Assembly: GCA_903884005.1 (NCBI GenBank)
Contig: CAISDA010000064.1
Span: forward strand, 124,001-188,000
Length of the DNA stretch: 64,000 nt
Direction of reading: 5' to 3'
Source of the DNA: an uncultured Ignavibacteriota bacterium
GTDB taxonomy: Bacteria; Bacteroidota; Ignavibacteria; UBA10030; UBA8401
Shown here: one piece after another, positions 1 through 64,000 of the stretch
Layout: each line of letters starts with the position of its first letter
How positions within the stretch are numbered: the first letter of the stretch is position 1
Position numbers and translations under genes: made by a program
The notes under the pieces: generated by a model
Databases searched by the model: none
What the model saw: the letters and a program-made list of their open reading frames with translations, nothing else
What the model was told of the DNA's origin: nothing

Positions 1-2180
1 GTATACCGATCGCCCCAGTTGGACTGTTTCGGATTTTCGCCGAGAGCGAATTTTATTCCGGGCATCGCGCCTTCGAACTTCATCTGCTCAGGCAGCATCC
101 CCCAGCGCAGTTTGGATACCTGATTCTGTCCGCCGATCGCATTGGCCGACCCGTGGAGCTGATTGATCGTTGTGACTCCGCCCGCGAGCTGGCGGTAGAT
201 ATTGATGTCGTCCGAATTGACGACATCTCCGATGCGCACTTCGGCGGTGATCGCCTGCCCCGATTCGTTAACACCGTCGGAGATCGCCGTATGCGAATGA
301 GCGTCGATCAGCCCGGCGGTCACGTGTTTTCCGGTCCCGTCTATGACAAGGGTGCCGCTCGGCACGGTGAGTCCTTTTCCCATCCTGGAAATCCTGCCTT
401 TCACAAACAGAATGTCCGACGCATCAAGAGTTCCTTGCGGGCCGCTCGTCCAAATTGTCGCATTCCTCACGAGCACGTCCTGCTGATGCGGAAGTTCTTT
501 CCTGCCAAATGCGCCATCGGGGAACAGAAGATCATTCGTAGAGCGCAACGGGGGAGACGCTTTTAACGTGTCGGCCTTTTCCCGGTACGCGGCCGCCCGT
601 TGTGCGCTCCAGTTTCCCGATTGTCCGTCCGGCAGTTCAAACAGGCCTGCAAGAGTATTCTCGTTGACCGATCCCGATAAGCGAACAATTCCATTTCCGC
701 CGAGCGAGTCGTTGTTAAATGACACTGCGAATTGTTTTTGCGAAAGCGCGGCCGATTGCGCCTTCACTTTCTGCCGGCCTTTCGTCACCATCACCGATAT
801 CGTATCCATGTCCCCGGAGATGTCGAATGAGCCTGTGTCTGTCTTTGCGTCGGAACGCTTTAGGGCATACTTCCAGACGCCTCTCACATCGGCTGTCTGC
901 GCCGCCTTCACGACGTAGCGTGTCCCTTCGATCCAGGTTTCACGGATCTTCGTTTTTTCATCGAACAACTCTCCATCGGTGAGGACAATGTTGGCATTCT
1001 TTCCCGGTTCGATCGTGCCAAGGCGCTGTTCCATTCCGGCAAGCCGGGCCGGGATCGTCGTGACCGATGCAAGGGCGTCCTCTGAACTCAAGCCGCAATC
1101 GATCGCAGTTTTCACCATTGTGCGAAATTTTGCCGCGTCCTTTAATTGAGTGGCGGTCAGCGCAAAGACAACGCCTGCCGCTTTGAGCCGCGCAGGGTTC
1201 TCTGATGCAAAATCCCAGTGACGAAGTTCTTCATACCCCGTATTGAATGCGTCTTCGGGCGTTTCCACGAATGGCGCATCGGGAAAATTGACGGGCAGAA
1301 TGACGGGCGTCTTCAGTTCCCTGATCGCATCGATGCGGCGATACTCGTACCCGCTTCCCCGCAGTATCCAGTGCACCGAAAATTCTTCCGCGATTTTCTG
1401 CGCACGCAGCGCCTTCAACTCATCATTTGTTTCGATCACCAGCAGCTGTTGTCCCGCGACGACATGGTCCAATGCCGCAAGCGTCCTGTTGTCTTCCGGC
1501 CGCGTCTGGTTCGGGTTTTTCGCATAGATCTTTTGCGCATCGGCATACCACTTCGCATCGATCAGTGTCTGACGCATCAGCGCGATCGTTCCCATGTGTG
1601 AATTGGGATACTCATCGCCCGAATCCTGGGCTGCGATGTTTGCATGAAGGAACACGGCGGGACGCAGGATCTGCAGATTCGCCGCGCCGTCGCCAAGATT
1701 CACAAGCGCGCTGCTCCCTTTGATGATTCCGTTTTGAGGAACAGAGAGCACCGCTGTGAATCCGATGGCACGAAGTTTTTCCGCCCCTTCTTTTTCAGGA
1801 AGAAAATTTTCGGCGGCGGAATAGTCCGCCTTCACATTCCGGTTCCAGTACGTTGAGCCGCGCGGTGCATCGATCTGTGGTTTTGGTTTCGGCTGTCCAT
1901 AATCCGAACAGAGGTCTATCATGCCGGCATATGCCGTCAATCCCGTGCAATCCCATTCCCGGGCATCGGCAGGGATCGGAGTGTTCCGGCCGACGGATTG
2001 TATGACGCCGTCGCGAATGATGATCGTTCCATTCAGAATTTTTTTCCCGGGCGCCGGTATGATGGTAAGACTGTGAAGAGCGTGGACGGCAGGAGTATGC
2101 TTCCGAATGCCTTCCGGCGGCTGCGTCGATTGGGCACGCATGATGGTTATACTCAATAGCAGCAAAAGCAGTTTGTTCAT
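1..2180 (-). CDS. Tandem-domain amidohydrolase, secreted (3' end beyond window)
   Basis: A continuous minus-strand frame runs from ATG at 2180 to the left edge, so the C-terminus is missing. AAAGGAG lies 5 bases before the ATG. The N-terminus is hydrophobic and reads as a Sec signal peptide ending near MRAQS. Two amidohydrolase-like halves follow. The first has the composite-domain turn AYAGMIDLCSDYG where metal-binding HxH would be expected, so it looks non-catalytic. The second carries IDAHSHTAI around 285-310, the HxH metal-binding motif, and later ALGENPKQSNWGDRY, typical of large secreted imidazolonepropionase-like amidohydrolases of Bacteroidota. The first half also contains GTIEPGKNANIVL, normally found near the end of an amidohydrolase domain, supporting a fusion of two domains. 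Substrate unknown. Family call secure, function inferred. Confidence 0.88.
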   Translation of the reverse strand, partial: MNKLLLLLLSITIMRAQSTQPPEGIRKHTPAVHALHSLTIIPAPGKKILNGTIIIRDGVIQSVGRNTPIPADAREWDCTGLTAYAGMIDLCSDYGQPKPKPQIDAPRGSTYWNRNVKADYSAAENFLPEKEGAEKLRAIGFTAVLSVPQNGIIKGSSALVNLGDGAANLQILRPAVFLHANIAAQDSGDEYPNSHMGTIALMRQTLIDAKWYADAQKIYAKNPNQTRPEDNRTLAALDHVVAGQQLLVIETNDELKALRAQKIAEEFSVHWILRGSGYEYRRIDAIRELKTPVILPVNFPDAPFVETPEDAFNTGYEELRHWDFASENPARLKAAGVVFALTATQLKDAAKFRTMVKTAIDCGLSSEDALASVTTIPARLAGMEQRLGTIEPGKNANIVLTDGELFDEKTKIRETWIEGTRYVVKAAQTADVRGVWKYALKRSDAKTDTGSFDISGDMDTISVMVTKGRQKVKAQSAALSQKQFAVSFNNDSLGGNGIVRLSGSVNENTLAGLFELPDGQSGNWSAQRAAAYREKADTLKASPPLRSTNDLLFPDGAFGRKELPHQQDVLVRNATIWTSGPQGTLDASDILFVKGRISRMGKGLTVPSGTLVIDGTGKHVTAGLIDAHSHTAISDGVNESGQAITAEVRIGDVVNSDDINIYRQLAGGVTTINQLHGSANAIGGQNQVSKLRWGMLPEQMKFEGAMPGIKFALGENPKQSNWGDRY

Positions 2181-2265
2181 TATGCTCCTTTGATGATGCA
2201 TGTCGCCGGTTCGGGGACCGTTCAACGCACAACGATACTATAAGGTGGTTGATCAAGCAATAACG

Positions 2266-2304
2266 ATCATATATGATACAAAAATTGTTCAGATAAATGA
2301 ACAA
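2266..2304. promoter_or_regulatory. Two palindromes, possible upstream activator sites
   Basis: ATCATATATGAT (2266-2277) is a perfect 12-bp palindrome. TTGTTCA-GATAAA-TGAACAA (2285-2304) is a perfect 7-6-7 inverted repeat. They sit about 145-180 bp upstream of a consensus sigma-54 promoter, the usual distance for enhancer sites of sigma-54 activators. The role is inferred from position and symmetry only. Confidence 0.35.
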
Positions 2305-2447
2305 GACATGCAATTAATACTAAAAAATCTGCAATAAAGATGGCTAATAATCGCCAATTCGTGTATTCCATGAGGTCTTTTTCCCACCCACCATGTAGGA
2401 ACAATGAAAAACATTGAGGAAAATATATGAAAATTGTTCTCTTGAAT

Positions 2448-2463
2448 TGGCACACATATTGCA
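2448..2463 (+). promoter_or_regulatory. Sigma-54 (-24/-12) promoter, consensus match
   Basis: TGGCACACATATTGCA matches the sigma-54 consensus TGGCACR-N4-TTGCW at every defined position. GG at 2449-2450 and GC at 2461-2462 are separated by exactly 10 bases. The predicted start is near 2475, about 525 bases before the chemotaxis receptor at 3001. The intervening 2464-3000 contains no confident gene; one weak frame from 2511 to 2864 has a hydrophobic N-terminus but no recognisable domain or good ribosome site. The likely target is the receptor-cheW pair. Confidence 0.7.
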
Positions 2464-3000
2464 ACTGTTATCAATGTCACCAAATACCATTCGTTTAACT
2501 ATTAATCGGAATGAATAACGTAACCCGATATTGCATCCATTGTGCACTGCTGATATGCTGCGCGTGCGTCATCTCGACAGGGCTGCTCATTGCCTCCGGG
2601 ATCATGCTCGATGACGGTTTCGATTCTCCCTCACAATCTGAAAATCCGAGTTCACATCCGTTCGACCAACGCCCTATCGTGACACAATGGAAGCGAGTCG
2701 TTCCGCCGGTCAATTCAGAGATATCGTTAAAAATATCGACTGTCTATTGCTTCATTTGCCAATTCGATCCTTGTGACATAATTTCACTACCCACCACGTT
2801 CACACCCAATATCTTACAAGATCCGTGTCCGCCGTTTCGGCCGCGGGATCCGTCTCTCGCGTAATTTCTGTTTCATGTTCCACCAATGTTCTGTCTATGC
2901 CTCAGATTGCCTGCATTTCGCATGTTTCACGCGTTGCGTTCTGCGTCATAGAGAGAGAATTGCCTTATATCATATTCATCTTTATCAATCGGAGGATACA

Positions 3001-4713
3001 ATGCAGTGGTTTCTCGATTTAAAAATTGGCACGAAGCTCTTAGCAGGATTTATTTTTGTTGCACTGATTGCAGCAGCGATCGGTTATGTTGGAATAACCA
3101 GCTTGAAAGCCGCCGATGCCAGCGATACGGAGTTGTATGAACAACGGACGGTTCCGGTTGTCCAGATGGGAAAAATATCGACCTTCTTTCAGCGTGTGCG
3201 GGTGAATACGCGCGACATCCTCATGGCAAAGACGCCCGAGGAAATCGAGGACTATGCTCAGAAGATCAAAACGTACAGAGATGAAATGACGAAACTTTCG
3301 AGCGAGATTGAGAAGACAGTCAACACGCCTGAAGAAAAACAGGTCTTCGGGGAATTTAAACAATCCCGTATCGAGTATGCACGTCATCTTGACGTGTTGA
3401 TGGACTTTGCCCGCAACAATAAAGACGTGGAAGGATTCGCTTACCTCAATGGCGAAATGAAAAAAGCGGCAGCCACAGAACAGGATGTCATTTTAAAAAT
3501 GATGGACACGTACGATGCAAACGCGAAAAAACAATCGGACGACAATACTGTCGTAGCCGATGCGGCAAATCGGTTCATGCTCATCATCTTAGGCATCGGC
3601 GTCATCTCGGCTGTTCTCATCGGCGTGTTCCTTTCGCGGTTGATCACTAAACCGTTGATCGAAGCCGTCAATTCAGCGAATAAGGTTGCCGACGGTGATA
3701 TGACCGTCGAATTGACATCGCACAGCAAGGATGAGGTCGGTCAGCTCATTGATGCGCTGCGGAACATGGTCCAGCATATTGCCGAAGTCATCGAAGACGT
3801 GATGGTGTCTGCGGACAATGTCGCATCGGGAAGCCAGGAATTAAGCTCGACCTCGGAACAAATGTCCCAGGGCGCTACCGAACAGGCCGCGGCTGCAGAG
3901 GAAGCGTCCTCGTCCACCGAAGAGATGGTCTCGAACATCCGGCAGAACGCGGACAACGCGCACCAGACGGACGGTATCGCAAGCCGTTCGGCCCAGGATG
4001 CAAAGGTCGGCGGCGATTCGGTGCACCAGACGGTCGATGCCATGAAAAAGATCGCCAGCAAGATCTCCATCATCGAAGAGATAGCGCGGCAGACGAATCT
4101 GCTTGCATTGAACGCGGCCATTGAAGCGGCACGCGCCGGCGAGCACGGCAAAGGATTCGCCGTTGTGGCGAGCGAGGTCCGGAAGCTGGCAGAACGCAGT
4201 CAGACCGCAGCAGGCGAGATCAATCAGCTCGCAAGCTCGAGCGTCGAGATCGCGGTGCAGGCTGGAGAGATGCTTGTGAAACTTGTGCCGGATATTCAGA
4301 AGACGGCCGAACTCGTCCAGGAAATTTCAAGCGCGAGTGCGGAACAGTCCACGGGCGTTGCACAGATCAACAAAGCGATACAACAACTCGATCAGGTGAT
4401 TCAGCAGAATGCATCGGCCTCCGAGCAAATGTCCGCGACGAGCGAGGAACTCGCTGCGCAAGCCGAACAATTGAAGAGCGCCATCTCATTCTTCAAATTG
4501 AAAGCCACCAACCACAGCAAAGACCATTCCTCCAGGCATACTCCGCCGGCGCGCGGCTCGTTCACGCAAAAACCGATGCAGCCGAAGCAATTGCCGAAAT
4601 CTCCGTCGCGCAAGCAGTCGACTGCCCAGCAGCCGGCTTCCAAAGGTGCGTTCGTGCTGCTGGACGAACCGGATCATAATCACCACGACGACGCAGATTT
4701 TGAAAAATATTAA
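3001..4713 (+). CDS. Methyl-accepting chemotaxis protein
   Basis: A 570-residue transmembrane chemoreceptor that couples an extracytoplasmic signal to the CheA/CheW array. The start at 3001 is chosen because CGGAGG lies just upstream; the frame extends further 5' without a comparable site. Layout: TM1 about residues 14-33, a four-helix-bundle-type periplasmic domain (about 34-190), TM2 about 195-218, HAMP about 215-270 and a long coiled-coil signalling domain. The conserved hairpin tip is present near residues 360-400 ([21 protein letters not shown]). The tail after about residue 505 is rich in Pro, Gln, Ser and His and probably disordered. It lies directly upstream of cheW, 30 bases apart, and likely shares a transcript from the sigma-54 promoter at 2448. 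Confidence 0.96.
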
Positions 4714-4743
4714 TCATCGCTGTGCTAACCAACGGAGTGACAA

Positions 4744-5244
4744 ATGAGTGTGACCACTGCTGAAGATACGATTCAGTATCTGACATTCAAGCTGGAGGAT
4801 GAGGTCTTTGCGACGGACATTGCCCAGGTACGCGAAGTTCTTGAATTCTCCCAGGTAACAAAAGTCCCGCGGACGCCCGATTATATGCGCGGCGTCATCA
4901 ATTTGCGTGGGCATGTGGTGCCGGTGCTGGACCTGAAATTACGGTTCGGCATGCACATCACAGAGACAACCGTGAATACATGCGTCATCATCGTCGAGAT
5001 CCGCATCGGCGATGAAATGACAATCATCGGCGCCCTTGCCGATTCGGTGCAGGAAGTGATAGACATGGACCCGTCCACCATACAGCCCGCACCGAAGATC
5101 GGAACGAAACTGAATACCGATTTTATCAAGGGGATGGGAAAACGTGACGAGAAATTCGTCATCATTCTGGACATCGAGCGCATCTTCTCGACGGAGGAAC
5201 TCGTCGCAGTCCAGTCGACCATGGAAGGTGAACTGCAAGAATAA
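4744..5244 (+). CDS. cheW: Chemotaxis coupling protein CheW
   Basis: A 166-residue CheW-domain protein that links chemoreceptors to the histidine kinase CheA. The whole length fits the CheW fold: YLTFKLEDEVFATDI at the start, then VREVLEF, then the diagnostic MRGVINLRGHVVPVLDL. A GGAGTGACA sequence precedes the ATG. It follows the chemoreceptor with a 30-base gap and is followed by a strong terminator, so the two form a compact receptor-adaptor unit. No cheA, cheR or cheB lies in the window. Confidence 0.95.
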   Translation: MSVTTAEDTIQYLTFKLEDEVFATDIAQVREVLEFSQVTKVPRTPDYMRGVINLRGHVVPVLDLKLRFGMHITETTVNTCVIIVEIRIGDEMTIIGALADSVQEVIDMDPSTIQPAPKIGTKLNTDFIKGMGKRDEKFVIILDIERIFSTEELVAVQSTMEGELQE

Positions 5245-5280
5245 GTTCATCGTCCGGAGACGACAGTCGCAGCAAGCGTA

Positions 5281-5312
5281 CACGAAAGGCAGCCTTCAGG
5301 CTGCCTTTCGTG
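5281..5312 (+). terminator. Rho-independent-type terminator after cheW
   Basis: CACGAAAGGCAGCC and GGCTGCCTTTCGTG form a perfect 14-bp stem around a TTCA tetraloop, followed by a short T-rich stretch. It lies 37 bases after the cheW stop codon. Confidence 0.85.
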
Positions 5313-5486
5313 TTTACAATAGGTATCCCGGCAGTGTCCGCATCCATTACCGTCTGCCCTGTGCGGGTATGTATGGTTTGTTTTACCGTGGATGCTTTGT
5401 ATATTTAATGATTCGAGTGTATCCTCACCGACATTGCGTTCGGCATGAAATTTTTATTTCCCTTCCCATACAGATGGAGCCGTTAC

Positions 5487-7535
5487 ATGAACATTACTAC
5501 AAGAGTGAATGCTTCCGGGCAAAAATGCTCCGCCGCCATGATGTTCCTCTCGGTGGTCCTCCTCGCGTGTTCCGGTGTTGCTCAACCCTCTCAGCCGCAA
5601 AAGGCAACCCTGAAAAGAGCCGACAGCTTTTTCGGCATGCATTTCGATTTTCATGCCGCTCAGGACTGCAATGAGATCGGGAAAAATGTCAGCGAAGAAT
5701 CCATCGCCGATATTCTGAAATCCGTAAAACCGGATTTCATCCAAATCGATTGTAAAGGCCATCCGGGCCTTTCAAGTTATCCAACTGCTGTCGGCAACCG
5801 TGCCCCCGGTTTTATCGGTGATCCACTGAAGATTTGGAGATCGGCAACCGCTAAGGAACATGTTGCGCTGTATATGCACTACTCCGGAATATTCGACCAG
5901 CAGGCGATCAAGAACGATTCATTGCTCGCACGCGTTTCCGCAGACGGCACCCGCGACAACGGAATGACGTCCGTGTTCAGCCCGTATGTGGATAAGATCA
6001 TGATCCCGCAATTTAAAGAGCTGAACGACGTGTATCATGTGGACGGCGTGTGGGTCGACGGCGATTGCTGGGCAACGGGAATCGATTACAGCACAGAGGC
6101 CAGGGAAGCATTCAGGCGCGAAACGGGCATAACGGCATATCCGAAGTCCCCGGATGACAAGGGCTATCAGGAACTGCGGGATTTCAGCAGAAAGGCGTTT
6201 CTGACCTATGTGAAACATTATGTTGATGTGATGCATGCACATGCTCCCGATTTTCAAATCGCGAGCAACTGGTCGTTCACGTCGTTTATGCCGGAGCCGG
6301 TGAGCATTAATGTGGACTTTCTCTCCGGAGACTATAATTATGTTGCCAGCCTGAATTCGGCCCGCTGGGAAGGACGATGTTTGCAGAACCAGGGAAAGCC
6401 GTGGGATCTCATGACCTGGGGATTTGTGCCGAAGGATGGTTCGCTGCGATATAAATCCGCACTGCAATTGCAGCAGGAAGCGGCTGCCGTTATTTCGCTC
6501 GGCGGCGGATTCCAGGCATATCTAACGCAGAACCGGGACGGCTCGATGATGCCATGGAAAGTACTGCCGATGGTTGCCGTCGGTAAGTTCGTACGCGCGA
6601 GACAACGATATTGCCAGTACACAACACCGATTCCTCAGATCGCACTATTTTTTTCGAAGGATGATTTTTATCGGCGCATACCAAAATTATTCGGCGGCTG
6701 GGAATGCGGCGATTATATTAAAGGCCTGTTATTCGCACTGCTCGACGGGCAGAATTGCGTTCAGGTGCTGAGCGAGCATCATCTGAAAGGGAAAATGAGT
6801 GAGTATCCGTTGATCGTCCTGCCGGATATGGGGTACCTGGAACCGGGAGTCAAACGAGACTTGCTCGAATATGTGAAGAAGGGAGGCAGCCTGCTCGTGA
6901 CAGGAATGCGAAGCGCCGAACTCTTCAAGGATGATTTGAACGTGACGATGAGCAGCGATTCATTATCGACCAACGCATTGTATGTTAAGTATAATGGCGA
7001 GTACTCGACCATCACAGCTCCCTACAAGGAAGTACGATTGCCGGCTCACGCTGTCCCAATGGGCGAACTGTATGCGGCGACATCGCCGCGTGCTCCGCAC
7101 TATCCCGCAGGCGCGATCATCCCGTATGGGAAAGGGAATGTGGGATTGATATTTACGGATATCGGGTCTCACTATTTCAAAGGCGGCAGCAGCGCGGTGA
7201 GAACATATCTGAGCGCATTTGTGGCCGCGCTGTTTCCGCAACCCAAAATAGAAGTACAAGGATCGCATCTGCTCGATGTGACGTTGAATACAATCGGGCA
7301 TCAGGAGGTGATCAATTTGATTAATATTGGCGGAAGTCATAATTCAGGGATCGTCGATGTCTACGATGAAATACCACCGCTTGCCAATATTCACGTATCC
7401 ATACGAACCGCAGCCAAGCCCAACCGAATTACACTGCTGCCTGAAAACAGGCCGATCCATTTCAGCTATAAGAACGGTATTGCGCACGTGATGATCCCTA
7501 AGATAGAGATTCATTCGCTCCTTGTGGTGGAGTAA
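5487..7535 (+). CDS. Putative lipoprotein glycoside hydrolase-like protein
   Basis: About 682 residues from ATG 5487, chosen because TGGAG lies 7 bases upstream. The N-terminus ends in the lipobox-like VVLLAC (Cys near residue 28), suggesting a lipid-anchored envelope protein. Residues about 45-380 look like a TIM-barrel glycosidase region, with KPDFIQIDCKGHPG, ALYMHYSG and DGVWVDGDCW. A segment with YPLIVLPDMGYLEPGVKRDL followed by GGSLLVTG resembles the glutamine-amidotransferase-like middle domain of GH42-type beta-galactosidases. A beta-rich C-terminal domain follows. It may act on a plant or algal oligosaccharide, but no catalytic pair can be assigned by eye. It stands alone between a terminator and an unrelated gene. 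Confidence 0.7.
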   Translation: MNITTRVNASGQKCSAAMMFLSVVLLACSGVAQPSQPQKATLKRADSFFGMHFDFHAAQDCNEIGKNVSEESIADILKSVKPDFIQIDCKGHPGLSSYPTAVGNRAPGFIGDPLKIWRSATAKEHVALYMHYSGIFDQQAIKNDSLLARVSADGTRDNGMTSVFSPYVDKIMIPQFKELNDVYHVDGVWVDGDCWATGIDYSTEAREAFRRETGITAYPKSPDDKGYQELRDFSRKAFLTYVKHYVDVMHAHAPDFQIASNWSFTSFMPEPVSINVDFLSGDYNYVASLNSARWEGRCLQNQGKPWDLMTWGFVPKDGSLRYKSALQLQQEAAAVISLGGGFQAYLTQNRDGSMMPWKVLPMVAVGKFVRARQRYCQYTTPIPQIALFFSKDDFYRRIPKLFGGWECGDYIKGLLFALLDGQNCVQVLSEHHLKGKMSEYPLIVLPDMGYLEPGVKRDLLEYVKKGGSLLVTGMRSAELFKDDLNVTMSSDSLSTNALYVKYNGEYSTITAPYKEVRLPAHAVPMGELYAATSPRAPHYPAGAIIPYGKGNVGLIFTDIGSHYFKGGSSAVRTYLSAFVAALFPQPKIEVQGSHLLDVTLNTIGHQEVINLINIGGSHNSGIVDVYDEIPPLANIHVSIRTAAKPNRITLLPENRPIHFSYKNGIAHVMIPKIEIHSLLVVE

Positions 7536-7854
7536 AAAATTTTCTGATCGATTCTCGTTGTGTGCCTGACCCGCCGCCTGTCGGATTCCCGAACATTATC
7601 GGGAATCCACGGCTATTACCGCATGTGCTGTATTCTCCAAGACGAACAAATCCTCACTTCACAAGGAATTAAAGAAGGATACCGGGTGTTCCAAGATGAA
7701 TATCCGCTCGTTCAATAAGAGTAAAATGTCTTATTGCGGTGGCGTCGTGGCACGTTGCTCGGATACGCTTTGTGCCGCGCGGCCATGGACCGTCGATCCA
7801 TGTGTGGTCGGAACAATATCTTCATTCGTGTACTAGTGCGTCGGGAGAACATGT
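7536..7854. other. Intergenic region with one hairpin
   Basis: The 319 bases between two plus-strand genes hold no credible gene. One perfect inverted repeat is visible: GGATTCCCGA-ACATTA-TCGGGAATCC at 7583-7608. It lacks a T-tract, so it may be an mRNA-end structure or a dispersed repeat rather than a strong terminator. The rest shows nothing I can name. Confidence 0.5.
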
Positions 7855-9153
7855 ATGGCAGAAAAATCCTTAGCGTCACAATCGGTTGAAATGCTGCAGG
7901 ATGAGGTCCGCCGATTGCGCCGCGCGGTGGACGAACTATCCATTCTCAACGACCTGGCAAGGGCCATCGGCGCTTCGCTCAACGGGGAGGAGATCATGCA
8001 GATCATCATCCGCCGCTCGCTGCGGGCAGTGAACGCAGACCAGGGTGTCATCACGCTCGTGGAGGATGAACAGAAATCAATGAAGACCCTCATCCGAACC
8101 ATGGTGAGCTCCGCCGATGCTCCCGAATATCACCTCCACCAGGCATTGCTCGGATGGATGCACCTGAATAAAAAACCGCTCGCGGTCGATCATCCGCAAG
8201 ACGATCCCCGATTTCGGGGCGTGCAATGGGACGCGGGCATACACACAGTGTTGTGCGTGCCCCTGATCGTCAAATCCGAACTCCGCGGCGTGCTGACCGT
8301 GTATAATAAAAAGGACGGGCAGTCGTTCACTACCGACGATCAGCGGCTGCTGGCGATCATCTCCGCGCAATCAGCGCAGGTCATCGAAAATGCTCGCCTC
8401 ATCGAGGAGGAAAAAGCCTACATCAAAATGCAGCAGGAGGTCGGGCTTGCCGCCAAGATCCAACTGGACCTCCTGCCCTCCAAGAACATCGCTGTGCCCG
8501 GATACGACATCGCCGCCAGAACGATCGCCGCTCAATCGATCGGCGGAGACTATTACGACTTTATTCCGATGAGCGAGGGCTCCCTCGCCATATGTTTGGG
8601 AGACGTGTCGGGCAAGGGCTTGCCCGCCTCGCTGCTCATGGCAAACCTGCAGGCGACGCTCCGCGGCCAGACCCTCGTGTCGCAGCGCCCGTCGGAATGC
8701 CTGAACCGCTCGAACAAACTGCTCTATCGCAGCACCAGTCCCGAAAAATTCGCAACGCTCTTCTACGGCGTACTGAATCCCGTAGAGAATACCATGACGT
8801 ATTCGAATGCCGGCCACGATTGGCCGTTCCATATCGCCACCGATGCGTCGTTCAACCGTCTCCAGATCGGCGGGCTCATGCTCGGGCTCTTCGAAGAATT
8901 TCATTTTGAGGATGCACAGATCTCGTTCAATCCCGGCGATCTTCTCGTCATTCAGTCGGACGGGATCTCGGAGGCGATGAATACGCGACAGGAGGAGTTC
9001 GGCGAAGACCGGCTGCAGGCGCTGCTGCTTGCCAATAAGGAACTGTCGGTGTCCGAGATCATCGACCTTGTAGTGCGTGAAGTGCGCAAACATGCCGGCG
9101 CAAATCCTCAGTCAGACGACATCACGATCATGGCAATCAAACGGACGGCATAG
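7855..9153 (+). CDS. GAF-domain PP2C/SpoIIE serine phosphatase (RsbU-like)
   Basis: A 432-residue soluble protein. A short N-terminal coiled coil precedes a GAF sensor domain (about residues 25-170), followed by a helical linker and a SpoIIE-type PP2C phosphatase domain (about 195-430). Metal-binding and family motifs are visible: QSIGGDYYDF, GDVSGKGLPASLLMA, VIQSDGISEA and QSDDITIMAIK. Such proteins dephosphorylate anti-sigma-antagonist (STAS) partners in partner-switching stress or envelope responses. No STAS or RsbW-type gene is adjacent, so the partner must lie elsewhere. The neighbouring array of Ser/Thr kinases makes a shared phospho-signalling role possible, but this is inference. Confidence 0.92.
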   Translation: MAEKSLASQSVEMLQDEVRRLRRAVDELSILNDLARAIGASLNGEEIMQIIIRRSLRAVNADQGVITLVEDEQKSMKTLIRTMVSSADAPEYHLHQALLGWMHLNKKPLAVDHPQDDPRFRGVQWDAGIHTVLCVPLIVKSELRGVLTVYNKKDGQSFTTDDQRLLAIISAQSAQVIENARLIEEEKAYIKMQQEVGLAAKIQLDLLPSKNIAVPGYDIAARTIAAQSIGGDYYDFIPMSEGSLAICLGDVSGKGLPASLLMANLQATLRGQTLVSQRPSECLNRSNKLLYRSTSPEKFATLFYGVLNPVENTMTYSNAGHDWPFHIATDASFNRLQIGGLMLGLFEEFHFEDAQISFNPGDLLVIQSDGISEAMNTRQEEFGEDRLQALLLANKELSVSEIIDLVVREVRKHAGANPQSDDITIMAIKRTA

Positions 9154-9198
9154 CACCGGTCCAAAACCCGAAACTTTTTATTGTCTTGCGAGGTCCGG

Positions 9199-9945
9199 AT
9201 GTTCCTACGAATGGTAACGCACACGATACGGGACGAAGAAGTGCTGCATATGGCCGCGACATACGAGCGGCGGATCCTGCCGGCTCTCAAGAAAACCGCA
9301 GGTTGTGTCTTTGCGGCGCTCATACAAAATATCGACGATCACCGGGAGTGCATCTCTCTGACGCTGTGGCGGTCGCCCGAGGAAGCCCGCGAGTATGAGG
9401 CGAGCGGCCTCTATTTGCAGCTCGTCAACTCGCTCCGTCCATTTTTTTCCGAATCGACGGAATGGAAAGTGCAGCTGAACGAAGATTATTCGCTCGAAAA
9501 TGTACCCGTCCAAATAGAACCCGAGGTTGTCGGGTACACCAACTCAGTGGCCGGCTCGGACGAGTTCAAGGGGCTGAGCGCTAAACCGTTCGCCGTGCAG
9601 ATCGTGACGCTCTCTGTCCAGGAGGACCACGTCGTGGACTTTGAACGTATCTTCTCCGCCGATATCCATCCGAAATACAAGACATACAAAGGATTTATCG
9701 ACCTCATTCTACTCCGCCAGAACCGGGAGTACCACAGCATCTCGTTCTGGGATGAAACCGTCGATATCACAACGTCGTCAGGCATTCATTCAATCAACCA
9801 ATTGGTGAAAGCCATCTATTCCGTTCTTCCGGTATTTGTCCAATGGCGCGTCTCACACCGTGGCGCTGCGCGCACTTCCGCCTCAAGCGAGGATATTAAA
9901 GCGACGGTGCATCGCTGCCTCGTGGGGGAATGGTTAACGCCATAA
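9199..9945 (+). CDS. Two-domain ABM-fold (dimeric alpha-beta barrel) protein
   Basis: About 248 residues from ATG 9199 (an upstream TTG at 9181 is an alternative). The beginning, MFLRMVTHTIRDEE, followed by LPALKKTAGCVFAALIQN and SLTLWRSPEEAREYE, is the pattern of an antibiotic-biosynthesis-monooxygenase (ABM) domain. The second half repeats it more loosely: VQIVTLSVQEDHVVDFERIF, then YKGFIDLILLRQ and HSISFWDE. One chain could therefore form an intramolecular barrel. ABM-fold proteins include monooxygenases and ligand-binding enzymes; no activity can be assigned. It follows the phosphatase by 45 bases. Confidence 0.65.
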   Translation: MFLRMVTHTIRDEEVLHMAATYERRILPALKKTAGCVFAALIQNIDDHRECISLTLWRSPEEAREYEASGLYLQLVNSLRPFFSESTEWKVQLNEDYSLENVPVQIEPEVVGYTNSVAGSDEFKGLSAKPFAVQIVTLSVQEDHVVDFERIFSADIHPKYKTYKGFIDLILLRQNREYHSISFWDETVDITTSSGIHSINQLVKAIYSVLPVFVQWRVSHRGAARTSASSEDIKATVHRCLVGEWLTP

Positions 9946-10027
9946 CTGTAGAAGAATGACGACTCGAACCTCGGCGGTTCAATCTATTGAGAAGCTATTT
10001 GCTGTTTCACGGTGAACGGAGCATAGC

Positions 10028-11103
10028 ATGACAGGTACAACCATTCTGCACTACGAGATCCTCGAACAACTTGGTGAAGGAGGCATGGGTGTCGTTTATA
10101 AGGCGAGAGACACCAAACTGGACAGGCTCGTCGCTTTAAAATTTCTTTCGAAACATGTGTCGTCGACCGATGTCGACCGGCAGCGCTTCTTGCAGGAGGC
10201 AAAGGCCGCAGCGACATTGAGCCATCCGAAGAGATGGTGATCTACGGCGCCGACGGGAAAGAGCAAACCGTGTACCAATCGAAGATCGTCTCGACCAGGG
10301 GATCGTTTTCGCCCGATGGAAAATTCATCGCGATGGACGTCCTGGATGAGGCGGCAAAAAATACGGACGTCTGGATCCACGACATCCAACGCAACAGCGA
10401 CCTGCGTCTCACATTCGACAAGGCGGCAGAAGTTGTCCCAGTCTGGTCGCCGGACGCCGGCAAGATTTATTACAGTTCAAACCGGAGCGGTGTGTTCAGC
10501 ATCTATCAGAAGAACAGCAACGGCACGGGGGATGAACAGCTCGTAGACAAACCGTCGAATCCGGCGTATGCCACGGACATATCGTCCGATGGAATAAAGA
10601 TCATGCTGTCGGTGAACACGGGCGGACTTCAAAAATGGGATCTTGGCTATTACGATCTCACAGAGCAAAAATACGTACCTCTCCTGTCGTCGGAATTCAA
10701 CGAATGGGTAGGCTCGTTCTCCCCTGATGGAAAATGGTTTGCCTACCAGTCAGACGAAACGGGAAAATATGAGGTCTACATCCGTCCGACGAACGGATCG
10801 CAGAGCAAGTGGCAGGCATCAACCAACGGCGGTCAAGGGCCGACATGGGCGAAGTCGGGGAAAGAGATCGTGTACCATACCACTAATCAAAGTCTCATGT
10901 CCGTCGCCGTTACAATCACTGGCTCGCAGGTGAAGGTCGGTCAATCCCGACTGCTATTCAAACTGGATGGCGGTTTCCAAACGACGATCATTCATAAATC
11001 GAACGACGGCACGAAAATCCTTGTGCGCCGAACCAAGAACACGCAATCGCTGAGGACGGCCGGCATCATCATGAATTGGCAGAAGCTGCTGGAACTGAAA
11101 TAA
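10028..11103 (+). pseudogene. Ser/Thr kinase-propeller gene collapsed by internal deletion
   Basis: Frame 10028-10240 encodes a kinase N-lobe ([26 protein letters not shown], then SHPK) that stops after 70 residues. An overlapping frame, 10234-11103, encodes about 290 residues of TolB/WD40-like propeller (SFSPDGKFIAMDV, WSPDAGKIYYSSNRSG, SFSPDGKWFAYQS) like the sensor half of the kinase at 13853. The join near 10226-10234 removes the HRD and DFG motifs, the C-lobe and the membrane segment and changes frame. The missing DNA would be roughly 1.5-2 kb by comparison with the intact neighbour. Either a deletion pseudogene or a misassembly between paralogues. Confidence 0.85.
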
Positions 11104-11115
11104 CAGGGAGACTCA

Positions 11116-13794
11116 ATGATCGGCCATACGATCTCACATTATAGAATACTTGAAAAGCTCGGCGAAGGCGGCATGGGCGTGGTGTATAAGGCTCAGGATA
11201 CCACACTCGACCGCCTGGTGGCGCTGAAATTTCTTCCGGCGCATATCGCGAAGTCGGATCAGGAAAAATCGAGATTCATGCAGGAAGCGAAAGCCGCGTC
11301 TGCACTGAACCATCCGAATGTCTGCACCATTTACGGCATAGACGAGATAGACGGCCGGCAATTCATCGCGATGGAACTCGTCGACGGCACGACGCTCCGC
11401 GATAAAGTCTCGCTGGCACACGGAGCGATCGCTTCTTCGCTGACCATCAAACAGGTGGTCGACTACGGCATACAGATCGCCGAGGCGCTCCAGGAGGCGC
11501 ACAGCAAGGGCATCATTCACCGTGATATCAAGTCCGAAAATATCATGGTGAACTCGAAGAACCAGATCAAGGTCATGGACTTCGGACTCGCAAAGCTGAA
11601 GGGGTCATTGAATCTCACCCGGACCTCGAGCACGATCGGCACGCTTGCCTATATGTCGCCTGAACAGATACAGGGCACCGAGGCCGATGCGCGGTCCGAT
11701 ATTTTCTCGTTCGGGGTCGTGCTCTTCGAAATGACGACGGGCAAAATGCCGTTCCGCGGCGAGCACGACGCGGCGATCATGTATTCCATCGTCAACGAGG
11801 GTCCCGAGGATGCATCGAAGTACCGGGATGATATACCGGCCGAACTGCTCCACATCCTGAACAAGTCTCTCGAAAAAGATCCCGAAGACCGCTACCAATC
11901 GATGACCGAAGCAGTCGTCGACCTGCGCCGCTTGAAAAAAGAATCGACGCGCGTCACACGGATGCAGAACGCTCCTCCGCTCGATCCGCGTGCACATCCG
12001 AAGGGCGCAGTCTCTGCCCCACAATCCGGCAGCGGCATGCTCACGAATAAAACTCTGGCGGCGATCGGCGCTGTCGCGGCATTGATCGCGGTCTTCTTCC
12101 TCTTCAAGGATCCGATCCTGTCGCGCTTCGGTGCAAGGAACGAAAACAAGATCATCGCCGTGCTCCCGTTCGAAAATCTCGGCCCGGCGGAAAAGGACTA
12201 CTTCGTGGACGGCATGACCGATGAAATCTCGAGCCGTCTCGCGGGGATCTCCGGATTGCGTGTGATCGCGCGATCGAGCGCGGGACAGTACAAAAAGACG
12301 GCGAAGACCGTTCAGCAGATCGGCTCCGAACTTGGCGTCACGTACCTCTTGCAGGGGAGCGTGCGGTGGGAGACGGTAGGCAGCGAAACCCATGTGCGCG
12401 TGAATCCGACGCTCATCAAAGTCGACGACGGCACGCAGGCATGGTCCGAATCCATGGAGTCGGTGCTCTCAAGCGCGTTTAAGCTCCAATCCGATATTGC
12501 CAGCAGAGTCGCAAGCGCGCTGAACATTGCGCTTGCGAAGACCGAACAAACATCGCTCGAAACATCGTTCACCGAAAGCGCCGAGGCCTACGATTTGTAC
12601 CTTCGCGGGATCGAGTATTCCTCTCGCACCGAGTCGAAATCCGATTTTGAAATCGCCATCCAATTCTACGAGCGAGCGATCCGAGTCGATCCCTCCTTCG
12701 CCGCAGCATACGCCACACTCGCCGAAATGCATTCGGCAATGTATTGGTTCTACTTCGACCGGACTGAAGCGCGAGCCGAAAAAGCCAGACACATGGCGGA
12801 AAAGGCGATCGAACTGTCGCCCAATCTCAGTGAATCCCATGAAGCCATGGGATGGTGCAAGTACCAGACCCGGCTCGATTATGCGCGCGCGCTCAACGAG
12901 TTCGGGCTCGCGCTTAAATACAGGCCGAACAATTCGAATGTTCATTACGGTATTGCGGCGGTCATGCGCCGGCAGGGAAATGAAGCAGGAGCGGAAGAAT
13001 CGTTTAAAAAAGCCATTGCCGGCAATCCGCGTTCGGCGGACCTCATCCGCCAACTCGGCGAGACGGAGACGCTCATGCGCAAGTACGAGGAGGCCGACGC
13101 GAATTACACGAGGGCGCTCGAGCTCGCTCCCGATATTTCCGTTATCTACCTGCAAAAAATGGAGAACCTCCTGGCCTGGAAGGCGGACATCAGCGGAGCG
13201 CGTCAGATCGTCGCGGATGCGCAGAGACTCGGCAAGGCGGAGGAGGGATTACAGTATGTGAATTATATGACGTATCTCGTCGAGATCACGGACGGTAAAT
13301 TCCTCAACGCGGAGAACGCCTTGCGCCGCATAGAAGGGGATGCGGTAACAGGCACTCAGTTTTCGTATCAACCGGCCGCACTGCTGCTGGGAGAGCTTGC
13401 GCGGCTGCGCGGCAATGAGGCGGCGGCAAGAACCTATTATGACAGCGCGCGCGTTAGTCTGGAACGAATGATCAAAGCGAAACCGGAGGATGAACGTCTC
13501 CATGGAGCACTCGGTCTGGCGTATGCCGGCCTCGGCCGGAAGGCAGACGCCGTCCGGTCCGGACTGCGCGGGGTGGAATTACTGCCGGTCGAGAAGGAAG
13601 CCTGGCGCGGATCGGCCCGCCTCATCGAAATGGCCCACATTTATGCGCAGACTGGCGATCAGGAAAAAGCGATAGACCTTCTCGAACGGCTGCTTTCGAT
13701 CCCGGCTGAAATTTCACGCACGTCATTGAAGATCCAGCCGCAGTGGAATCCGCTCCGAGCCAACAAGCGGTTTCAACAATTGATCGCAGGTTGA
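11116..13794 (+). CDS. Ser/Thr protein kinase with TolB-like and TPR domains
   Basis: 892 residues. The N-terminal PknB-type kinase carries the P-loop [11 protein letters not shown], Lys near residue 38 (VALKFLP), [19 protein letters not shown] and the activation-segment end AYMSPEQ, so it should be active. A membrane segment lies around residues 312-332 (IGAVAALIAVFFLF). Outside it, a FlgO/TolB-N-like domain begins at IIAVLPFENLGPAEKDYF, with LGVTYLLQGSVR. About seven TPR-like helical repeats fill the C-terminus. This resembles large receptor kinases in which the C-terminal half senses or docks partners. It is the first intact member of a tandem array, 12 bases after the collapsed copy. Confidence 0.93.
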   Translation: MIGHTISHYRILEKLGEGGMGVVYKAQDTTLDRLVALKFLPAHIAKSDQEKSRFMQEAKAASALNHPNVCTIYGIDEIDGRQFIAMELVDGTTLRDKVSLAHGAIASSLTIKQVVDYGIQIAEALQEAHSKGIIHRDIKSENIMVNSKNQIKVMDFGLAKLKGSLNLTRTSSTIGTLAYMSPEQIQGTEADARSDIFSFGVVLFEMTTGKMPFRGEHDAAIMYSIVNEGPEDASKYRDDIPAELLHILNKSLEKDPEDRYQSMTEAVVDLRRLKKESTRVTRMQNAPPLDPRAHPKGAVSAPQSGSGMLTNKTLAAIGAVAALIAVFFLFKDPILSRFGARNENKIIAVLPFENLGPAEKDYFVDGMTDEISSRLAGISGLRVIARSSAGQYKKTAKTVQQIGSELGVTYLLQGSVRWETVGSETHVRVNPTLIKVDDGTQAWSESMESVLSSAFKLQSDIASRVASALNIALAKTEQTSLETSFTESAEAYDLYLRGIEYSSRTESKSDFEIAIQFYERAIRVDPSFAAAYATLAEMHSAMYWFYFDRTEARAEKARHMAEKAIELSPNLSESHEAMGWCKYQTRLDYARALNEFGLALKYRPNNSNVHYGIAAVMRRQGNEAGAEESFKKAIAGNPRSADLIRQLGETETLMRKYEEADANYTRALELAPDISVIYLQKMENLLAWKADISGARQIVADAQRLGKAEEGLQYVNYMTYLVEITDGKFLNAENALRRIEGDAVTGTQFSYQPAALLLGELARLRGNEAAARTYYDSARVSLERMIKAKPEDERLHGALGLAYAGLGRKADAVRSGLRGVELLPVEKEAWRGSARLIEMAHIYAQTGDQEKAIDLLERLLSIPAEISRTSLKIQPQWNPLRANKRFQQLIAG

Positions 13795-13852
13795 GATCAT
13801 GGTCATGCAGTAGAAATCTATAAATGGTAAACGAAAATAATAGAGGCAGTAA

Positions 13853-16543
13853 ATGATCGGTCAAACAATATCACATTACACAATCGTCGAAAAATTGGGC
13901 GAAGGCGGCATGGGCGTCGTCTACAAGGCCAAGGATACCACGCTCGACCGGTTCGTCGCGCTGAAGTTTCTTCCGGCTCATGTTTCGGCGAGCGATGAGG
14001 TCAAAGCCCGTTTCCTGCAGGAGGCGAAAGCCGCCGCGGCATTGAACCACGCGCATATCTGTACGGTCCACGGCGTTGAAGATGACGGCTCGCGCATGTT
14101 CATCGTCATGGAATACATCGACGGCGGTACGCTGCGCGACAAGATCCCGTTCGATAAATTCACAGAGGCGCTCACCGTTGCGATTCAAATTGGGGAAGCA
14201 TTGCAGGAAGCCCATGCGCACGGGATCGTCCACCGGGACATCAAGGCCGATAACATCATGCTCACCTCCAAGGGGCAGGTCAAGGTGATGGACTTCGGCC
14301 TTGCAAAACTCAAGGGCTCGCTGAAATTAACACGCACCTCGAGCACGGTGGGCACGCTCGCCTACATGGCCCCGGAGCAGATCCAGGGCGGCGAGGTCGA
14401 TTCACGAAGCGACATCTTCTCGTACGGCGTTCTCCTGTTCGAAATGGTGACGGGCAAGACTCCCTTCCGCGGCGAGCACCAGGCGGCGATGATGTATTCC
14501 ATCCTCAATGAAGAAGCGTATACCGTCGAACAATTTCGACCCGAGGTCTCGCCTCTCCTGTCGAATGTGATACAACGCTGTGTCGAAAAAGACAGCGCTG
14601 ACCGCTATCAAACGGCCGGGGATGTGGTGATCGAACTGCGCCGGATCCAAAAGCAATCGTCGCGGATCCAACGAAATTCTGGCGTGCATCCTGTGGCGCA
14701 AGCGGGGGTGGCCGGGCCGCCGCCGTCGGGTGCCGTTCGGGCCGTAGGAACATCGCAGTTGCAGGGAGCGGATTCACACGCCGCCGGGAGCCCGGTTCGC
14801 GCTGCGCTGAACCTAAAAAAATTTCTATTGCCCGGAGCGATGATCCTGTTCGTGCTCGCTGTGCTTGCCGTGTATAGATTCACCGTCGGTTCGCAGCATG
14901 CCATGCCGTTCGGCCAGATGAAGATCACGCGCCTGACGAACAGCGGAAAAGTGAATCAGGCCGCAGTTTCTCCCGACGGCAGATACATCATCTATGCCCA
15001 GACCGATGCGGGGAAAATGAGCATCTGGATGCGGCAGACTGCAACCACGAGCAACGTGCAGGTCGTTCCTCCGTCTGAAGTGCAGTATTACAAACTGCTC
15101 TTCTCGCATGACGGAAATTTCATCTATGTCCTCAAAGCGGAGAAGGAAGGGGAACTATCGCACCTCTACGTGATGCCGGCGCTGGGCGGCTCAATGCGAA
15201 AATTGCTTCACAATATCGGCGACTTCACGCTGTCGCCGGACGGCAGCCGCATCGGGTTTATTCGCTACACCGTCGGCGATGCAACATTCGAACTGAAAAT
15301 CGCCGACATGAGCGGTGCAAACGAACAGGCAATCGGCCAACGAAAAGCACCGCAATCATTCGAAGCGATCGCCTGGGCCCCCGACGGTAAGACCATCGCA
15401 TGTGCATGCGTCGATGGGACAACGTTATCTCTTGTTTCGATGCCGGTCGAGGGCGGACCGGGCAAGACGATCTCGACATATAAATGGAACACGATCACGA
15501 GTATGGAGTGGCTGCAGGATGGCAGCGGGCTCGTTGTCGTGCCGCGGGATCTCATCTCATCGAGCGGGGCGCAGATCTGGCAGATCATGCACCCATCGGG
15601 TGAGACGAGGCGCATCACCAATGACGTCAATAATTACACGAGCATTTCGCTGACGGCCGATTCGAAATCGCTGGTAACAACAGAGATCGAATCGAATTCC
15701 TCCATCTGGCTGCTCCCGGCAAACGGCAGCGGAAAAGCAGGGTGGAACACGGACCAGGCGAAAGAGGTCTCTTCCGGCAAGGATGACGGCTCAGGTGGGA
15801 TGAGTTTCGCTCCGGATGGACAGGTCATCTATGCGTCGATTGCGAGCGGGTCATCCCAAATATGGATCATGAATCCCGACGGCGGCAACCCCCGGCAATT
15901 GACCAGCGGAGATGTTCCTGCCGCGGCTCCCGTCGTGACCATGGATGGGAAGTACATCGTCTACATGCGTCCGGCACAAGGCGCCTTTGATATCTGGAGA
16001 ATGAACATCGACGGAACCAATCCCCTGCAATTGACGCATGGGGAGATGACGTTTTCGCCGGATTGCACACCGGACTCGAAGTGGGTGATCTATTCGCGAG
16101 TGAAGGATGGAAAATATAATTTGTGGAAGGTCGCGCTCGAGGGGGGCAGTCCCGTACAAGTCACGCAAAAACATTCGCATACATCTTCCGTTTCTCACGA
16201 CGGAAAATTCATTGTCTGCGAGTATCAGGAAAATGAAGAGGGTACCTCGCACACGCTCACGACCATGACGCTCGACAATGGCGCCATCGTAAAGTCGCTC
16301 GTGGCACATGAATATTCTCCCATCCGCTGGATGCACGATGATAAGTCCTTTGGCGTCATCGATCCACGGGATGGTGTTCCGAACATCTGGACCATTCCGA
16401 TCGACGGATCGAAGGGTGAGCAAGTAACACGCTTCAGGAACAACAGGCTCTTCAATTTTTCGTTGTCGCTCGACGGCAAGACGCTTGCCGTTGCCCGCGG
16501 CCCCGTTGTGAGCGACGTTATCATGATCAACGATTTCCGATGA
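13853..16543 (+). CDS. Ser/Thr protein kinase with beta-propeller sensor
   Basis: 896 residues. The kinase domain has [39 protein letters not shown] and AYMAPEQ, all intact. A Pro/Gly-rich linker leads to a membrane helix near residues 323-342 ([14 protein letters not shown]). The C-terminal ~540 residues consist of TolB/WD40-like blades with repeated signatures such as [38 protein letters not shown] and [12 protein letters not shown]. The blades presumably form an extracytoplasmic propeller. It differs from the previous kinase only in the sensor half, so the array has shuffled outputs behind near-identical kinase domains. The collapsed gene at 10028 was probably of this type. Confidence 0.93.
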
Positions 16544-16580
16544 TCACATATCCATTCTCGAAATTCTGGAGCAGGCAATC

Positions 16581-18710
16581 ATGATAGGTCAAATAATTTC
16601 CCAGTACGAGATCGTCGAAAAATTAGGCGAAGGCGGCATGGGCGTCGTCTATAAGGCGCACGACACGAAGCTTGACCGTTTCGTCGCGCTCAAATTTCTC
16701 CCGCCGCACCTCTCCCGGTCAGAGGAGGACAGGGCCCGGTTCGTTCAGGAAGCGCAGGCCGCATCGGCGTTGAACCACCCCAATATCCTGACAATATTTG
16801 AATTCGACCGGAGCGGTGAACAATTCTTCATTGCCATGGAATTGGTGGAAGGGGAATCGCTGCGGGAAAAGCTCGATGATCAGAGATCGAAGGGTGCACT
16901 CCTCCCGCTCGATCGGGTGCTCGATTATGCGCAACAAATTGCAGAAGGACTGGCGAACGCGCACGACAAGGGGATCATTCACCGGGATATCAAGGCGGAC
17001 AATCTCATGATCACAAGGGATGGCCGTGTAAAAATCATGGACTTCGGACTCGCAAAGCTGCATGGCGGGTCGGGTATCACAAAAGCCGGGGCCGCGGTTG
17101 GGACGATTGCATCGATGTCGCCCGAGCAGATCGTTGCAGGCAGTGTTGACCATCGGGCCGACCTGTGGGCGTTCGGTGTCGTGCTGTATGAAATGCTGGC
17201 CGGCGAGCGGCCATTCAGAGGCGAACACGACGCGGCGATCATGTACGAGATCCTCAACATCGATCCGAAAGGCGTGCAATCGTTCCGAGCAGATGTGCCG
17301 GAGAATGTTCAGGCTCTTGTCGGACTGCTCCTCCAGAAGGAAGCAGCAAAACGGATCGGGTCTGCCTCTGAAGCCATGGGCATACTTAAAGCGCGGGCAA
17401 CACCCTCCATGAGCGCGCCGGAACAGAAGTCGATCGCGGTTCTGTATTTTGAAAATATGAGTTCGGACAAAGAAAGCGATTATTTTTGCGCCGGAATGAC
17501 AGAGGATCTTATCACGGATCTGTCGAAGATCAAAGAATTGAAGGTTGTCTCGCGGACCGACGTTCTTCCTCTTCGCAATAAGGAGGTCAACACACGCCAG
17601 GTCGGCGAACTATTAGGGGTGAATTATGTGTTAGAAGGAAGTGTGCGGAAGGCCGGGAATAAGATGCGCATCACCGGCCAGCTCATCGACGTTCGCTCGG
17701 GTTTTCATCTGTGGGCCGACAGGTTCGACAGGCTTGTGGAAGATATCTTCGATCTTCAAACCGAAGTCTCTCAGAAAATTGCAGAAGCACTGAAAGTGTC
17801 TCTTACCGATTCGGAAAAACAATCGCTTGCCCAGAAACCGACGGATGATCTTCGCGCGTATGATTTTTATATGCGGGGGAGAGATCTCCTCTATCGCCGC
17901 GGAAAGAAAAATAATGAAGCGGCGATCCAGATGTTCGAGAATGCGTTGTCGATGGATCCCAAGTTTGTTGCAGCCCTTGGGGCGCTTGCAGAGGCGTATT
18001 CGTATATGTTCTCATGGTACGACGGCCATCAACGATGGCTGGGAAAAACGATCGAGGTGAGCCACCGGGCGCTCGCCATCGATCCGAACTCCATCGCGGC
18101 ACAGTTCAGCACCGGCACTGTCTTTCATCATCAAAAACGATTCAGTGAAGCGAAACGGACGTGGGAGAAAGTAATCCATCAGGATCCCGATTTTTACGAT
18201 GCGTACCGATGGCTGGGGATCACATCGGATATTGCCGGCGAGTACGATGCGGCGCTCCGGTACTATGAACAATGCGCCCGGCTGAAGCCGTTCAGCGAAG
18301 AACCATGGATGCATATCGATATGACGCAGCGCAGGATGGGGAACACCGAGGCCTCCGATGCGGCGCAGAAGAAATTGATCGAGGTCGGCAGCCGGAAACT
18401 TGAAGTGAATCCCGATGATGCGGTCGCCTTGAGCCGCATGGCAGGGCCGCTCGCGCATTTTGGCAAAGTAGAAAAGGCGCATGCTGCGCTTACCAGAGTG
18501 CTTGAAATTGATTCCACCGATGGGTTGCTTCAATATAATTGCGCGTGCACGTACGCCGTCATGGGAAACACGAAGGAGGCGCTTGTGTGTCTTAAAAATG
18601 CGCTTCAGAGCGGTTATAAAAACGTCAACGAGTGGGTGAAGATGGACCCGGATCTTCTCTCCCTCCATACCGATCCGGAATATAATGCGCTCATCAAAGA
18701 AATAGGCTGA
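16581..18710 (+). CDS. Cytoplasmic Ser/Thr kinase with TolB-like and TPR domains
   Basis: 709 residues. Kinase motifs are complete ([39 protein letters not shown]), although the segment before SPEQ reads GTIASMSPEQ rather than the usual AYM. The kinase domain passes directly into a FlgO/TolB-N-like domain (KSIAVLYFENMSSDKESDYF, LGVNYVLEGSVRKAG) with no membrane helix that I can see, unlike its two upstream neighbours. TPR repeats (DPKFVAALGALAEAYSYM, DPNSIAAQFSTGTVFHHQ and others) complete the protein. This may be a soluble member of the array acting on shared substrates. Confidence 0.92.
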   Translation: MIGQIISQYEIVEKLGEGGMGVVYKAHDTKLDRFVALKFLPPHLSRSEEDRARFVQEAQAASALNHPNILTIFEFDRSGEQFFIAMELVEGESLREKLDDQRSKGALLPLDRVLDYAQQIAEGLANAHDKGIIHRDIKADNLMITRDGRVKIMDFGLAKLHGGSGITKAGAAVGTIASMSPEQIVAGSVDHRADLWAFGVVLYEMLAGERPFRGEHDAAIMYEILNIDPKGVQSFRADVPENVQALVGLLLQKEAAKRIGSASEAMGILKARATPSMSAPEQKSIAVLYFENMSSDKESDYFCAGMTEDLITDLSKIKELKVVSRTDVLPLRNKEVNTRQVGELLGVNYVLEGSVRKAGNKMRITGQLIDVRSGFHLWADRFDRLVEDIFDLQTEVSQKIAEALKVSLTDSEKQSLAQKPTDDLRAYDFYMRGRDLLYRRGKKNNEAAIQMFENALSMDPKFVAALGALAEAYSYMFSWYDGHQRWLGKTIEVSHRALAIDPNSIAAQFSTGTVFHHQKRFSEAKRTWEKVIHQDPDFYDAYRWLGITSDIAGEYDAALRYYEQCARLKPFSEEPWMHIDMTQRRMGNTEASDAAQKKLIEVGSRKLEVNPDDAVALSRMAGPLAHFGKVEKAHAALTRVLEIDSTDGLLQYNCACTYAVMGNTKEALVCLKNALQSGYKNVNEWVKMDPDLLSLHTDPEYNALIKEIG

Positions 18711-18895
18711 ATTGAATGGCCGGCTAAACAACTGTATGTATTCCTGGGGACCATGACCGTGCTATTTAAATGTCTCCGGAAGGGCGTCGAAGAACGGACC
18801 GCGTGGTTGATCAGGTTTCGCATCGATCCGATCTGGAACCTGCTGCGGTCCGATCCACGATGTACAGCACTCCTCACTACAATGGGACGTACGAA

Positions 18896-19597
18896 ATGAA
18901 ATACGCTATACTCTCAGACATACATGCAAACCTGGAGGCGCTCGGGGAAGCGCTCTCGATCATCGACACGGAAAATATCAACGAGATCGTCTGCCTCGGA
19001 GATATTGTGGGGTATGGCGCCAATCCGAATGAATGTGCCGCCCTCGTTCGGTTGCGCTGTTCCACAATCGTCCTTGGCAATCATGATGCAGCTGCGATCG
19101 ATCCCGCCCGGGCGTACGACTTTAATGCCAACGCGAAGCGAGCCATCGAATGGACGGCAGCGGCGCTGAGCGACGACACGAGATCATTCCTATCGTCACT
19201 GCCCCTGGTGGAGCGCAAAGAAGGCATTCTTTTTGTTCATGCGTCGCCCGATACGCCTGATGCGTGGAATTATATAGTCGATGCTTCCGATGCCATCGCG
19301 GCTCTTCGACACTTCGATGAACGAGTATGCTTTATCGGCCACACGCATATTCCCGGAATTTTTTCGCGCCTGGGCAGGGCGAAGGCTGTGTCGAATGACG
19401 AGCAATACCTCGTCAATGTCGGCAGCGTCGGCCAGCCGCGCGACGGGAACCCGATGCTTGCCTTCGGCGTCTTCGATTCGTCATTGTGGAATTTCAGGCT
19501 TGTGCGGGCGAAGTATGACATTGAGAAGGCGGCTGGAAAGATCTACGCCGCCGGATTGCCCGAAGAACTCGGATATCGATTGATGTATGGGATGTGA
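18896..19597 (+). CDS. Calcineurin-like metallophosphoesterase
   Basis: 233 residues from ATG 18896, where the family N-terminus MKYAILSDIHANLEAL begins. All dimetal motifs are visible: DxH (SDIHAN), GD (CLGDIVGYG), GNHD (LGNHDAAA), a His in VHASP and GHTH (FIGHTHIPG), then NVGSVGQPRDG. The size and order fit the small bacterial metallophosphatase (YfcE-like) group, which cleaves phosphodiesters or phosphomonoesters. The natural substrate is unknown. It follows the kinase array by 185 bases and is probably independent of it. Confidence 0.93.
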   Translation: MKYAILSDIHANLEALGEALSIIDTENINEIVCLGDIVGYGANPNECAALVRLRCSTIVLGNHDAAAIDPARAYDFNANAKRAIEWTAAALSDDTRSFLSSLPLVERKEGILFVHASPDTPDAWNYIVDASDAIAALRHFDERVCFIGHTHIPGIFSRLGRAKAVSNDEQYLVNVGSVGQPRDGNPMLAFGVFDSSLWNFRLVRAKYDIEKAAGKIYAAGLPEELGYRLMYGM

Positions 19598-19884
19598 ATA
19601 CGTTCGAATGACCTCGTACGTGCTCCGCGTTCCGTGTCGTCACTGTCTGACGAGTGTTGAAACCTCCGTGTGCCGCTGCTTGTACAACTGCAATAACTCC
19701 ATCTGCACTATTTCCATCAACCGCGTTATGGCATTTACCCGAAGATTTTATTATTTTGAGCTACTGACGGCAGGCGGCCTCTCTATTTTTTCCGCCGCCG
19801 CAACTCCGCCAACCGCGTCAAGCACCAATGAAGCAGCTGAAAGACGGCAGCGTCATTGACGACGCAAAACACCCGGGAGATTCA

Positions 19885-20838
19885 ATGGAACGACGCAAGG
19901 ATCAATGTTTGATTTACGGGTGTATGCGCCTGGGCGGAGGATGGAATACCAATGCAGTAACTTCGGACGATGAAAAAAATGCCCGCGCCGCCATAGACGG
20001 CGCATTGGAGATCGGGATCGATACTTTCGATCACGCGGATATTTACACCTTCGGCAAAGCCGAAGAAGTGTTCGGGAGAATATTGAACAATGACCCGGGC
20101 CTGCGAGAGAAGATCATCCTGCAATCGAAAACCGGCATCCATTTGGGACAAGGCCCGAAGAACGCCAACACATATAACTTCAGCAAAGAGTATCTTCTTC
20201 ACCAGGTCGCGGCAATCACAAAGAGATTGCACACCGACTATCTGGATGTTCTGCTCTTGCATCGCCCCGACAGCCTCATGAACGCTGCCGAAGTGGCCGA
20301 GACGTTTTACGTCCTGAAGCACCAAGGCCTCGTCAAACACTTCGGCGTGAGCAATATGTCCGTCCACCAAATTCAGCTCCTTCAAACATACTGGACCGAA
20401 CCGTTGGTCGCGAATCAGGTGCAGCTGAGCCTGGGGCATTCTCTGGCGCTGGATATCGGCGTCAGCGTGAATACACGGATGATCCCGTACGACAGCGGCA
20501 TGCAGGGCATGATCGAATATTGCCAGCTCCACGACATGTCGGTCCAGGCGTGGGGCCCGCTGGACCGGGGACTGTATACCGAGACCCAGAACGATTCGCT
20601 GACGGGTAAGGACCTGGACACAGCCCGTCTTGTTGCGCAGTATGCACAAGAGCATGGAGTGACCCCCAGCGCCATTGTTCTGGCGTGGCTCTTCATGATC
20701 CCCGGGACTGTGCAGCCGATCATCGGCACGTCAAATCCGGAACGCATCCGCGCCTGCAACGATGCTGCAACAGTGCACTTGAGCCGCGAAGAATGGTACC
20801 GGCTGTGGATCACCGCCAGGGGAGAAAATCTGCCGTAA
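19885..20838 (+). CDS. Aldo/keto reductase (YdhF-like)
   Basis: 317 residues from ATG 19885, preceded by CCCGGGAG. An NADPH-dependent aldo/keto reductase fold. The catalytic tetrad is recognisable: Asp and Tyr in TFDHADIYTFG, Lys in ILQSKTGI and His in LLLHRPD. The C-terminal cofactor-binding segment reads PIIGTSNPERI. The closest familiar group is the E. coli YdhF-type oxidoreductases. It is followed 26 bases later by a GlcG-like gene and probably shares its transcript. Substrate not predictable. Confidence 0.92.
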   Translation: MERRKDQCLIYGCMRLGGGWNTNAVTSDDEKNARAAIDGALEIGIDTFDHADIYTFGKAEEVFGRILNNDPGLREKIILQSKTGIHLGQGPKNANTYNFSKEYLLHQVAAITKRLHTDYLDVLLLHRPDSLMNAAEVAETFYVLKHQGLVKHFGVSNMSVHQIQLLQTYWTEPLVANQVQLSLGHSLALDIGVSVNTRMIPYDSGMQGMIEYCQLHDMSVQAWGPLDRGLYTETQNDSLTGKDLDTARLVAQYAQEHGVTPSAIVLAWLFMIPGTVQPIIGTSNPERIRACNDAATVHLSREEWYRLWITARGENLP

Positions 20839-20864
20839 TCAACATTATCACAGGAGAACATGGT

Positions 20865-21281
20865 ATGTACAGTATCGCAAAGATAAGCGCTGCAGAAGCG
20901 TTGCAGCTGATCAACAGTGTGATCGTTGACGCCGAAAAAATGGGGAAGGCTGTGGTTGTTGCTGTGTGCGGCCCGGAAGGCGAACTGATCTCTTTCCTTC
21001 GCATGGACGAAGCGGGCCCGGCCTCGACTGTCATTGCCCGGAACAAGGCATACACTGCGGCACGCGACCGGCAGGCGACAAAAGGGATGGGAATGTGGAT
21101 GCGGTCGAGCAATACCCCTCCGTCCTTCTGGGGCGACGACATGATCACAGGGTTCGGCGGCGGCGTGCCAATCGTCGCGAACGGGAAAGTGATAGGTGCT
21201 GTCGGTGTGAGCGGGTTAACCGAAGATGAGGACGAGCATCTCGCAAAATCGGCGATCGTTCTGTGCGGTTATACCTGTTAG
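20865..21281 (+). CDS. GlcG/HbpS-family (DUF336) protein
   Basis: 138 residues from ATG 20865, with AGGAG eight bases upstream. The family signature is clear: AVVVAVCGPEGELISFLRMD, then a segment ending IARNKAYTAA, then FGGGVPIVANGKVIGAVGVSG near the C-terminus. Members bind haem or small ligands or accompany glycolate and diol oxidation genes; the biochemical role is unsettled. Position directly after an aldo/keto reductase suggests a shared small-molecule oxidation or reduction pathway, by inference only. Confidence 0.9.
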   Translation: MYSIAKISAAEALQLINSVIVDAEKMGKAVVVAVCGPEGELISFLRMDEAGPASTVIARNKAYTAARDRQATKGMGMWMRSSNTPPSFWGDDMITGFGGGVPIVANGKVIGAVGVSGLTEDEDEHLAKSAIVLCGYTC

Positions 21282-21329
21282 GCCTCAGCCCGCATGTCGG
21301 GACACTCACAATTTAAACGAAGATTCTTC

Positions 21330-22598
21330 ATGAAAAAATACGCGCTGATCGTTCTTGTACTCATTGCTGGCTGCGGCGCATATGCCCAGGTCTCCAAAAC
21401 ATTCATTTCCGCCAAACCCGAAAACGCCGGCATGTCCGCAGAAAGGCTTTCCAGGATCGACCGGTTTATGAACGAACAAATTGAAAAAAGCAATATTCCG
21501 GGCGCGGTTGTCTTTATCGCCCGCAACGGCAAGGTGGTGTATTACAAAGCGTTCGGTTTTGATGACCTTGAAAAAAAATCGGCGCTCAGAAAAGATCAGA
21601 TATTCCGCATCGCCTCGCAGACAAAGGCGATCACCAGCACGGCCGCGATGATGCTCTACGAGGAAGGGAAATTCAATATGGAGGATCCCGTCTCTAAGTA
21701 CATTCCGGAATTTAAAAATCCGCGCATTCTGAAGATCTTCAACGAAAAGGATTCCACCTATACAACCGAACCGGCGAAAAAAGAGATCACTATCCGTCAG
21801 CTTATGACTCATACGTCGGGGCTGGGATACGCAAGCATCGGGACAAAAGAGATGAAAGCGATCTATGCAAAGGCGGGAGTTCCGAGCGGAGTAGGCAACA
21901 GTCAGTACCTGTTATCCGAGAAAATGAAAATCCTCGGCACGCAGCCGCTCATGCATGAACCCGGAGAAAAATTCACCTATGGCCTTGGCGTCGATGTGCT
22001 GGGCTATCTTGTCGAGATCTGGTCGGGCATGCCGCTGGCCGATTATTTCAAAGAAAAAATATTCACCCCGCTCGGTATGAATGACACATATTTTTATTTG
22101 CCCAAAGACAAACAATCCCGCTTGACGCGCTTGTATGAAGAACAGGACGGCAAACTGCAAAAGAAAAAAACAAGCGTCGAAGGCGACCCCGACTATCCGT
22201 GTCTTGCAGGCACGTATTATTCCGGCGGCGGCGGATTGTCCTCCAGCATCGAAGATTATGCGAAGTTCTTGCAAATGGTGCTCAACGGTGGAACGTATAA
22301 CGGCGCGCGTCTGCTCGGCAAAAAAACGGTGGAACTCATGCTGACCAACCAGCTGCCATTGAAAGTATCCGAAACGACACAGTTCGGCTTGGGATTCCAG
22401 ATCGAGACATCCTTGACCGATTATCTGTCTCCTCAATCCATAGGGTCGTTCTCGTGGGGCGGCATGTTCAACACCACATACTGGGCCGATCCCAAAGAAA
22501 AACTTGTCGCCCTGCTCTATACGCAAATTTGGCCGACCACAAAAGGTAGGGTCCTGGATAAATTCAAGGCATTGGTGTATCAGTCGATAATAGAATAA
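21330..22598 (+). CDS. Beta-lactamase-fold serine hydrolase, lipoprotein-like
   Basis: 422 residues from ATG 21330. The N-terminus is a signal peptide ending IAGCGAYAQ, compatible with either lipobox processing at Cys or cleavage after AYA. It belongs to the class C beta-lactamase/esterase superfamily (COG1680). The nucleophile motif SxxK is SQTK (in RIASQTKAITS), followed by LMTHTSGLGY and a YxN-equivalent region around FTYGLGVDVLGYL. The KTG-equivalent is FSWGGMFNT. Likely a periplasmic esterase or D-Ala-D-Ala-type peptidase rather than an antibiotic-resistance enzyme. No strong ribosome site is visible before the ATG. Confidence 0.92.
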   Translation: MKKYALIVLVLIAGCGAYAQVSKTFISAKPENAGMSAERLSRIDRFMNEQIEKSNIPGAVVFIARNGKVVYYKAFGFDDLEKKSALRKDQIFRIASQTKAITSTAAMMLYEEGKFNMEDPVSKYIPEFKNPRILKIFNEKDSTYTTEPAKKEITIRQLMTHTSGLGYASIGTKEMKAIYAKAGVPSGVGNSQYLLSEKMKILGTQPLMHEPGEKFTYGLGVDVLGYLVEIWSGMPLADYFKEKIFTPLGMNDTYFYLPKDKQSRLTRLYEEQDGKLQKKKTSVEGDPDYPCLAGTYYSGGGGLSSSIEDYAKFLQMVLNGGTYNGARLLGKKTVELMLTNQLPLKVSETTQFGLGFQIETSLTDYLSPQSIGSFSWGGMFNTTYWADPKEKLVALLYTQIWPTTKGRVLDKFKALVYQSIIE

Positions 22599-22743
22599 CG
22601 TGGATGATGCACGGACCCACGAATCTATGTATGTTCTATAACTATGTACCATCGCTGCAATGCACGCGAACCTGCCGGTGAGCCGCAGTGAACGTGCGGC
22701 AGGTCGATTGCATGCATGCAGCGGTACCAGCGAAAAATACCGA

Positions 22744-23241
22744 ATGAAAAAAAAACGCATAATATTCCCTGAAAAATTAAAACTATGGATCGATGCACGC
22801 AGCCGGTACAAATTGAATCATGCACAGATAGAAATGGCCCGCGAACTTGGGATGGACCCGAATAAATTCGAGGGCATCGCCGCGTACATCCTTGAGCATG
22901 GGAACAAGCCGTTGGCGGCGTTCATTGAAGATTCGTACCGCGAACGCTTTGGAAAAAATGAACCGGAGGATCGCCGATCGATCGAGCAGAAACTGAAAGC
23001 CGAGGACGCACACCAGCAGCAGAAACGAACGCTCAAGGCGCAGACAAAAGCCAATGCTAAGTGGGATGCGCTTCCGCAATCCGTCAGGGACACAATTCTG
23101 GCAACCGTTTGGTGCAGTCAATGCATGAAGACGACAACGCTCGCCGAGCCTGAATATCAATTGATCAACGACGGTTTGATCGTGAACGGGAAGTGCACCG
23201 CATGCGGCGGCACTGTCGGGCGATATCTTGAGGGAGAATGA
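22744..23241 (+). CDS. Hypothetical protein with C-terminal zinc ribbon
   Basis: 165 residues, basic and largely helical. The N-terminal half (KLKLWIDARSRYKLNHAQIEMARELGMDPNKF) resembles a conserved uncharacterised bacterial protein that may contact nucleic acid. The middle is a charged helix. The C-terminus holds two CxxC pairs, WCSQC and GKCTACGG, spaced as a single zinc ribbon. No signal peptide. I do not know a function; nucleic-acid binding is a guess from composition and the ribbon. Confidence 0.7.
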   Translation: MKKKRIIFPEKLKLWIDARSRYKLNHAQIEMARELGMDPNKFEGIAAYILEHGNKPLAAFIEDSYRERFGKNEPEDRRSIEQKLKAEDAHQQQKRTLKAQTKANAKWDALPQSVRDTILATVWCSQCMKTTTLAEPEYQLINDGLIVNGKCTACGGTVGRYLEGE

Positions 23242-23341
23242 ATCGTCGAAATCAGCACAATGATCGGCTATTGCGCTACCGATGGTTTTTGTGTAATTTG
23301 GATTTATTGTAGAATCAGTTACAGATACTTTCACAACGGCA

Positions 23342-25003
23342 ATGTTCAAAATTCTCACATTCATAATCGTCATCTCCGCTCCTGTCTATTCGCAGAATAG
23401 TGCGAATGTTGTTGCGGTCAACGATTTGTTGAAAAGTGCCAGACAGCAGATCGCATCGGATCTTTCCGGGGCGGACAGCGCTGCAGGCACCGCTCTTGAA
23501 CAAAGCCTTGCGCTGAATGTGGACTCGCTTATCGCACGATCATACTATACATGCGGACTGGTCAATTATTATAAAAGCCGCTACTACGTCTCGACCGATT
23601 TTTACAAGAAGGCGCTCGTCACCGCATACGCGACAGAACACAGAGAATTTTCCTCTTCATGCTGGAACAATCTCGGCATCAATTACGAACAGAACGACCT
23701 GTACCAGGATGCGATCAAGGCATATTTGAACTCGCTCCATTTTGCAGAGCAGATGGCCGATTCGCTCAGCATACATCAGTCGAACATCAATCTCGGTTTA
23801 CTATCTACCAAAATAAATGATTACGATGCGGCGGAGAGTTACCTGAACAACGCACTGCTGTATTTCGGCAGAAAAAAGGACGTGTATAACAGCGCACTTA
23901 CCTGCCAGAATTTCGGGATTCTCCGCATCAGACAGGGAAAGCTGGAACCGGCCATGAAGCAGTATGCCGAAGCGATACGCTTGTATGAAGAGGCGGGTGA
24001 AACCAGGGGAGCGCTGGAGATACTGATCAACATGGTGAGCGCCACGCTGGACCAGAACATTACCGACGGCCTGGAAGCACAATTTACACGGATCGCTGAA
24101 AAAAGTGCCGTGGTCCACGACGGCGTGCTCGACGGAACGATCGCACTGCAACTCGGGCGGTATCATCTTTTGCGCAAAGAGTTAGGTATGGCGGAACGGT
24201 ATGTTCTTTCGGCCGAACGGTCATTCAAGGAATTTAACATGCCGGCCCAGCTGCGGCATACTTATTCCATTCTGCTCACGCTGTATGCGATGACGGGGAA
24301 CATACAGCAACACACCGCCTCGCAGCGGCAGTACGACGAAATAACGGCGGAAATGTTCAATCACGAAACGGCAGACAAGATCGCCGAGTACAAGACCATC
24401 TTCGAAGATGAAAAAAAATCGGTGCGTATCCGATCTCAGGATACGGAGATCGCAAACAAAGACCTGATCATAAAACTTTCGTTCCTGCTCGTTGTTATTT
24501 TTTTTACGGCGTCGATGATCATTCTGTTCCTGTACTGGAACATCCTCCAGAAGCGGAAAGCGCTCTTCGACAGGAACATGGAACTCGTGTCCGCAATGGA
24601 GCGCGAAGTGATCGTGCAGAGCATACCCGAAGGAAGTTCCCCCGAAGGCGGCGATCCCTATTTCCTGAAGCTGTACAAGGAACTGAGCGAACGGGTCACC
24701 CGTGAAAAATTGCACCTTAATCCGAACCTTTCCGTCGCGGACCTGTCGGAACAACTCAGTACGAACGATAAATATATCTCGAAGGCACTCTCCGTGGGAT
24801 TCGGGAATAATTTCAGCCGGTTCATCAACACGCTGCGGATCAACGAAGCAAAAAAAATACTGACCGATCCGGACTGCGGCCATTTAACGAATGACCAGGT
24901 CGCCGACAGAGTAGGATTCAACAATCAATTTACATTCCAGCGGCAGTTCAAAGAACTTACCGGACTGACACCGGCTTCGTTCCGGAAGAGCAACAGAAAA
25001 TAG
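23342..25003 (+). CDS. TPR sensor-transmembrane-AraC one-component regulator
   Basis: 553 residues. A signal peptide (ending PVYSQ) is followed by about seven TPR motifs (for example WNNLGINYEQNDLYQDAIKA) predicted outside the cytoplasmic membrane. One membrane helix lies near residues 378-402 (LSFLLVVIFFTASMIILFLY), then a cytoplasmic coiled coil and a C-terminal AraC-type double helix-turn-helix (LSVADLSEQLSTNDKYISKAL ... FTFQRQFKELTGLTPASFRK). This architecture is common in Bacteroidota for regulating secreted products. It lies just upstream of six ~20-bp direct repeats and the giant adhesin gene, which makes that gene its likely target. Confidence 0.93.
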   Translation: MFKILTFIIVISAPVYSQNSANVVAVNDLLKSARQQIASDLSGADSAAGTALEQSLALNVDSLIARSYYTCGLVNYYKSRYYVSTDFYKKALVTAYATEHREFSSSCWNNLGINYEQNDLYQDAIKAYLNSLHFAEQMADSLSIHQSNINLGLLSTKINDYDAAESYLNNALLYFGRKKDVYNSALTCQNFGILRIRQGKLEPAMKQYAEAIRLYEEAGETRGALEILINMVSATLDQNITDGLEAQFTRIAEKSAVVHDGVLDGTIALQLGRYHLLRKELGMAERYVLSAERSFKEFNMPAQLRHTYSILLTLYAMTGNIQQHTASQRQYDEITAEMFNHETADKIAEYKTIFEDEKKSVRIRSQDTEIANKDLIIKLSFLLVVIFFTASMIILFLYWNILQKRKALFDRNMELVSAMEREVIVQSIPEGSSPEGGDPYFLKLYKELSERVTREKLHLNPNLSVADLSEQLSTNDKYISKALSVGFGNNFSRFINTLRINEAKKILTDPDCGHLTNDQVADRVGFNNQFTFQRQFKELTGLTPASFRKSNRK

Positions 25004-25066
25004 TCTGACCCTCCGCAAAACCCCAAGCACTGAAACCATTGCGTCACCCCCACAAGTCGTGTTCTT

Positions 25067-25189
25067 TCCGAAATCGTCAATTTTTTCCCGAAATCGTCAA
25101 CTATATCCCGAGATCGCCAACTTTATCCCGGCATCGTCATATAGTTTTCCGACATCGTCATATAGTTTCCCGATAAAGTCAAAAAGTAT
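25067..25189 (+). repeat. Six iterated 20-21 bp direct repeats
   Basis: Units begin at 25067, 25087, 25107, 25127, 25148 and 25169 and read approximately CCCGAAATCGTCAACTAT. Spacing is 20, 20, 20, 21 and 21 bases, close to two turns of B-DNA, so equivalent bases face the same side of the helix. The array ends about 115 bases before the adhesin start and begins 63 bases after the AraC-type regulator. It looks like an operator array for cooperative binding. The last unit is the most diverged. Confidence 0.75.
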
Positions 25190-25304
25190 TGTTGTTATTG
25201 ATGCATAGATTTTTGCGGGAGTTCGCTGTAATTGCATCGACCGTTCTTTTATCGACATTGAAAATATCATAACACACATAACAACCTATTCATAGGAATT
25301 CATC

Positions 25305-28300
25305 ATGAAAAAATATTCCACCCTCTTCCTGCTGCTGGTTCTTGCATCCGGCTTGGTTATGCAAAGCGCAATTGCAGCCCCGAATCCAGTTACTGTGTCG
25401 GGTTCAACAGGTGCGGACGCAACCTATACTACTCTCAAAGCTGCATTTGATGCCATTAATGCAAACACAAATCAAAGCGGCAAGAACATCGAGATATCTA
25501 TCTCGGCCAACACTACCGAAACGGCTTCGGCAGTTTTGAACCAACCAACAGTAAGTTCATGGACGTCGCTTAAAATCTACCCGACAGCAACAGGACTTTC
25601 GATCAGCGGTGATCTGGCCACCCCTCTCATAGACCTTAACGGTGCGGACAATGTGACGATAGACGGAAGGCTCTATACGGCAGGTGTTCCCGGAGCAGCC
25701 ATAGACCTGACAATAACGAATACAAGTTTTGTAGCCACTGCAGGAACATCGACAATCAGGTTCATTAACGATGCCACAAGCAATACGGTTAAATACTGTA
25801 CAATAAAAGGTTCAACGCTTGATGCCAACGGAGGAATACTCTTTTTCAGTACAACCACCGGCACGACAGGAAATGACGGCAATACGATCGATCACAATGC
25901 TATCACGAACGCGGCAGATGCCAAAAGGCCTATAAACGTAATCGGCTCTGTGGGAACTTCTGCTAAAGAAAACAGCGAAAATACTGTTAGCAACAACAAC
26001 ATTTACGATTTTCTCAGCCGCACTCTGGAGTCAAAAGGCATTTATCTGTTCACTGACAATTCAGCCTGGACGATTTCAGGAAACAGCTTTTATGAACAAT
26101 TAGATTTTACGACCGCATACGGAAGCAATTCTGGTTCCCTATCTGTCATATACGTTAATTCATCGGGGGTAAATTTCACGGTATCAGGGAACTACATCGG
26201 AGGAAGCGCGGCAGGATGCAGCGGAACATGGGTAAAGTTAACACATCCAACCACCGTGAATTTCTATTCAATAAATATGACTGTCGGAACTGCCTCGGCA
26301 AGTAATATACAAGGGAACACTATAAAAAACATGACATTTGCGAACATCTATTCCTGGTACGGAATAAATGCCTCCGGCACGGTCAATATCGGAACGACAT
26401 CACCGAACATTATTGGAGCGGCAACGGGAAACTCTTCGATAGCAATTTCCAGTCTTACTTACAATGGAAGTGTTTACGGCATAAATCTGGCTGGTTCAGG
26501 AGTAATGGACGTGCGGCAAAACGTTATTGGCTCGATAACCCCTTCAAACACCACCTATGTTTTAAACACATATGGAATATACTCTGCTGCTTCGGGAACG
26601 GTCACTATCAGCAATAATACCATTGGCAGCACCGATGCAGGAACAACAAACAGCATTGATGTTAACGCACCAAACTCTACAGGTACTGGTGTTCAATCAG
26701 TGTACGGTATTTATTCACTGGGCGCAGGGACGAATACGATTTCAGGAAACACTGTTTCCAAGATGCGAAACGGATCGACAAATTCGAATATAACAACATA
26801 CGGGGTCATATGCGGCATTAAGTCAACGAACGGAACAAATACCATTGTAAACAATACCGTCAGAGATCTTACGAATTCCAACGCCAATAATTTGAGAGAT
26901 GCAGTTGCTGACAATTGTTCCGTTCTTGGCATCTGTTATTTAAACCTCAGCGCAGCTTTTCCCCAGACCGTGCAGGGAAATACGGTGTACAATTTGTCGA
27001 ATACGTACAGTTCATTCGTGGGCAACGTGTGTGGATTATTCTTTTATGGAAACCCAGGGCAGACCAATATTGTTTCAAAGAATTTTATCTACGGATTGTC
27101 GGTTTCGGGGGCCAGTACTGCGGCATCCATCACCGGAATGTATAACGTTAATGCCAGCAGTGCCAATAATATTGTAACGCTCGGCGGGAATACCCCAACA
27201 ACGATTTACGGTATGAATATTATGGGTGCAACCAATCTGTACTTTAATACGGTCTCGATCGGCGGAAGCCTGGGCACAGGAGTTGCCAACAAGTCGTACG
27301 CCCTCAATATTGCTACCGGCACTACTGTAAACATTAAGAACAACATCTTCTGCAATACCCGATCCACAATAAACGGTTCGGCGCTTCACTATGCTGCAAT
27401 TGTAGTGGCTCCGCCAACGATTGCATTTAACTACGATTACAACGACTATTATGCGCCGAATGCCGGCGGGGTTGTCACGTTCCCGTTGTCTTCCGGAAAA
27501 GATATTAGCAGTTTGCGGGTCGATCCATCTTTTGCCAATGCAGGCGGCACCACTACGGCGGACTATATTCCGTCCGCTTCAAATCTGCTGGCGGTAACGG
27601 GTACCGGTGTTACAACGGATTATGCAGGAACATCACGCAATAGTTCAATCCCGTCGATGGGTGCCTATGAAGTTGGGGTGACTTCGAACATTACAGTAAG
27701 CGCTACAGCAGGTGCGAGCGGAGGAGGGTATTCATCGCTGAAAGGTGCTTTTGACGCAATCAATGCCGGTACGCATCAGGGTGTCATTGAACTCCAGATG
27801 AACAGCAGCACAACAGAAACTGCGGCCGCGGTGTTAAACGCCAGCAGTTCCGGTTCGGCCAGTTACACATCGGTAACTGTGTACCCCGCTGTAACAGGTC
27901 TCAGTATTAGTGGAAATATTGCCACGCCTCTTATCGACCTGAACGGCGCGGACAATGTGACGATAGACGGCAGAGTTAATCATAGCGGCTCATCGAAGGA
28001 CTTAACGATTACGAATACAAGCATATTAACCACCCCAGGAACATCGACGATACGGTTATATAACGATGCCACAAGCAATACGGTGAAATACTGTACAATA
28101 AAGGGTTCGACGCTTGATGCCAGCGGAGGAATACTCTTTTTCAGCACAACCACAGGAACAACCGGCAATGACGGCAATCTGATTGATTATAACAATATCA
28201 CGAACTCAACCGATGCTAACCGTCCCTTGAACGCCATCTATTCACTGGGAACCACTGCAAAAACCAACAGCGGTAACACCATCAGCAATAATAATATTTA

Positions 28301-31300
28301 CGATTTCTTAAGCAGAGCAACCACTTCCAACGGAATTCAACTTGGGGCAAACAATACAGGTTGGACCATTTCGACAAATAGTTTTTACGAAACGGCGTCT
28401 TTTACACCAACACTATCTGGAGCCATTTATATTCCGATCAATATTTCCGTTCTTACTTCGACCGATATCACCATCAGTGGCAACTTTATCGGAGGAAGCG
28501 CACCGAGTTGCGGCACCACCGGCAGTGTAACCAGCTGGACCAAGACAAACGCGATTACCAATACGTTTAATGCGATCGACCTGAATGTTGGTCCGACGGT
28601 TAGCACAACCACGAGTGTACAGGGCAACACCATTAAAAACTTTACCTGGGGTGATGCGGGAGCCTCCGCCTGGACCGCGATCAATATTCCGGCCACCGCA
28701 ACCGGATCTATTAACATAGGAACTGTAACCGCAAACACCATCGGAGCGACCAGCGGCACGGGATCGATTGCCGTAACAGCGGCTTCCCCAAATGGAAATA
28801 TCTATGGAATAAATATTGGAGGAACCGGTACGGTCGATTGCCAAAATAATACTGTCGGGGCAATAACGGCTTCCAATGCATCAACGTTAGCAGCAAATAT
28901 TTACGGAATAAATAAAACTGCCACAGCCGGCACCACAACTATCAGCAATAATACGATAGGAAGCACCTCAACAGCAAACAGCATTTCTGTAACGTCAGCT
29001 TCAACCGTCCACGTGCAAACGGTATATGGCATAAGCAGTGCAGGAACAGGTGTGAATACAATTTCAGGCAATACCATTGCCAATATTAAGAATGGGACAA
29101 CAAATACGACTGCGGCAACTTTAGGACTAATTAATGGCATATATGTCTCGAGTGGTACAAATACAATTACAGGAAATACTATTCGTGACATGACCATCGC
29201 AAATGCTAATAATCTAACCGACCGTACAGCATCGGTTGGCGGAATCGTTTTAAATTATATAACAGCTGTTGCACAAACTATTTCGGGCAATACTATTTAT
29301 AACCTTTCCAATACATATGCATCATTTGCAGGAAATGTTCATGGGATTTATTACAACGGCAGCACAACTGCAAGCACGGTTTCGGGTAATTTCATACACA
29401 GTTTATCGGTGGATGCTGCAAGCACAAGTGCCAATATTTATGGTGTAAAAATAGACGCCGGAGTGACGACCTATGCAAATAATATCATTAGTCTCGGCGG
29501 CAATACAGTGTCGACGCTCTATGGTATCTACGATCTGGGTGCATCATCGCAAACATGCACGCTGTATTTCAATTCAGTCTACATCGGCGGAGCGCCTGCC
29601 TCGGGCGCATCCAATTCGTACGCTCTCTACAGTACGGCCAGTTCAAATACAAGAAATTTCAGAAATAATATTTTCAGCAATGCCCGATCCAATAGCGGTG
29701 CGACTGGTAAGCATTATGCCGCATACTTCAATTATGCGGTTGCGACAAGCCTGACACTCGGATACAACGATTATTATGCTCCCGGAACAGGCGGCGTGTT
29801 GGGACTTTACAACAACCTCGACGTTACAACCCAGCCGCTGATTGCGACGTTAGACGGAGCCAGCATCTCGGTGAATCCTTCGTTCACCACCCCGGGCGGA
29901 ACAGTTGCGGCTAATTATCTGCCCTCATCCAGTTCGCTGCTGGCTATCTCCGGTACGGGTATCCTGACTGATTTCGCGGGAACCACGAGGAGTGTGACAA
30001 TTCCGGCAATGGGGGCCTACGAGTACACGGTAAATGGAACTGTTCTGATCTCGGCAACAGCAGGAACCGGTTCGGGAAGTTACTCAACGGTAAAAGCCGC
30101 CTTCGATGCGATCAATGCGGGAACGCATCAGGGTGCTATAACGATCACATTGGGCGGTACCACGGCAGAAACTGCAAGTGCGGTGTTGAATGCAAGCCTG
30201 AGTGGATCGGCAAATTACGCATCTGTCCTGATGTACCCGACGGCAAGCACTCTTACCATTAGCGGCAGCATTGCTGCTCCGCTGATCGACCTGAACGGAG
30301 CGGATAATGTGATCATCGACGGAAGGGTTAACCAGTCCGGTTCCACAACAGACCTTATTATTTCCAATACTGCCACAACGAGTGCATCCACCATTCGCTT
30401 CCTGGCCGATGCCACGGTCAATACTGTTAAATATTGCACCATTAAAGGTTCGAATACAACAGCGGCTTTCGGCACCTTGTTTTTCTCCACCGGAACAACT
30501 ACGGGTAACATTACCAATACCATTAATAATAACACTATTACGTCCGCAGGGGCAAACTTGCCAATAAATGCCATTTATTCAGCAGGAAGCGCCTCCCCTG
30601 CAGATAACAATACCATTTCCATCACAAACAACAACATTCAGGATTATTCAGGTGCATCCCCCAATGGAATCTACCTTGCCAGCAACAGTTCGGCATGGAC
30701 GATCACGGGAAATAGATTTTTCCAGACTGCCTCGCGTACCATCAGCGGAAAACAACGGGACATCAACATCGTTACGGCCAACGGGGTTGGATATACGATC
30801 AATAACAATATTATCGGGTACAGTTCTGCTTCGGGAACCGGCACAAGCACATTCACCGGCACCGCGAACCTGATTCCCATTGAGCTGACGGCAGGAACAT
30901 CGAGTGCCTCGGAGATTCAAGGAAACACCATTACCGCCATTTCATTTTCAACATCAACCACCACTGCAGTAGGATCCGGTATTTTTTCGGGCATCAGCGT
31001 TCTTGCCGGAACGGTGAATGTTGGAACAACCTCGGCCAATACTATCGGTGCTGAAACCGGTAACGGTGCTATTACGGTCACCCCGTCGACAGGAACGCCG
31101 TGGATTCAGGGAATTTATGCAACTTCAACAGGAACAGTCGGTATCCAAAACAACAAAATCGGCAGCATCAGTGTCAACGGTGCAGCAACTATCGGATTTA
31201 CCTTTTACGGAATCAACACCGCAGGCGCGGCTGGCAATTTTACCATTTCGGGAAACACCATCGGCAGCACCTCCACCGCCAATTCGATAGCGGTGGGACC

Positions 31301-32945
31301 GAGCGGTACTACAACATCGGGCGTCTGCACCTTCTACGGTATCAACCAGGCAGGAACAGGAACGGTATCCATCACCGGAAATACCATCCAGAAATGCTCG
31401 GCATACGGAACGGGCGGGTCAATATTCTGGGGGATATACAACACCGGAAGTACGGGTACAACAGCCATTTCGACCAATAGCATTCTCAATGGAACGCTTC
31501 AGGGAACCGGTACACTGACAGGGATTTACACCAGTGCCACACCGACCACCTTAAATATCAGCACCAATGCTATCGGCACGCTGACCACGGCATCAACGGG
31601 AACAGCCATCGGCATTCAGAATGCGGGTGCTGCAACTACCGTTAATATCAACGGCAACACCATCAGCACCATTTCATCAAGCGGTGAGTCGTGCAATATT
31701 TCGGGAATAAAATCAACAGTGGGAACCACGGTAAATGTATTTTCGAATACGATCAATGCCTTGTCGGGCTCAGGGGCAACATCGCCCATCGTGAGTGGAA
31801 TTAACATAGGGGGCGGAACGACCGTTACGGTACATAAAAATAATATTTACAACCTTTCGCAGAGCGGAGCAATTGCAACAACAGTGGGTGCGGTCAACGG
31901 AATGCTTATCTCTGCCGGAACAACGGTTTATGCGTATAATAATTTTATCAGTGAACTGAAAGCACCGGCAGCAAATATTGCTGATGCCGTCAGGGGTATC
32001 AGTGTTACTTCCATCACAGCAAATACAACCTACGGAGTCTATAACAACACTGTGTATCTGGACGCCTCCTCCTCCGGAACAACCTTCGGGAGCAGCGGCA
32101 TCTATCATGGTGCCAGCTTAACTGCCACCACGTCTGCACTTGACCTACGAAACAATATCATAGTAAACAACTCCACCCCAAAAGGGACAGGTTATACTAT
32201 TGCTTTCAAAAGTGCCCTCGGTTCTGCCGGTTACCTGGCAAACTATGCCTCTACCTCGAACAACAACAATTTTTACGCCGGAACACCGGGACCCTACAAC
32301 CTGATTTATTACGATGGGACAAGTTCAGCACAAACGCTTTATGCTTATAAGACTGGTGTATTCACTGCAGGAACCATTGCCTCGCGCGATGCTGCATCGG
32401 TAACGGAACTCCCCACGTTTGTGAATACATCCACTTCGCCGTACGACCTGCGAATAAGCACCGGTTCAGGATCACTGTGCGAAAGCAAAGGATCGGTTGT
32501 TTCCACACCCATCGCTTTTACCGCCGATTATTATGGAACGGCACGCTACCCTAACGGCGGTTATCCGGTTAATGCTACCTATCCGCCGACATTACCCGAC
32601 ATCGGAGCCCATGAATTTGGCGGCATGACACCATCAGGTTTATCGGGAACGGTCAACGTGGGAACCGGTCAAACATACGCTTCGCTGACAAATGCAGGGG
32701 GGTTGTTTGAAGCAATTTATAATTCCGGGCTGTCCGGAAATATGACGGCACTGATCACCTCCGACCTTACGTCAGAATCGGGCAGCGTTGAGCTTTTTCA
32801 GTGGGCGAGCACAAAAACCCTGACTATCTCCCCTTCAGGCGGCGCGGCAAGAACAGTCTCCGGAACATATAACGGACCCCTGCTGTCTCTCAACGGCGCG
32901 GATATTGTAACGATCGACGGATTGAATACCGGGGCAACAGTTTAA
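25305..32945 (+). CDS. Giant modular beta-helix T9SS adhesin, 5' part
   Basis: 2,546 residues from ATG 25305: a Sec signal peptide, then large modules that restart near 25390, 27688, 30040 and 32647. Each module opens with a motif like YTTLKAAFDAINANT, then LIDLNGADNVTIDGR, SNTVKYCTIKGSTLDA and LFFSTTTGTTGNDGN. Many short ISNNNIYDF or ISGNTI coils follow, as in right-handed parallel beta-helices, and most modules end near YNDYYAP. The frame stops at 32945 early in the fourth module, but the same module continues in another frame to 36259. This is therefore the 5' part of one ~3,650-residue secreted surface protein. A surface or adhesive role is inferred from architecture and the C-terminal sorting domain. 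Confidence 0.93.
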   Translation: MKKYSTLFLLLVLASGLVMQSAIAAPNPVTVSGSTGADATYTTLKAAFDAINANTNQSGKNIEISISANTTETASAVLNQPTVSSWTSLKIYPTATGLSISGDLATPLIDLNGADNVTIDGRLYTAGVPGAAIDLTITNTSFVATAGTSTIRFINDATSNTVKYCTIKGSTLDANGGILFFSTTTGTTGNDGNTIDHNAITNAADAKRPINVIGSVGTSAKENSENTVSNNNIYDFLSRTLESKGIYLFTDNSAWTISGNSFYEQLDFTTAYGSNSGSLSVIYVNSSGVNFTVSGNYIGGSAAGCSGTWVKLTHPTTVNFYSINMTVGTASASNIQGNTIKNMTFANIYSWYGINASGTVNIGTTSPNIIGAATGNSSIAISSLTYNGSVYGINLAGSGVMDVRQNVIGSITPSNTTYVLNTYGIYSAASGTVTISNNTIGSTDAGTTNSIDVNAPNSTGTGVQSVYGIYSLGAGTNTISGNTVSKMRNGSTNSNITTYGVICGIKSTNGTNTIVNNTVRDLTNSNANNLRDAVADNCSVLGICYLNLSAAFPQTVQGNTVYNLSNTYSSFVGNVCGLFFYGNPGQTNIVSKNFIYGLSVSGASTAASITGMYNVNASSANNIVTLGGNTPTTIYGMNIMGATNLYFNTVSIGGSLGTGVANKSYALNIATGTTVNIKNNIFCNTRSTINGSALHYAAIVVAPPTIAFNYDYNDYYAPNAGGVVTFPLSSGKDISSLRVDPSFANAGGTTTADYIPSASNLLAVTGTGVTTDYAGTSRNSSIPSMGAYEVGVTSNITVSATAGASGGGYSSLKGAFDAINAGTHQGVIELQMNSSTTETAAAVLNASSSGSASYTSVTVYPAVTGLSISGNIATPLIDLNGADNVTIDGRVNHSGSSKDLTITNTSILTTPGTSTIRLYNDATSNTVKYCTIKGSTLDASGGILFFSTTTGTTGNDGNLIDYNNITNSTDANRPLNAIYSLGTTAKTNSGNTISNNNIYDFLSRATTSNGIQLGANNTGWTISTNSFYETASFTPTLSGAIYIPINISVLTSTDITISGNFIGGSAPSCGTTGSVTSWTKTNAITNTFNAIDLNVGPTVSTTTSVQGNTIKNFTWGDAGASAWTAINIPATATGSINIGTVTANTIGATSGTGSIAVTAASPNGNIYGINIGGTGTVDCQNNTVGAITASNASTLAANIYGINKTATAGTTTISNNTIGSTSTANSISVTSASTVHVQTVYGISSAGTGVNTISGNTIANIKNGTTNTTAATLGLINGIYVSSGTNTITGNTIRDMTIANANNLTDRTASVGGIVLNYITAVAQTISGNTIYNLSNTYASFAGNVHGIYYNGSTTASTVSGNFIHSLSVDAASTSANIYGVKIDAGVTTYANNIISLGGNTVSTLYGIYDLGASSQTCTLYFNSVYIGGAPASGASNSYALYSTASSNTRNFRNNIFSNARSNSGATGKHYAAYFNYAVATSLTLGYNDYYAPGTGGVLGLYNNLDVTTQPLIATLDGASISVNPSFTTPGGTVAANYLPSSSSLLAISGTGILTDFAGTTRSVTIPAMGAYEYTVNGTVLISATAGTGSGSYSTVKAAFDAINAGTHQGAITITLGGTTAETASAVLNASLSGSANYASVLMYPTASTLTISGSIAAPLIDLNGADNVIIDGRVNQSGSTTDLIISNTATTSASTIRFLADATVNTVKYCTIKGSNTTAAFGTLFFSTGTTTGNITNTINNNTITSAGANLPINAIYSAGSASPADNNTISITNNNIQDYSGASPNGIYLASNSSAWTITGNRFFQTASRTISGKQRDINIVTANGVGYTINNNIIGYSSASGTGTSTFTGTANLIPIELTAGTSSASEIQGNTITAISFSTSTTTAVGSGIFSGISVLAGTVNVGTTSANTIGAETGNGAITVTPSTGTPWIQGIYATSTGTVGIQNNKIGSISVNGAATIGFTFYGINTAGAAGNFTISGNTIGSTSTANSIAVGPSGTTTSGVCTFYGINQAGTGTVSITGNTIQKCSAYGTGGSIFWGIYNTGSTGTTAISTNSILNGTLQGTGTLTGIYTSATPTTLNISTNAIGTLTTASTGTAIGIQNAGAATTVNINGNTISTISSSGESCNISGIKSTVGTTVNVFSNTINALSGSGATSPIVSGINIGGGTTVTVHKNNIYNLSQSGAIATTVGAVNGMLISAGTTVYAYNNFISELKAPAANIADAVRGISVTSITANTTYGVYNNTVYLDASSSGTTFGSSGIYHGASLTATTSALDLRNNIIVNNSTPKGTGYTIAFKSALGSAGYLANYASTSNNNNFYAGTPGPYNLIYYDGTSSAQTLYAYKTGVFTAGTIASRDAASVTELPTFVNTSTSPYDLRISTGSGSLCESKGSVVSTPIAFTADYYGTARYPNGGYPVNATYPPTLPDIGAHEFGGMTPSGLSGTVNVGTGQTYASLTNAGGLFEAIYNSGLSGNMTALITSDLTSESGSVELFQWASTKTLTISPSGGAARTVSGTYNGPLLSLNGADIVTIDGLNTGATV

Positions 32946-32956
32946 CGATAACAAAC

Positions 32957-35900
32957 TTGAGCACCGGAACCTCGGCAGCGACACTTAAATTTGTCAATGA
33001 CGCAAGCGGAAATACGGTCCGGAACTGCACGATCACGGGGTCATCCTTGAACACGACAGGCGGAGTCATCTTTTTCTCGACGACGCTGGGTACCACAGGA
33101 AACGACAACAACACTATAACACTCAATACCATTACCTGCGCGGCCGATGCATCCAGACCGGTGAACATGATTTATTCCTTGGGCACCAGCAACAAAGATA
33201 ACGACGGCATCACGATCAGCAGCAACAATATCTATAATTTCATGAACCCGTCCCTGGCCTCAAACGGCATTTTCCTCACCACCTACACATCGGCAAGCAC
33301 GATCTCCGGAAACAATTTTTATGAGACGACATCGTTTGCACCCACTGCCGCCGTCACATATATTCCAATCAACATTAACGCCTCGGCGGGAGTGAATTTT
33401 ACCGTCAGCAACAACCGCATCGGCGGAAGTTCCGCCAATTGTGGAGATCCTGCGTGGACAAAAACTTCGGCGAATAACAACATTTTTATGGGTATTTCGT
33501 TGAGTGTGGGAACAGCGACGGCGAGCAATGTTCAGGGAAATATCATCCGGAATTTCGCGTACGCCAACTCATCAAACGCCACCTGGAATGGAATAAATGT
33601 TACTAATGGAGCCGTGAATCTCGGCACATCCTCGGGAAACACGATCGGCGCAGGCACCGGAACAGGCTCTATCACCTATACGGCGGGTGCAAGCTCGGGT
33701 GCAGTGAATGGGATCTGGATTTCTTCCGCGGGAACCGTTATGTGCCAAAACAACATTATCGGATCGATCACGGCAGGGAATTCGACCGCGGCAAACAACA
33801 CGAATTGCATTGGAATTTATAAAAGCTCCGGCGGTACAACGACGATCAGCGGGAATACGATCGGCAGCACTGCAACGGCGAACAGTATTTTTTGCACTTC
33901 CGCATCTTCCGCCAGCAATCAGTTAACGCTCGGGATCTACAACCTGGGCTCCGGTACAATAACGATCTCGGGCAATACGATCTCGAAGCTCAAGAACGGC
34001 AGCACCAATACGTCGGGATCAACCTTGGGATACATCGACGGCATCTATGTTACAGGCGGGACAAACACCATCACGAACAACACGATCTGCGACCTGACCA
34101 TTGCCAACGGAGACACCGTCGCTACCCATCAGGCATCGGTCTGCGGAATTGCCATTAGTAACACGGCCGCGGCGGCGCAGCGAGTAACCGGGAATTCCAT
34201 TTCGAATTTGTCGAATACGTATGCGTCCTTTGCCGGCAATATTATCGGATTGTATTTCAATGGGGGCACGACCGCAAGCGTGATATCGGAGAATTTTGTC
34301 AGTGGGTTGTCGGTCGATGCCGCGAGTGTGGGAGCAGCTCTCTATGGCATAAAAATAAATGCCGGAGCCGCGACATATTCCAACAACATTCTGAGCCTGG
34401 GCGGCAACACGCAGTCCACATTATACGGTATTTATGAGACCGGCGCTCTCAACAACAACGATACGCTCTATTTCAATACGATAAGCCTGACCGGCACACC
34501 GGCTTCCGGTGCGTTGAACAGTTATGCGCTGTACAGCACCGTGACAACGAACAAGCGAGTCTTCATGAACAATGTGTTCTCGAATACCCGTTCGAACAGC
34601 GGTGCAACCGGAAAACATTACGCCGCGTACTTTGCCGCCGCTGTAGACAGCGCCGGGCTCACACAGAACTACAACGATTATTATGCTCCGGGAGCGAGCG
34701 GAGGCACACTGGGGTATTTTAACGGCGCCGATGTGCTGACGTTGGCAGCCTGGCGAACGGCTACAAAGATTGATGGGAACAGTCTGAACACAAGCCCTGG
34801 TCTCGTCAATACGACCGGCACCACGCCCGGAGATTATAAGGTATCCGCGTCACTGGCAGGCGTTTCGGGAACGAGCGTCACGACCGATTATCTCGGCAGT
34901 ACACGGACCGGTTACACGATGGGCGCTTTCGACGCGTCATACGATGTGTGGACAGGCACGGCTAACACAACATGGGAGGATGCATCGAATTGGTCGGGCG
35001 GTATTCCGTCCGCTGGCATGAATGTTGTCGTTGCAGCAGGATCGGCACATATGCCGGTGACGGGAACGGCTGTTACCGTCGGATCACTGGAATTGCAGTC
35101 GGGGATGTCCATGACGCTTGGAGCGGATGTGCAGCTCAACAGCGTTCTCACACTGTCCTCGGGTGTGATAACGCTGGGGAATTATAATCTCACTCTCGGC
35201 AGCACCGCCGTTGTGTCCGGAACGCCTTCTGCATCGAACATGATCGTTGCAACGGGAACGGGAGAATTGCGAAAGACCTTCACGGGAACGGGTTCATTCA
35301 CATTCCCGGTCGGCGATATGACGGGAACGCCGGAATATTCCCCGGTGACATTGAATTTCACCTCGGGAACATTCGCATCTGCGTATGCCGGTGTGAGTCT
35401 CTCGAACACAAAACATGTCAACAATTCCAGTTCCGTCAATTTTCTTAACCGATACTGGACGCTAACCCAAAGCGGAATCACGGCCTTTTCATGCGTCGCG
35501 ACAATGCAATATGTGCCTGCCGATGTTGCCGGAACGGAAACAAGCATCTGGGGAGGGAAGTGGAACCAGACGACATGGGCGTTAGCCAATCAGGTGAATG
35601 CTGTAAACCACACGTTGACACAAACAGTCACAGATTTCAGCGTCTTTACTGGCGGCGAGCAAAGCGTGCTTCCGGTTGAGTTGTCTTCATTTACCTCTTC
35701 CATGAGCGCGAGGAATCTCGTTCTGAAGTGGGAAACTGCGACCGAAAAAAACAACTACGGATTCGAAATTGAGCGGAAACAGGTCCCGCTGACGGTCCCT
35801 GGTGCCAAACCCGGCACTGCGGTGTTTGCCAAAATCGGATTTGTCGAAGGAAGCGGAACAACGAACGCACCGAAACGATATTCGTTCGACGATAGAAATA

Positions 35901-36259
35901 TTCAGCCGGGAAAATTTGCGTACCGCCTGAAGCAGATCGACCGGGACGGGAACTTCGAATATTCGCAGGAGATTGAGGTGATAGTTTCTGCGCCGAAAAT
36001 ATTTGCACTCGAACAGAACTATCCGAATCCGTTCAATCCGAGCACAACGATCAACTATCAGCTGCCGGTTGCCAAGCATGTATCGTTAAAGATCTACGAT
36101 GCGATCGGCCGCGAAGCGGCAACGCTGGTGGACGAAGTGAAAGATGCCGGATATTATTCCGTGCAGTTCGACGGTGCGCGGTTCTCAAGCGGTATTTACT
36201 TCGCAAGACTTATATCCGACAACAAAACGCAGATACGCAAATTGATGCTGTTGAAATGA
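32957..36259 (+). CDS. Giant T9SS adhesin, 3' part after frameshift
   Basis: This frame completes the fourth beta-helix module (ATLKFVNDASGNTVRNCTI, FFSTTLGTTGNDNN, YNDYYAPGASGG). It continues through a WTGTANTTWEDASNWSGG-type domain and a fibronectin-like region (LPVELSSFTSSMSARNL). It ends in a type A T9SS sorting domain (LEQNYPNPFNPSTTINYQLP ... GIYFARLISDN). It has no real start of its own; the TTG at 32957 is only where the frame opens. Adding one base near 32940-32942 joins GLNTGATV to LTITN, the expected module sequence. Either a sequencing indel at the T run or a real mutation that removes the sorting signal. Confidence 0.9.
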   Translation: MSTGTSAATLKFVNDASGNTVRNCTITGSSLNTTGGVIFFSTTLGTTGNDNNTITLNTITCAADASRPVNMIYSLGTSNKDNDGITISSNNIYNFMNPSLASNGIFLTTYTSASTISGNNFYETTSFAPTAAVTYIPININASAGVNFTVSNNRIGGSSANCGDPAWTKTSANNNIFMGISLSVGTATASNVQGNIIRNFAYANSSNATWNGINVTNGAVNLGTSSGNTIGAGTGTGSITYTAGASSGAVNGIWISSAGTVMCQNNIIGSITAGNSTAANNTNCIGIYKSSGGTTTISGNTIGSTATANSIFCTSASSASNQLTLGIYNLGSGTITISGNTISKLKNGSTNTSGSTLGYIDGIYVTGGTNTITNNTICDLTIANGDTVATHQASVCGIAISNTAAAAQRVTGNSISNLSNTYASFAGNIIGLYFNGGTTASVISENFVSGLSVDAASVGAALYGIKINAGAATYSNNILSLGGNTQSTLYGIYETGALNNNDTLYFNTISLTGTPASGALNSYALYSTVTTNKRVFMNNVFSNTRSNSGATGKHYAAYFAAAVDSAGLTQNYNDYYAPGASGGTLGYFNGADVLTLAAWRTATKIDGNSLNTSPGLVNTTGTTPGDYKVSASLAGVSGTSVTTDYLGSTRTGYTMGAFDASYDVWTGTANTTWEDASNWSGGIPSAGMNVVVAAGSAHMPVTGTAVTVGSLELQSGMSMTLGADVQLNSVLTLSSGVITLGNYNLTLGSTAVVSGTPSASNMIVATGTGELRKTFTGTGSFTFPVGDMTGTPEYSPVTLNFTSGTFASAYAGVSLSNTKHVNNSSSVNFLNRYWTLTQSGITAFSCVATMQYVPADVAGTETSIWGGKWNQTTWALANQVNAVNHTLTQTVTDFSVFTGGEQSVLPVELSSFTSSMSARNLVLKWETATEKNNYGFEIERKQVPLTVPGAKPGTAVFAKIGFVEGSGTTNAPKRYSFDDRNIQPGKFAYRLKQIDRDGNFEYSQEIEVIVSAPKIFALEQNYPNPFNPSTTINYQLPVAKHVSLKIYDAIGREAATLVDEVKDAGYYSVQFDGARFSSGIYFARLISDNKTQIRKLMLLK

Positions 36260-36267
36260 TCGTTTCG

Positions 36268-36317
36268 AAACCTTGTCAAGGTTCTGATGTTCTGTTCGTG
36301 TCACCTTGACAAGGTTT
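36268..36317 (+). terminator. Hairpin terminator after adhesin
   Basis: AAACCTTGTCAAGGT (36268-36282) pairs with ACCTTGACAAGGTTT (36303-36317) across a 20-base loop, ending in a short T run. Each arm is itself nearly palindromic (CCTTGTCAAGG). It lies 9 bases after the adhesin stop. From here to 36530 the DNA carries two GCCGAAGGGTG copies (36421, 36441) and no gene, resembling degraded intergenic repeats. Confidence 0.75.
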
Positions 36318-36530
36318 TCCCGGAAAGCAACATCATACATCAGTCATCGAAAAAAATATGTTCACCCCGAGCAAGTCCCGTTTGCCATCCTGAGCCCCGA
36401 TGTTCAATGGGGTAAACTCCGCCGAAGGGTGGCGGGACGCGCCGAAGGGTGACGCTTTATTCCGGCCTGTAGCCGAAGGCGAAAATCTTAATTACAGATG
36501 TGTCGCCAATAGTTATGTTGCAGCAACTTT

Positions 36531-37247
36531 ATGGAAAATAATACCAATAGAAGCCGGCCATCGTCGTACAAATATCTTGTGCGCGAGAGTATCGCCGACG
36601 AGTGTGATGAACGGCCTGCGTTCGCTCCGAATTATTACCGGACAATAAAAAGAATACTCGACCCTCCGGTTGCTGCCATTATTTTTCTGGCGGCGCTGCC
36701 GCTGTTTGTTGTGATCGCATTGCTTGTTGCCGTCTCTACCGGAAAAAATCCGTTCTTCTCCCGCCGCCGCGCAATGGCGCTGGGCGGACGTGAGTTTACG
36801 ATCGTCAAGTTCCGCACGATGTACGGTGACGATGCGCAGGCCGTCACCCCGCTGAACGAAGAGGAAGTTTTCAACAAGCCGTTTCTCTCCGCCTCCATGC
36901 CTCCGGTCTGCAGGTTCTTGCGGCGGACCGGACTTGATGAACTGCCGCAGCTGATCAATGTGATGAAAGGGGATATGTCGATCATCGGTCCCCGGCCGTT
37001 CGACCTGCACGACCTCGGCATTCTTGCAAAGGCCGACCGGCGCATGAATGAACGGAGGAAGAATCTGCCGGTCCGGCCGGGAATCACCGGATTGTGGCAG
37101 CTCTATGGCAAACGTAAACACGGTTCAAAGAATCTGATCGCGCTGGATGAAGAGTACGTTCTGAGCCTTTCATTCGCGCTCGATATTCGGATCATGCTGG
37201 AGACTCTCCGGCGAATGGTGCAGCCGAAGCACGAAGTACCGGTTTGA
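36531..37247 (+). CDS. Bacterial sugar transferase (undecaprenyl-phosphate)
   Basis: 238 residues. A membrane helix (VAAIIFLAALPLFVVIALLV, about residues 48-67) precedes the cytoplasmic polyprenyl-phosphate sugar-1-phosphate transferase domain. Family motifs are intact: FTIVKFRTM, FLRRTGLDELPQLINVMKG, SIIGPRP and RPGITGLWQ. Such enzymes start surface polysaccharide repeat units by moving a sugar phosphate onto undecaprenyl phosphate. It is shorter than WcaJ/PssY-type proteins because it has only the C-terminal catalytic module. It stands alone between two T9SS protein genes. T9SS cargo may be anchored to a surface polysaccharide, which makes the placement suggestive. Confidence 0.93.
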   Translation: MENNTNRSRPSSYKYLVRESIADECDERPAFAPNYYRTIKRILDPPVAAIIFLAALPLFVVIALLVAVSTGKNPFFSRRRAMALGGREFTIVKFRTMYGDDAQAVTPLNEEEVFNKPFLSASMPPVCRFLRRTGLDELPQLINVMKGDMSIIGPRPFDLHDLGILAKADRRMNERRKNLPVRPGITGLWQLYGKRKHGSKNLIALDEEYVLSLSFALDIRIMLETLRRMVQPKHEVPV

Positions 37248-37415
37248 TGTGCCATTGGATGGAAATGAATGAAAGAAACGCCTTACGGAATTTTGAAAAA
37301 TGCGCTTGACCGTGTGGGTGATGAGACCGCAGCGGATTTGCCGGAAAAGAAATTTTTAGACTAAAAACCACCATCTGCTTCACAATATAACTATTCATAC
37401 TTCAGGAGATTTACT

Positions 37416-39131
37416 ATGAAAAAGTTAGTACTACTTTTTGTTTTTATTTTGAGCTTTGTTTCTCATGCATCTGCCGTTGGTTTACTAGGATCCGGCACGC
37501 AGGGTGATCCATATCAGATCTCCTCAGCAGCAAAGCTGGATCTTGTCCGCAACTATCTTGGCATGGCTAATATAGACAAGTATTTTTTGCTAATGAACGA
37601 TATTGATCTAACAACATATCTCGCTCCCGCCGGAGGAGGTTATACACAAACTGATTGGGGTACAAAGGGATGGATGCCGATAGGAACTTCTAGCTCTTCA
37701 TTTTATGGCGTGTTTGACGGCAACTACCACAAGATCACAGGACTGAAAATTGACAGAGCCACAGACGCGATTGGACTGTTTGGACGGTTAGGTGATGCGG
37801 GGGGTGTTGGTCAACATCAATCATCGGTAAAAAATCTTGGAGTTGATATTGATGCAGCTGCATCTGTGAAAGGCGGAGGGACGGGTGTGGGTGGTCTGGT
37901 AGGCAATGAAGGAGCAAGTGCAGTTATTTCCAACTGTTATGTAATCGGAGCAGTGATCAATAATGGTACTATTACCGGCGGTCTTGTTGGATTGGCGGCG
38001 GGCGGAGTAGAGAAATGCTTCTCTTCGGGAAGCGTAACAGGTGTGGATTATGTTGGCGGTCTGATAGGAAATTGTGGAGGTAATGCGCCGAATGCGGTTG
38101 TCGCATGCTATTCAACGAGCACTGTCAGCGGAACAAATGGTCTCGGCGGGCTTGTCGGAGAAGGGCAAGGAAGTGGAAATACCATTACAAATTGTTTTGC
38201 AAGAGGTTCTGTGACATCGACAACCAATTCATTTCGTGTCGGCGGGCTTGTTGGCTATGTTGTAAATTCGATAGTGAACAATTGTTATTCAACCGGATTA
38301 GTAACTTCTACGTATAGTAATGCGAGCTTCGTGGGCGGACTATTTGGCGACACTCCCAGTAGTGCGGCAGCCAATAGTTTTTGGGATATGACGACTTCAA
38401 ACAGAAGTACAAGTCCCGGCTCCGGCGCCACAGTCGTGGGCAAGGTCACCGCAGACATGAAAACACAAACAACATTTACAAATGTCAGTTGGAATTTTAC
38501 AACTACATGGGCAATGAGTGCCAGTGTAAACGACGGCTACCCATATCTTCTCAATATTCCGCTTTCGCCTCTTCCGGTCGAACTCAACTCCTTCACCGCA
38601 TCAGCCGCAAAGAACGGCGTCACGCTGAGCTGGAAAACAGCAACGGAAATGAACAACTACGGTTTCGATATCGAACGGAAATCGGCAAGTAACTGGAGCA
38701 AGGTCGGGTTCGTGGAAGGCCGCGGCACCACCAATGCGCCGCAGTCATACAGCTATGCCGATAACTCCGCAACGGGGAAAATATCGTATCGCCTGAAGCA
38801 GATCGACCGCGACGGAAAATTTGAATACTCGAAGGAAGTGGAAGTGGTCACAGCCGTTGCGCCCACGGTGTTTGCATTGTCGCAAAACTATCCCAATCCC
38901 TTCAACCCGACAACGAATATTTCGTTTACCGTTCCTTCCACGGGACGTGCAACGCTGAAGATCCTGAACATCCTTGGACAGGAAGTGGCGACATTATTCA
39001 ACGGCGAAGCGCAGGCGGGAATAGTCAACCAGGTGCAGTTCAATGCAACCGGTCTCTCATCGGGTGTGTACTTCTCGCGGTTGGAATATAACGGAAAAGC
39101 GCAGATGACCAAGATGTCGCTGCTCAAATAA
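37416..39131 (+). CDS. GLUG-repeat secreted protein with T9SS sorting domain
   Basis: 571 residues with a clear signal peptide. Residues about 25-370 are GLUG-type repeats (GGLVGNEGASAVISNCYVIG, GGLIGNCGG, GGLVGEGQGSGNTITNCFARG), a beta-solenoid seen in surface proteins. A linker domain follows (LPVELNSFTASAAKNGVTLSW), then a type A T9SS sorting domain (LSQNYPNPFNPTTNISFTVP ... SGVYFSRLEYN). Exported through the outer membrane by the type IX system. The linker and sorting domain closely resemble those of the adhesin ending at 36259, so both were probably built from the same cassette. Preceded by TTCAGGAG close to the ATG. Confidence 0.93.
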   Translation: MKKLVLLFVFILSFVSHASAVGLLGSGTQGDPYQISSAAKLDLVRNYLGMANIDKYFLLMNDIDLTTYLAPAGGGYTQTDWGTKGWMPIGTSSSSFYGVFDGNYHKITGLKIDRATDAIGLFGRLGDAGGVGQHQSSVKNLGVDIDAAASVKGGGTGVGGLVGNEGASAVISNCYVIGAVINNGTITGGLVGLAAGGVEKCFSSGSVTGVDYVGGLIGNCGGNAPNAVVACYSTSTVSGTNGLGGLVGEGQGSGNTITNCFARGSVTSTTNSFRVGGLVGYVVNSIVNNCYSTGLVTSTYSNASFVGGLFGDTPSSAAANSFWDMTTSNRSTSPGSGATVVGKVTADMKTQTTFTNVSWNFTTTWAMSASVNDGYPYLLNIPLSPLPVELNSFTASAAKNGVTLSWKTATEMNNYGFDIERKSASNWSKVGFVEGRGTTNAPQSYSYADNSATGKISYRLKQIDRDGKFEYSKEVEVVTAVAPTVFALSQNYPNPFNPTTNISFTVPSTGRATLKILNILGQEVATLFNGEAQAGIVNQVQFNATGLSSGVYFSRLEYNGKAQMTKMSLLK

Positions 39132-39158
39132 GCCGTGCGTGAGAGCATGGAGAGAGTG

Positions 39159-39190
39159 AAACCCGTCAGACGTCTTGGCGGGTTTTTTTC
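39159..39190 (+). terminator. Rho-independent terminator after GLUG protein
   Basis: AAACCCG (39159-39165) pairs with CGGGTTT (39179-39185), followed by a run of T. It lies 28 bases after the stop codon. Confidence 0.8.
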
Positions 39191-39269
39191 CAATAAAGTC
39201 AGAAATATCGTTATCGAGAAAAATGGGAGGATTTAATCGAACCCCTGCACGTCTCGTCGACCATGCGCG

Positions 39270-39500
39270 CACGCCGCTTCGATCGCCGGCGAAAACCTCG
39301 GGCGGCAGCGTCACTGCAACATCGATGAATTGAAACACTGCCAATGTCTTCTTAAGCGTAAATCCGCCTAAAATCATCTGTCGGGTCAAATACGTCTTGA
39401 AATCTAACCGCTTCACTGGATCATTTCCTGCTTTGATCATATCTAATACGGTCAGCTCGGAATCGACAAGAACAAAGGTGTCGTTGCCCAGTACGATCTT
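39270..39500 (-). pseudogene. Fragment, possibly of an Rpn-like/cytosolic protein
   Basis: A minus-strand frame reads NDTFVLVDSELTVLDMIKAG, then DPVKRLDFKTYLTRQMILGG, then KTLAVFQFIDVAVTLPPEV. This pattern recalls the C-terminal part of PD-(D/E)XK (Rpn-like) or cytosolic proteins that accompany mobile DNA. Neither end is natural: it abuts a fragment of an unrelated gene on the other strand at about 39500 and runs into low-similarity sequence below 39290. Approximate limits; the family assignment is from memory of the motif pattern and is weak. Confidence 0.3.
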
Positions 39501-39509
39501 GAAAACAAA

Positions 39510-39827
39510 ATGACAATGCCGCAAACAATTGGAATTGGCGGATCGGTGAAGGCAACTGACAAACTGTGCATCGTGGTCGACGTTGAATGGCTGAATTGGG
39601 CAAACGCATTCAACAGCATGTCACTCAGTCTTTCAAATGGCAACAGCGCCAATATCAATGGCATGCTCGGTAATGCCGGCGATTTCGCGATCGACCTGGC
39701 ATACGAAATGGCGCTTAATAATAAAGAAGTTGCATCGAAGACCAGCACGATCGCAAGTGAATATAACAGCAGCACGAGTCAGCTTTCTGAAAATATTTTC
39801 CATATATCACTCGCCTTCGGTCTGTAA
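39510..39827 (+). pseudogene. C-terminal remnant of a FadL/OmpP1-type outer membrane protein
   Basis: 106 codons that begin mid-protein. MPQTIGIGGSVKATDKL followed by VVDVEWLNWANAF is the typical late strand pair of FadL/TodX long-chain hydrocarbon transporters, and the frame ends ISLAFGL, a beta-barrel terminus. There is no signal peptide and no upstream continuation; the DNA before it belongs to a different fragment on the opposite strand. A truncated, non-functional relic is most likely. Confidence 0.55.
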
Positions 39828-39961
39828 ACTCTTAGTAGAATATGTCTTGTGCAGACTTAAAAGTATCACTATGTCAGCTCCGGGAGCCCGCATGGAATCG
39901 TGCGGACTCCCGTCTTATGTAAATGGTTAGTTGTTCGCATGTAAACTTTTTAATTCTTATC

Positions 39962-40360
39962 ATGAAAGTACAATTATTCAGTCTATCCGACGGTGATCTG
40001 CTTCTGGAAGCAAAGAACGGCAATGATCAGGCGTTTACTGAATTAGTACGCCGTTACGGCCCCACAGTCTATGGCTTTTCAAACAAATTATGCCGTGATG
40101 CACAAAAGGCAAAAGAGGCGTACCAGGATATATTCATCAATGTGTATCGTGAACTCGATCAGTTCGACGGCAAATCGAAATTCTCGACGTGGCTCTATTC
40201 GATTGTGGCGAACCACTGTTTGATGCAGCACCGGAGGCGAAAGATGGATGCAGAAATTATGTCGCTCGATTCGCCCCGCCTCGGACAAAAAAACTCGAGC
40301 AGCTATGAATTGCCGTCGTGGGACGATTCTCCGATCGACTCATTGATACATAAAATGTGA
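39962..40360 (+). CDS. Truncated ECF sigma factor (region 2 only)
   Basis: 132 residues from ATG 39962. It carries sigma region 2 with LLLEAKNGNDQAFTELVRRYG, AYQDIFINVYRELDQFDGKS and FSTWLYSIVANHCL. It stops after SPIDSLIHKM, exactly where its neighbour continues into region 4, so the -35-recognition domain is missing. It is a diverged tandem copy of the next gene. It could be a decaying duplicate, or a small protein that still binds core polymerase or the anti-sigma factor. The frame is intact up to a clean stop. Confidence 0.75.
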   Translation: MKVQLFSLSDGDLLLEAKNGNDQAFTELVRRYGPTVYGFSNKLCRDAQKAKEAYQDIFINVYRELDQFDGKSKFSTWLYSIVANHCLMQHRRRKMDAEIMSLDSPRLGQKNSSSYELPSWDDSPIDSLIHKM

Positions 40361-40384
40361 ATTGTTTTTGAATCTCATTGACGA

Positions 40385-40993
40385 ATGCCGCATCTCATGA
40401 AGAAAGAGCAATTACAAGCATTATCCGACGACGATCTTCTACAGGCTGCACGCACAGGAGACGAAAACGCATTTACGGAATTGGTAAACCGCTACGGATC
40501 GATGGTGCATGGATTTGCGTTCAAGTTGTGTCGCGACGCGCATAAGGCGGACGAATCGTACCAGGATACGTTTATCAACGTATATCGCAAACTCGACCAA
40601 TTTGACGGTAAATCGAAGTTTTCAACATGGCTCTATGCTATCGTTGCGAACAACTGTTTAATGTCTCATCGAAAACGAAAACTTGATGCAGAAATGGAAT
40701 CGCTCGATTCACCAAGTATGGAGAAGGATGAGCACGGTGCCAATTTCGTTCGATCGTGGGATGCTTCTCCCATTGATACATTGATGAATACAGAGTTACG
40801 CAAAAAATTGGATGAAGCGATACAAAAATTACCGCCTGGCTATCGTGTCGTTTTTGTGCTTCGCGATGTGGAACGTCAAACAGCGGAAGAAACTGCAAAA
40901 ATTCTCCGTCTATCGGTGCCGGCCGTAAAATCGCGACTCCGGCGTGCGCGAGTATTTTTAAGGGAACAGCTCAATCAGTATATGGTACAATGA
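40385..40993 (+). CDS. ECF-type RNA polymerase sigma factor
   Basis: 202 residues with both sigma domains. Region 2: AFTELVNRYGSMVHGFAFKL, SYQDTFINVYRKLDQFDGKS and FSTWLYAIVANNCLMSHRKR. Region 4: KLPPGYRVVFVLRDVERQTAEETAKILRLSVPAVKSRLRRAR, the complete helix-turn-helix that reads the -35 box. The stop overlaps the ATG of the following zinc anti-sigma gene (ATGA), so the two are translationally coupled. Regulates an unknown regulon, probably envelope or redox stress given the anti-sigma type. Confidence 0.95.
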   Translation: MPHLMKKEQLQALSDDDLLQAARTGDENAFTELVNRYGSMVHGFAFKLCRDAHKADESYQDTFINVYRKLDQFDGKSKFSTWLYAIVANNCLMSHRKRKLDAEMESLDSPSMEKDEHGANFVRSWDASPIDTLMNTELRKKLDEAIQKLPPGYRVVFVLRDVERQTAEETAKILRLSVPAVKSRLRRARVFLREQLNQYMVQ

Positions 40994-41265
40994 CTATGAA
41001 CACAGCATCAACAACCAAGAAGCTAAAGCGCTGCACTTGTAAACAAGTGTTCAGACAGATGTGCGATACGTTGGGGGCCGATATCATGTCACCCCAATGC
41101 GAAGCATTGCGTGTCCATGTAAAAGAGTGTGCAAATTGTACCGCATACCTTTCATCGCTTAAAACTACCGTAAAACTTTACGATTCATATCCAACGCCGA
41201 AGCTTACACTCCGTGCCACAAAGAAACTGCTTAAATCTATTTCACAAGAACACAATCCTCTCTAG
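40990..41265 (+). CDS. Zinc-finger anti-sigma factor-like protein
   Basis: 91 residues overlapping the sigma gene by four bases. The core is QCEALRVHVKECANCTAYL, with the H-x3-C-x2-C arrangement of ZAS anti-sigma factors and an upstream Cys, so it can bind zinc and sequester the ECF sigma factor. An additional CTCKQ lies near the N-terminus. There is no membrane helix, so it is a soluble sensor, possibly redox-responsive. Confidence comes from the coupling plus the motif. Confidence 0.85.
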   Translation: MTMNTASTTKKLKRCTCKQVFRQMCDTLGADIMSPQCEALRVHVKECANCTAYLSSLKTTVKLYDSYPTPKLTLRATKKLLKSISQEHNPL

Positions 41266-41549
41266 CCACAGCCACCAACTGATTAATTAAAGGGGCATAT
41301 CGCCACTTTTGATCATATTCGTATTTTCCCTCCCAATACCCCAATGTTGCTCAATATTTTAAAAAAACTTCGATGGAAGTCCGCTTGAAAAAAGCTCGTG
41401 AATCTTTACACTCCATTGCTGCATCTTATCCATAGAGTCGCTTATGCATCATTTAAAAACAGGAACCGTATGTTCTTAACTTCTTACGGAATTGAAGAAG
41501 AACTATTGGGCTCAGTTAAAAACTAAATGTGAGCTGATTCACGATAGAA

Positions 41550-41801
41550 ATGGGGGAAAATTTGTTAACATCAATACGTGAGTATCTAAAAAATCCCAAT
41601 GCGAAACGCATCGCCGCATCAGTAGCCGGTGCGCTTGCTGGATTTGCCTATTACCACTATATCGGATGTGCATCGGGCACTTGTCCTATTACTGGTAATC
41701 CGTACATCAGCACAGCGTACGGAGCTCTTTTAGGGTATCTTCTTGTGCCAAAACAAAAAATTAAGCAAAACGCAAACAACGGTGGAACAACCGAAGCTTA
41801 A
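41550..41801 (+). CDS. DUF6132-family small membrane protein (copy 1)
   Basis: 83 residues. A membrane helix (AASVAGALAGFAYYHYIGC) is followed by CASGTCPITGNPYISTAYGALLGYLL, the typical GCxSGTCPITxNP core of DUF6132 proteins. The Cys pair sits at the membrane edge and may handle sulfur or metal; function unknown. A second, shorter copy follows after 11 bases. The 284 bases before it (41266-41549) contain no gene that I can support. Confidence 0.85.
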   Translation: MGENLLTSIREYLKNPNAKRIAASVAGALAGFAYYHYIGCASGTCPITGNPYISTAYGALLGYLLVPKQKIKQNANNGGTTEA

Positions 41802-41812
41802 ATTATTTACCT

Positions 41813-42016
41813 ATGGAAACGTCTATGATGGAAATGATCACATCTTTTCCTATAATGATATGGGTCGGCCGCATAACGCCGATCGCAATCGGTGCCGCCG
41901 GCGGCTATGCGTATTATAGATTTGTGGGATGCAAATCTGGAATGTGCCCGATCACGAGCAATCCGTGGATTAGCACGATCTATGGAGCAGTACTCGGAAG
42001 CATGTGGGCGCGTTAA
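41813..42016 (+). CDS. DUF6132-family small membrane protein (copy 2)
   Basis: 67 residues, or 62-63 if an internal ATG at 41825 or 41828 is used. Same core as copy 1: AIGAAGGYAYYRFVGCKSGM, then CPITSNPWISTIYGAVLG. The N-terminal segments differ, so the copies are diverged rather than recent. The pair may form a heteromeric membrane unit. It ends 44 bases before the NtrC-type regulator. Confidence 0.85.
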   Translation: METSMMEMITSFPIMIWVGRITPIAIGAAGGYAYYRFVGCKSGMCPITSNPWISTIYGAVLGSMWAR

Positions 42017-42060
42017 GACCGCCGAAACTATCATTTAAATTTCAGAGCACATTCAGTACC

Positions 42061-43419
42061 ATGGACTATGCGACGATCCTTCTTGTGGACGATGAACCCG
42101 CACAGCGGGAAATCCTTGCCGGTTATTTGAAAAAGAAAGGCCACCGTGTCTTTCAGGCCGGTTCGTACACACAGGCATTGGCTGTCTTTAAAGACTATGC
42201 GATCGATGCGGTATTCTCCGATTACCGAATGCCCGATAAGAATGGGGTCGATCTTCTCAAATCTCTCCGTGCACTTCAACCGGCGTTGGCGGTGGTGCTT
42301 ATGACGGCATTTGGTACGATTGAAAATGCCGTTGCCGCAATGCGCGAAGGTGCATATGATTATCTCACCAAACCGATCAACCTTGATGAATTGGACGTGC
42401 TGCTTCAGCGCATCATGGAGCGCCATCACCTTATCACGGAAAATAAAGAGCTGAAGGCTCAACTTTCTGAAAAATATTCGTTTTCCGGTATCGTCTCCCA
42501 ATCTGCTCCCATGGAGCAAGTCTTAAACGTGGCCGGACGGGTTGCGCAGAGCGATGCACCGATTCTGGTGCGTGGTGAAAGCGGAACGGGAAAAGAAGTG
42601 GTCGCAAAAGCAATTCACTTCGCGAGCGACCGAGCGGCACACCCCTATATCGCAGTAAATTGTGCAGCCTTGAACGAACAGCTTTTGGAGAGTGAACTCT
42701 TCGGACACGAACGCGGGGCATTCACTGGAGCCGAGCGTCAACGCCAGGGTAGATTCGAACTTGCAGACAGCGGCACGATCTTTCTCGACGAGATCGGAGA
42801 CATCTCGGCCGGCGCACAGGTGCGTCTGCTGCGCGTACTTCAAGAGCATCAATTCGAGCGTGTGGGCGGATCGGAGACATTGACGGTAGATGTTCGAGTG
42901 ATCGCAGCGACAAATAAAAATCTTGAACAGGCGATAGCAGGGGGAACATTTCGTGAAGATCTTTTCTACAGATTGAACGTCATCAGCATCGAGATTCCGC
43001 CGCTGCGCAAGCGTCGGGATGATATTGCGCCGCTGCTCGATTATTTCCTCCGAATGTATGCGGACAAAAATAAAAAGAAAGATGTCGTTTTTTCCAAGGA
43101 AGCGTGGGAGATCTTGCTTCGGTACGAATATCCGGGTAATGTGCGCGAACTCGAAAATATCGTGCAGCGCGCTGTTATTTTTTCTCGAGGAGAACAAATC
43201 ACAACTCGAGACCTGCCATTGCAACTCTCATCACATCAGCCCGAGCTATCGGATACAGCTTCTCTCTTAAACGGAACAATGCCTGAGGTCACGGCACGAA
43301 TAGAATCAATGATGATCGAAAAGGCATTGAAAGAAACCAATGGTAATCAGACAAAGGCTGCGCACACACTCGGCATTTCAGAACGGACGCTGCGCTATCG
43401 CCTGATGAAAGGCAAATAA
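42061..43419 (+). CDS. NtrC-family sigma-54 response regulator
   Basis: 452 residues from ATG 42061. The receiver domain (about 1-120) has DDE near the start, the phospho-acceptor Asp in AVFSDYRMPDK and Lys in YLTKP. The AAA+ domain (about 145-385) shows Walker A GESGTGKE, the sigma-54-contacting loop GAFTGA, Walker B GTIFLDEIGD and the arginine region FREDLFYRLNV. A Fis-type helix-turn-helix closes the protein (NGNQTKAAHTLGISERTLRYR). It activates sigma-54 promoters when phosphorylated. A candidate target with palindromic sites lies right downstream at 43431-43578, and a histidine kinase is encoded at 45620. Confidence 0.96.
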   Translation: MDYATILLVDDEPAQREILAGYLKKKGHRVFQAGSYTQALAVFKDYAIDAVFSDYRMPDKNGVDLLKSLRALQPALAVVLMTAFGTIENAVAAMREGAYDYLTKPINLDELDVLLQRIMERHHLITENKELKAQLSEKYSFSGIVSQSAPMEQVLNVAGRVAQSDAPILVRGESGTGKEVVAKAIHFASDRAAHPYIAVNCAALNEQLLESELFGHERGAFTGAERQRQGRFELADSGTIFLDEIGDISAGAQVRLLRVLQEHQFERVGGSETLTVDVRVIAATNKNLEQAIAGGTFREDLFYRLNVISIEIPPLRKRRDDIAPLLDYFLRMYADKNKKKDVVFSKEAWEILLRYEYPGNVRELENIVQRAVIFSRGEQITTRDLPLQLSSHQPELSDTASLLNGTMPEVTARIESMMIEKALKETNGNQTKAAHTLGISERTLRYRLMKGK

Positions 43420-43430
43420 CCACATCACGA

Positions 43431-43470
43431 TTCGACATAATTGTCGAAACACTTCGTCGATTGTGTCGGA
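43431..43470 (+). promoter_or_regulatory. Tandem palindromic upstream activating sites
   Basis: TTCGACA-TAAT-TGTCGAA (43431-43448) is a perfect 7-4-7 inverted repeat. A second, imperfect copy, TTCGTCGATTGTGTCGGA, starts at 43453, 22 bases from the first (two helical turns). They lie about 95-130 bases upstream of the sigma-54 promoter and directly after the regulator gene, the textbook layout for Fis-type enhancer binding. Confidence 0.7.
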
Positions 43471-43562
43471 TCCCGCTCGTTTACCCGAAGTATATTTATC
43501 GCATATCCGCACTAACCCTTCAAAATCACCTCGTTTCACTCTTTGATCTGCACTCCTGGTTC

Positions 43563-43578
43563 TGGCACGCTTGTTGAA
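43563..43578 (+). promoter_or_regulatory. Sigma-54 promoter for the calcium-loop protein
   Basis: TGGCACGCTTGTTGAA fits TGGCACG-N4-TTGCW except A for C at the -12 GC. The predicted start is near 43590, about 65 bases before ATG 43654. Together with the palindromes at 43431-43470 and the NtrC-type gene just upstream, this makes a complete candidate circuit. Confidence 0.7.
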
Positions 43579-43653
43579 TGAATACTAAGCAACACTGACA
43601 GTACACAAACTGCAGTCCACTGCAATCACTCATTTAACATTTTGGAGGCTCTA

Positions 43654-44016
43654 ATGAAACGCATTCTCAATATCACATTCGCATTTGTCCTCGTTTCCTC
43701 ACTCGTGCTCCTTGCTTCGAATTCGGTGTCCGCTCAGACGAAGACTGGTACTGGTCAACGCGGTGCAATGTTCGTCGATAAAGATGGCGACGGGATCTGT
43801 GACAACGTCGGGACACATGCCGGTCAGGGAATGAACAAAGCGGCAGGCAAACGCGGTCAGGGAGCCGGCAACGGAACAGGCACTGGCAGCATGGGCAAAG
43901 GCGCGGGCATGGGAACGGGCGTATGCACCGGAACCGGCACGGGTACTGGCACAGGAACAGGCACGGGCGTCTGCGATGGAACCGGTCCTAAAGGTGCGGC
44001 ACGCGGTCGCAAGTAA
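43654..44016 (+). CDS. Secreted Gly/Thr-rich protein with calcium-loop motif
   Basis: 120 residues from ATG 43654, with TTTGGAGG upstream. A signal peptide (cleavage near SVSAQ) is followed by MFVDKDGDGICDN, which matches the DxDxDG calcium-binding loop. The rest is low complexity: runs of GTG, GMG and KGAG, with an imperfect repeat of GTGTGTG around residues 90-108. Similar short secreted proteins with FVDxDGDGICD are known but uncharacterised. It is the first gene after the sigma-54 promoter. The sequence suggests a metal-responsive or extracellular structural peptide; the role is not known. Confidence 0.8.
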   Translation: MKRILNITFAFVLVSSLVLLASNSVSAQTKTGTGQRGAMFVDKDGDGICDNVGTHAGQGMNKAAGKRGQGAGNGTGTGSMGKGAGMGTGVCTGTGTGTGTGTGTGVCDGTGPKGAARGRK

Positions 44017-44143
44017 TGAACTGTGACAACATCGGGGCATGTTCGGCCAATGCCCCGATGTTTTATTGTGCAAAATTTCTGACGAAGTATGATGATCGAG
44101 GTAAGAATAAATAGAGTCTATCTCGCTTAAGAAAGAATAAAAA

Positions 44144-44431
44144 ATGAAACGATGGATTATAGCAGCAATGCTTATCGCTAGCACGGGATTTGCACACGCG
44201 CAAAGTGCGGATTCAAGCAGACAGAGATATCGGGGAGGAGAGCGGACGAATTCCCCGGGGACAACACCGCGGACAGTTCGGTTCGTTGACAGAGACGGTG
44301 ATGGCATTTGTGATGAACGTGCATCCGGACTTGGATTTCGGCGAGGCGCACAGGGAATGACCATGGACGCGGGCACCGGAATCGGCGCAGGGCAAGGGCG
44401 TGGCAAGAAACTTCAAAAAGGGCGAAAGTAA
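44144..44431 (+). CDS. Second secreted calcium-loop protein
   Basis: 95 residues with a signal peptide (ending FAHAQ) and the same core FVDRDGDGICDERA as the preceding gene, then a Gly/Arg/Lys-rich tail ending GRK as in copy 1. The conserved nine-residue loop amid dissimilar flanks implies that the loop is the functional part. Its stop overlaps the start of the barrel protein by one base, so these are translationally coupled. Confidence 0.8.
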   Translation: MKRWIIAAMLIASTGFAHAQSADSSRQRYRGGERTNSPGTTPRTVRFVDRDGDGICDERASGLGFRRGAQGMTMDAGTGIGAGQGRGKKLQKGRK

Positions 44432-45552
44432 TGAAGAAGCACATCGTGTGGACAGTAGTAAGCGTAGTACTAGGAACAGTGTCTGCGATATCGCAGTTCA
44501 GCGTTACGGTTGGAACAACAGGGATGGCCGACGACAATGTGAGCAACAGCTACGAACGAGGATCAGATAGGGTCACGCTATTCAATCTGAAACCTTCATA
44601 TGAGTTGAATTCCGATGCGACATCGACACAATTCTGGTATGATGGATCTTTTGCATTTTACAGCAACTTCGCAGACAGAACATTTCAATATCATTCAGTC
44701 GGCATAACACATACACGGACATTCGGCGACGAAGATGCCGGTACGATGGAATTCAGCGGCGACTATGCCACGCGCAGAAATCGGGAGTCGTTCACACTCT
44801 TCGATCACACGACGTTTGGCCTTGCAGCAGCGGCTGGATATTATTTTACAGAAAAATTTGCCGGGGCGGTGCGCTATGCATTCCATTCCATGACATTCGC
44901 TCAGCTCGGTGATTTCGATTATCGTGAACACGTCATCTCCTTAAAACAGTCACTTCAGCTGTTTCCAACAACAACGATCATTTTTCACAACGAAGTTGGT
45001 ATAAAAAACTATTCGCGGTCCATTGGTACAGACAGCGCTCTGCTTACACAGGGAGGCTCGATGAGCGGGAAGCTACAGCGTACAGTACAGCTAATCTCTT
45101 CACTTCGCATCGGACAATCCCTTGGTGAGATGACGGGAGTAAGTCTCTCGGCGGGCTACAGGTACAACTTTCAGCAGTCGGCACGCTATCTTGCGAGCGA
45201 GTATGGTACGCTCTCGGAGGACGAACTTTTCAACGACCATTACGGGTATGAGGGGCTCCGTGGAGGAGTGTTACTTACGCAATTGCTGCCTTCTGATATC
45301 ACTCTGCGCCTCCGGTTCGATCATGAGCAGCGCGACTACGCCCTCCTTGCTGCCTATGACCTCGCTGGGCTGCAAACTGCCACAATGCGGCAGGATGCAC
45401 ATAGTGTGTATTCCGCCGTTGTTGAAAAAAAGTGGTCGAACTTTCCATTGACCTTGATGCTCAGCTATGAGTACATTAAGAATGTGTCGAATGATGCATA
45501 CTATAAATATACGAACAACGTATTCTCTGTCGGATTGACAGTCCCATTTTGA
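44431..45552 (+). CDS. Outer-membrane beta-barrel protein
   Basis: 373 residues. A signal peptide (ending TVSAISQ) is followed by alternating amphipathic beta strands such as TQFWYDGSFAFYSNF, HVISLKQSLQLF and LSLSAGYRYNFQQ-type segments. The last residues, FSVGLTVPF, end with the C-terminal Phe typical of barrel proteins inserted by BamA. I count roughly 14-18 possible strands. No named family recognised. Coupling to the secreted calcium-loop protein suggests a joint envelope role such as export or anchoring. Confidence 0.8.
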   Translation: MKKHIVWTVVSVVLGTVSAISQFSVTVGTTGMADDNVSNSYERGSDRVTLFNLKPSYELNSDATSTQFWYDGSFAFYSNFADRTFQYHSVGITHTRTFGDEDAGTMEFSGDYATRRNRESFTLFDHTTFGLAAAAGYYFTEKFAGAVRYAFHSMTFAQLGDFDYREHVISLKQSLQLFPTTTIIFHNEVGIKNYSRSIGTDSALLTQGGSMSGKLQRTVQLISSLRIGQSLGEMTGVSLSAGYRYNFQQSARYLASEYGTLSEDELFNDHYGYEGLRGGVLLTQLLPSDITLRLRFDHEQRDYALLAAYDLAGLQTATMRQDAHSVYSAVVEKKWSNFPLTLMLSYEYIKNVSNDAYYKYTNNVFSVGLTVPF

Positions 45553-45619
45553 AGAATACCAGCGTATGCCCTGAATCGGCCGTAAAACAAATTGCGGCGC
45601 AGCACCTGAATTCATCCTC

Positions 45620-47638
45620 ATGCAGCTTCCTACAACGAGAGCAATACGACCAGCCCATATCATAATCATTGCGGTCTTATTGGCAGTGGTGATGGTTGTG
45701 TCTGCCGTCATCGAACTCAGACAATCGCGAAACGAACTGTTCCATCTGATGCGCGAAGAAGCGTTGTCCCTCGTCGAAACCGTTGACCAAAGCAGTAATA
45801 ATATCATCCTTTCCACCGAAAAAATTGAAGAAGCACTCGCCGAGCGTCTCTTCAATAACGCGTATTTCATAGCAAGGCTCGATAGTGCCGGGAGACTGAC
45901 GCAAAGAGAACTTCAGGCGATTGCTGCAGCTAACTCAATCTTCCGAATAAACATCATCGATAACACTGGAAGAAAGGTGCTGGGAAACACGCTGCCGGAT
46001 CGAGAACACAGAGGGATGCAGGAGCAGCGCTCACCTCGTGAGACCTTGCAACCAATTCTCGAAGGAACTGCGGACAAATTACTGATCGGTCTCCGGGAAC
46101 CGCGCTTTCAGGAGGGGAAACGGTTTATCGTTGCCGTTCGGCGGACAGGGAAAGCACATGGGGCGATCGTATTGAATCTGAATGCCGATGCGATGCTTGA
46201 ACTGCGGAAAACGATCGGCATCGGGAAACTCATGAAAGATCTGGGTGACAATGAAGGTGTTGTCTATGCAGTGTTGCAAGACAAGGAGGGAATACTTGCG
46301 GCCGGAGGGAAGGTGACAGAAATATCAGCGATCGGTGCCGATTCTCTATTACAATACTGCGCTGAGCGCGACACTGTAGTTACACGGATTATTTCAGGTA
46401 AAACGGGTGAATTATTTGAAGTAATTCGGCATTTTAAAGTTGGCGGTGTAACGCTTGGAATATTTCGCCTCGGTTTTTCAATGGATGAAATTCATGCTAC
46501 AGAGGAGCGAATGCAGCGGCGGATGATCATCATGACGCTGGTATTGTTTGCAATTGCTTTCCTTGCTGTCGCGTCGGTCGTTGCCATGCAAAACTATACA
46601 CGCCTCGGGAAAAAATATACGGTCATGCAAACAATGACTGGTAATATTCTTGAACGCATGAGCGATACGGTCATTTCCATCGACGGGGGGCAACATGTCA
46701 CACTCTTTAATAGAGAAGCTGAACGGCTGTTCGACACCGAGGGACAGACGGTAGTAGGGAAAAGAATTGATGAAATCGGAGATCCAGTCGCACGCTGTTT
46801 AGGAGAAATATTTACTGCCAAAGATGGTGCTGAGATCGAACTACACTGTGGTCGCGGTACCAGATATGTATCAGTTGCAGTATCAGAAAGCGACGGCGGC
46901 GAAGGAGGGGCCATCAAAACTGCAGTAGTCCGCGATATGACGGACACACGTATCTTAGAAAAGGAAATGGTGCGCCGGGAAAAATTAACAGCTATGGGGG
47001 AACTTGCATCAGGCGTTGCTCACGAGATCCGAAATCCGTTGAATGCCATTGCAATGATCGCCCAGAGGTTCCTCCGTGAATTTACACCGAGAAAAGGTGC
47101 GAAAGAATATCGAATGCTTGCCGGCGTGCTACAGTCAGAAGCCCAGCGAATGAATGGTATCGTACAGCAATTTCTCCGTTTTGCCCGTCCTCCCGGACTG
47201 AGAAAAGAAATTGTACCAGTTCAACCTTTCCTTGATCATGTATCCTCGCTTTTCGGGCCCCAGGCGGCTGAAAAGGGGATTGCCCTCACCGTTACACATG
47301 ACGGTGCGACAGCGTGGTCGTTCGATAGAGAACAGCTGACGCAGGCACTCCTTAACCTCTTGCAGAATGCACTCGATGCAACAGAACGCGGCAGTATCGA
47401 GTTGGCAGTACGCGAAACTGATTCAGGTCTTACCGTCACAGTAACTGATTCAGGGGTAGGCATTCCCGAGGAAGATAAAGAGAAAATATTCAATCTCTAT
47501 TTTACAACGAAACAACACGGAACCGGACTTGGTCTTCCTTCTGTTCACCAAATTGTAGCACAACATGATGGAACGCTTGAGGTGTCAAGTGAAATTGGGA
47601 AGGGGGCTGCATTCACTATTGTCCTGCCGAAGGGATAA
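45620..47638 (+). CDS. PAS-containing sensor histidine kinase
   Basis: 672 residues. TM1 (about 12-32, IIIIAVLLAVVMVVSAVI) and TM2 (about 297-320, ending ASVVAMQNY) enclose a ~260-residue extracytoplasmic sensor. A PAS domain follows (MSDTVISIDGGQHVTLFNRE). The HisKA motif is ELASGVAHEIRNPLNA with the phospho-accepting His, and the HATPase domain has LLNLLQNALDATE, DSGVGIPEED and GTGLGLPSVHQIV. It is the likely partner of the NtrC-type regulator at 42061, with the secreted and barrel proteins lying between them. No clear ribosome site precedes the ATG. Confidence 0.95.
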   Translation: MQLPTTRAIRPAHIIIIAVLLAVVMVVSAVIELRQSRNELFHLMREEALSLVETVDQSSNNIILSTEKIEEALAERLFNNAYFIARLDSAGRLTQRELQAIAAANSIFRINIIDNTGRKVLGNTLPDREHRGMQEQRSPRETLQPILEGTADKLLIGLREPRFQEGKRFIVAVRRTGKAHGAIVLNLNADAMLELRKTIGIGKLMKDLGDNEGVVYAVLQDKEGILAAGGKVTEISAIGADSLLQYCAERDTVVTRIISGKTGELFEVIRHFKVGGVTLGIFRLGFSMDEIHATEERMQRRMIIMTLVLFAIAFLAVASVVAMQNYTRLGKKYTVMQTMTGNILERMSDTVISIDGGQHVTLFNREAERLFDTEGQTVVGKRIDEIGDPVARCLGEIFTAKDGAEIELHCGRGTRYVSVAVSESDGGEGGAIKTAVVRDMTDTRILEKEMVRREKLTAMGELASGVAHEIRNPLNAIAMIAQRFLREFTPRKGAKEYRMLAGVLQSEAQRMNGIVQQFLRFARPPGLRKEIVPVQPFLDHVSSLFGPQAAEKGIALTVTHDGATAWSFDREQLTQALLNLLQNALDATERGSIELAVRETDSGLTVTVTDSGVGIPEEDKEKIFNLYFTTKQHGTGLGLPSVHQIVAQHDGTLEVSSEIGKGAAFTIVLPKG

Positions 47639-47753
47639 TCCGCAATCGCTTTATTTTTCTCCAAAGTGTGGACGTATCAATCCCCAGTTCTGCCGCTGTT
47701 CGTGTTTTATTCCATCCGTGTTTTTCGAGAGTGAGAACTATCAATTCTTTCCT
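47616..47753 (-). pseudogene. Relic Fis-type HTH of a lost sigma-54 regulator
   Basis: A minus-strand frame of 46 codons encodes KELIVLTLEKHGWNKTRTAA, then ELGIDTSTLWRKIKRL, the DNA-binding end of an NtrC-type activator. A TAA lies immediately upstream in frame and no AAA+ or receiver sequence remains. It faces the histidine kinase gene tail to tail and overlaps its last 23 bases. A decayed remnant of a second regulator. The rest of the gap to 47841 shows nothing else. Confidence 0.7.
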
Positions 47754-47841
47754 TTAAGGATGGAGCACTGATTGTGCTTGAGGGACATCAACGCGAATAG
47801 GGTAGCAACAATAGATACGATCTATAAATTGGAAACAAAGC

Positions 47842-48465
47842 ATGCAGACGAAAAATAAAGATCATTGGTATGATGGCTGGTTTTACGAAAAATTAATAGC
47901 GCCGAATCAAGACACATTATTCAAACGCATTCAAGAAATTGTTCTACCGAATACTTCTATCATTGATGTCGGTTGTGGAACAGGAAGGTTCTCTTTTTCG
48001 ATCGTCGGAAAATGTTCGTCGGTTTTAGGTGTCGATTTATCGCTTCGTAATATTGAACAGGCGAAATACCGACTATCGAGAAACCCTGATGAAAAAATAT
48101 CATTTTTACATTCAGACATAGAAAATATTGCGAAAAATAATAAACGTCACTTCGATTATGCCATCATGACTTACGTTATCCATGAAATTGACGAAACACA
48201 AAGAGTTCAGGTGCTTCAGGCAATGTCTAAGATTGCTAGCACCATCATCATCGGCGATTACCTCATTCCGAAACCAGAGGGGTTCTGGAGTAAGCTTAAC
48301 GATATCGTTGAATTCGCGGCCGGGTCAGACCATTACAAAAACTATAACAACTATGTTGCCAATGGAGGAATCCTCGGTTTGCTTCCTAAGGCTGGTTTAA
48401 AGACCGTACGTGAGATACACAACAAACCAGCCACAAGCCATATTGTAATAGCAACATTAGGATAA
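47842..48465 (+). CDS. Class I SAM-dependent methyltransferase
   Basis: 207 residues. The Rossmann motif I is SIIDVGCGTGRFSFSI, with motif II acidic VLGVDLS and a DYAIMTYVIHEID segment as motif IV. It matches the methyltransferase 11/25 group of small-molecule or quinone methylases. Substrate unknown. It is AT-richer than its upstream neighbours and lies 67 bases before cydA, which could place it in the same operon. Confidence 0.88.
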   Translation: MQTKNKDHWYDGWFYEKLIAPNQDTLFKRIQEIVLPNTSIIDVGCGTGRFSFSIVGKCSSVLGVDLSLRNIEQAKYRLSRNPDEKISFLHSDIENIAKNNKRHFDYAIMTYVIHEIDETQRVQVLQAMSKIASTIIIGDYLIPKPEGFWSKLNDIVEFAAGSDHYKNYNNYVANGGILGLLPKAGLKTVREIHNKPATSHIVIATLG

Positions 48466-48532
48466 TCAATAATGTCAGTGTTATAGAATATTCAATTGTT
48501 TTCACTTCAGAAATGCAGAAAGGATTAACACG

Positions 48533-49864
48533 ATGGATCCAGTATTGTTGGCGCGATTTCAATTCGCAATGACTGTCGGGTTTCATTTTATCTTCCCCCC
48601 GCTCACGATCGGTCTTGCATGGCTGTTGGTGATTGTCGAGGGGATGGGATTGAAATCCGGTAATGCTGTCTACACTGCCATTGGGAAATACTTCGGGAAG
48701 ATCCTCGCACTTATCTTTGCCATTGGTGTAGCAACGGGTGTCGTCATGGAATTCGAGTTCGGAACGAACTGGGCCGAATATTCGAAATTTGTCGGCGATA
48801 TCTTTGGTGCTCCTCTCGCGGCTGAGGCCCTCTTCGCATTTTTCCTCGAATCGACATTTTTAGGATTATACTTGATGGGGCGCAACAGGGTCTCGAAGGG
48901 CGTGCACTGGTTCTCGATCCTCATGGTGGCGATCGGTTCCACGATCTCGGCATTCTGGATCCTTGTTGCGAATTCATGGCAGCAAACACCGGCAGGGTAT
49001 GTGATCAGGAACGGCCGGGCGGAGCTCACGGACTTTTGGGCGGCGGTGTTCAATCCCTCCACGCTCGTGCGGTTCTTTCATACACTAGATGCTGCCCTGA
49101 TTGCCGGCGCTTTTTTAATGGCAGGTATTTCCGCCATTCTTATCGTGAAGAAGAAAGAAGTGGCCACAGCAAAAAAATCTCTGACAGTCGCTGTGTATTT
49201 TGGTCTTATCGTATCGCTACTCGAAGTTTTCCCATTCGGTCACGAACACGCCAGGCAAGTTGCACAAACACAGCCTGAAAAATTCGCCGCCACACAGGGA
49301 TTGTACACGTCGCAGAGTGCAGCACCCATCGCAATCTTCGCCGTCCCATTCAACAATCCACCGGAATTAAAGGCCCACATTAAAATTCCAGGTTTGTTAA
49401 GCTGGATGGCTTTCGGCGATGTCAACGCGACTATTCGTGGAATAAATGAATTCCCACAGGATGAAATTCCGCCTTTGTGGATGACATTCGTTTCGTATCA
49501 TAACATGGTTGCACTCGGTATGTATTTCATCTTCGTAATGTCTCTTGCGGCATACATGATCCGGAAGAACACGCTGTGGACGAATATGAAGTTTCTCAAA
49601 GTGTTGTTTTGGTCTATTCCGCTTCCAGTGCTCGCATGCCAGTTCGGTTGGGCGGCTGCGGAAGTAGGGCGGCAGCCGTGGATCGTATATAAGTTAATGA
49701 GGACGAGTGCCGCGGCTTCGATAACAGTGTCTGCAGGAGAGATATTGTTTTCGATCATTCTTTTCGGCATCATATACATCTTGCTCTTCGTGCTTTTCAT
49801 GTATTATCTGATGAAAGAAATCAATCACGGTCCCGCGCCACTTCAGCTTCAGGAGGCAATATGA
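48533..49864 (+). CDS. cydA: Cytochrome bd ubiquinol oxidase subunit I
   Basis: 443 residues, nine predicted membrane helices. CydA catalyses quinol oxidation with the haem b558/b595/d site. The haem ligand His is at residue 18 (TVGFHFIFPP), followed by ARFFHTLDAALIAG-type and LLEVFPFGHEHA helices and the diagnostic GRQPW near residue 383. The Q-loop is short, so this is the truncated-loop class rather than the E. coli long-loop class. The stop overlaps the cydB start by four bases. Provides high-affinity oxygen respiration at low oxygen or under stress. Confidence 0.96.
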   Translation: MDPVLLARFQFAMTVGFHFIFPPLTIGLAWLLVIVEGMGLKSGNAVYTAIGKYFGKILALIFAIGVATGVVMEFEFGTNWAEYSKFVGDIFGAPLAAEALFAFFLESTFLGLYLMGRNRVSKGVHWFSILMVAIGSTISAFWILVANSWQQTPAGYVIRNGRAELTDFWAAVFNPSTLVRFFHTLDAALIAGAFLMAGISAILIVKKKEVATAKKSLTVAVYFGLIVSLLEVFPFGHEHARQVAQTQPEKFAATQGLYTSQSAAPIAIFAVPFNNPPELKAHIKIPGLLSWMAFGDVNATIRGINEFPQDEIPPLWMTFVSYHNMVALGMYFIFVMSLAAYMIRKNTLWTNMKFLKVLFWSIPLPVLACQFGWAAAEVGRQPWIVYKLMRTSAAASITVSAGEILFSIILFGIIYILLFVLFMYYLMKEINHGPAPLQLQEAI

Positions 49865-50880
49865 TAGACTTAAACTCTACCTGGTTTCTGTTGATAGGTG
49901 TGCTCGTGATCGGCTATGCAATCCTCGACGGTTTCGATCTCGGCGTGGGCATGCTCCATTTATTTACGACGGATGAGACCGAAAAACGGAAGAACTTCAA
50001 TGCGATTGGCCCAGTGTGGGACGGGAATGAAGTCTGGCTGCTGACGGCCGGCGGCGCGCTCTTTGCAGCCTTCCCGATCGTCTATGCGACTGTCTTCAGC
50101 GGATTTTATCTCGCGTTGATGCTGCTGCTGGCCGCATTGATCTTTCGAGCGATCTCGTTCGAGTTCAGGAGTAAAATGGAAACATCCGCAGGCAAAAAAA
50201 TATGGGACATGGCATTCGGCATCAGTAGTTTCCTCATCGCGTTGCTGTTGAGTGTTGCCTTCGGCAATATTCTCGGCGGCGTGCCGATCGAGAAAGCGGG
50301 GATGTATACAGGGACATTTTTAGGCCTGTTGAATCCATATGCGGTCATCATCGGATTGGTTGGTGTGGCGATGTTCCTTATGCACGGCGCCATTTATATG
50401 GCAATGAAGAGTGACGGGGCTCAGTCTCACCGCATGGCGAAGTGGGCGAACTGGGCATGGATGGCCTTCATCGCTTTGTATTTTCTTGCAACATTGGCAA
50501 CATTTTTCTTCGCCCATTTTCTCTTCGAGGGAATGCTCCATGCGCCGCTCTTCTGGATCCTGTTCCTGCTGCTCCTCGCTTCGGTCGGATTCGTCCCCGT
50601 CGCGTTGAAGAGCGGAAGGTTCGGACGAGCCTTCATCGCTTCGTCTCTCGTCATTGCTTCGATCATCGGTCTGAGTGCAGTGAGCCTATTCCCGCGTCTC
50701 GTACCGTCAAGCATTGACATAACAAATAGTCTCACAATATACAATGCATCGTCGTCCCCGTATACACTTCAAGTGATGCTTATTATCGCTCTCATCGGTG
50801 TGCCGATGGTGCTCGGGTATACGATCTTCGTGTATCGCATATTCAAAGGGAAAGTAGTATTAGGCGAGAATAGTTATTAA
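49861..50880 (+). CDS. cydB: Cytochrome bd ubiquinol oxidase subunit II
   Basis: 339 residues, multi-helix membrane protein. The family start LIGVLVIGYAILDGFDLGVG and GNEVWLLTAGGALFAAFP are diagnostic of CydB, which packs against CydA and stabilises its haem site. Translationally coupled to cydA (ATGA). A cydX-like micro-subunit is not evident in the 45 bases after it. Confidence 0.96.
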   Translation: MIDLNSTWFLLIGVLVIGYAILDGFDLGVGMLHLFTTDETEKRKNFNAIGPVWDGNEVWLLTAGGALFAAFPIVYATVFSGFYLALMLLLAALIFRAISFEFRSKMETSAGKKIWDMAFGISSFLIALLLSVAFGNILGGVPIEKAGMYTGTFLGLLNPYAVIIGLVGVAMFLMHGAIYMAMKSDGAQSHRMAKWANWAWMAFIALYFLATLATFFFAHFLFEGMLHAPLFWILFLLLLASVGFVPVALKSGRFGRAFIASSLVIASIIGLSAVSLFPRLVPSSIDITNSLTIYNASSSPYTLQVMLIIALIGVPMVLGYTIFVYRIFKGKVVLGENSY

Positions 50881-50925
50881 CGTCACTTACGAGAACATCT
50901 CATTTAATTATAAAGGAATAAATAC

Positions 50926-51282
50926 ATGAAAATCGCATTACCCACACAGAATAATAACATCGACAGCCATTTCGGGCATTGTGAATTCTTCACTGTGTTC
51001 GCGGTTAATGACAATAAAGAAATCCTATCGGAAGAGATTGTTCCATCTCCAGTCGGATGCGGTTGCAAATCGAATATCGCGAGTACGTTGGCTTCGATGG
51101 GCGTACAGCTCATGCTGGCGGGGAATATGGGAGAAGGCGCGGTGAATGTGCTTCGAAATTCTGGAATCGATGTAGTCAGAGGCTGCAGCGGAGATGTCCA
51201 TGCTGTTGCCCAGCAATGGCTCAATGGGCAGGCAGTGGATTCCGGGATTAGCTGCGCCGCTCATGAACACGGATGCAATTGA
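50926..51282 (+). CDS. NifX/NafY-type (DiNase FeMo-co) domain protein
   Basis: 118 residues. MKIALPTQNNNIDSHFGHCEFFTVF, with its conserved SHFGHC, is the start of the dinitrogenase iron-molybdenum cofactor domain. CGCKS and the C-terminal CAAHEHGCN add further metal ligands. Proteins of this fold carry iron-sulfur or cofactor fragments. No nitrogenase genes are present, so a general metal or Fe-S carrier role is more likely. It follows cydB by 45 bases with AAGGA upstream. Confidence 0.9.
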   Translation: MKIALPTQNNNIDSHFGHCEFFTVFAVNDNKEILSEEIVPSPVGCGCKSNIASTLASMGVQLMLAGNMGEGAVNVLRNSGIDVVRGCSGDVHAVAQQWLNGQAVDSGISCAAHEHGCN

Positions 51283-51367
51283 GTCTTTTTGTCGTTTCAT
51301 GCATCCTATGTATAGTAATTATCGTGCATCATAGATCATGTTTGCATGAAACGAACAAATTGACAGA

Positions 51368-51994
51368 ATGGAAAACGACATGAGTGAATTTGATGTAAAA
51401 GCGAAAACCTGGGATCTCGACCCTGTAAAATCTGAACGGGCAAAAGCAGTCGCCGATGCGATCCGAATTGAGTGTGCGTTGTCAGCTTCCGCCCATGCTT
51501 TTGAATTTGGCTGTGGAACGGGACTGGTGAGCTTCTTCATGCAACCGTACCTGAGTCGAATCATCATGGCTGACAGTTCCCAGGGAATGTTGGACGTCCT
51601 TGGTGATAAGATTCGGAATGCCGGAGTGGAAAATATGTTTCCACTGTATCTTGACCTTACTGTGTCGCCGCCGCCGGATGAAAAATTCGATCTCGTCTAT
51701 ACTCTTCTCACCCTTCACCATGTGGCGGAGACGGAGCCGATGTTCACCGTGTTCCACTCGATGCTAAATGACGACGGATTCTTGTGTATCGCCGACCTCG
51801 ACACTGAAGATGGTTCGTTTCATGGGGACGGTTTCACGGGCCACAACGGTTTCGACAGGAAAGACCTATTGACACAGGCGGAGAAAGCCGGGTTCAAAAA
51901 CATACGATTCAGCACAGTCTTCGAATTTGAACGGACTTTCAATGGGAATGAGAAAAGAGTTTATCCCATCTTCCTCATGACCGCCCAAAAATAA
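51368..51994 (+). CDS. Class I SAM-dependent methyltransferase
   Basis: 208 residues (or 204 from ATG 51380, where MSEFDVKAKTWD begins as in the family). Motif I is HAFEFGCGTGLVSF, then DSSQGMLDVL and DLVYTLLTLHHV. The C-terminal ADLDTEDGSFHGDGF segment is typical of the UbiE/COQ5-like group of small-molecule methylases. Not closely alike to the methyltransferase at 47842. Substrate unknown. Confidence 0.9.
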   Translation: MENDMSEFDVKAKTWDLDPVKSERAKAVADAIRIECALSASAHAFEFGCGTGLVSFFMQPYLSRIIMADSSQGMLDVLGDKIRNAGVENMFPLYLDLTVSPPPDEKFDLVYTLLTLHHVAETEPMFTVFHSMLNDDGFLCIADLDTEDGSFHGDGFTGHNGFDRKDLLTQAEKAGFKNIRFSTVFEFERTFNGNEKRVYPIFLMTAQK

Positions 51995-52129
51995 GTCCAT
52001 GCCGATTGAAAGGAACTCAATGATTTGTCTAACAATCACTCACGAGACGTGAATGTTAGGGGGAGATGTGTCTTACTTATAAGCTATTACGCAGAATTGT
52101 AGAACCAGTGTACGTATTCGTTTTTTACG

Positions 52130-52166
52130 ACGCCCCAATTCAGTGATCCTGTTTTTGGGGCGTTTT
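52130..52166 (+). terminator. Rho-independent terminator
   Basis: ACGCCCCAA (52130-52138) pairs with TTGGGGCGT (52155-52163), followed by T bases. It lies between the methyltransferase and the convergent TonB receptor and serves the plus-strand operon. Confidence 0.8.
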
Positions 52167-52221
52167 GTATACGTTCGATACTGCGACGATAACAATACGA
52201 TCAGTGCCGTTGCAAGTTGGG

Positions 52222-54492
52222 TTAAAATTTGGCGGTAATTCCGACGATCGGCGTGATCCCAAAATCGTATTTCGGGTTGACGGTGATGCCGCTGCTTGTG
52301 TCGGCTTTGTATGAGTAGGAAATGATATTCGACCTGTTGTAGACGTTCCACAGGTCAAGATACGCTGTCATCGACCAACCGAAAAAAATGAATTGTTTAT
52401 CAACACGGATATCGATCTTATGATAGTCGGGATACCGCACCGAGTTCACTTCACCGTCTACGAGATAATACACACCTGCTTTTTTAACGACTCCGATCAC
52501 CGGTGTATATGGATTACCTGATGCAAATTGGAATTTGGCGCCGATCTGCCAGCCTTCGCCAATCTCCATACCGGCAATGAGATTTATGATATGCGGCCTG
52601 TCGTACTCAAAATCGTATTCTGCCAAAGACGAATTGTCTCTACGGCGTGAAACGGAATAACTGTATGATGCGCTGCCGACGAATCCGTTTGTGAATTTTT
52701 TCTGCAGCGAAAATTCAATGCCTCGCGCATATCCCGAACCTGTATTGAGAAGCAGATTGGAACTATCCGGAGCCACGACAAGATTCGATAGATCTTTATG
52801 ATACACCTCTACTGTTGCGCGCGTATCATCGGCGAGCCGATGTTCAATACCGGCCACGTAGTGGACCGCAGTGCTATTTTTAAGCGCAAGATTCCTCGGG
52901 TCGGGCGAGATCTGATAACTCATCGGAGACTGGGCATAGCGCCCCCACGCCAGGTTGAGCGATGTTGATTGCATCACGGCATACGAAATGGCAACTCGGG
53001 GACTCACGCTTGTTTCATTGATCAATGCGAAGCGATCGACACGCAGACCAGCCGAAAGAGTGATCGGTTGTATCGGGTGATACGAAGTCTGAAGATACAC
53101 TCCAGTCTTCGCAGTGAGAGACGGATGAAACGAGATCGTTGTTGCGGGGATCAGCGTTCCGGTTCTCGTTGTATCTTGGGGGGTCCACGAGGTATTTCGC
53201 GAATCGATCGTTTTCGCCATCACACCGACTTTCAACTCGAGGGACGGATTGAACTGATAGGCGAATTCAGACCTGATCGAGAATTCATTCTCCAGTATGT
53301 CGTCGCCTTTGAGTGCCGGATCGGCCTGGGTGCCCGCCTTGGAGGTCCATCCATTTCCGGTAAATGACACTGTCGTGAGGATAAAAGCCTTCTGTGACAC
53401 GAGCGAGCGCCAATTTACGCCGAATGCCGATCCGTAATCATCCCGCGTAAGATAATCGTATTTGCTCATGGCCGACGATTCCTTCGTCGAACCTGCTTTG
53501 TCTATTTGGTCGATATAATAAAAACCGACAAGGCTGATGCGGTTGCGGGCATCGAGGTCGTAGGTGATCTTGCCGACAGCGTCGTAATAACGCGGAGCAG
53601 CCGGCTTGTTCATGATCGAAGTGAGGATGTCAAAAAAACCGCGTCGAACCGAGAATATCATTGAACCATTATTGGAGACGGGACCGTCGACCATAACACC
53701 GAATCCCGCGATATTGGCATTCACATCTGAATTGTAGAGTTCTTTGTTGCCGTCTTTGAGTGACATATCGAACACTGAGGACATCTTGTCGCCGTATTTG
53801 GCAGGGAATCCGCCCGTGAGGAAATCGACTTTTTCAAGAAGGGCCGGATTCACGATGCTGATGATCCCCATGGACTCGCCGGTGCGGGCGAAGTGGATCG
53901 GATTATAGATCTCGATATTATCGAGGAGAGTGAGATTTTCATCGGGGCTGCCGCCGCGAACAATCAACTGTGCACTTTTTCCTCCTGCAGTTGCCACGCC
54001 CGGCATCGACTGCATGACACGAAAAATATCTTCGGCAGAACCTGGCGACCGGCGAATTTCTTCAGGAGAGAGCGTGCGGACACTCACGATATTATCAGAC
54101 GGTTTCGCAAAATAATCCCCTCCAACGTTCACTGCTTCCATCTCAATGGTAGCGGGTTTCATGCCAAATGAGATCGACTGATTTCGCTGGGGGATAACAA
54201 CAACATCGGTGTTGAAAGCATTCTCGTACCCGATCATTGAGGCTTTCAGCTGATATTTCCCGGAAGGGACATTCTTAATGATGTAATAGCCCCGGTCATT
54301 TGTCGATGCACCCAGCGTCGTGCCGGAAATGACGACAGTGGAGCCCGGAAGCGGCTGCTGTGTATGAATGTCTCGTATCTCTCCGGAAACGATACCGGAT
54401 GATTCCTGAGCGCGAAGCGGAGTAACGGTTGCTAAAAAAATGATATAGACAAGCGTGTGAATAAGGACACGTCGAGACGAACGGCGAATCAT
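52222..54492 (-). CDS. TonB-dependent receptor with carboxypeptidase-regulatory domain
   Basis: 756 residues. A signal peptide (ending PLRAQ) is followed by a CarboxypepD-reg-like beta-sandwich (GEIRDIHTQQPLPGSTVVIS) and a plug domain (IVRGGSPDENLTLLDNIEI). A long beta barrel ends at GITPIVGITAKF with the terminal Phe expected for outer-membrane insertion. Such receptors import large or scarce ligands using TonB energy. No SusD partner is adjacent, so a metal chelate or other small ligand is more likely than a glycan. It follows the Trx-TrxR gene on the same strand 87 bases downstream and might be co-transcribed with the peptide cluster. Confidence 0.95.
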   Translation of the reverse strand: MIRRSSRRVLIHTLVYIIFLATVTPLRAQESSGIVSGEIRDIHTQQPLPGSTVVISGTTLGASTNDRGYYIIKNVPSGKYQLKASMIGYENAFNTDVVVIPQRNQSISFGMKPATIEMEAVNVGGDYFAKPSDNIVSVRTLSPEEIRRSPGSAEDIFRVMQSMPGVATAGGKSAQLIVRGGSPDENLTLLDNIEIYNPIHFARTGESMGIISIVNPALLEKVDFLTGGFPAKYGDKMSSVFDMSLKDGNKELYNSDVNANIAGFGVMVDGPVSNNGSMIFSVRRGFFDILTSIMNKPAAPRYYDAVGKITYDLDARNRISLVGFYYIDQIDKAGSTKESSAMSKYDYLTRDDYGSAFGVNWRSLVSQKAFILTTVSFTGNGWTSKAGTQADPALKGDDILENEFSIRSEFAYQFNPSLELKVGVMAKTIDSRNTSWTPQDTTRTGTLIPATTISFHPSLTAKTGVYLQTSYHPIQPITLSAGLRVDRFALINETSVSPRVAISYAVMQSTSLNLAWGRYAQSPMSYQISPDPRNLALKNSTAVHYVAGIEHRLADDTRATVEVYHKDLSNLVVAPDSSNLLLNTGSGYARGIEFSLQKKFTNGFVGSASYSYSVSRRRDNSSLAEYDFEYDRPHIINLIAGMEIGEGWQIGAKFQFASGNPYTPVIGVVKKAGVYYLVDGEVNSVRYPDYHKIDIRVDKQFIFFGWSMTAYLDLWNVYNRSNIISYSYKADTSSGITVNPKYDFGITPIVGITAKF

Positions 54493-54494
54493 TG

Positions 54495-54522
54495 AATGAC
54501 CTTCAGTTAATGACCTTCAGTT
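54495..54522. repeat. Tandem 14-bp duplication at the receptor's ribosome site
   Basis: AATGACCTTCAGTT occurs twice in a row (54495-54508 and 54509-54522) with a partial third copy. On the minus strand this duplicates the purine-rich GAAGGTCATT just before the receptor ATG, giving two candidate Shine-Dalgarno sites. Copy-number change here would alter leader length. Confidence 0.8.
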
Positions 54523-54579
54523 AATGACGCAAGAATAATTCGGCCTGAGCCTTTGTTCAATCGGGACAATAATTGGTAA

Positions 54580-55875
54580 TTACACTCCGCCCAACTCTTT
54601 AGAGACTGTAATCGCTGCGATCGTGCCATCGGAGACGGCGGTCGTGATCTGTCTGAACGGTTTGCTTGCAACATCGCCGACAGCGTAGATGTCCTTGATA
54701 TTCGTATGCGCCGTCGCATCCGTCTTAATATATCCCCACTGGTCCAATTCAAAGTATTGTTGTACTTCCTCAATATTGGGTGTCATTCCTGCAAAAATGA
54801 AAACGCCGTCGCACTCGATCGTCTCTAAGTCACCTGTTTTCAGGTCCTGAACGATCACTTTTCTGACACTTGTGCCATCCTTCACAAATTCCCGTGGTTC
54901 GTGTTCGAAAATGAATTTTATCTTTGGATTCGCGAAGGCTTTTTCCTGAGCTGTCTTGTTTGCTTGAAGTGTCGCGAATTGGTGGACGACAGTCACCGTG
55001 CGTGCGAATTTTGTGATGAAGAGTGATTCTTCGATCGCGGAGTTGCCGCCCCCGATGACCACGACATCTTTTCCTTCATAATATTTAGCATCGCATGTTG
55101 CGCAATACGAGATGCCTTGTCCCTTATATTCCTTCTCGCCTTTAACGCCTAAAAATCTGGGTGATGAGCCTGTTGCGATGATGATCTTCTTTGCGGTGAT
55201 CGTCTCGAAACCATCAATAACAATAGTTTTCCCGGGAAGGTCGAGTGATGTCACCTCCACCGCTGCACGGAATTCCGCACCCGCTGCTTTTGCCTGCTCC
55301 GCCATGTGGTGCATGAGCATGTAGCCGGAGATCGGTTCCGAGAAACCTGGGTAGTTGCTGACCATATGGGTGACTTTCACCTGGCCGCCTGGCAATTCTT
55401 TATCGATGACGATGGTGTGTAATTTTGCCTGCGCTGTGTAAATGGCAGTCGCAAGGCCGGCCGGACCGGCGCCGAGCACGAGCACGTCGCATTCGGTCGA
55501 TATCTGTTTGACACCTGCGCGCAATGACTCAACTCGTTCTGTGGGCAGCATCGTTTCAAGATTCCGTACGATCTCAGATCTCTTGACCCCGCCTGAAAGT
55601 CGTTCGCCTATGATCTCACCGTTCTTATAGAAAAGGAGCGTAGGGGAGGACGAGACGCCAAGTTTCGACGCAAGGGCCTTATTTTCCTGTCGGAAGATCT
55701 TATAAAAGGCGATGTCATTGCCATAGACTTCACTCAACGGTTCAAATTTTGCCGCGAGCGCTTCGCACGGAGGACATTCTGTTGAGTAAAAATCAACAAC
55801 GGCAAGAGAATCATGCAGCACCGTCGTTTCAAAATCTGCTTCACTGATGTACCGGATTCGATCGTTCGTGCTCAT
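54580..55875 (-). CDS. Thioredoxin-thioredoxin reductase fusion
   Basis: 431 residues. The N-terminal thioredoxin domain (about 1-105) has VVDFYSTECPPCEALA, active site CPPC, and the cis-Pro region SSSPTLLFYKNG. The C-terminal low-molecular-weight thioredoxin reductase (about 125-431) has FAD-binding VLGAGPAGLATAIY, redox-active CATC (SYCATCDAKYY) and NADPH-binding VIGGGNSAIEES. The order is Trx then TrxR, opposite to the known mycobacterial fusion. Its ATG overlaps the stop of the radical SAM gene by ATGA. This suggests a dedicated reductant for cysteine chemistry on the peptide encoded upstream. Confidence 0.94.
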   Translation of the reverse strand: MSTNDRIRYISEADFETTVLHDSLAVVDFYSTECPPCEALAAKFEPLSEVYGNDIAFYKIFRQENKALASKLGVSSSPTLLFYKNGEIIGERLSGGVKRSEIVRNLETMLPTERVESLRAGVKQISTECDVLVLGAGPAGLATAIYTAQAKLHTIVIDKELPGGQVKVTHMVSNYPGFSEPISGYMLMHHMAEQAKAAGAEFRAAVEVTSLDLPGKTIVIDGFETITAKKIIIATGSSPRFLGVKGEKEYKGQGISYCATCDAKYYEGKDVVVIGGGNSAIEESLFITKFARTVTVVHQFATLQANKTAQEKAFANPKIKFIFEHEPREFVKDGTSVRKVIVQDLKTGDLETIECDGVFIFAGMTPNIEEVQQYFELDQWGYIKTDATAHTNIKDIYAVGDVASKPFRQITTAVSDGTIAAITVSKELGGV

Positions 55876-57185
55876 TCCAGCTCCTTCACAAAATATGTTG
55901 AAATACCTAATTCAAGTAATTCTTTTACAGGACGGCAATCGGGTGAATTGATGGCCCCGGTTCTATTGTAGGCAACCGAGGCGCAGCCGCCGCCGCATGC
56001 GAGACGCAGATTGCATGATGTGCATTCTTTTATTGATGTTACATCCCGCTCTTCCCATTGCTCGATCAATTCGGATTTTTTCGTTGCAGTCGGATAATAC
56101 GTGCCAAGCGCTTCTTCTTTTTTTCCCACTGTCGCCGTGCAGGAGTAAATGCTTCCTGTATAATCGAACGCCCATTCAGTTTTGGTCCCGGGACATGAAT
56201 CGTAGAGAGGGCTGGGAAGCGAGCCGTTTTCAAACAAAAATTTTGAAATAGAAAACGCGGGTTTGTGAAATTGGAGAATCTCGGGATGCCGCTGTATGAG
56301 ATTATAGAGCTCCTGGTACATCTCTATCCGCGTCAGCAGCTTTCCTTGGTCTGTTTGGCAATAATGGAGCTCGTAGTTGCGTCCCAGCTGTGTTTTAAAT
56401 TTTTGATGTTTCGTCCATCCTTTTTCGATCGCAAAACGGGCCAGGTCTGTGATGCCGGCGAGATTTTGACGGTCGACGACGACTCGGAGATTGATGGTGA
56501 TTCCGGCTTCAAGCGCCCGATCGATACCGAGTGCTATCTGCTGAAATGTTGAACCGCCGCCTTTCAATGGCCTTCGCAGATCATGTATCTGTTCTGTGCC
56601 ATCCAATGTGACCTGTACTTCTCGAATCTTATATGTCTTCAGCAGATCAACGTAGTCATGCAGTGAATATCCGTTCGTGACAAAGGCCGTTTCAAGGCCG
56701 GCTTCTTTTGCTTTGTCGAGCAGACGGCGAACGACCGTTTTGTACATTTCACCGGGGAGGAGCGGCTCACCGCCGAAGACTGTGATATATTTTTTCCGTC
56801 CGGCAAATTCCCGATCGATATATGCATAGAACGAATTGATGAGTTCATTGCTCGGAGTCGTGTGGAGATTCGAATATCCCTCCTGGTAACAATACGTACA
56901 GGAAAAATTGCACGAATACCACGGGACGAAGAAGAGCTGGATCTCATCCTTGTCGCGCGCGTCGATGAAATCGGCATACCGTTTCCGGAAGAGACGGGTT
57001 TCTTCGGCCTCATCGCAGAGATAGCCTTTTTCTGTGAATTCGCCGGTGTTCGAGATCCGCTGATCGATCACTTCCTGAGCCTGTTCCGCTGAAAGGATAT
57101 CGGCATTGCCGGTGAGCAGGTTGACGATAAAATATTCGTCTGAATCGGCAATGCGCGAAAAGATGTTATGTTTTGAAAGTGTCAT
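55872..57185 (-). CDS. Radical SAM/SPASM peptide maturase-like enzyme
   Basis: 437 residues. The 4Fe-4S radical SAM motif CX3CX2C is FSCTYCYQEGY preceded by YSCN (near residue 94). FGGEPLLPGEM follows as the GGE motif. The C-terminal SPASM region has YSCTATVG, then CTSCNLRLACGGGCAS and a final Cys in SPDCRP, for auxiliary clusters. SPASM enzymes typically modify ribosomal peptides, forming thioether, C-C or epimerised products, or activate sulfatases. No sulfatase is near, while a 31-residue Cys peptide lies just upstream. No good ribosome site precedes its ATG, whereas the peptide has a perfect one, as expected for substrate excess. Confidence 0.93.
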   Translation of the reverse strand: MTLSKHNIFSRIADSDEYFIVNLLTGNADILSAEQAQEVIDQRISNTGEFTEKGYLCDEAEETRLFRKRYADFIDARDKDEIQLFFVPWYSCNFSCTYCYQEGYSNLHTTPSNELINSFYAYIDREFAGRKKYITVFGGEPLLPGEMYKTVVRRLLDKAKEAGLETAFVTNGYSLHDYVDLLKTYKIREVQVTLDGTEQIHDLRRPLKGGGSTFQQIALGIDRALEAGITINLRVVVDRQNLAGITDLARFAIEKGWTKHQKFKTQLGRNYELHYCQTDQGKLLTRIEMYQELYNLIQRHPEILQFHKPAFSISKFLFENGSLPSPLYDSCPGTKTEWAFDYTGSIYSCTATVGKKEEALGTYYPTATKKSELIEQWEERDVTSIKECTSCNLRLACGGGCASVAYNRTGAINSPDCRPVKELLELGISTYFVKELE

Positions 57186-57238
57186 AAGAGAGAGTGAAGA
57201 GAAAGCAAAGCCTTACGTCAAGGAAAGTATTGTGTTAG

Positions 57239-57334
57239 TTAATCGTGGCAGCCTGCTGTGTTGCTTGATGTTTTAGCACAGCATTGTGCCTCTGTTTGTG
57301 CTTTTTTAGTTGTTTTCTTGATGAGTGATTTCAT
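57239..57334 (-). CDS. Small Cys-containing peptide, candidate RiPP precursor
   Basis: 31 codons from ATG 57334 to TAA at 57239. AAAGGAGG lies five bases upstream, the best ribosome site in this cluster. The peptide starts MKSLIKKTTKKAQTEAQ, a basic leader-like half, and ends in a core with a CC pair at residues 18-19 and a third Cys at 29 (NTAGCHD at the end). It sits 53 bases before the radical SAM/SPASM gene and 30 after the methyltransferase, all on one strand. Position, size, leader/core shape and ribosome site fit a modified-peptide precursor. No signal peptide. I know no named family for it. Confidence 0.7.
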   Translation of the reverse strand: MKSLIKKTTKKAQTEAQCCAKTSSNTAGCHD

Positions 57335-57364
57335 GGATCCTCCTTTCGTAAATGGTCGGATGTG

Positions 57365-58009
57365 CTACGATCCGCAATTGCAAGTTGATGTATGTCCTGA
57401 AACGGTAAAACTTGAAACGGTGATCTTTCCTTTTTCGTAGGGCTTGCTCTCTTCAACAATCGCAATGTCTTTGAATCCGGTCTCCTGAAGGATCGTCATG
57501 TACTCATCCTTCGTGATAGCGCCGGCCCAGCATTCGGCAACAGCGGCAGGATCGTTTGCATATTCGGCTGGCACCGGAGCTGAAGAATATATATCGCTCA
57601 CCACGAACCGTCCGCCTTTTTTAAGCACGCGTTTGATTTCGGCCCACACACGGCGCTTATCCTGCGCATGATTGATCGTGCAGTTTGAGATGATAAGGTC
57701 AGCGGTGCGCGATTCGAGCTGTATCTGCTCGAGTTCAGAGCGGACGAGACGGACGTTCGTGTAGCCGAATTTTTCAATATTCTTCGCAGCTTTTGCAAGC
57801 ATTCCATCGGAGACATCCACGCCATACACGAGCCCTTCTTCACCGACCGCTTCCCGGAGCCGTATCAGATCGCTGCCCTTGCCGCAGCCTAAATCTATAC
57901 ACACTTCTCCCGGTTTGGGCTCACTCAAATTGATTGCACCGCCGCAGGATAAGCAGCATTCAGTTTCTGCAAGCGTGCTATAGCGTTTTTCTATCTCAAT
58001 CGTATTCAT
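57365..58009 (-). CDS. ArsM-like SAM-dependent methyltransferase
   Basis: 214 residues. Motif I is EVCIDLGCGKGSDLI, with VYGVDVSDGML and IISNCTINHAQDK, as in arsenite methyltransferases (ArsM). The Cys in AECWAGAITKDEY sits where ArsM has one of its arsenic-binding cysteines. The protein also has ECCLSCGG near the N-terminus and ends TCNCGS, so it is unusually Cys-rich at both ends. Either an arsenic (or selenium/sulfur) methylase, or a methylase of the cluster's peptide. It is the first gene of the minus-strand unit. Confidence 0.85.
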   Translation of the reverse strand: MNTIEIEKRYSTLAETECCLSCGGAINLSEPKPGEVCIDLGCGKGSDLIRLREAVGEEGLVYGVDVSDGMLAKAAKNIEKFGYTNVRLVRSELEQIQLESRTADLIISNCTINHAQDKRRVWAEIKRVLKKGGRFVVSDIYSSAPVPAEYANDPAAVAECWAGAITKDEYMTILQETGFKDIAIVEESKPYEKGKITVSSFTVSGHTSTCNCGS

Positions 58010-58447
58010 CGGGGTGGTTTTTTTGGTGGATGGAGTGGTGTAGTGGCACTCTATAGATGGAGTCTCGTCACACTACCGAGTACTATCGAGCTGTGACGAT
58101 TAAAAAATCAGTTTGTTCAGATTGTAAAAGTGTGTCAACTCTGCTCAATTGATGGGTCATGAAGAGTCCGGTGAAAAAAAGGAAAATTCCTGCGATGATG
58201 ATAGTTGTATTCTTCATGATGAATTTTCCTTCTCATGTCGGCTTTGTGTGTATCATTCCGTTATGTGGATGGGATGCAAGGGTACGGGAAAAGATTCATC
58301 TTTTTAAAAAAATGTTCCCATGCGATTTTGTGAACCGAAGTGTATTTCAACGCATCCCAAAGGAAAGAAACAGACACTGTTTCTGAAAACTCGTGGCTAT
58401 GGGAATAATACGTTGTTGACAAAATCTTACTGAAGGTGTATTCCTTG
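58010..58447. other. Divergent intergenic region
   Basis: 438 bases between the divergent methyltransferase and flavoprotein genes, so promoters for both must lie here. TTGACA-like boxes occur on both strands (near 58130 on minus, near 58413 on plus), but I cannot pair them with convincing -10 elements. A 75-codon frame at 58159-58386 has no domain, good start or codon pattern and is probably not a gene. Confidence 0.4.
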
Positions 58448-59614
58448 ATGAAAAAAGCATTGGTTCTTGGCGGTGGGTTTGCCGGAGTGCAAGCGGCTAT
58501 CGACTTGCAGAAAACGAAAATATTTGACGTCACTTTGATGTCTGACAGAGACTACCTGTTTCTGTACCCGACATCGATATGGATCCCGACCCGAGAATCC
58601 ACATTTGACAATGCAAAAATATCCCTTCGCGACATTCAGAAAGCCAACGGCTTCAGGCTCGTCATCGATATGGTGAAAGAGATACGCACATATGAACAGA
58701 TTGTTATTGGTGGAACCGGTACGCTCCACTATGATTTTCTCGTAATCGGGATAGGGGCGGGGAAGATGATGCCCGCAGGACATGAACACACACTGTCGAT
58801 ATGCGGCAGCCCCGAATCATCGCTTGCGATCAGAGACAGGCTTGACGCCCTGATCGAGCGCGGTGCGGGGTCGATCGCCGTGGGGTTCGGCGGCAACCCG
58901 AAGGACGTGTCGGCCGTGCGGGGCGGACCGGCATTCGAGTTGATGTTTAACATTGAGACAATGCTGAAGAAGAAGAAAATCCGAGACAAGTTCACGCTGA
59001 CATTTTTTGCTCCAATGGCTGAGCCGGGCGCACGGATGGGAAAGAAAGCGTTGTCGATGATCGACACTATGTTCACAACCTCCGGGATTCTTCATCGTTA
59101 CGGGAAAAAGATACAGGCATTTACGCCGTTAGGTGTGACATTCGAGGATGGTTCGCAGCTCGATGCCGACCTTGTTGTATTTATTGCGGGTGCTGCAGGA
59201 CCTTCAGTGTTCCGCAGTTCAGACCTTCATTTGAACGATGCCGGATTTATAAAAATCGACGATCACTGTCTTGTTGAAGGCACGACGAATGTCTATGCCG
59301 TTGGTGACAGCGCCGCAATCGAAGGACCGGGGTGGAGGGCGAAGCAGGGACACACTGCCGAGGTCATGGCGCGTGTTGCTGTGTTTAATATCGCGGCGAT
59401 TGAACGGCATGAAACTGAACGAAAAGGATACAAGGAACATCTCTCGATCATGTGCATCATGGATACGGGAAACGGGGCTGCATTCGTGTATCGGGATTCC
59501 ACGAAAAATTTTGTGATCCCTTTGCCCGTCATCGGACATTGGTTGAAACAAGCATGGGGAACCTACACAAAATTAACAAAAACCGGCCGTATGCCGCGAA
59601 TACCAGGAGTATAA
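58448..59614 (+). CDS. SQR-like NAD(P)/FAD-dependent oxidoreductase
   Basis: 388 residues. The FAD-binding start is KALVLGGGFAGVQAA, with the second Rossmann region FLVIGIGAGKMM and the flavin-binding VYAVGDSAAIEGPG near residue 285. The C-terminal tail KQAWGTYTKLTKTGRMPRIP is typical of sulfide:quinone oxidoreductase-like flavoproteins. Cys residues are present at about 118 (LSICGS) and 336 (IMCIMDTG), but whether they form the catalytic set needs alignment. May oxidise sulfide or persulfide to the quinone pool at the membrane. It lies divergent to the peptide cluster and 5 bases before the DUF1847 gene. Confidence 0.88.
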   Translation: MKKALVLGGGFAGVQAAIDLQKTKIFDVTLMSDRDYLFLYPTSIWIPTRESTFDNAKISLRDIQKANGFRLVIDMVKEIRTYEQIVIGGTGTLHYDFLVIGIGAGKMMPAGHEHTLSICGSPESSLAIRDRLDALIERGAGSIAVGFGGNPKDVSAVRGGPAFELMFNIETMLKKKKIRDKFTLTFFAPMAEPGARMGKKALSMIDTMFTTSGILHRYGKKIQAFTPLGVTFEDGSQLDADLVVFIAGAAGPSVFRSSDLHLNDAGFIKIDDHCLVEGTTNVYAVGDSAAIEGPGWRAKQGHTAEVMARVAVFNIAAIERHETERKGYKEHLSIMCIMDTGNGAAFVYRDSTKNFVIPLPVIGHWLKQAWGTYTKLTKTGRMPRIPGV

Positions 59615-59619
59615 CCATT

Positions 59620-60207
59620 ATGGACTGTACACATTGCACACCCAAAACATGTAAAAATTTAGACAGTTGCGGGGCTGAACGTTATGATGAGGCGGCCGTT
59701 GAAGAAGCCTATCGGGACCCGTCGGCACAAGCTATTGTTCAAGCCGCAGCCGCGCTTGTCGACGGCGGTAAAGCCGGCACAGTGTCTAGGCTGCGGGAGA
59801 TCATAGAGTTTGCCCAGTCGATGAAGTATAAAAAGATCGGACTCGCATATTGTTATGGAATGGAACGTGACGCCGAGTCAGTGGGTGCGATCTTCCGCGA
59901 GCATGGGATGCGTTTGATGGGGGTGGCGTGCACTGTCGGCGGTGTCGCACAGGATGATGTGAACCAGTCGAGCAGCACTCATACGGTCTCGTGCAACCCT
60001 ATCGGCCAGGCAGAACAATTCAATGCAGAGGGAGCGGACCTTGTGATTCTCATGGGGATCTGTATGGGGCATGACATTCTGCTGCAGCGAAAACTACAGT
60101 GCGATGTCACGACATTCGTCGTTAAGGACAGGGTGTTTGCCAACGATCCGTTGAGGATCTTGCGCGGTTATCCAGAGGCCGATCCATTGTGCGTTAAAGA
60201 TGTGTAA
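59620..60207 (+). CDS. DUF1847 cysteine-rich protein
   Basis: 195 residues. The start MDCTHCTPKTCKNLDSC gives four Cys, and later Cys occur in AYCYGMERD, GVACTVGG, SCNPIGQ, GICMGHD and LQCDV. This pattern is the DUF1847 family, thought to bind metal or Fe-S clusters; biochemistry unknown. It appears operonic with the upstream flavoprotein (5-base gap). Together the pair looks like a redox unit for sulfur or metalloid compounds, by inference. Confidence 0.88.
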   Translation: MDCTHCTPKTCKNLDSCGAERYDEAAVEEAYRDPSAQAIVQAAAALVDGGKAGTVSRLREIIEFAQSMKYKKIGLAYCYGMERDAESVGAIFREHGMRLMGVACTVGGVAQDDVNQSSSTHTVSCNPIGQAEQFNAEGADLVILMGICMGHDILLQRKLQCDVTTFVVKDRVFANDPLRILRGYPEADPLCVKDV

Positions 60208-60264
60208 CCCCCGCTGCCGAGTCCTAGAACACCTCACTACCGGCGGCAATACGCACAGGAGCAT

Positions 60265-61640
60265 TTGCATGTTGTGCAGCTCTCTGAAAAAGTTGAGAAG
60301 TTGGAAGCACGCAAACAAGAACTCGAATCACAGAAAGACAAAGACAGCCACAACAGTCATAAACCACCATCGAGTGATGGATTGAAGCGTGTGATTAAAC
60401 CCACCCGAGTCAAGAGCAACAAGACCTCCGGCGGCCAACAAGGTCACGAAGGTTCTACGCTTGCGATGGTCGAAACGCCTGACCATATTGTCCTTCACCC
60501 GGTGACCGGGTGTAAAAAGTGTGGACACAATCTGACTCGTGTGCGAGCGCGTACCATTCGCCATCAGGTCGCGGATATTCCACCGGTCGAGATCGAGGTC
60601 ATTGAACACCAGGCCGAACTCAAAGAATGCCCGAGCTGCGGAACGACTACGATCGCACTATTTCCTGAGGGTGCAACAAAAGCCGTCCAGTATGGTCCGC
60701 ATATCAAAGCAGTGACGCTCCTGTTAATGTATTATCAATTGATCCCGAATGAGCGATTATGCGAGGTGTTGAAAGATCTCTATGGATGTGCCATTTCAGA
60801 AGGCACACTGCATAACTGGTCACTTGCACTCCACGAAAAATTCGAAGGCGTCGAACAGTATATAAAAGACCTCATTCGCACGTCCGACGTCATTCATGCC
60901 GTGAAACGGGCATTTATTGCGAAGCGAAGCTCCATTGGCTGCATGTTGCATCAACACCGACACTGACGTATTACGAGATGCATCAGAGGCGCGGACAAGA
61001 AGCAATCGATTATATTGGCATTCTTTCCAATTTCCACGGCACGGTGATCCATGATTGTTGGGGGCCATATTTCAAATACCCGATCAAACATGGACTCTGC
61101 AATGCCCACATTCTTCGCGAACTGATCTTTGCTGCCGAAGAGGACAAGCAACCGTTCGCCAAGAAGATGAAAAAATTATTACTGAAAATTAAGACGGTCG
61201 TCAATCAGGCACGTGTGCACGGGCGTCCCTCATTATCTGTATCGACGCTCCTATCGTATGAAAAACAATACGAGGAATTGCTTCGATTGGGAGATCGCCA
61301 TAACCATCGGACGAAGCGAGTCGCGATCAAACGCGGACGCGTCAAACAAACCAAGACGTTTAATCTGCTGAAGCGACTCCGTCTCTATCGTGATGCGATT
61401 CTTGTGTTCATGTATGATTTTGAAATTCCATTTACCAACAATCTCGGCGAACGCGATATCCGAATGTTCAAAGTGAGACAAAAAATATCAGGTACCTTTC
61501 GCAGCATTCGAGGTGCGGAAATTTTTTGCCGCATCCGCGGATACATTAGCACGGCACGCAAGAACGGCATCCGTGTTTTCACGTCCATTCAAAATGCGCT
61601 CGAAGGAAATCCCCTCACGCCGTTAGCTCAATTTGACTGA
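60265..61640 (+). pseudogene. IS66-type transposase (TnpC), frameshifted
   Basis: The frame from about 60265 encodes the leucine-zipper/KPPSSDG N-terminus and the zf-IS66 domain (KKCGHN, KECPSCG). It reads IRTSDVIHA and then shifts. Adding one base after 60901 restores HADETG, the first catalytic Asp of the DDE triad, and YYEMHQRRGQEAIDY in the frame 60978-61640. The second Asp region (VIHDCWGPYFKY) and the Glu region (NNLGERDIRMFKVRQKISG) are intact there. No tnpA/tnpB accompany it, as in the ISBst12-type subgroup. Terminal inverted repeats could not be found by eye. Inactive unless the indel is a sequencing error. Confidence 0.9.
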
Positions 61641-62232
61641 GCATTTACAAAATTTCAACTAATGCGATCGATAAGTTACGCGTAACAGACCATCTCGCAT
61701 ACCGGGGGTATAGTGAACAAGCCGTTACTCCTCAGTTCCCACTGGTGGGTAACACCGACCTGTAGACACGACCGATCGCATGAGGGGGGCTGGAAGCTAT
61801 CTCGGAGCTGTTCCCGATGTCGATTATATTGTTTGCCGATTGTATTTATTTATATTCGTGGGTGAGTCAGTTAGCAAATTCAATTTTCAGATACCGACAT
61901 GTCAAGCCGGTAAGCTCAACCCTCACTTCTCTTCCTGCACGTTAAAAATAGTGCAAGCAAAAGTGCAAGCTGGAATCTCGTCAACCCGTTTAAAAACAGA
62001 AACGGCAACCCGAAGGCTGCCGTTATATTCTGTTTTTGTAGCGGGGCGGGGAACTTCATCTCACTTACTAACTCTGAAGTGCCGAATCCCACCCAAAATG
62101 AGGACATTAGTAGTGATCAATTTCCACTGATCATTTACGAGATGCCTTTTTGAATTCACAGTCTAATCAGGTACATTCAGTGTGAAGCAGAAGACCACAA
62201 AGAGAATCCGGAAATCAGAGGAGACTAATGCC
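61641..62232. other. Intergenic region after IS66
   Basis: About 590 bases without a credible gene. It contains a perfect 12-bp palindrome GTTACGCGTAAC (61675-61686), which might mark the element's right side, and a hairpin at 61992-62037 listed separately. A minus-strand frame at 61916-62107 overlaps that hairpin and is not convincing. Confidence 0.5.
61992..62037. terminator. Bidirectional hairpin terminator
   Basis: AAAAACAGAAACGGCA (61992-62007) pairs with TGCCGTT and TTCTGTTTTT (62018-62037) with a three-base bulge. The A-tract on one side and T-tract on the other would terminate in both directions. It probably marks an old gene or element boundary. Confidence 0.7.
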
Positions 62233-63069
62233 ATGACTGCAACAGAACTAGCCGTTTTTGAATCTTACAAAATTCGTCGCCACTTTGATGAGCAGACCGA
62301 AACGTGGTATTTTTCTGTTGTTGACATCATCCAAGTCCTATTACAACATTCGGAATTTCAAACAGCAAGAAAATATTGGAATAAACTAAAAGAACGCCTG
62401 AAAAAAGAAGGAAGTCAGTCGGTGACAAATTGTCACCGACTGAAAATGGAAGCAGCCGATGGAAAAAAATACTTGACCGATGTCGCTAATCCCGAAACAT
62501 TATTGAGGCTCATTCAATCTGTTCCTTCACCCAAAGCGGAACCGATCAAAGTTTGGTTGGCAAAAGTGGGCTACGAGCGCTTGCAAGATATGAATGACCC
62601 CTCGCGTTCAGTCGATCGTGCCCGTGAGTTTTGGCGGCAGCACGGAAGAAGTGAAAAGTGGATTCAGCAGCGGATGATGGGGCAGGAGACACGTAATAAA
62701 CTCACCGATTACTGGAAAGACCACGAAATCACGAAGGAAGAGGAATATGCGTTTCTGACCAATATTATTCATCAGGAATGGAGCGGAGTGTCGGTAAAAA
62801 AGCACAAAGCTATTAAAGGTCTTAAAACGCAAAACCTGCGCGATCACATGAACGAAGCGGAATTGATCTTCACGGCACTCGCCGAACTCTCGACACGACA
62901 GATTGCCGAAAGCGAGAATGCAACTGGTGTGAATGAAAATGCGGATGCAGGGAAGAAGGGCGGAAAGATCGCGAGGACGGCTAGACTGGAATTGGAATCA
63001 AAAACCGGCAAAAAAGTTGTTACATCCGAAAACTTTCTTCCTCCTGTGAAAGGTCCCAGATTGAAATAA
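62233..63069 (+). CDS. BRO-N/antirepressor-like protein
   Basis: About 278 residues from ATG 62233, chosen for AGAGGAG upstream and because family members begin ELAVFESYKIRR; GTG 62182 is an alternative. The N-terminal domain (KIRRHFDEQTETWYFSVVDI, then VLLQHSEFQTARKYW) is the BRO-N DNA-binding fold found in phage antirepressors and DinD-like proteins. A conserved helical C-terminal domain follows. These genes travel with prophages and islands and respond to DNA damage in some cases. The host role here is unknown. Confidence 0.85.
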   Translation: MTATELAVFESYKIRRHFDEQTETWYFSVVDIIQVLLQHSEFQTARKYWNKLKERLKKEGSQSVTNCHRLKMEAADGKKYLTDVANPETLLRLIQSVPSPKAEPIKVWLAKVGYERLQDMNDPSRSVDRAREFWRQHGRSEKWIQQRMMGQETRNKLTDYWKDHEITKEEEYAFLTNIIHQEWSGVSVKKHKAIKGLKTQNLRDHMNEAELIFTALAELSTRQIAESENATGVNENADAGKKGGKIARTARLELESKTGKKVVTSENFLPPVKGPRLK

Positions 63070-63141
63070 CTTCTCATGGAACACCTGTTAAATTAAGAAC
63101 CCGTCATCGGAGTATATTCATCATCCAATTTAGAAGACCAT

Positions 63142-63804
63142 ATGATTATATCGAAACCAACGCCGCACGGTGCGGGAATTTCTCTTTATGGCGATTATAA
63201 CGATCTACGGAGTCTCCATGAGACAATTCATGAATTATGCGCTGAAGGTGGCCCTTTGATCGGGCAAATGAATGAATACGTCCTTGGGCTTGCATACGAT
63301 ATCAGGCATGCCTACCAGGGAGACCGAGACACGCTTGCGATGGATTCTGGCACCCAAAAAGATGCTCCGTATTATGGAGTGTCAATTTTATGGCCATATT
63401 TTCTTGTTCAGGTGTCATTATTGCGGTGGGCTGCGGCGTTCATGCCCACCACAAAAGAAATCCAATCGAATCTGTATCGGCTGGAAGCATGCACGGAAGA
63501 AGCGCTTCTATCGTACGATCATGCCATCGGTACGCAATGCATCAAGCTCATGAATTGTTATGCAGGATTGGCGCATGATTACCTTGTAAAGTTCATCGAC
63601 GAACGCGCGGAAGAATATATCGGATATCCGTCGACCGGAAAAAAACGATTCAAGCAGTTGCCTGCAATACTTCGGTCGATCGCTCCGTCATCTGCGCAAT
63701 ATCTGGAATTTGAAATGCAAATGCAGATGATCGCGAAGCAGAAAGGGTGTAAACCCGAAGAATTGACATCAACTCGCGACGAATGGCCCGAATACAAATG
63801 GTAA
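63142..63804 (+). CDS. Hypothetical protein of accessory region
   Basis: 220 residues, soluble, mostly helical. The beginning (HGAGISLYGDYNDLRSLHET) and EYVLGLAYDIRHAYQGDRDT recall an uncharacterised conserved family of phage- and island-associated proteins, but I cannot name it firmly. No signal peptide, membrane helix or metal motif. It follows the BRO-N gene by 72 bases and precedes another fragmentary frame, so all three may be one accessory cassette. Confidence 0.7.
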   Translation: MIISKPTPHGAGISLYGDYNDLRSLHETIHELCAEGGPLIGQMNEYVLGLAYDIRHAYQGDRDTLAMDSGTQKDAPYYGVSILWPYFLVQVSLLRWAAAFMPTTKEIQSNLYRLEACTEEALLSYDHAIGTQCIKLMNCYAGLAHDYLVKFIDERAEEYIGYPSTGKKRFKQLPAILRSIAPSSAQYLEFEMQMQMIAKQKGCKPEELTSTRDEWPEYKW

Positions 63805-63805
63805 A

Positions 63806-64000
63806 GAGAGCCACACGACCCGTCAGCTCCATCACTGGATCGCAGAATGTGTGCTGGAGGTCAATCGCGAAGATCCTTTTGGTGTGCGGCACAAACTGAT
63901 AGACCGGGCGGCGGAGTATCTGCCGCCGGACATTCTCCGGACAATGGCAGATACACTCTGGACTGAAGCTCAAACAAAGTCCAATGAGTATGAGCAACGG
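63806..64000 (+). CDS. Unidentified protein, cut by right edge
   Basis: An open frame continues off the window and reads TRQLHHWIAECVLEVNREDP, then HKLIDRAAEYLPPDILRTMA. The composition and helix pattern look like a real protein. No ATG is visible in frame near its beginning; a GTG near 63860 is possible. It may be a gene with an unusual start or a fragment. No family recognised. Confidence 0.4.

Follow-up and report, generated by a model that had tools for sequence, protein, structure and literature searches.

Two adjacent genes of an uncultured Ignavibacteriota bacterium, here called A and B, encode short secreted-type proteins that carry a calcium-type loop, and they raise the question of what such proteins do and with which partners. 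We analysed them within a window of 64,000 nucleotides, the whole stretch of DNA considered here, taken from a genome of 4.5 Mb. The two genes belong to a module with the order NtrC-type regulator, A, B, 16-stranded outer-membrane barrel and dCache sensor kinase, in which A and B are the first genes after the promoter (Table 1). The unit delimited in the earlier note, 43654–44431, is too small, since it leaves out the regulator, the control sites, the barrel and the kinase. The module looks like an undescribed envelope-sensing system that recurs in many related bacteria, and because it comprises a defined promoter, activator-like sites, a sensor and a small output protein, it makes a whole uncharacterised signalling circuit testable at once.

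Table 1. Features of the module and of its control region, in window coordinates.
Feature	Position	Strand	Basis or remark
NtrC-type response regulator (receiver, sigma-54 activator AAA+, Fis-type HTH)	42061..43419	+	Pfam Response_reg, Sigma54_activat and HTH_8 over cut-off
Putative upstream activator site 1, perfect palindrome TTCGACA-TAAT-TGTCGAA (TTCGACATAATTGTCGAA)	43431..43448	.	also found before A in relatives
Putative upstream activator site 2, imperfect copy with 3 mismatches, 22 bp from site 1	43453..43470	.	
Sigma-54 type -24/-12 promoter TGGCACGCTTGTTGAA	43563..43578	+	similar distance in relatives
Secreted DxDG protein A, 120 aa: signal peptide, Gly/Thr-rich body, CDGTGPKG near C-terminus	43654..44016	+	
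Calcium-type loop of A, FVDKDGDGICDN	43771..43806	+	
Terminator-like hairpin between A and B, 13-bp stem, T-rich tail: possible attenuator	44028..44062	+	
Secreted DxDG protein B, 95 aa	44144..44431	+	
Calcium-type loop of B, FVDRDGDGICDE	44282..44317	+	
Outer-membrane beta-barrel, 373 aa, 16 predicted strands	44431..45552	+	AlphaFold2 model; matches solved outer-membrane barrels
Sensor histidine kinase: dCache-like periplasmic domain, HisKA, HATPase_c	45620..47638	+	Pfam; sensor-domain model and fold matches

Reading of the ORFs together with BLASTP confirms A and B as real, secreted-type, conserved proteins. Both have a signal peptide-like N-terminus, a DxDGDGICD loop with its Cys and a basic GRK end, as the earlier note had described, and a single BLASTP comparison aligns them at E = 1e-8 over N-terminus, loop and Gly-rich stretches. 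The note's picture of otherwise unlike low-complexity bodies needs a correction: each type has a conserved body of its own, with GPxDGTG...CDGTGPKG in A-type proteins and a GLGFRRG-like tail in many B-type proteins. These bodies, of low complexity, could be structural. Pfam and NCBIfam contain no family for A or B, and a sub-threshold TcdB_toxin_midN match to B (13.3 of 24.8 bits) was taken as chance. B-like matches are found in 31 of the 100 genomes searched, the window's genome included; a third match in that genome (L002, E 0.1) was dropped, as its ORF list holds no loop protein, and plasmid records searched with A gave no match. Literature text searches, with most subscription papers outside their coverage, returned no description of A/B-type proteins, and the passages retrieved from PMC5492636 contain nothing on the A/B locus.

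Relatives retain the module to differing extents. Across the 31 own-order loci (the window and L051–L080), a hand count from the gene listing gave the barrel in 31/31, the kinase in 27/31 (L072 is partial, and a 56-bit end piece of L078 is left out) and the regulator in 24/31, the regulator gene being kept near A/B; several of the absences fall at contig ends. Related modules, often with an A-type protein only, lie on contigs titled Melioribacteraceae, Calditrichota, KSB1, Aminicenantes and Vicinamibacterales. Some loci have a small secreted-type protein between A and B (L056 9637–10077, L060 9776–10216, L065 8851–9288, L079 9744–10220 and L080 6406–6849), and those of L056, L060 and L079 match no Pfam family over cut-off. 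Directly before the window's regulator are two adjacent small DUF6132 proteins with a common CxSGxCPIT motif (41550–41801 and 41813–42016); in L051, the nearest relative, the regulator gene likewise comes after a DUF6132 gene.

The loop is the most conserved part of A/B proteins, in agreement with the earlier note, and a loop of the same type is present in the orthologues read, which answers that note's concern that it might be absent from them. The Cys that the note placed after the loop is found in window A and B and is missing from several A orthologues. The loop is not a chance match, since its degenerate DNA pattern occurs in 10 of 296 genomes of the phylum and the pattern read backwards in 0/296. 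Read from the sequence, its ligand positions are D1, D/N3, D/N5, G6 and D9 (positions partly imposed by the search pattern), a Dx[DN]xDG motif with a downstream acidic ligand, and an F/Y/W-V/I flank recurs before it. PMC3123361 describes Dx[DN]xDG motifs as calcium-binding in many folds, mostly extracytoplasmic, and as able to arise by convergence. A and B would accordingly be candidates for binding a divalent cation through the loop, most likely calcium.

The DxDGDGxxD loop of A/B resembles thrombospondin type 3 repeats. Some A orthologues carry DxDGDGIPNxxDPDF, either singly or after a first DxNGDGxxD loop, and the thrombospondin-3-like loop, single or tandem and there free of Cys, occurs in the A orthologues L055, L056, L060, L065, L068, L069, L070, L079, L080 and L082. 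However, thrombospondin type 3 repeats form long arrays, whereas A/B are very short secreted proteins, each of the window pair having a single loop that contains a Cys, and neither A nor B matches Pfam TSP_3, EF-hand or dockerin up to E = 1. Larger lipoprotein-like proteins with repeated FxDxNxDGICDYAQDGSPTWHGPGF-like units are encoded at L085 3882–4514 and L086 8945–9631; these repeat-unit proteins, which have His-rich spacers, are possibly a related loop family.

Control of A/B by a two-component system, which the earlier note had assumed, is in sequence terms well supported, as a sigma-54-type promoter and tandem activator-like sites of the form TTCGACA-N4-TGTCGAA lie upstream of A and are conserved in relatives. 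Among 126 loop genes, a denominator that also counts B genes lying downstream and loop genes from elsewhere than the module, 64 have a sigma-54 site (≤2 mismatches within 160 bp; 1.3% of dinucleotide shuffles) and 41 a palindrome (≤2 mismatches within 350 bp; 0.12% of dinucleotide shuffles). We surveyed site pairs at 50 hand-picked module A genes, or 49 once L113 was dropped for its short upstream region: a second site (≤5 mismatches) is present in 38/49 loci, 29 of them with a spacing of 22 bp and 6 with one of 21 bp, as against 0/49 in one shuffle per locus that kept base composition. Such a spacing puts the paired sites two helical turns apart, as expected of NtrC-type activators. At L082, L120, L150 and L174, where A and B genes are separate, both genes have their own, weaker sites, with 0–3 mismatches to the sigma-54 site and 3–4 to the palindrome.

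The window's genome encodes rpoN (sigma-54). Exact sigma-54-like matches number 9 in this genome and 11 in the reversed control, so the pattern is not enriched genome-wide and the promoter's weight rests on conservation. A palindrome (≤3 mismatches) lies upstream of one of these nine sites, the one at A, and the regulator may for this reason be dedicated to the A operon. Further targets beyond the operon are possible, since near-palindromes (≤2 mismatches) occur at 54 places in the genome, few of which were looked at, versus 9 for the control. Two perfect palindromes are among the matches listed for the genome; the second lies within the coding sequence of a sigma factor and was set aside. A one-mismatch copy (TTCGACAGGCTTGTGGAA) is located at window 17724–17741, and the identical sequence occurs at G000:C54:84811.

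Of 43 hand-picked A genes, one per locus, 22 are followed by a terminator-like hairpin, compared with 1.95 expected in shuffles that keep base composition only. The window's hairpin is not listed by the built-in terminator scan, which allows loops of 3–8 nt; this loop has 9 nt. Because of the hairpin, A is probably the main product, with attenuation limiting B, the barrel and the kinase.

The model of the kinase's sensor domain (pLDDT 85.4) supports a double Cache domain in its periplasmic region. Among the top 50 Foldseek matches, dCache ligand-binding and DctB sensor domains fill much of the list, at E about 1e-8 to 1e-6 and a query TM of 0.30–0.46; searching solved structures by sequence was uninformative for the sensor. 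A PAS-like stretch between the sensor and HisKA/HATPase_c is below the Pfam cut-off. All NCBIfam scores are below cut-off for both the kinase (ZraS 219.3 of 479 bits; best AtoS, 234.5 of 646) and the regulator (ZraR 435.8 of 760 bits; best AtoC, 502.3 of 714). Since the kinase carries its own dCache-like sensor domain, sensing need not involve A and B, whose likelier role is that of output or feedback partner rather than primary sensor; the metal or surface sensing that the earlier note proposed for them is at most something one may infer.

Computation supports the gene order, the control elements, the export signals and the barrel and sensor folds. How the parts would work together we infer as follows, from the stimulus and the binding of the regulator through attenuation to cation binding, secretion via the barrel and a role in feedback. 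The kinase would sense an extracytoplasmic condition via its dCache-like domain and phosphorylate the NtrC-type regulator, which would bind the two palindromic sites in helical phase and drive the sigma-54 promoter of A. Much A would be transcribed; past the hairpin, B, the barrel and the kinase would be made in lower amounts, and the kinase made from the A promoter would provide positive feedback. A and B would be exported and would bind a divalent cation, most likely calcium, via the DxDGDGxxD loop, acting outside the inner membrane as an abundant metal-loop output or feedback protein; possibly they leave the cell or dock through the co-encoded barrel.

We lean, if only slightly, toward reading the locus as a self-contained envelope-signalling module that works like ZraPSR of E. 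coli, with A/B as the metal-loop output or feedback protein. According to PMC8249747, ZraR is an NtrC-family regulator whose main target is zraP/zraSR, and ZraP a periplasmic Zn protein that is an accessory of the Zra pathway. The two systems are alike in having an NtrC-family regulator, a membrane kinase, a sigma-54-type promoter at the target (in the window, with activator-like sites upstream of the small-protein gene) and a small exported protein with a metal site whose gene the regulator itself controls, the metal site being predicted in the window. Unlike ZraP, however, A/B are loop-based and Gly-rich and have no match up to E = 1 to Metal_resist PF13801 or LTXXQ (the ZraP/CpxP/Spy families), the window kinase and regulator lie far below the ZraS/ZraR equivalog cut-offs, and the window operon includes an outer-membrane barrel. 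We therefore write that the module works like ZraPSR, not that it is one.

In some relatives the module contains or adjoins partner genes of several kinds. They encode a DUF2202 protein, a membrane protein of the DUF4405 family, a multihaem cytochrome together with an outer-membrane protein, or a small secreted protein that belongs to no Pfam family. DUF2202, whose fold we take to be ferritin-like, has solved archaeal relatives (MJ0754 entries); literature text searches for DUF2202 and MJ0754, with most subscription journals outside their coverage, found no paper. Both control signals occur upstream of 6/17 DUF2202 genes and 2/7 multihaem genes, and of 0/68 barrel, 0/63 kinase, 0/49 regulator and 0/13 DUF4405 genes (raw counts without a shuffle control). 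The signal-bearing partner gene points away from A in L061, L070, L071, L078 and L119, where it may use A's activator sites jointly, and stands apart from A in L073, L106 and L152. Because similar signals precede DUF2202 and multihaem genes in some relatives, what the module responds to at the envelope is probably the metal or redox state.

The same partners fit a different reading, in which A/B help to build a redox-active outer surface, as structural surface proteins or matrix proteins alongside multihaem cytochromes, DUF4405 and the barrel, the two-component system merely switches this layer on, and calcium only stabilises the fold. Multihaem, DUF4405 and DUF2202 genes in or beside the module of several relatives, the similar control signals at some DUF2202 and multihaem genes, the probable abundance of A (inferred from the hairpin) and the Gly-rich low-complexity bodies are all consistent with it, yet the window module has no multihaem gene between regulator and kinase, multihaem genes occur in a minority of loci, and Clostridia and Bacteroidales loop genes beside ECF sigma genes lack such neighbours in the stretches examined. 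We consider this reading unlikely. Another role for the barrel, as a dedicated exporter with A/B as its cargo, in the manner of two-partner or Slam-type secretion and with the loop aiding folding in calcium-rich surroundings after export, strikes us as quite improbable. The barrel gene directly follows B, whose stop codon its ATG overlaps, and is present in every own-order locus. Its AlphaFold2 model (pLDDT 91.5; 16 strands, counted from the listed elements; no extra domain) has the TpsB transporters CdiB and FhaC as top VIA-align matches (Z 20.9–20.2), but porins score nearly as high (18–20), so the fold match shows only the type of outer-membrane barrel. Foldseek and VIA-align picked out no single barrel family, and for the barrel, too, searching solved structures by sequence was uninformative. 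Membership of the two-partner TpsB family is contradicted by the lack of POTRA, strands starting at residue 21. Pfam SlipAM, which corresponds to the C-terminal barrel of Slam, scores over cut-off for the barrels of the window and L053, but 7/8 other family barrels tested fall below it, and the window barrel differs from Slam in having no N-terminal TPR domain, the mature model being barrel only.

Beyond the module, a contig scan for relatives found at least 166, of which 80 were kept. We removed 18 loci that duplicated others by identical feature maps before counting upstream sites, densities, flanks, partners and neighbours, and left in L268, probably the same place as L162, and the near-identical archaeal L139 and L140. 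Lineage groups were assigned by hand from record titles or the search centre, and lineage counts are not independent events; L158, titled Clostridiales, has the neighbours typical of the sigma-54 module and was therefore counted as 'other'. The loop pattern is present in 6/295 genomes around a Clostridia match, 3/198 around a Bacteroidales match and 24/199 around a Chloroflexi match (centre included in each). An ECF sigma gene lies within 400 bp of the loop gene in 12/12 Clostridia and 7/7 Bacteroidales loci. Within 2 kb, Chloroflexi loci have an OmpR regulator (10/25), an ECF gene (2/25) or neither (13/25), and no signalling gene is found in 13/25 Chloroflexi, 4/4 archaeal, 20/52 'other' and 5/31 own-order loci (some contigs are short, and 2 more of the 52 'other' loci had no loop gene by the filter). 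Because many loci have no signalling gene at this distance, loop proteins may also work without one.

Gene densities near (2 kb) versus far (>5 kb) from loop genes are 0.050 vs 0.012 per kb for ECF, 0.066 vs 0.008 for NtrC, 0.112 vs 0.019 for kinases and 0.022 vs 0.017 for OmpR, the ECF, OmpR and kinase profiles having been seeded from some of the same loci; at these values OmpR is not clearly enriched overall. One may ask whether the loop is instead a convergent short motif, such that loop proteins beside ECF sigma or OmpR genes in other phyla are unrelated to A/B and their associations uninformative about the window module. Outside the module little common sequence extends beyond the loop and its flanks, and the near-background density of OmpR fits this explanation, yet the ECF gene found within 400 bp at every Clostridia and Bacteroidales locus, set against the low ECF density far off, and the recurring F/Y/W-V/I flanks argue against it; we regard it as doubtful. 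Tentatively, and as somewhat short of an even possibility, we propose an unnamed class of small secreted calcium-type-loop proteins in several bacterial phyla and some archaea, which in bacteria would be the extracytoplasmic partner of sigma-54 two-component, ECF sigma and OmpR two-component envelope signalling. If true, such a class would connect the control of envelope genes with calcium, or another cation, outside the cell. Loop proteins that accompany envelope signalling across phyla would be a common, overlooked component of bacterial surface sensing and would offer an entry point to DUF2202 and to what extracellular calcium does in these lineages.

A further known arrangement for comparison is the ECF sigma operon that has an RsgI-like anti-sigma factor or a Metal_resist protein as partner. 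At the Clostridia and Bacteroidales loci a gene carrying the same loop lies near an ECF sigma gene, and such partners occur in these neighbourhoods, whereas the window module relies on sigma-54 and a two-component system. The sigma factor was confirmed by Pfam in 3/3 loci tested (L129, L143, L160), RsgI_M (RsgI-type anti-sigma) proteins in 3/3 tested and Metal_resist in 2/2 tested; two other anti-sigma candidates (L171, L160) match no Pfam family over cut-off. The Metal_resist (ZraP/CpxP-like) proteins lie downstream of the loop gene and ECF sigma gene in Bacteroidales L171 (10506–11066) and L176 (10329–10913). An archaeal lipoprotein-like protein with a DDDGDGIPNKDDPDF loop is encoded directly 3′ of the loop gene at L179 9487–9780. 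L081 (large proteins with a similar loop) and L161 and L269 (no loop gene by the filter) yielded nothing for the module. Elsewhere in the window, two sigma-70 family genes adjoin each other at 39923–40360 and 40385–40993; the first encodes a protein of 145 aa that by eye resembles the front part of the second, and it may therefore be a truncated copy of its neighbour.

Follow-up and report, generated by a model that had tools for sequence, protein, structure and literature searches.

In the window, the 64,000-nucleotide stretch of DNA analysed here, we identified a minus-strand cluster of four genes encoding an ArsM-type methyltransferase (MT), a 31-aa cysteine peptide, a radical SAM/SPASM enzyme (rSAM), and a thioredoxin-thioredoxin reductase (Trx-TrxR) fusion, which are conserved as a set in other genomes, inherited together, and intact in their active-site motifs. 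On balance, we favor the reading that they form a RiPP-type pathway for an intracellular thiol peptide serving as a cofactor or metalloid ligand, and the product is probably a small sulfur- or arsenic-binding cofactor within the cell. The four-gene pathway is undescribed: a literature search, with subscription-journal papers and preprints lying outside its scope, revealed no description of an ArsM-type MT with a SPASM enzyme and a RiPP or of an rSAM with a thioredoxin reductase and a precursor peptide, so that the cluster would combine a Trx-TrxR fusion with an arsenic-type methyltransferase and with putative radical crosslinking of a peptide, three chemistries that the literature searched does not report in combination. 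To our knowledge, RiPP-derived cofactors are few (PQQ and mycofactocin).

Organization of the gene cluster

The run begins with the MT gene (57365–58009, minus strand; 214 aa, Pfam Methyltransf_31), whose product carries a Cys-rich C-terminus (CNCGS). After a gap of 30 b (57335–57364) follows the gene for the putative 31-aa precursor peptide MKSLIKKTTKKAQTEAQCCAKTSSNTAGCHD (57239–57334, minus strand), assigned by conservation and co-occurrence, its ATG being preceded by a strong Shine-Dalgarno sequence, AAAGGAGG (57339–57346, minus strand). A second gap of 53 b (57186–57238) separates it from the rSAM gene (55872–57185, minus strand; 437 aa, Pfam Radical_SAM), the stop of which shares the ATGA at 55872–55875 with the start of the gene for the Trx-TrxR fusion (54580–55875, minus strand; 431 aa). 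Re-reading of the DNA thus reproduced exactly the layout given in the original prediction, i.e., four minus-strand genes spaced by 30 and 53 bases and overlapping once at an ATGA. For a small ORF of 44 aa at 58083–58217, no homologue was found near 90 other loci.

Putative precursor peptide and distribution of the gene set

The peptide comprises a conserved start (MKSL), a variable Lys-rich middle, and an invariant C-terminal core, AQCCAKxSxxxxGCHD, with three invariant Cys and a free Asp as the C-terminus. Searches with four peptide variants against Pfam and NCBIfam, the latter even at E = 10, assigned them to no known peptide family. Among 84,980 species genomes scanned, we found 289 relatives of the rSAM gene, the best 80 of which were checked for the peptide; all 80 had it, 77 at the rSAM locus and three (L045, L088, and L093) elsewhere in the genome beside an MT gene. 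In L045, both pieces, the rSAM locus and the MT-peptide pair, stop at contig edges, while in L088 and L093 MT and peptide are separated from rSAM and TrxR. Twelve core positions (A-Q-C-C-A-K-.-S-....-G-C-H-D) were identical in 80/80 peptides, a set collected with a pattern demanding AQCCAK.S and GC and recovered unchanged by a looser CC...GC search. This tail is constant over Bacteroidota, Ignavibacteria, Spirochaetota, and Elusimicrobiota and its codons vary freely, AQCCAK being encoded by 60 different 18-mers among the collected peptides and all synonymous codons of A, Q, C, K, G, H, and D being in use in the cores.

Among whole genomes of Bacteroidales, the peptide was present in 24/24 rSAM-positive versus 1/174 rSAM-negative genomes (Fisher p = 5e-30), and a second whole-genome comparison gave 5/5 positives versus one weak match in 390 negatives. 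A weak match in G183 (E = 0.007) was confined to the final 15 profile residues and lay within a 98-aa open frame, and in its 3-kb locus we saw no core gene, the recognisable neighbours being ABC-type transporters. Since each of the 80 best rSAM relatives is accompanied by the peptide, the peptide core is invariant despite varying codons, and the two genes co-occur, the cluster is more than a chance arrangement; conservation, codon degeneracy, and co-occurrence likewise rule out a chance ORF as the identity of the peptide.

The gene order is not fixed, as the TrxR gene lies upstream in L022, L028, L030, and L116; nevertheless, in these genomes as well as in L088 and L093, all four core genes are retained. 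Pairwise distances of rSAM, MT, and TrxR correlate with each other (r = 0.85–0.86, 57 loci). A single-sequence query of IMG/VR found no viral relative. The original prediction had proposed a modified-peptide pathway in which the Cys would be modified, methylated, or used to bind an element such as arsenic or selenium. It is supported in part, namely as a conserved set of SPASM enzyme, ever-present peptide, ArsM-like methylase, and Trx-TrxR fusion: the set recurs in other genomes, and instead of homologous clusters consistently lacking the peptide we found no rSAM-positive genome without it.

Radical SAM/SPASM enzyme

Both the CX3CX2C radical SAM cluster motif (C92, C96, and C99; 56889–56912, minus strand) and the seven Cys of the SPASM motif (C331, C349, C388, C391, C397, C401, and C417; 55935–56195, minus strand) were invariant in a 20-row alignment, the latter following the pattern CX9-15GX4C ... 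CX2CX5CX3C ... C (C331-G344-C349, C388-C391-C397-C401, C417). NCBIfam returned CefB as the best family (150.5 bits, cut-off 600), besides Clo7bot (118.5/600), PapB (114.8/340), and SCIFF (80.6/425), so that every family cut-off was far above the score of this enzyme. The best Foldseek match was the thioether-forming CteB (5why/5wgg), also the nearest PDB relative. Residues c. 1–80 were predicted, in a low-confidence model with a full-length match to CteB, to form an RRE-like N-terminal beta3-alpha3 domain; a search against Pfam gave no PqqD match. Because model confidence is low in the SPASM half, we take the RRE-like domain and the fold match as supportive only. The closest relatives of the enzyme are peptide maturases that form thioethers, such as CteB.

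With the maturases of CteB/SCIFF, CefB, TIGR04463, Clo7bot, and PapB, the enzyme shares the radical SAM and SPASM domains and a gene for a small Cys peptide alongside; an N-terminus resembling an RRE is predicted in the low-confidence model. Unlike in these systems, the peptide core is a new invariant one with a free C-terminal Asp, and the partners are an ArsM-type MT and a Trx-TrxR fusion. PapB precursors are paired as Cys-X3-Asp. The spaced Cys...Asp/Glu pairs of ranthipeptide precursors do not occur in the core CCAKxS....GCHD, where Cys19-X3 leads to Ser and H-D follows directly after Cys29.

Though the SPASM fold is common to anaerobic sulfatase maturases (anSME, Foldseek ranks 8–16), an alignment with which would have spoken against the original prediction, such a maturase next to an unrelated small ORF is extremely improbable and was rejected: TIGR03942 gave 73.1 bits (cut-off 349), the peptide goes with the rSAM gene in all positives, and the recurrent neighbours show no recognised sulfatase family.

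Methyltransferase and evidence for arsenic

The best NCBIfam match of MT was PRK11873, arsenite methyltransferase (184.8 bits, below the cut-off of 263), its best PDB sequence matches were to CmArsM, and Foldseek ranks 1–13 were ArsM/AS3MT throughout. In CmArsM, As(III) is bound by C72, C174, and C224 (PMC3877260). Alignment placed Cys22 of MT (57944–57946), invariant in 33 rows, at Cys72, and Cys110 (57680–57682) and Cys160 (57530–57532), each conserved in 69/69 sequences, at Cys174 and Cys224, respectively (all minus strand). The full As(III)-binding Cys set strengthens the earlier designation of this protein as an ArsM-like methylase. While it resembles ArsM/AS3MT in fold and in these three Cys, it differs by its length of 214 aa, its score under the family cut-off, its constant pairing with the peptide gene, and the presence of a second, canonical ArsM in the genome.

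These features bring up an organoarsenical pathway, in which the peptide thiols would bind As(III), MT would methylate the peptide-bound arsenic, rSAM would attach a carbon group or form a crosslink, and Trx-TrxR would reduce arsenic and thiols, the product being an arsenic-containing peptide or small molecule. Besides the complete CmArsM triad, the three invariant Cys of the peptide fit As(III), and radical SAM enzymes working with ArsM are already known for arsinothricin (ArsL) and arsenosugars (ArsS) (PMC8552651). ArsL, however, is described as having one Fe-S cluster, and As(III) is its substrate; what sets the genes studied here apart from those pathways is the SPASM peptide maturase together with the peptide and the Trx-TrxR fusion. 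At the genome level, ACR3 arsenite efflux genes were found in 20/24 cluster-positive versus 84/174 negative Bacteroidales (p = 0.002, with kinship and genome size ignored), while Sulf_transp was without such bias (12/24 versus 78/174). Among the relatives of the window's genome, however, ACR3 was unbiased (4/6 versus 88/144), ArsP/ArsR-type genes lay near the cluster in only 3/83 loci and on the opposite strand, and the same genome carries a separate canonical ArsM-ArsC-like-ACR3 operon. The arsenic evidence is thus mixed, and we consider this pathway rather unlikely. Clearly unlikely, too, is a widespread metalloid RiPP cofactor, i.e., a ribosomal peptide containing arsenic (or antimony or selenium), with As(III) seated on three Cys, methylated on the peptide by MT, and fixed by radical chemistry. 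MT could also act on a free metalloid instead of the peptide.

Trx-TrxR fusion and genomic neighbours

The fusion protein consists of an N-terminal thioredoxin (CPPC, C34/C37) followed by a thioredoxin reductase (CATC, C258/C261), with Thioredoxin and Pyr_redox_2 above the Pfam cut-offs and TIGR01292 slightly below (323.8 bits, cut-off 343). Both CXXC pairs were invariant in 71/71 sequences, for which CATCD and a CXXC belonged to the selection criteria.

Next to the core genes, the window harbors two recurrent neighbours on the plus strand that do not belong to the core: a gene for an SQR-like flavoprotein (58436–59614), divergent from the MT gene and with NCBIfam matches below cut-off, and one for a Cys-rich protein of Pfam DUF1847 (59452–60207), whose true start is probably downstream of 59600. 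A census of 83 loci counted DUF6132 (32), DUF302 (28), DUF1847 (24, in several loci between rSAM and TrxR), and homologues of the SQR-like flavoprotein (18), as well as OsmC, TauE, Sulf_transp, HdrC-like proteins, and extra thioredoxins; thiol/sulfur-redox genes make up the majority of recurrent neighbours. A MacAB/TolC-like transporter trio was seen near three related loci (L043, L050, and L066).

Much of this census would suit a sulfur relay, with the peptide as a small thiol or persulfide sulfur carrier, some of its Cys S-methylated or crosslinked, recycled by Trx-TrxR and tied to sulfide metabolism through the SQR-like, DUF302, DUF1847, HdrBC, and TusA/DsrE-like neighbours. The orphan peptide of G549 also points in this direction, as its neighbours are Hdr/DsrE/TusA-like genes and a methyltransferase other than MT; this genome gave no rSAM match, which may reflect an incomplete bin. 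Yet constancy is limited to the four core genes with no sulfur gene among them, Sulf_transp shows no bias at the genome level, and the kept arsenic triad would be left unexplained; we hold the relay to be possible, if on the doubtful side. A secreted, bacteriocin-like antimicrobial RiPP would agree with the ranthipeptide/sactipeptide-like maturase and with the transporter trio but is very unlikely, given a core without diversification over phyla and a census in which genes for proteases, exporters, or immunity do not recur.

Proposed pathway

In the preferred RiPP-type pathway, the peptide would be the precursor, with MKSL and the Lys-rich stretch as leader and the invariant core as the modified part; we infer that it is the substrate of both rSAM and MT. 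The rSAM would bind it via the putative RRE-like domain and introduce a bond into the core by radical chemistry, the likeliest type being a Cys thioether of the kind made by CteB and the ranthipeptide maturases. MT, with its three soft-metal-binding Cys intact, would transfer a methyl group to a soft atom that belongs to the peptide or is held by it. This atom would be the sulfur of a thiol, or else As(III) or a comparable element bound by the three peptide thiols; bond type and methyl acceptor are guesses. Trx-TrxR would use NADPH so that the thiols of peptide and MT stay reduced. The redox and Cys proteins that recur beside the core genes agree with this pathway, whereas the orphan peptide of G549 and a possible action of MT on a free metalloid weigh against it. 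Given that the cluster has no regular protease or exporter and its core shows no diversification, the likeliest product is a cofactor-like thiol peptide that stays inside the cell as a redox carrier or metalloid ligand, and not a secreted antibiotic. A core constant letter for letter over several phyla and served by three dedicated enzymes likewise points away from a variable antibiotic and towards a cofactor or metal ligand that is conserved.

Mycofactocin and PQQ are peptide-derived redox cofactors. The cluster resembles their pathways in combining a short invariant peptide with a SPASM enzyme, kept over phyla without diversification, but shows no separate PqqD/MftB-type chaperone and contains no peptidase, and its core is Cys-based. 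The hosts of the cluster include Carboxylicivirga linearis FB218, a named isolate in culture, so that a direct search for the product is possible.

Organization of the gene cluster

The cluster comprises four consecutive genes on the minus strand of the window, namely for an ArsM-type methyltransferase (57365-58009), a 31-residue cysteine-containing peptide (57239-57334), a radical SAM/SPASM enzyme (55872-57185), and a Trx-TrxR fusion (54580-55875). The window sequence revealed gaps of 30 and 53 bases as well as an ATGA overlap within this run, and a strong ribosome-binding site precedes the peptide gene. Re-reading of the coordinates, strand, gaps, and overlap agreed exactly with the original prediction for all four genes. 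Immediately downstream, a gene for a TonB-dependent receptor was found (52222-54492, minus strand), which may be linked to uptake; homologs with 75% and 59% identity lie near the cluster at loci L024 and L118, respectively. An apparent IS66-like transposase, named by eye, extends across two overlapping frames at 60265-61640 on the plus strand, and these frames possibly represent a broken insertion sequence.

While a radical SAM RiPP pathway is of a known kind, neither the peptide nor its combination with an ArsM-type methyltransferase and a Trx-TrxR fusion was found in NCBIfam or in the papers searched. ArsM acts together with a radical SAM enzyme in the pathways to arsinothricin and to arsenosugars (PMC8552651), but those pathways contain no peptide, in contrast to the cluster described here.

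Conservation of the peptide and the associated enzymes

Each of the 80 peptide copies collected ended in AQCCAKxSxxxxGCHD, with Asp as the final residue, while the N-terminus was MKSL-like and the central stretch variable and rich in Lys. The pattern used for collection demanded AQCCAK.S and GC, leaving H, D, and the remaining positions unforced, and a looser CC...GC search at the 80 loci yielded no other versions of the core. At the nucleotide level, AQCCAK was encoded by 60 different 18-mers with freely variable third codon positions. Since the codons vary while the core residues stay constant, selection acts on the peptide as a protein.

The radical SAM enzyme harbors complete radical SAM and SPASM cysteine motifs, which were unchanged in 20 diverse copies. 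Its nearest neighbors in NCBIfam were the maturases CefB, Clo7bot, and PapB together with TIGR04463, all scoring far under the cut-off. By sequence and fold, it was closest to CteB, a thioether-forming maturase, with a predicted model that is weak in the SPASM half. For the methyltransferase, both sequence and fold comparison pointed to ArsM/AS3MT as nearest. Its residues C22, C110, and C160 align with C72, C174, and C224 of the arsenite methyltransferase CmArsM, which serve there as As(III) ligands (PMC3877260); all three were constant in 69 copies, with C22 being part of the selection pattern and C110 and C160 not. Likewise, both CXXC pairs of the Trx-TrxR fusion were retained in 71 of 71 copies, one CXXC and CATCD having belonged to the selection pattern.

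Distribution and co-inheritance

Strong-scoring peptide matches were obtained in five of 100 related genomes. The radical SAM enzyme was present in six of 150 relatives (E <= 1e-60), namely these five and genome G141, which carries the peptide as well. In all six, the peptide gene lies between the genes for the methyltransferase and the radical SAM enzyme; in G141, the Trx-TrxR gene is located upstream of the methyltransferase gene. Scanning 84,980 species genomes with an alignment of the radical SAM enzyme identified 289 relatives; the analysis continued with the best 80, whose hosts belong to Bacteroidota, Ignavibacteria, Spirochaetota, and Elusimicrobia. Among these best 80 of 289, the locus also held the peptide in 77, the methyltransferase in 75, and the Trx-TrxR fusion in 78 cases. 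Truncation at the end of a contig accounts for the absence of the methyltransferase or the fusion, except in L088 and L093, where relocation explains it, and the three genomes without a peptide at the radical SAM locus carried a methyltransferase-peptide pair elsewhere.

Co-occurrence of the peptide and the radical SAM enzyme was borne out in two independent samples. The peptide tracked the radical SAM enzyme, being found in 5/5 positive vs. 1/390 negative genomes (a weak match) in one sample and in 24/24 vs. 1/174 in the other (Fisher p = 5e-30). Pairwise distances of the radical SAM enzyme, the methyltransferase, and TrxR were correlated at 0.85-0.86. The radical SAM tree largely follows phylum, with a few exceptions that could reflect transfer. 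In genome G549, a peptide gene (L125, 6296-6394) was observed with no detectable radical SAM gene, its neighbors being a different methyltransferase gene and HdrC/DsrE/TusA-like genes.

Genomic context and putative product

A census of 83 loci revealed recurrent neighbors, identified by eye for families without a Pfam scan, namely DUF6132 (32/83), DUF302 (28/83), DUF1847 (24/83), SQR-like proteins (18/83), and Crp-type regulators (17/83), further NapH-like ferredoxins, extra thioredoxins, OsmC, TauE, and NifX. No protease, exporter, or immunity gene recurred in this census.

In the simplest reading, the four genes form a RiPP-type pathway. The cysteine core of the peptide would undergo leader-guided radical modification, the ArsM-type enzyme would methylate a soft atom, and the Trx-TrxR fusion would reduce thiols, driven by NADPH. 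Because the core is constant and export genes are missing, we favor an intracellular cofactor or ligand as the product.

Apart from the cluster, the genome to which the window belongs harbors a canonical arsenic operon on contig C57 (L131, 5455-7768) encoding a 274-aa ArsM, an ArsC-like protein, and ACR3. In comparisons that ignore kinship and genome size, Bacteroidales with the cluster carried ACR3 more often than those without it (20/24 vs. 84/174, p = 0.002), but ACR3 showed no enrichment among relatives of the window's genome (4/6 vs. 88/144), and the sulfur transporter family revealed no bias toward cluster-positive genomes.

At three related loci (L043, L050, and L066), a two-component system adjoins the cluster, as does a trio of transporter genes resembling MacA/MacB/TolC. 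The window also contains a second class I methyltransferase gene (51368-51994, plus strand). Of 90 loci, 11 carried a homolog of it close to the cluster; in L118 and L082, this homolog lies between the radical SAM and Trx-TrxR genes, and in L125, it adjoins the orphan peptide gene.
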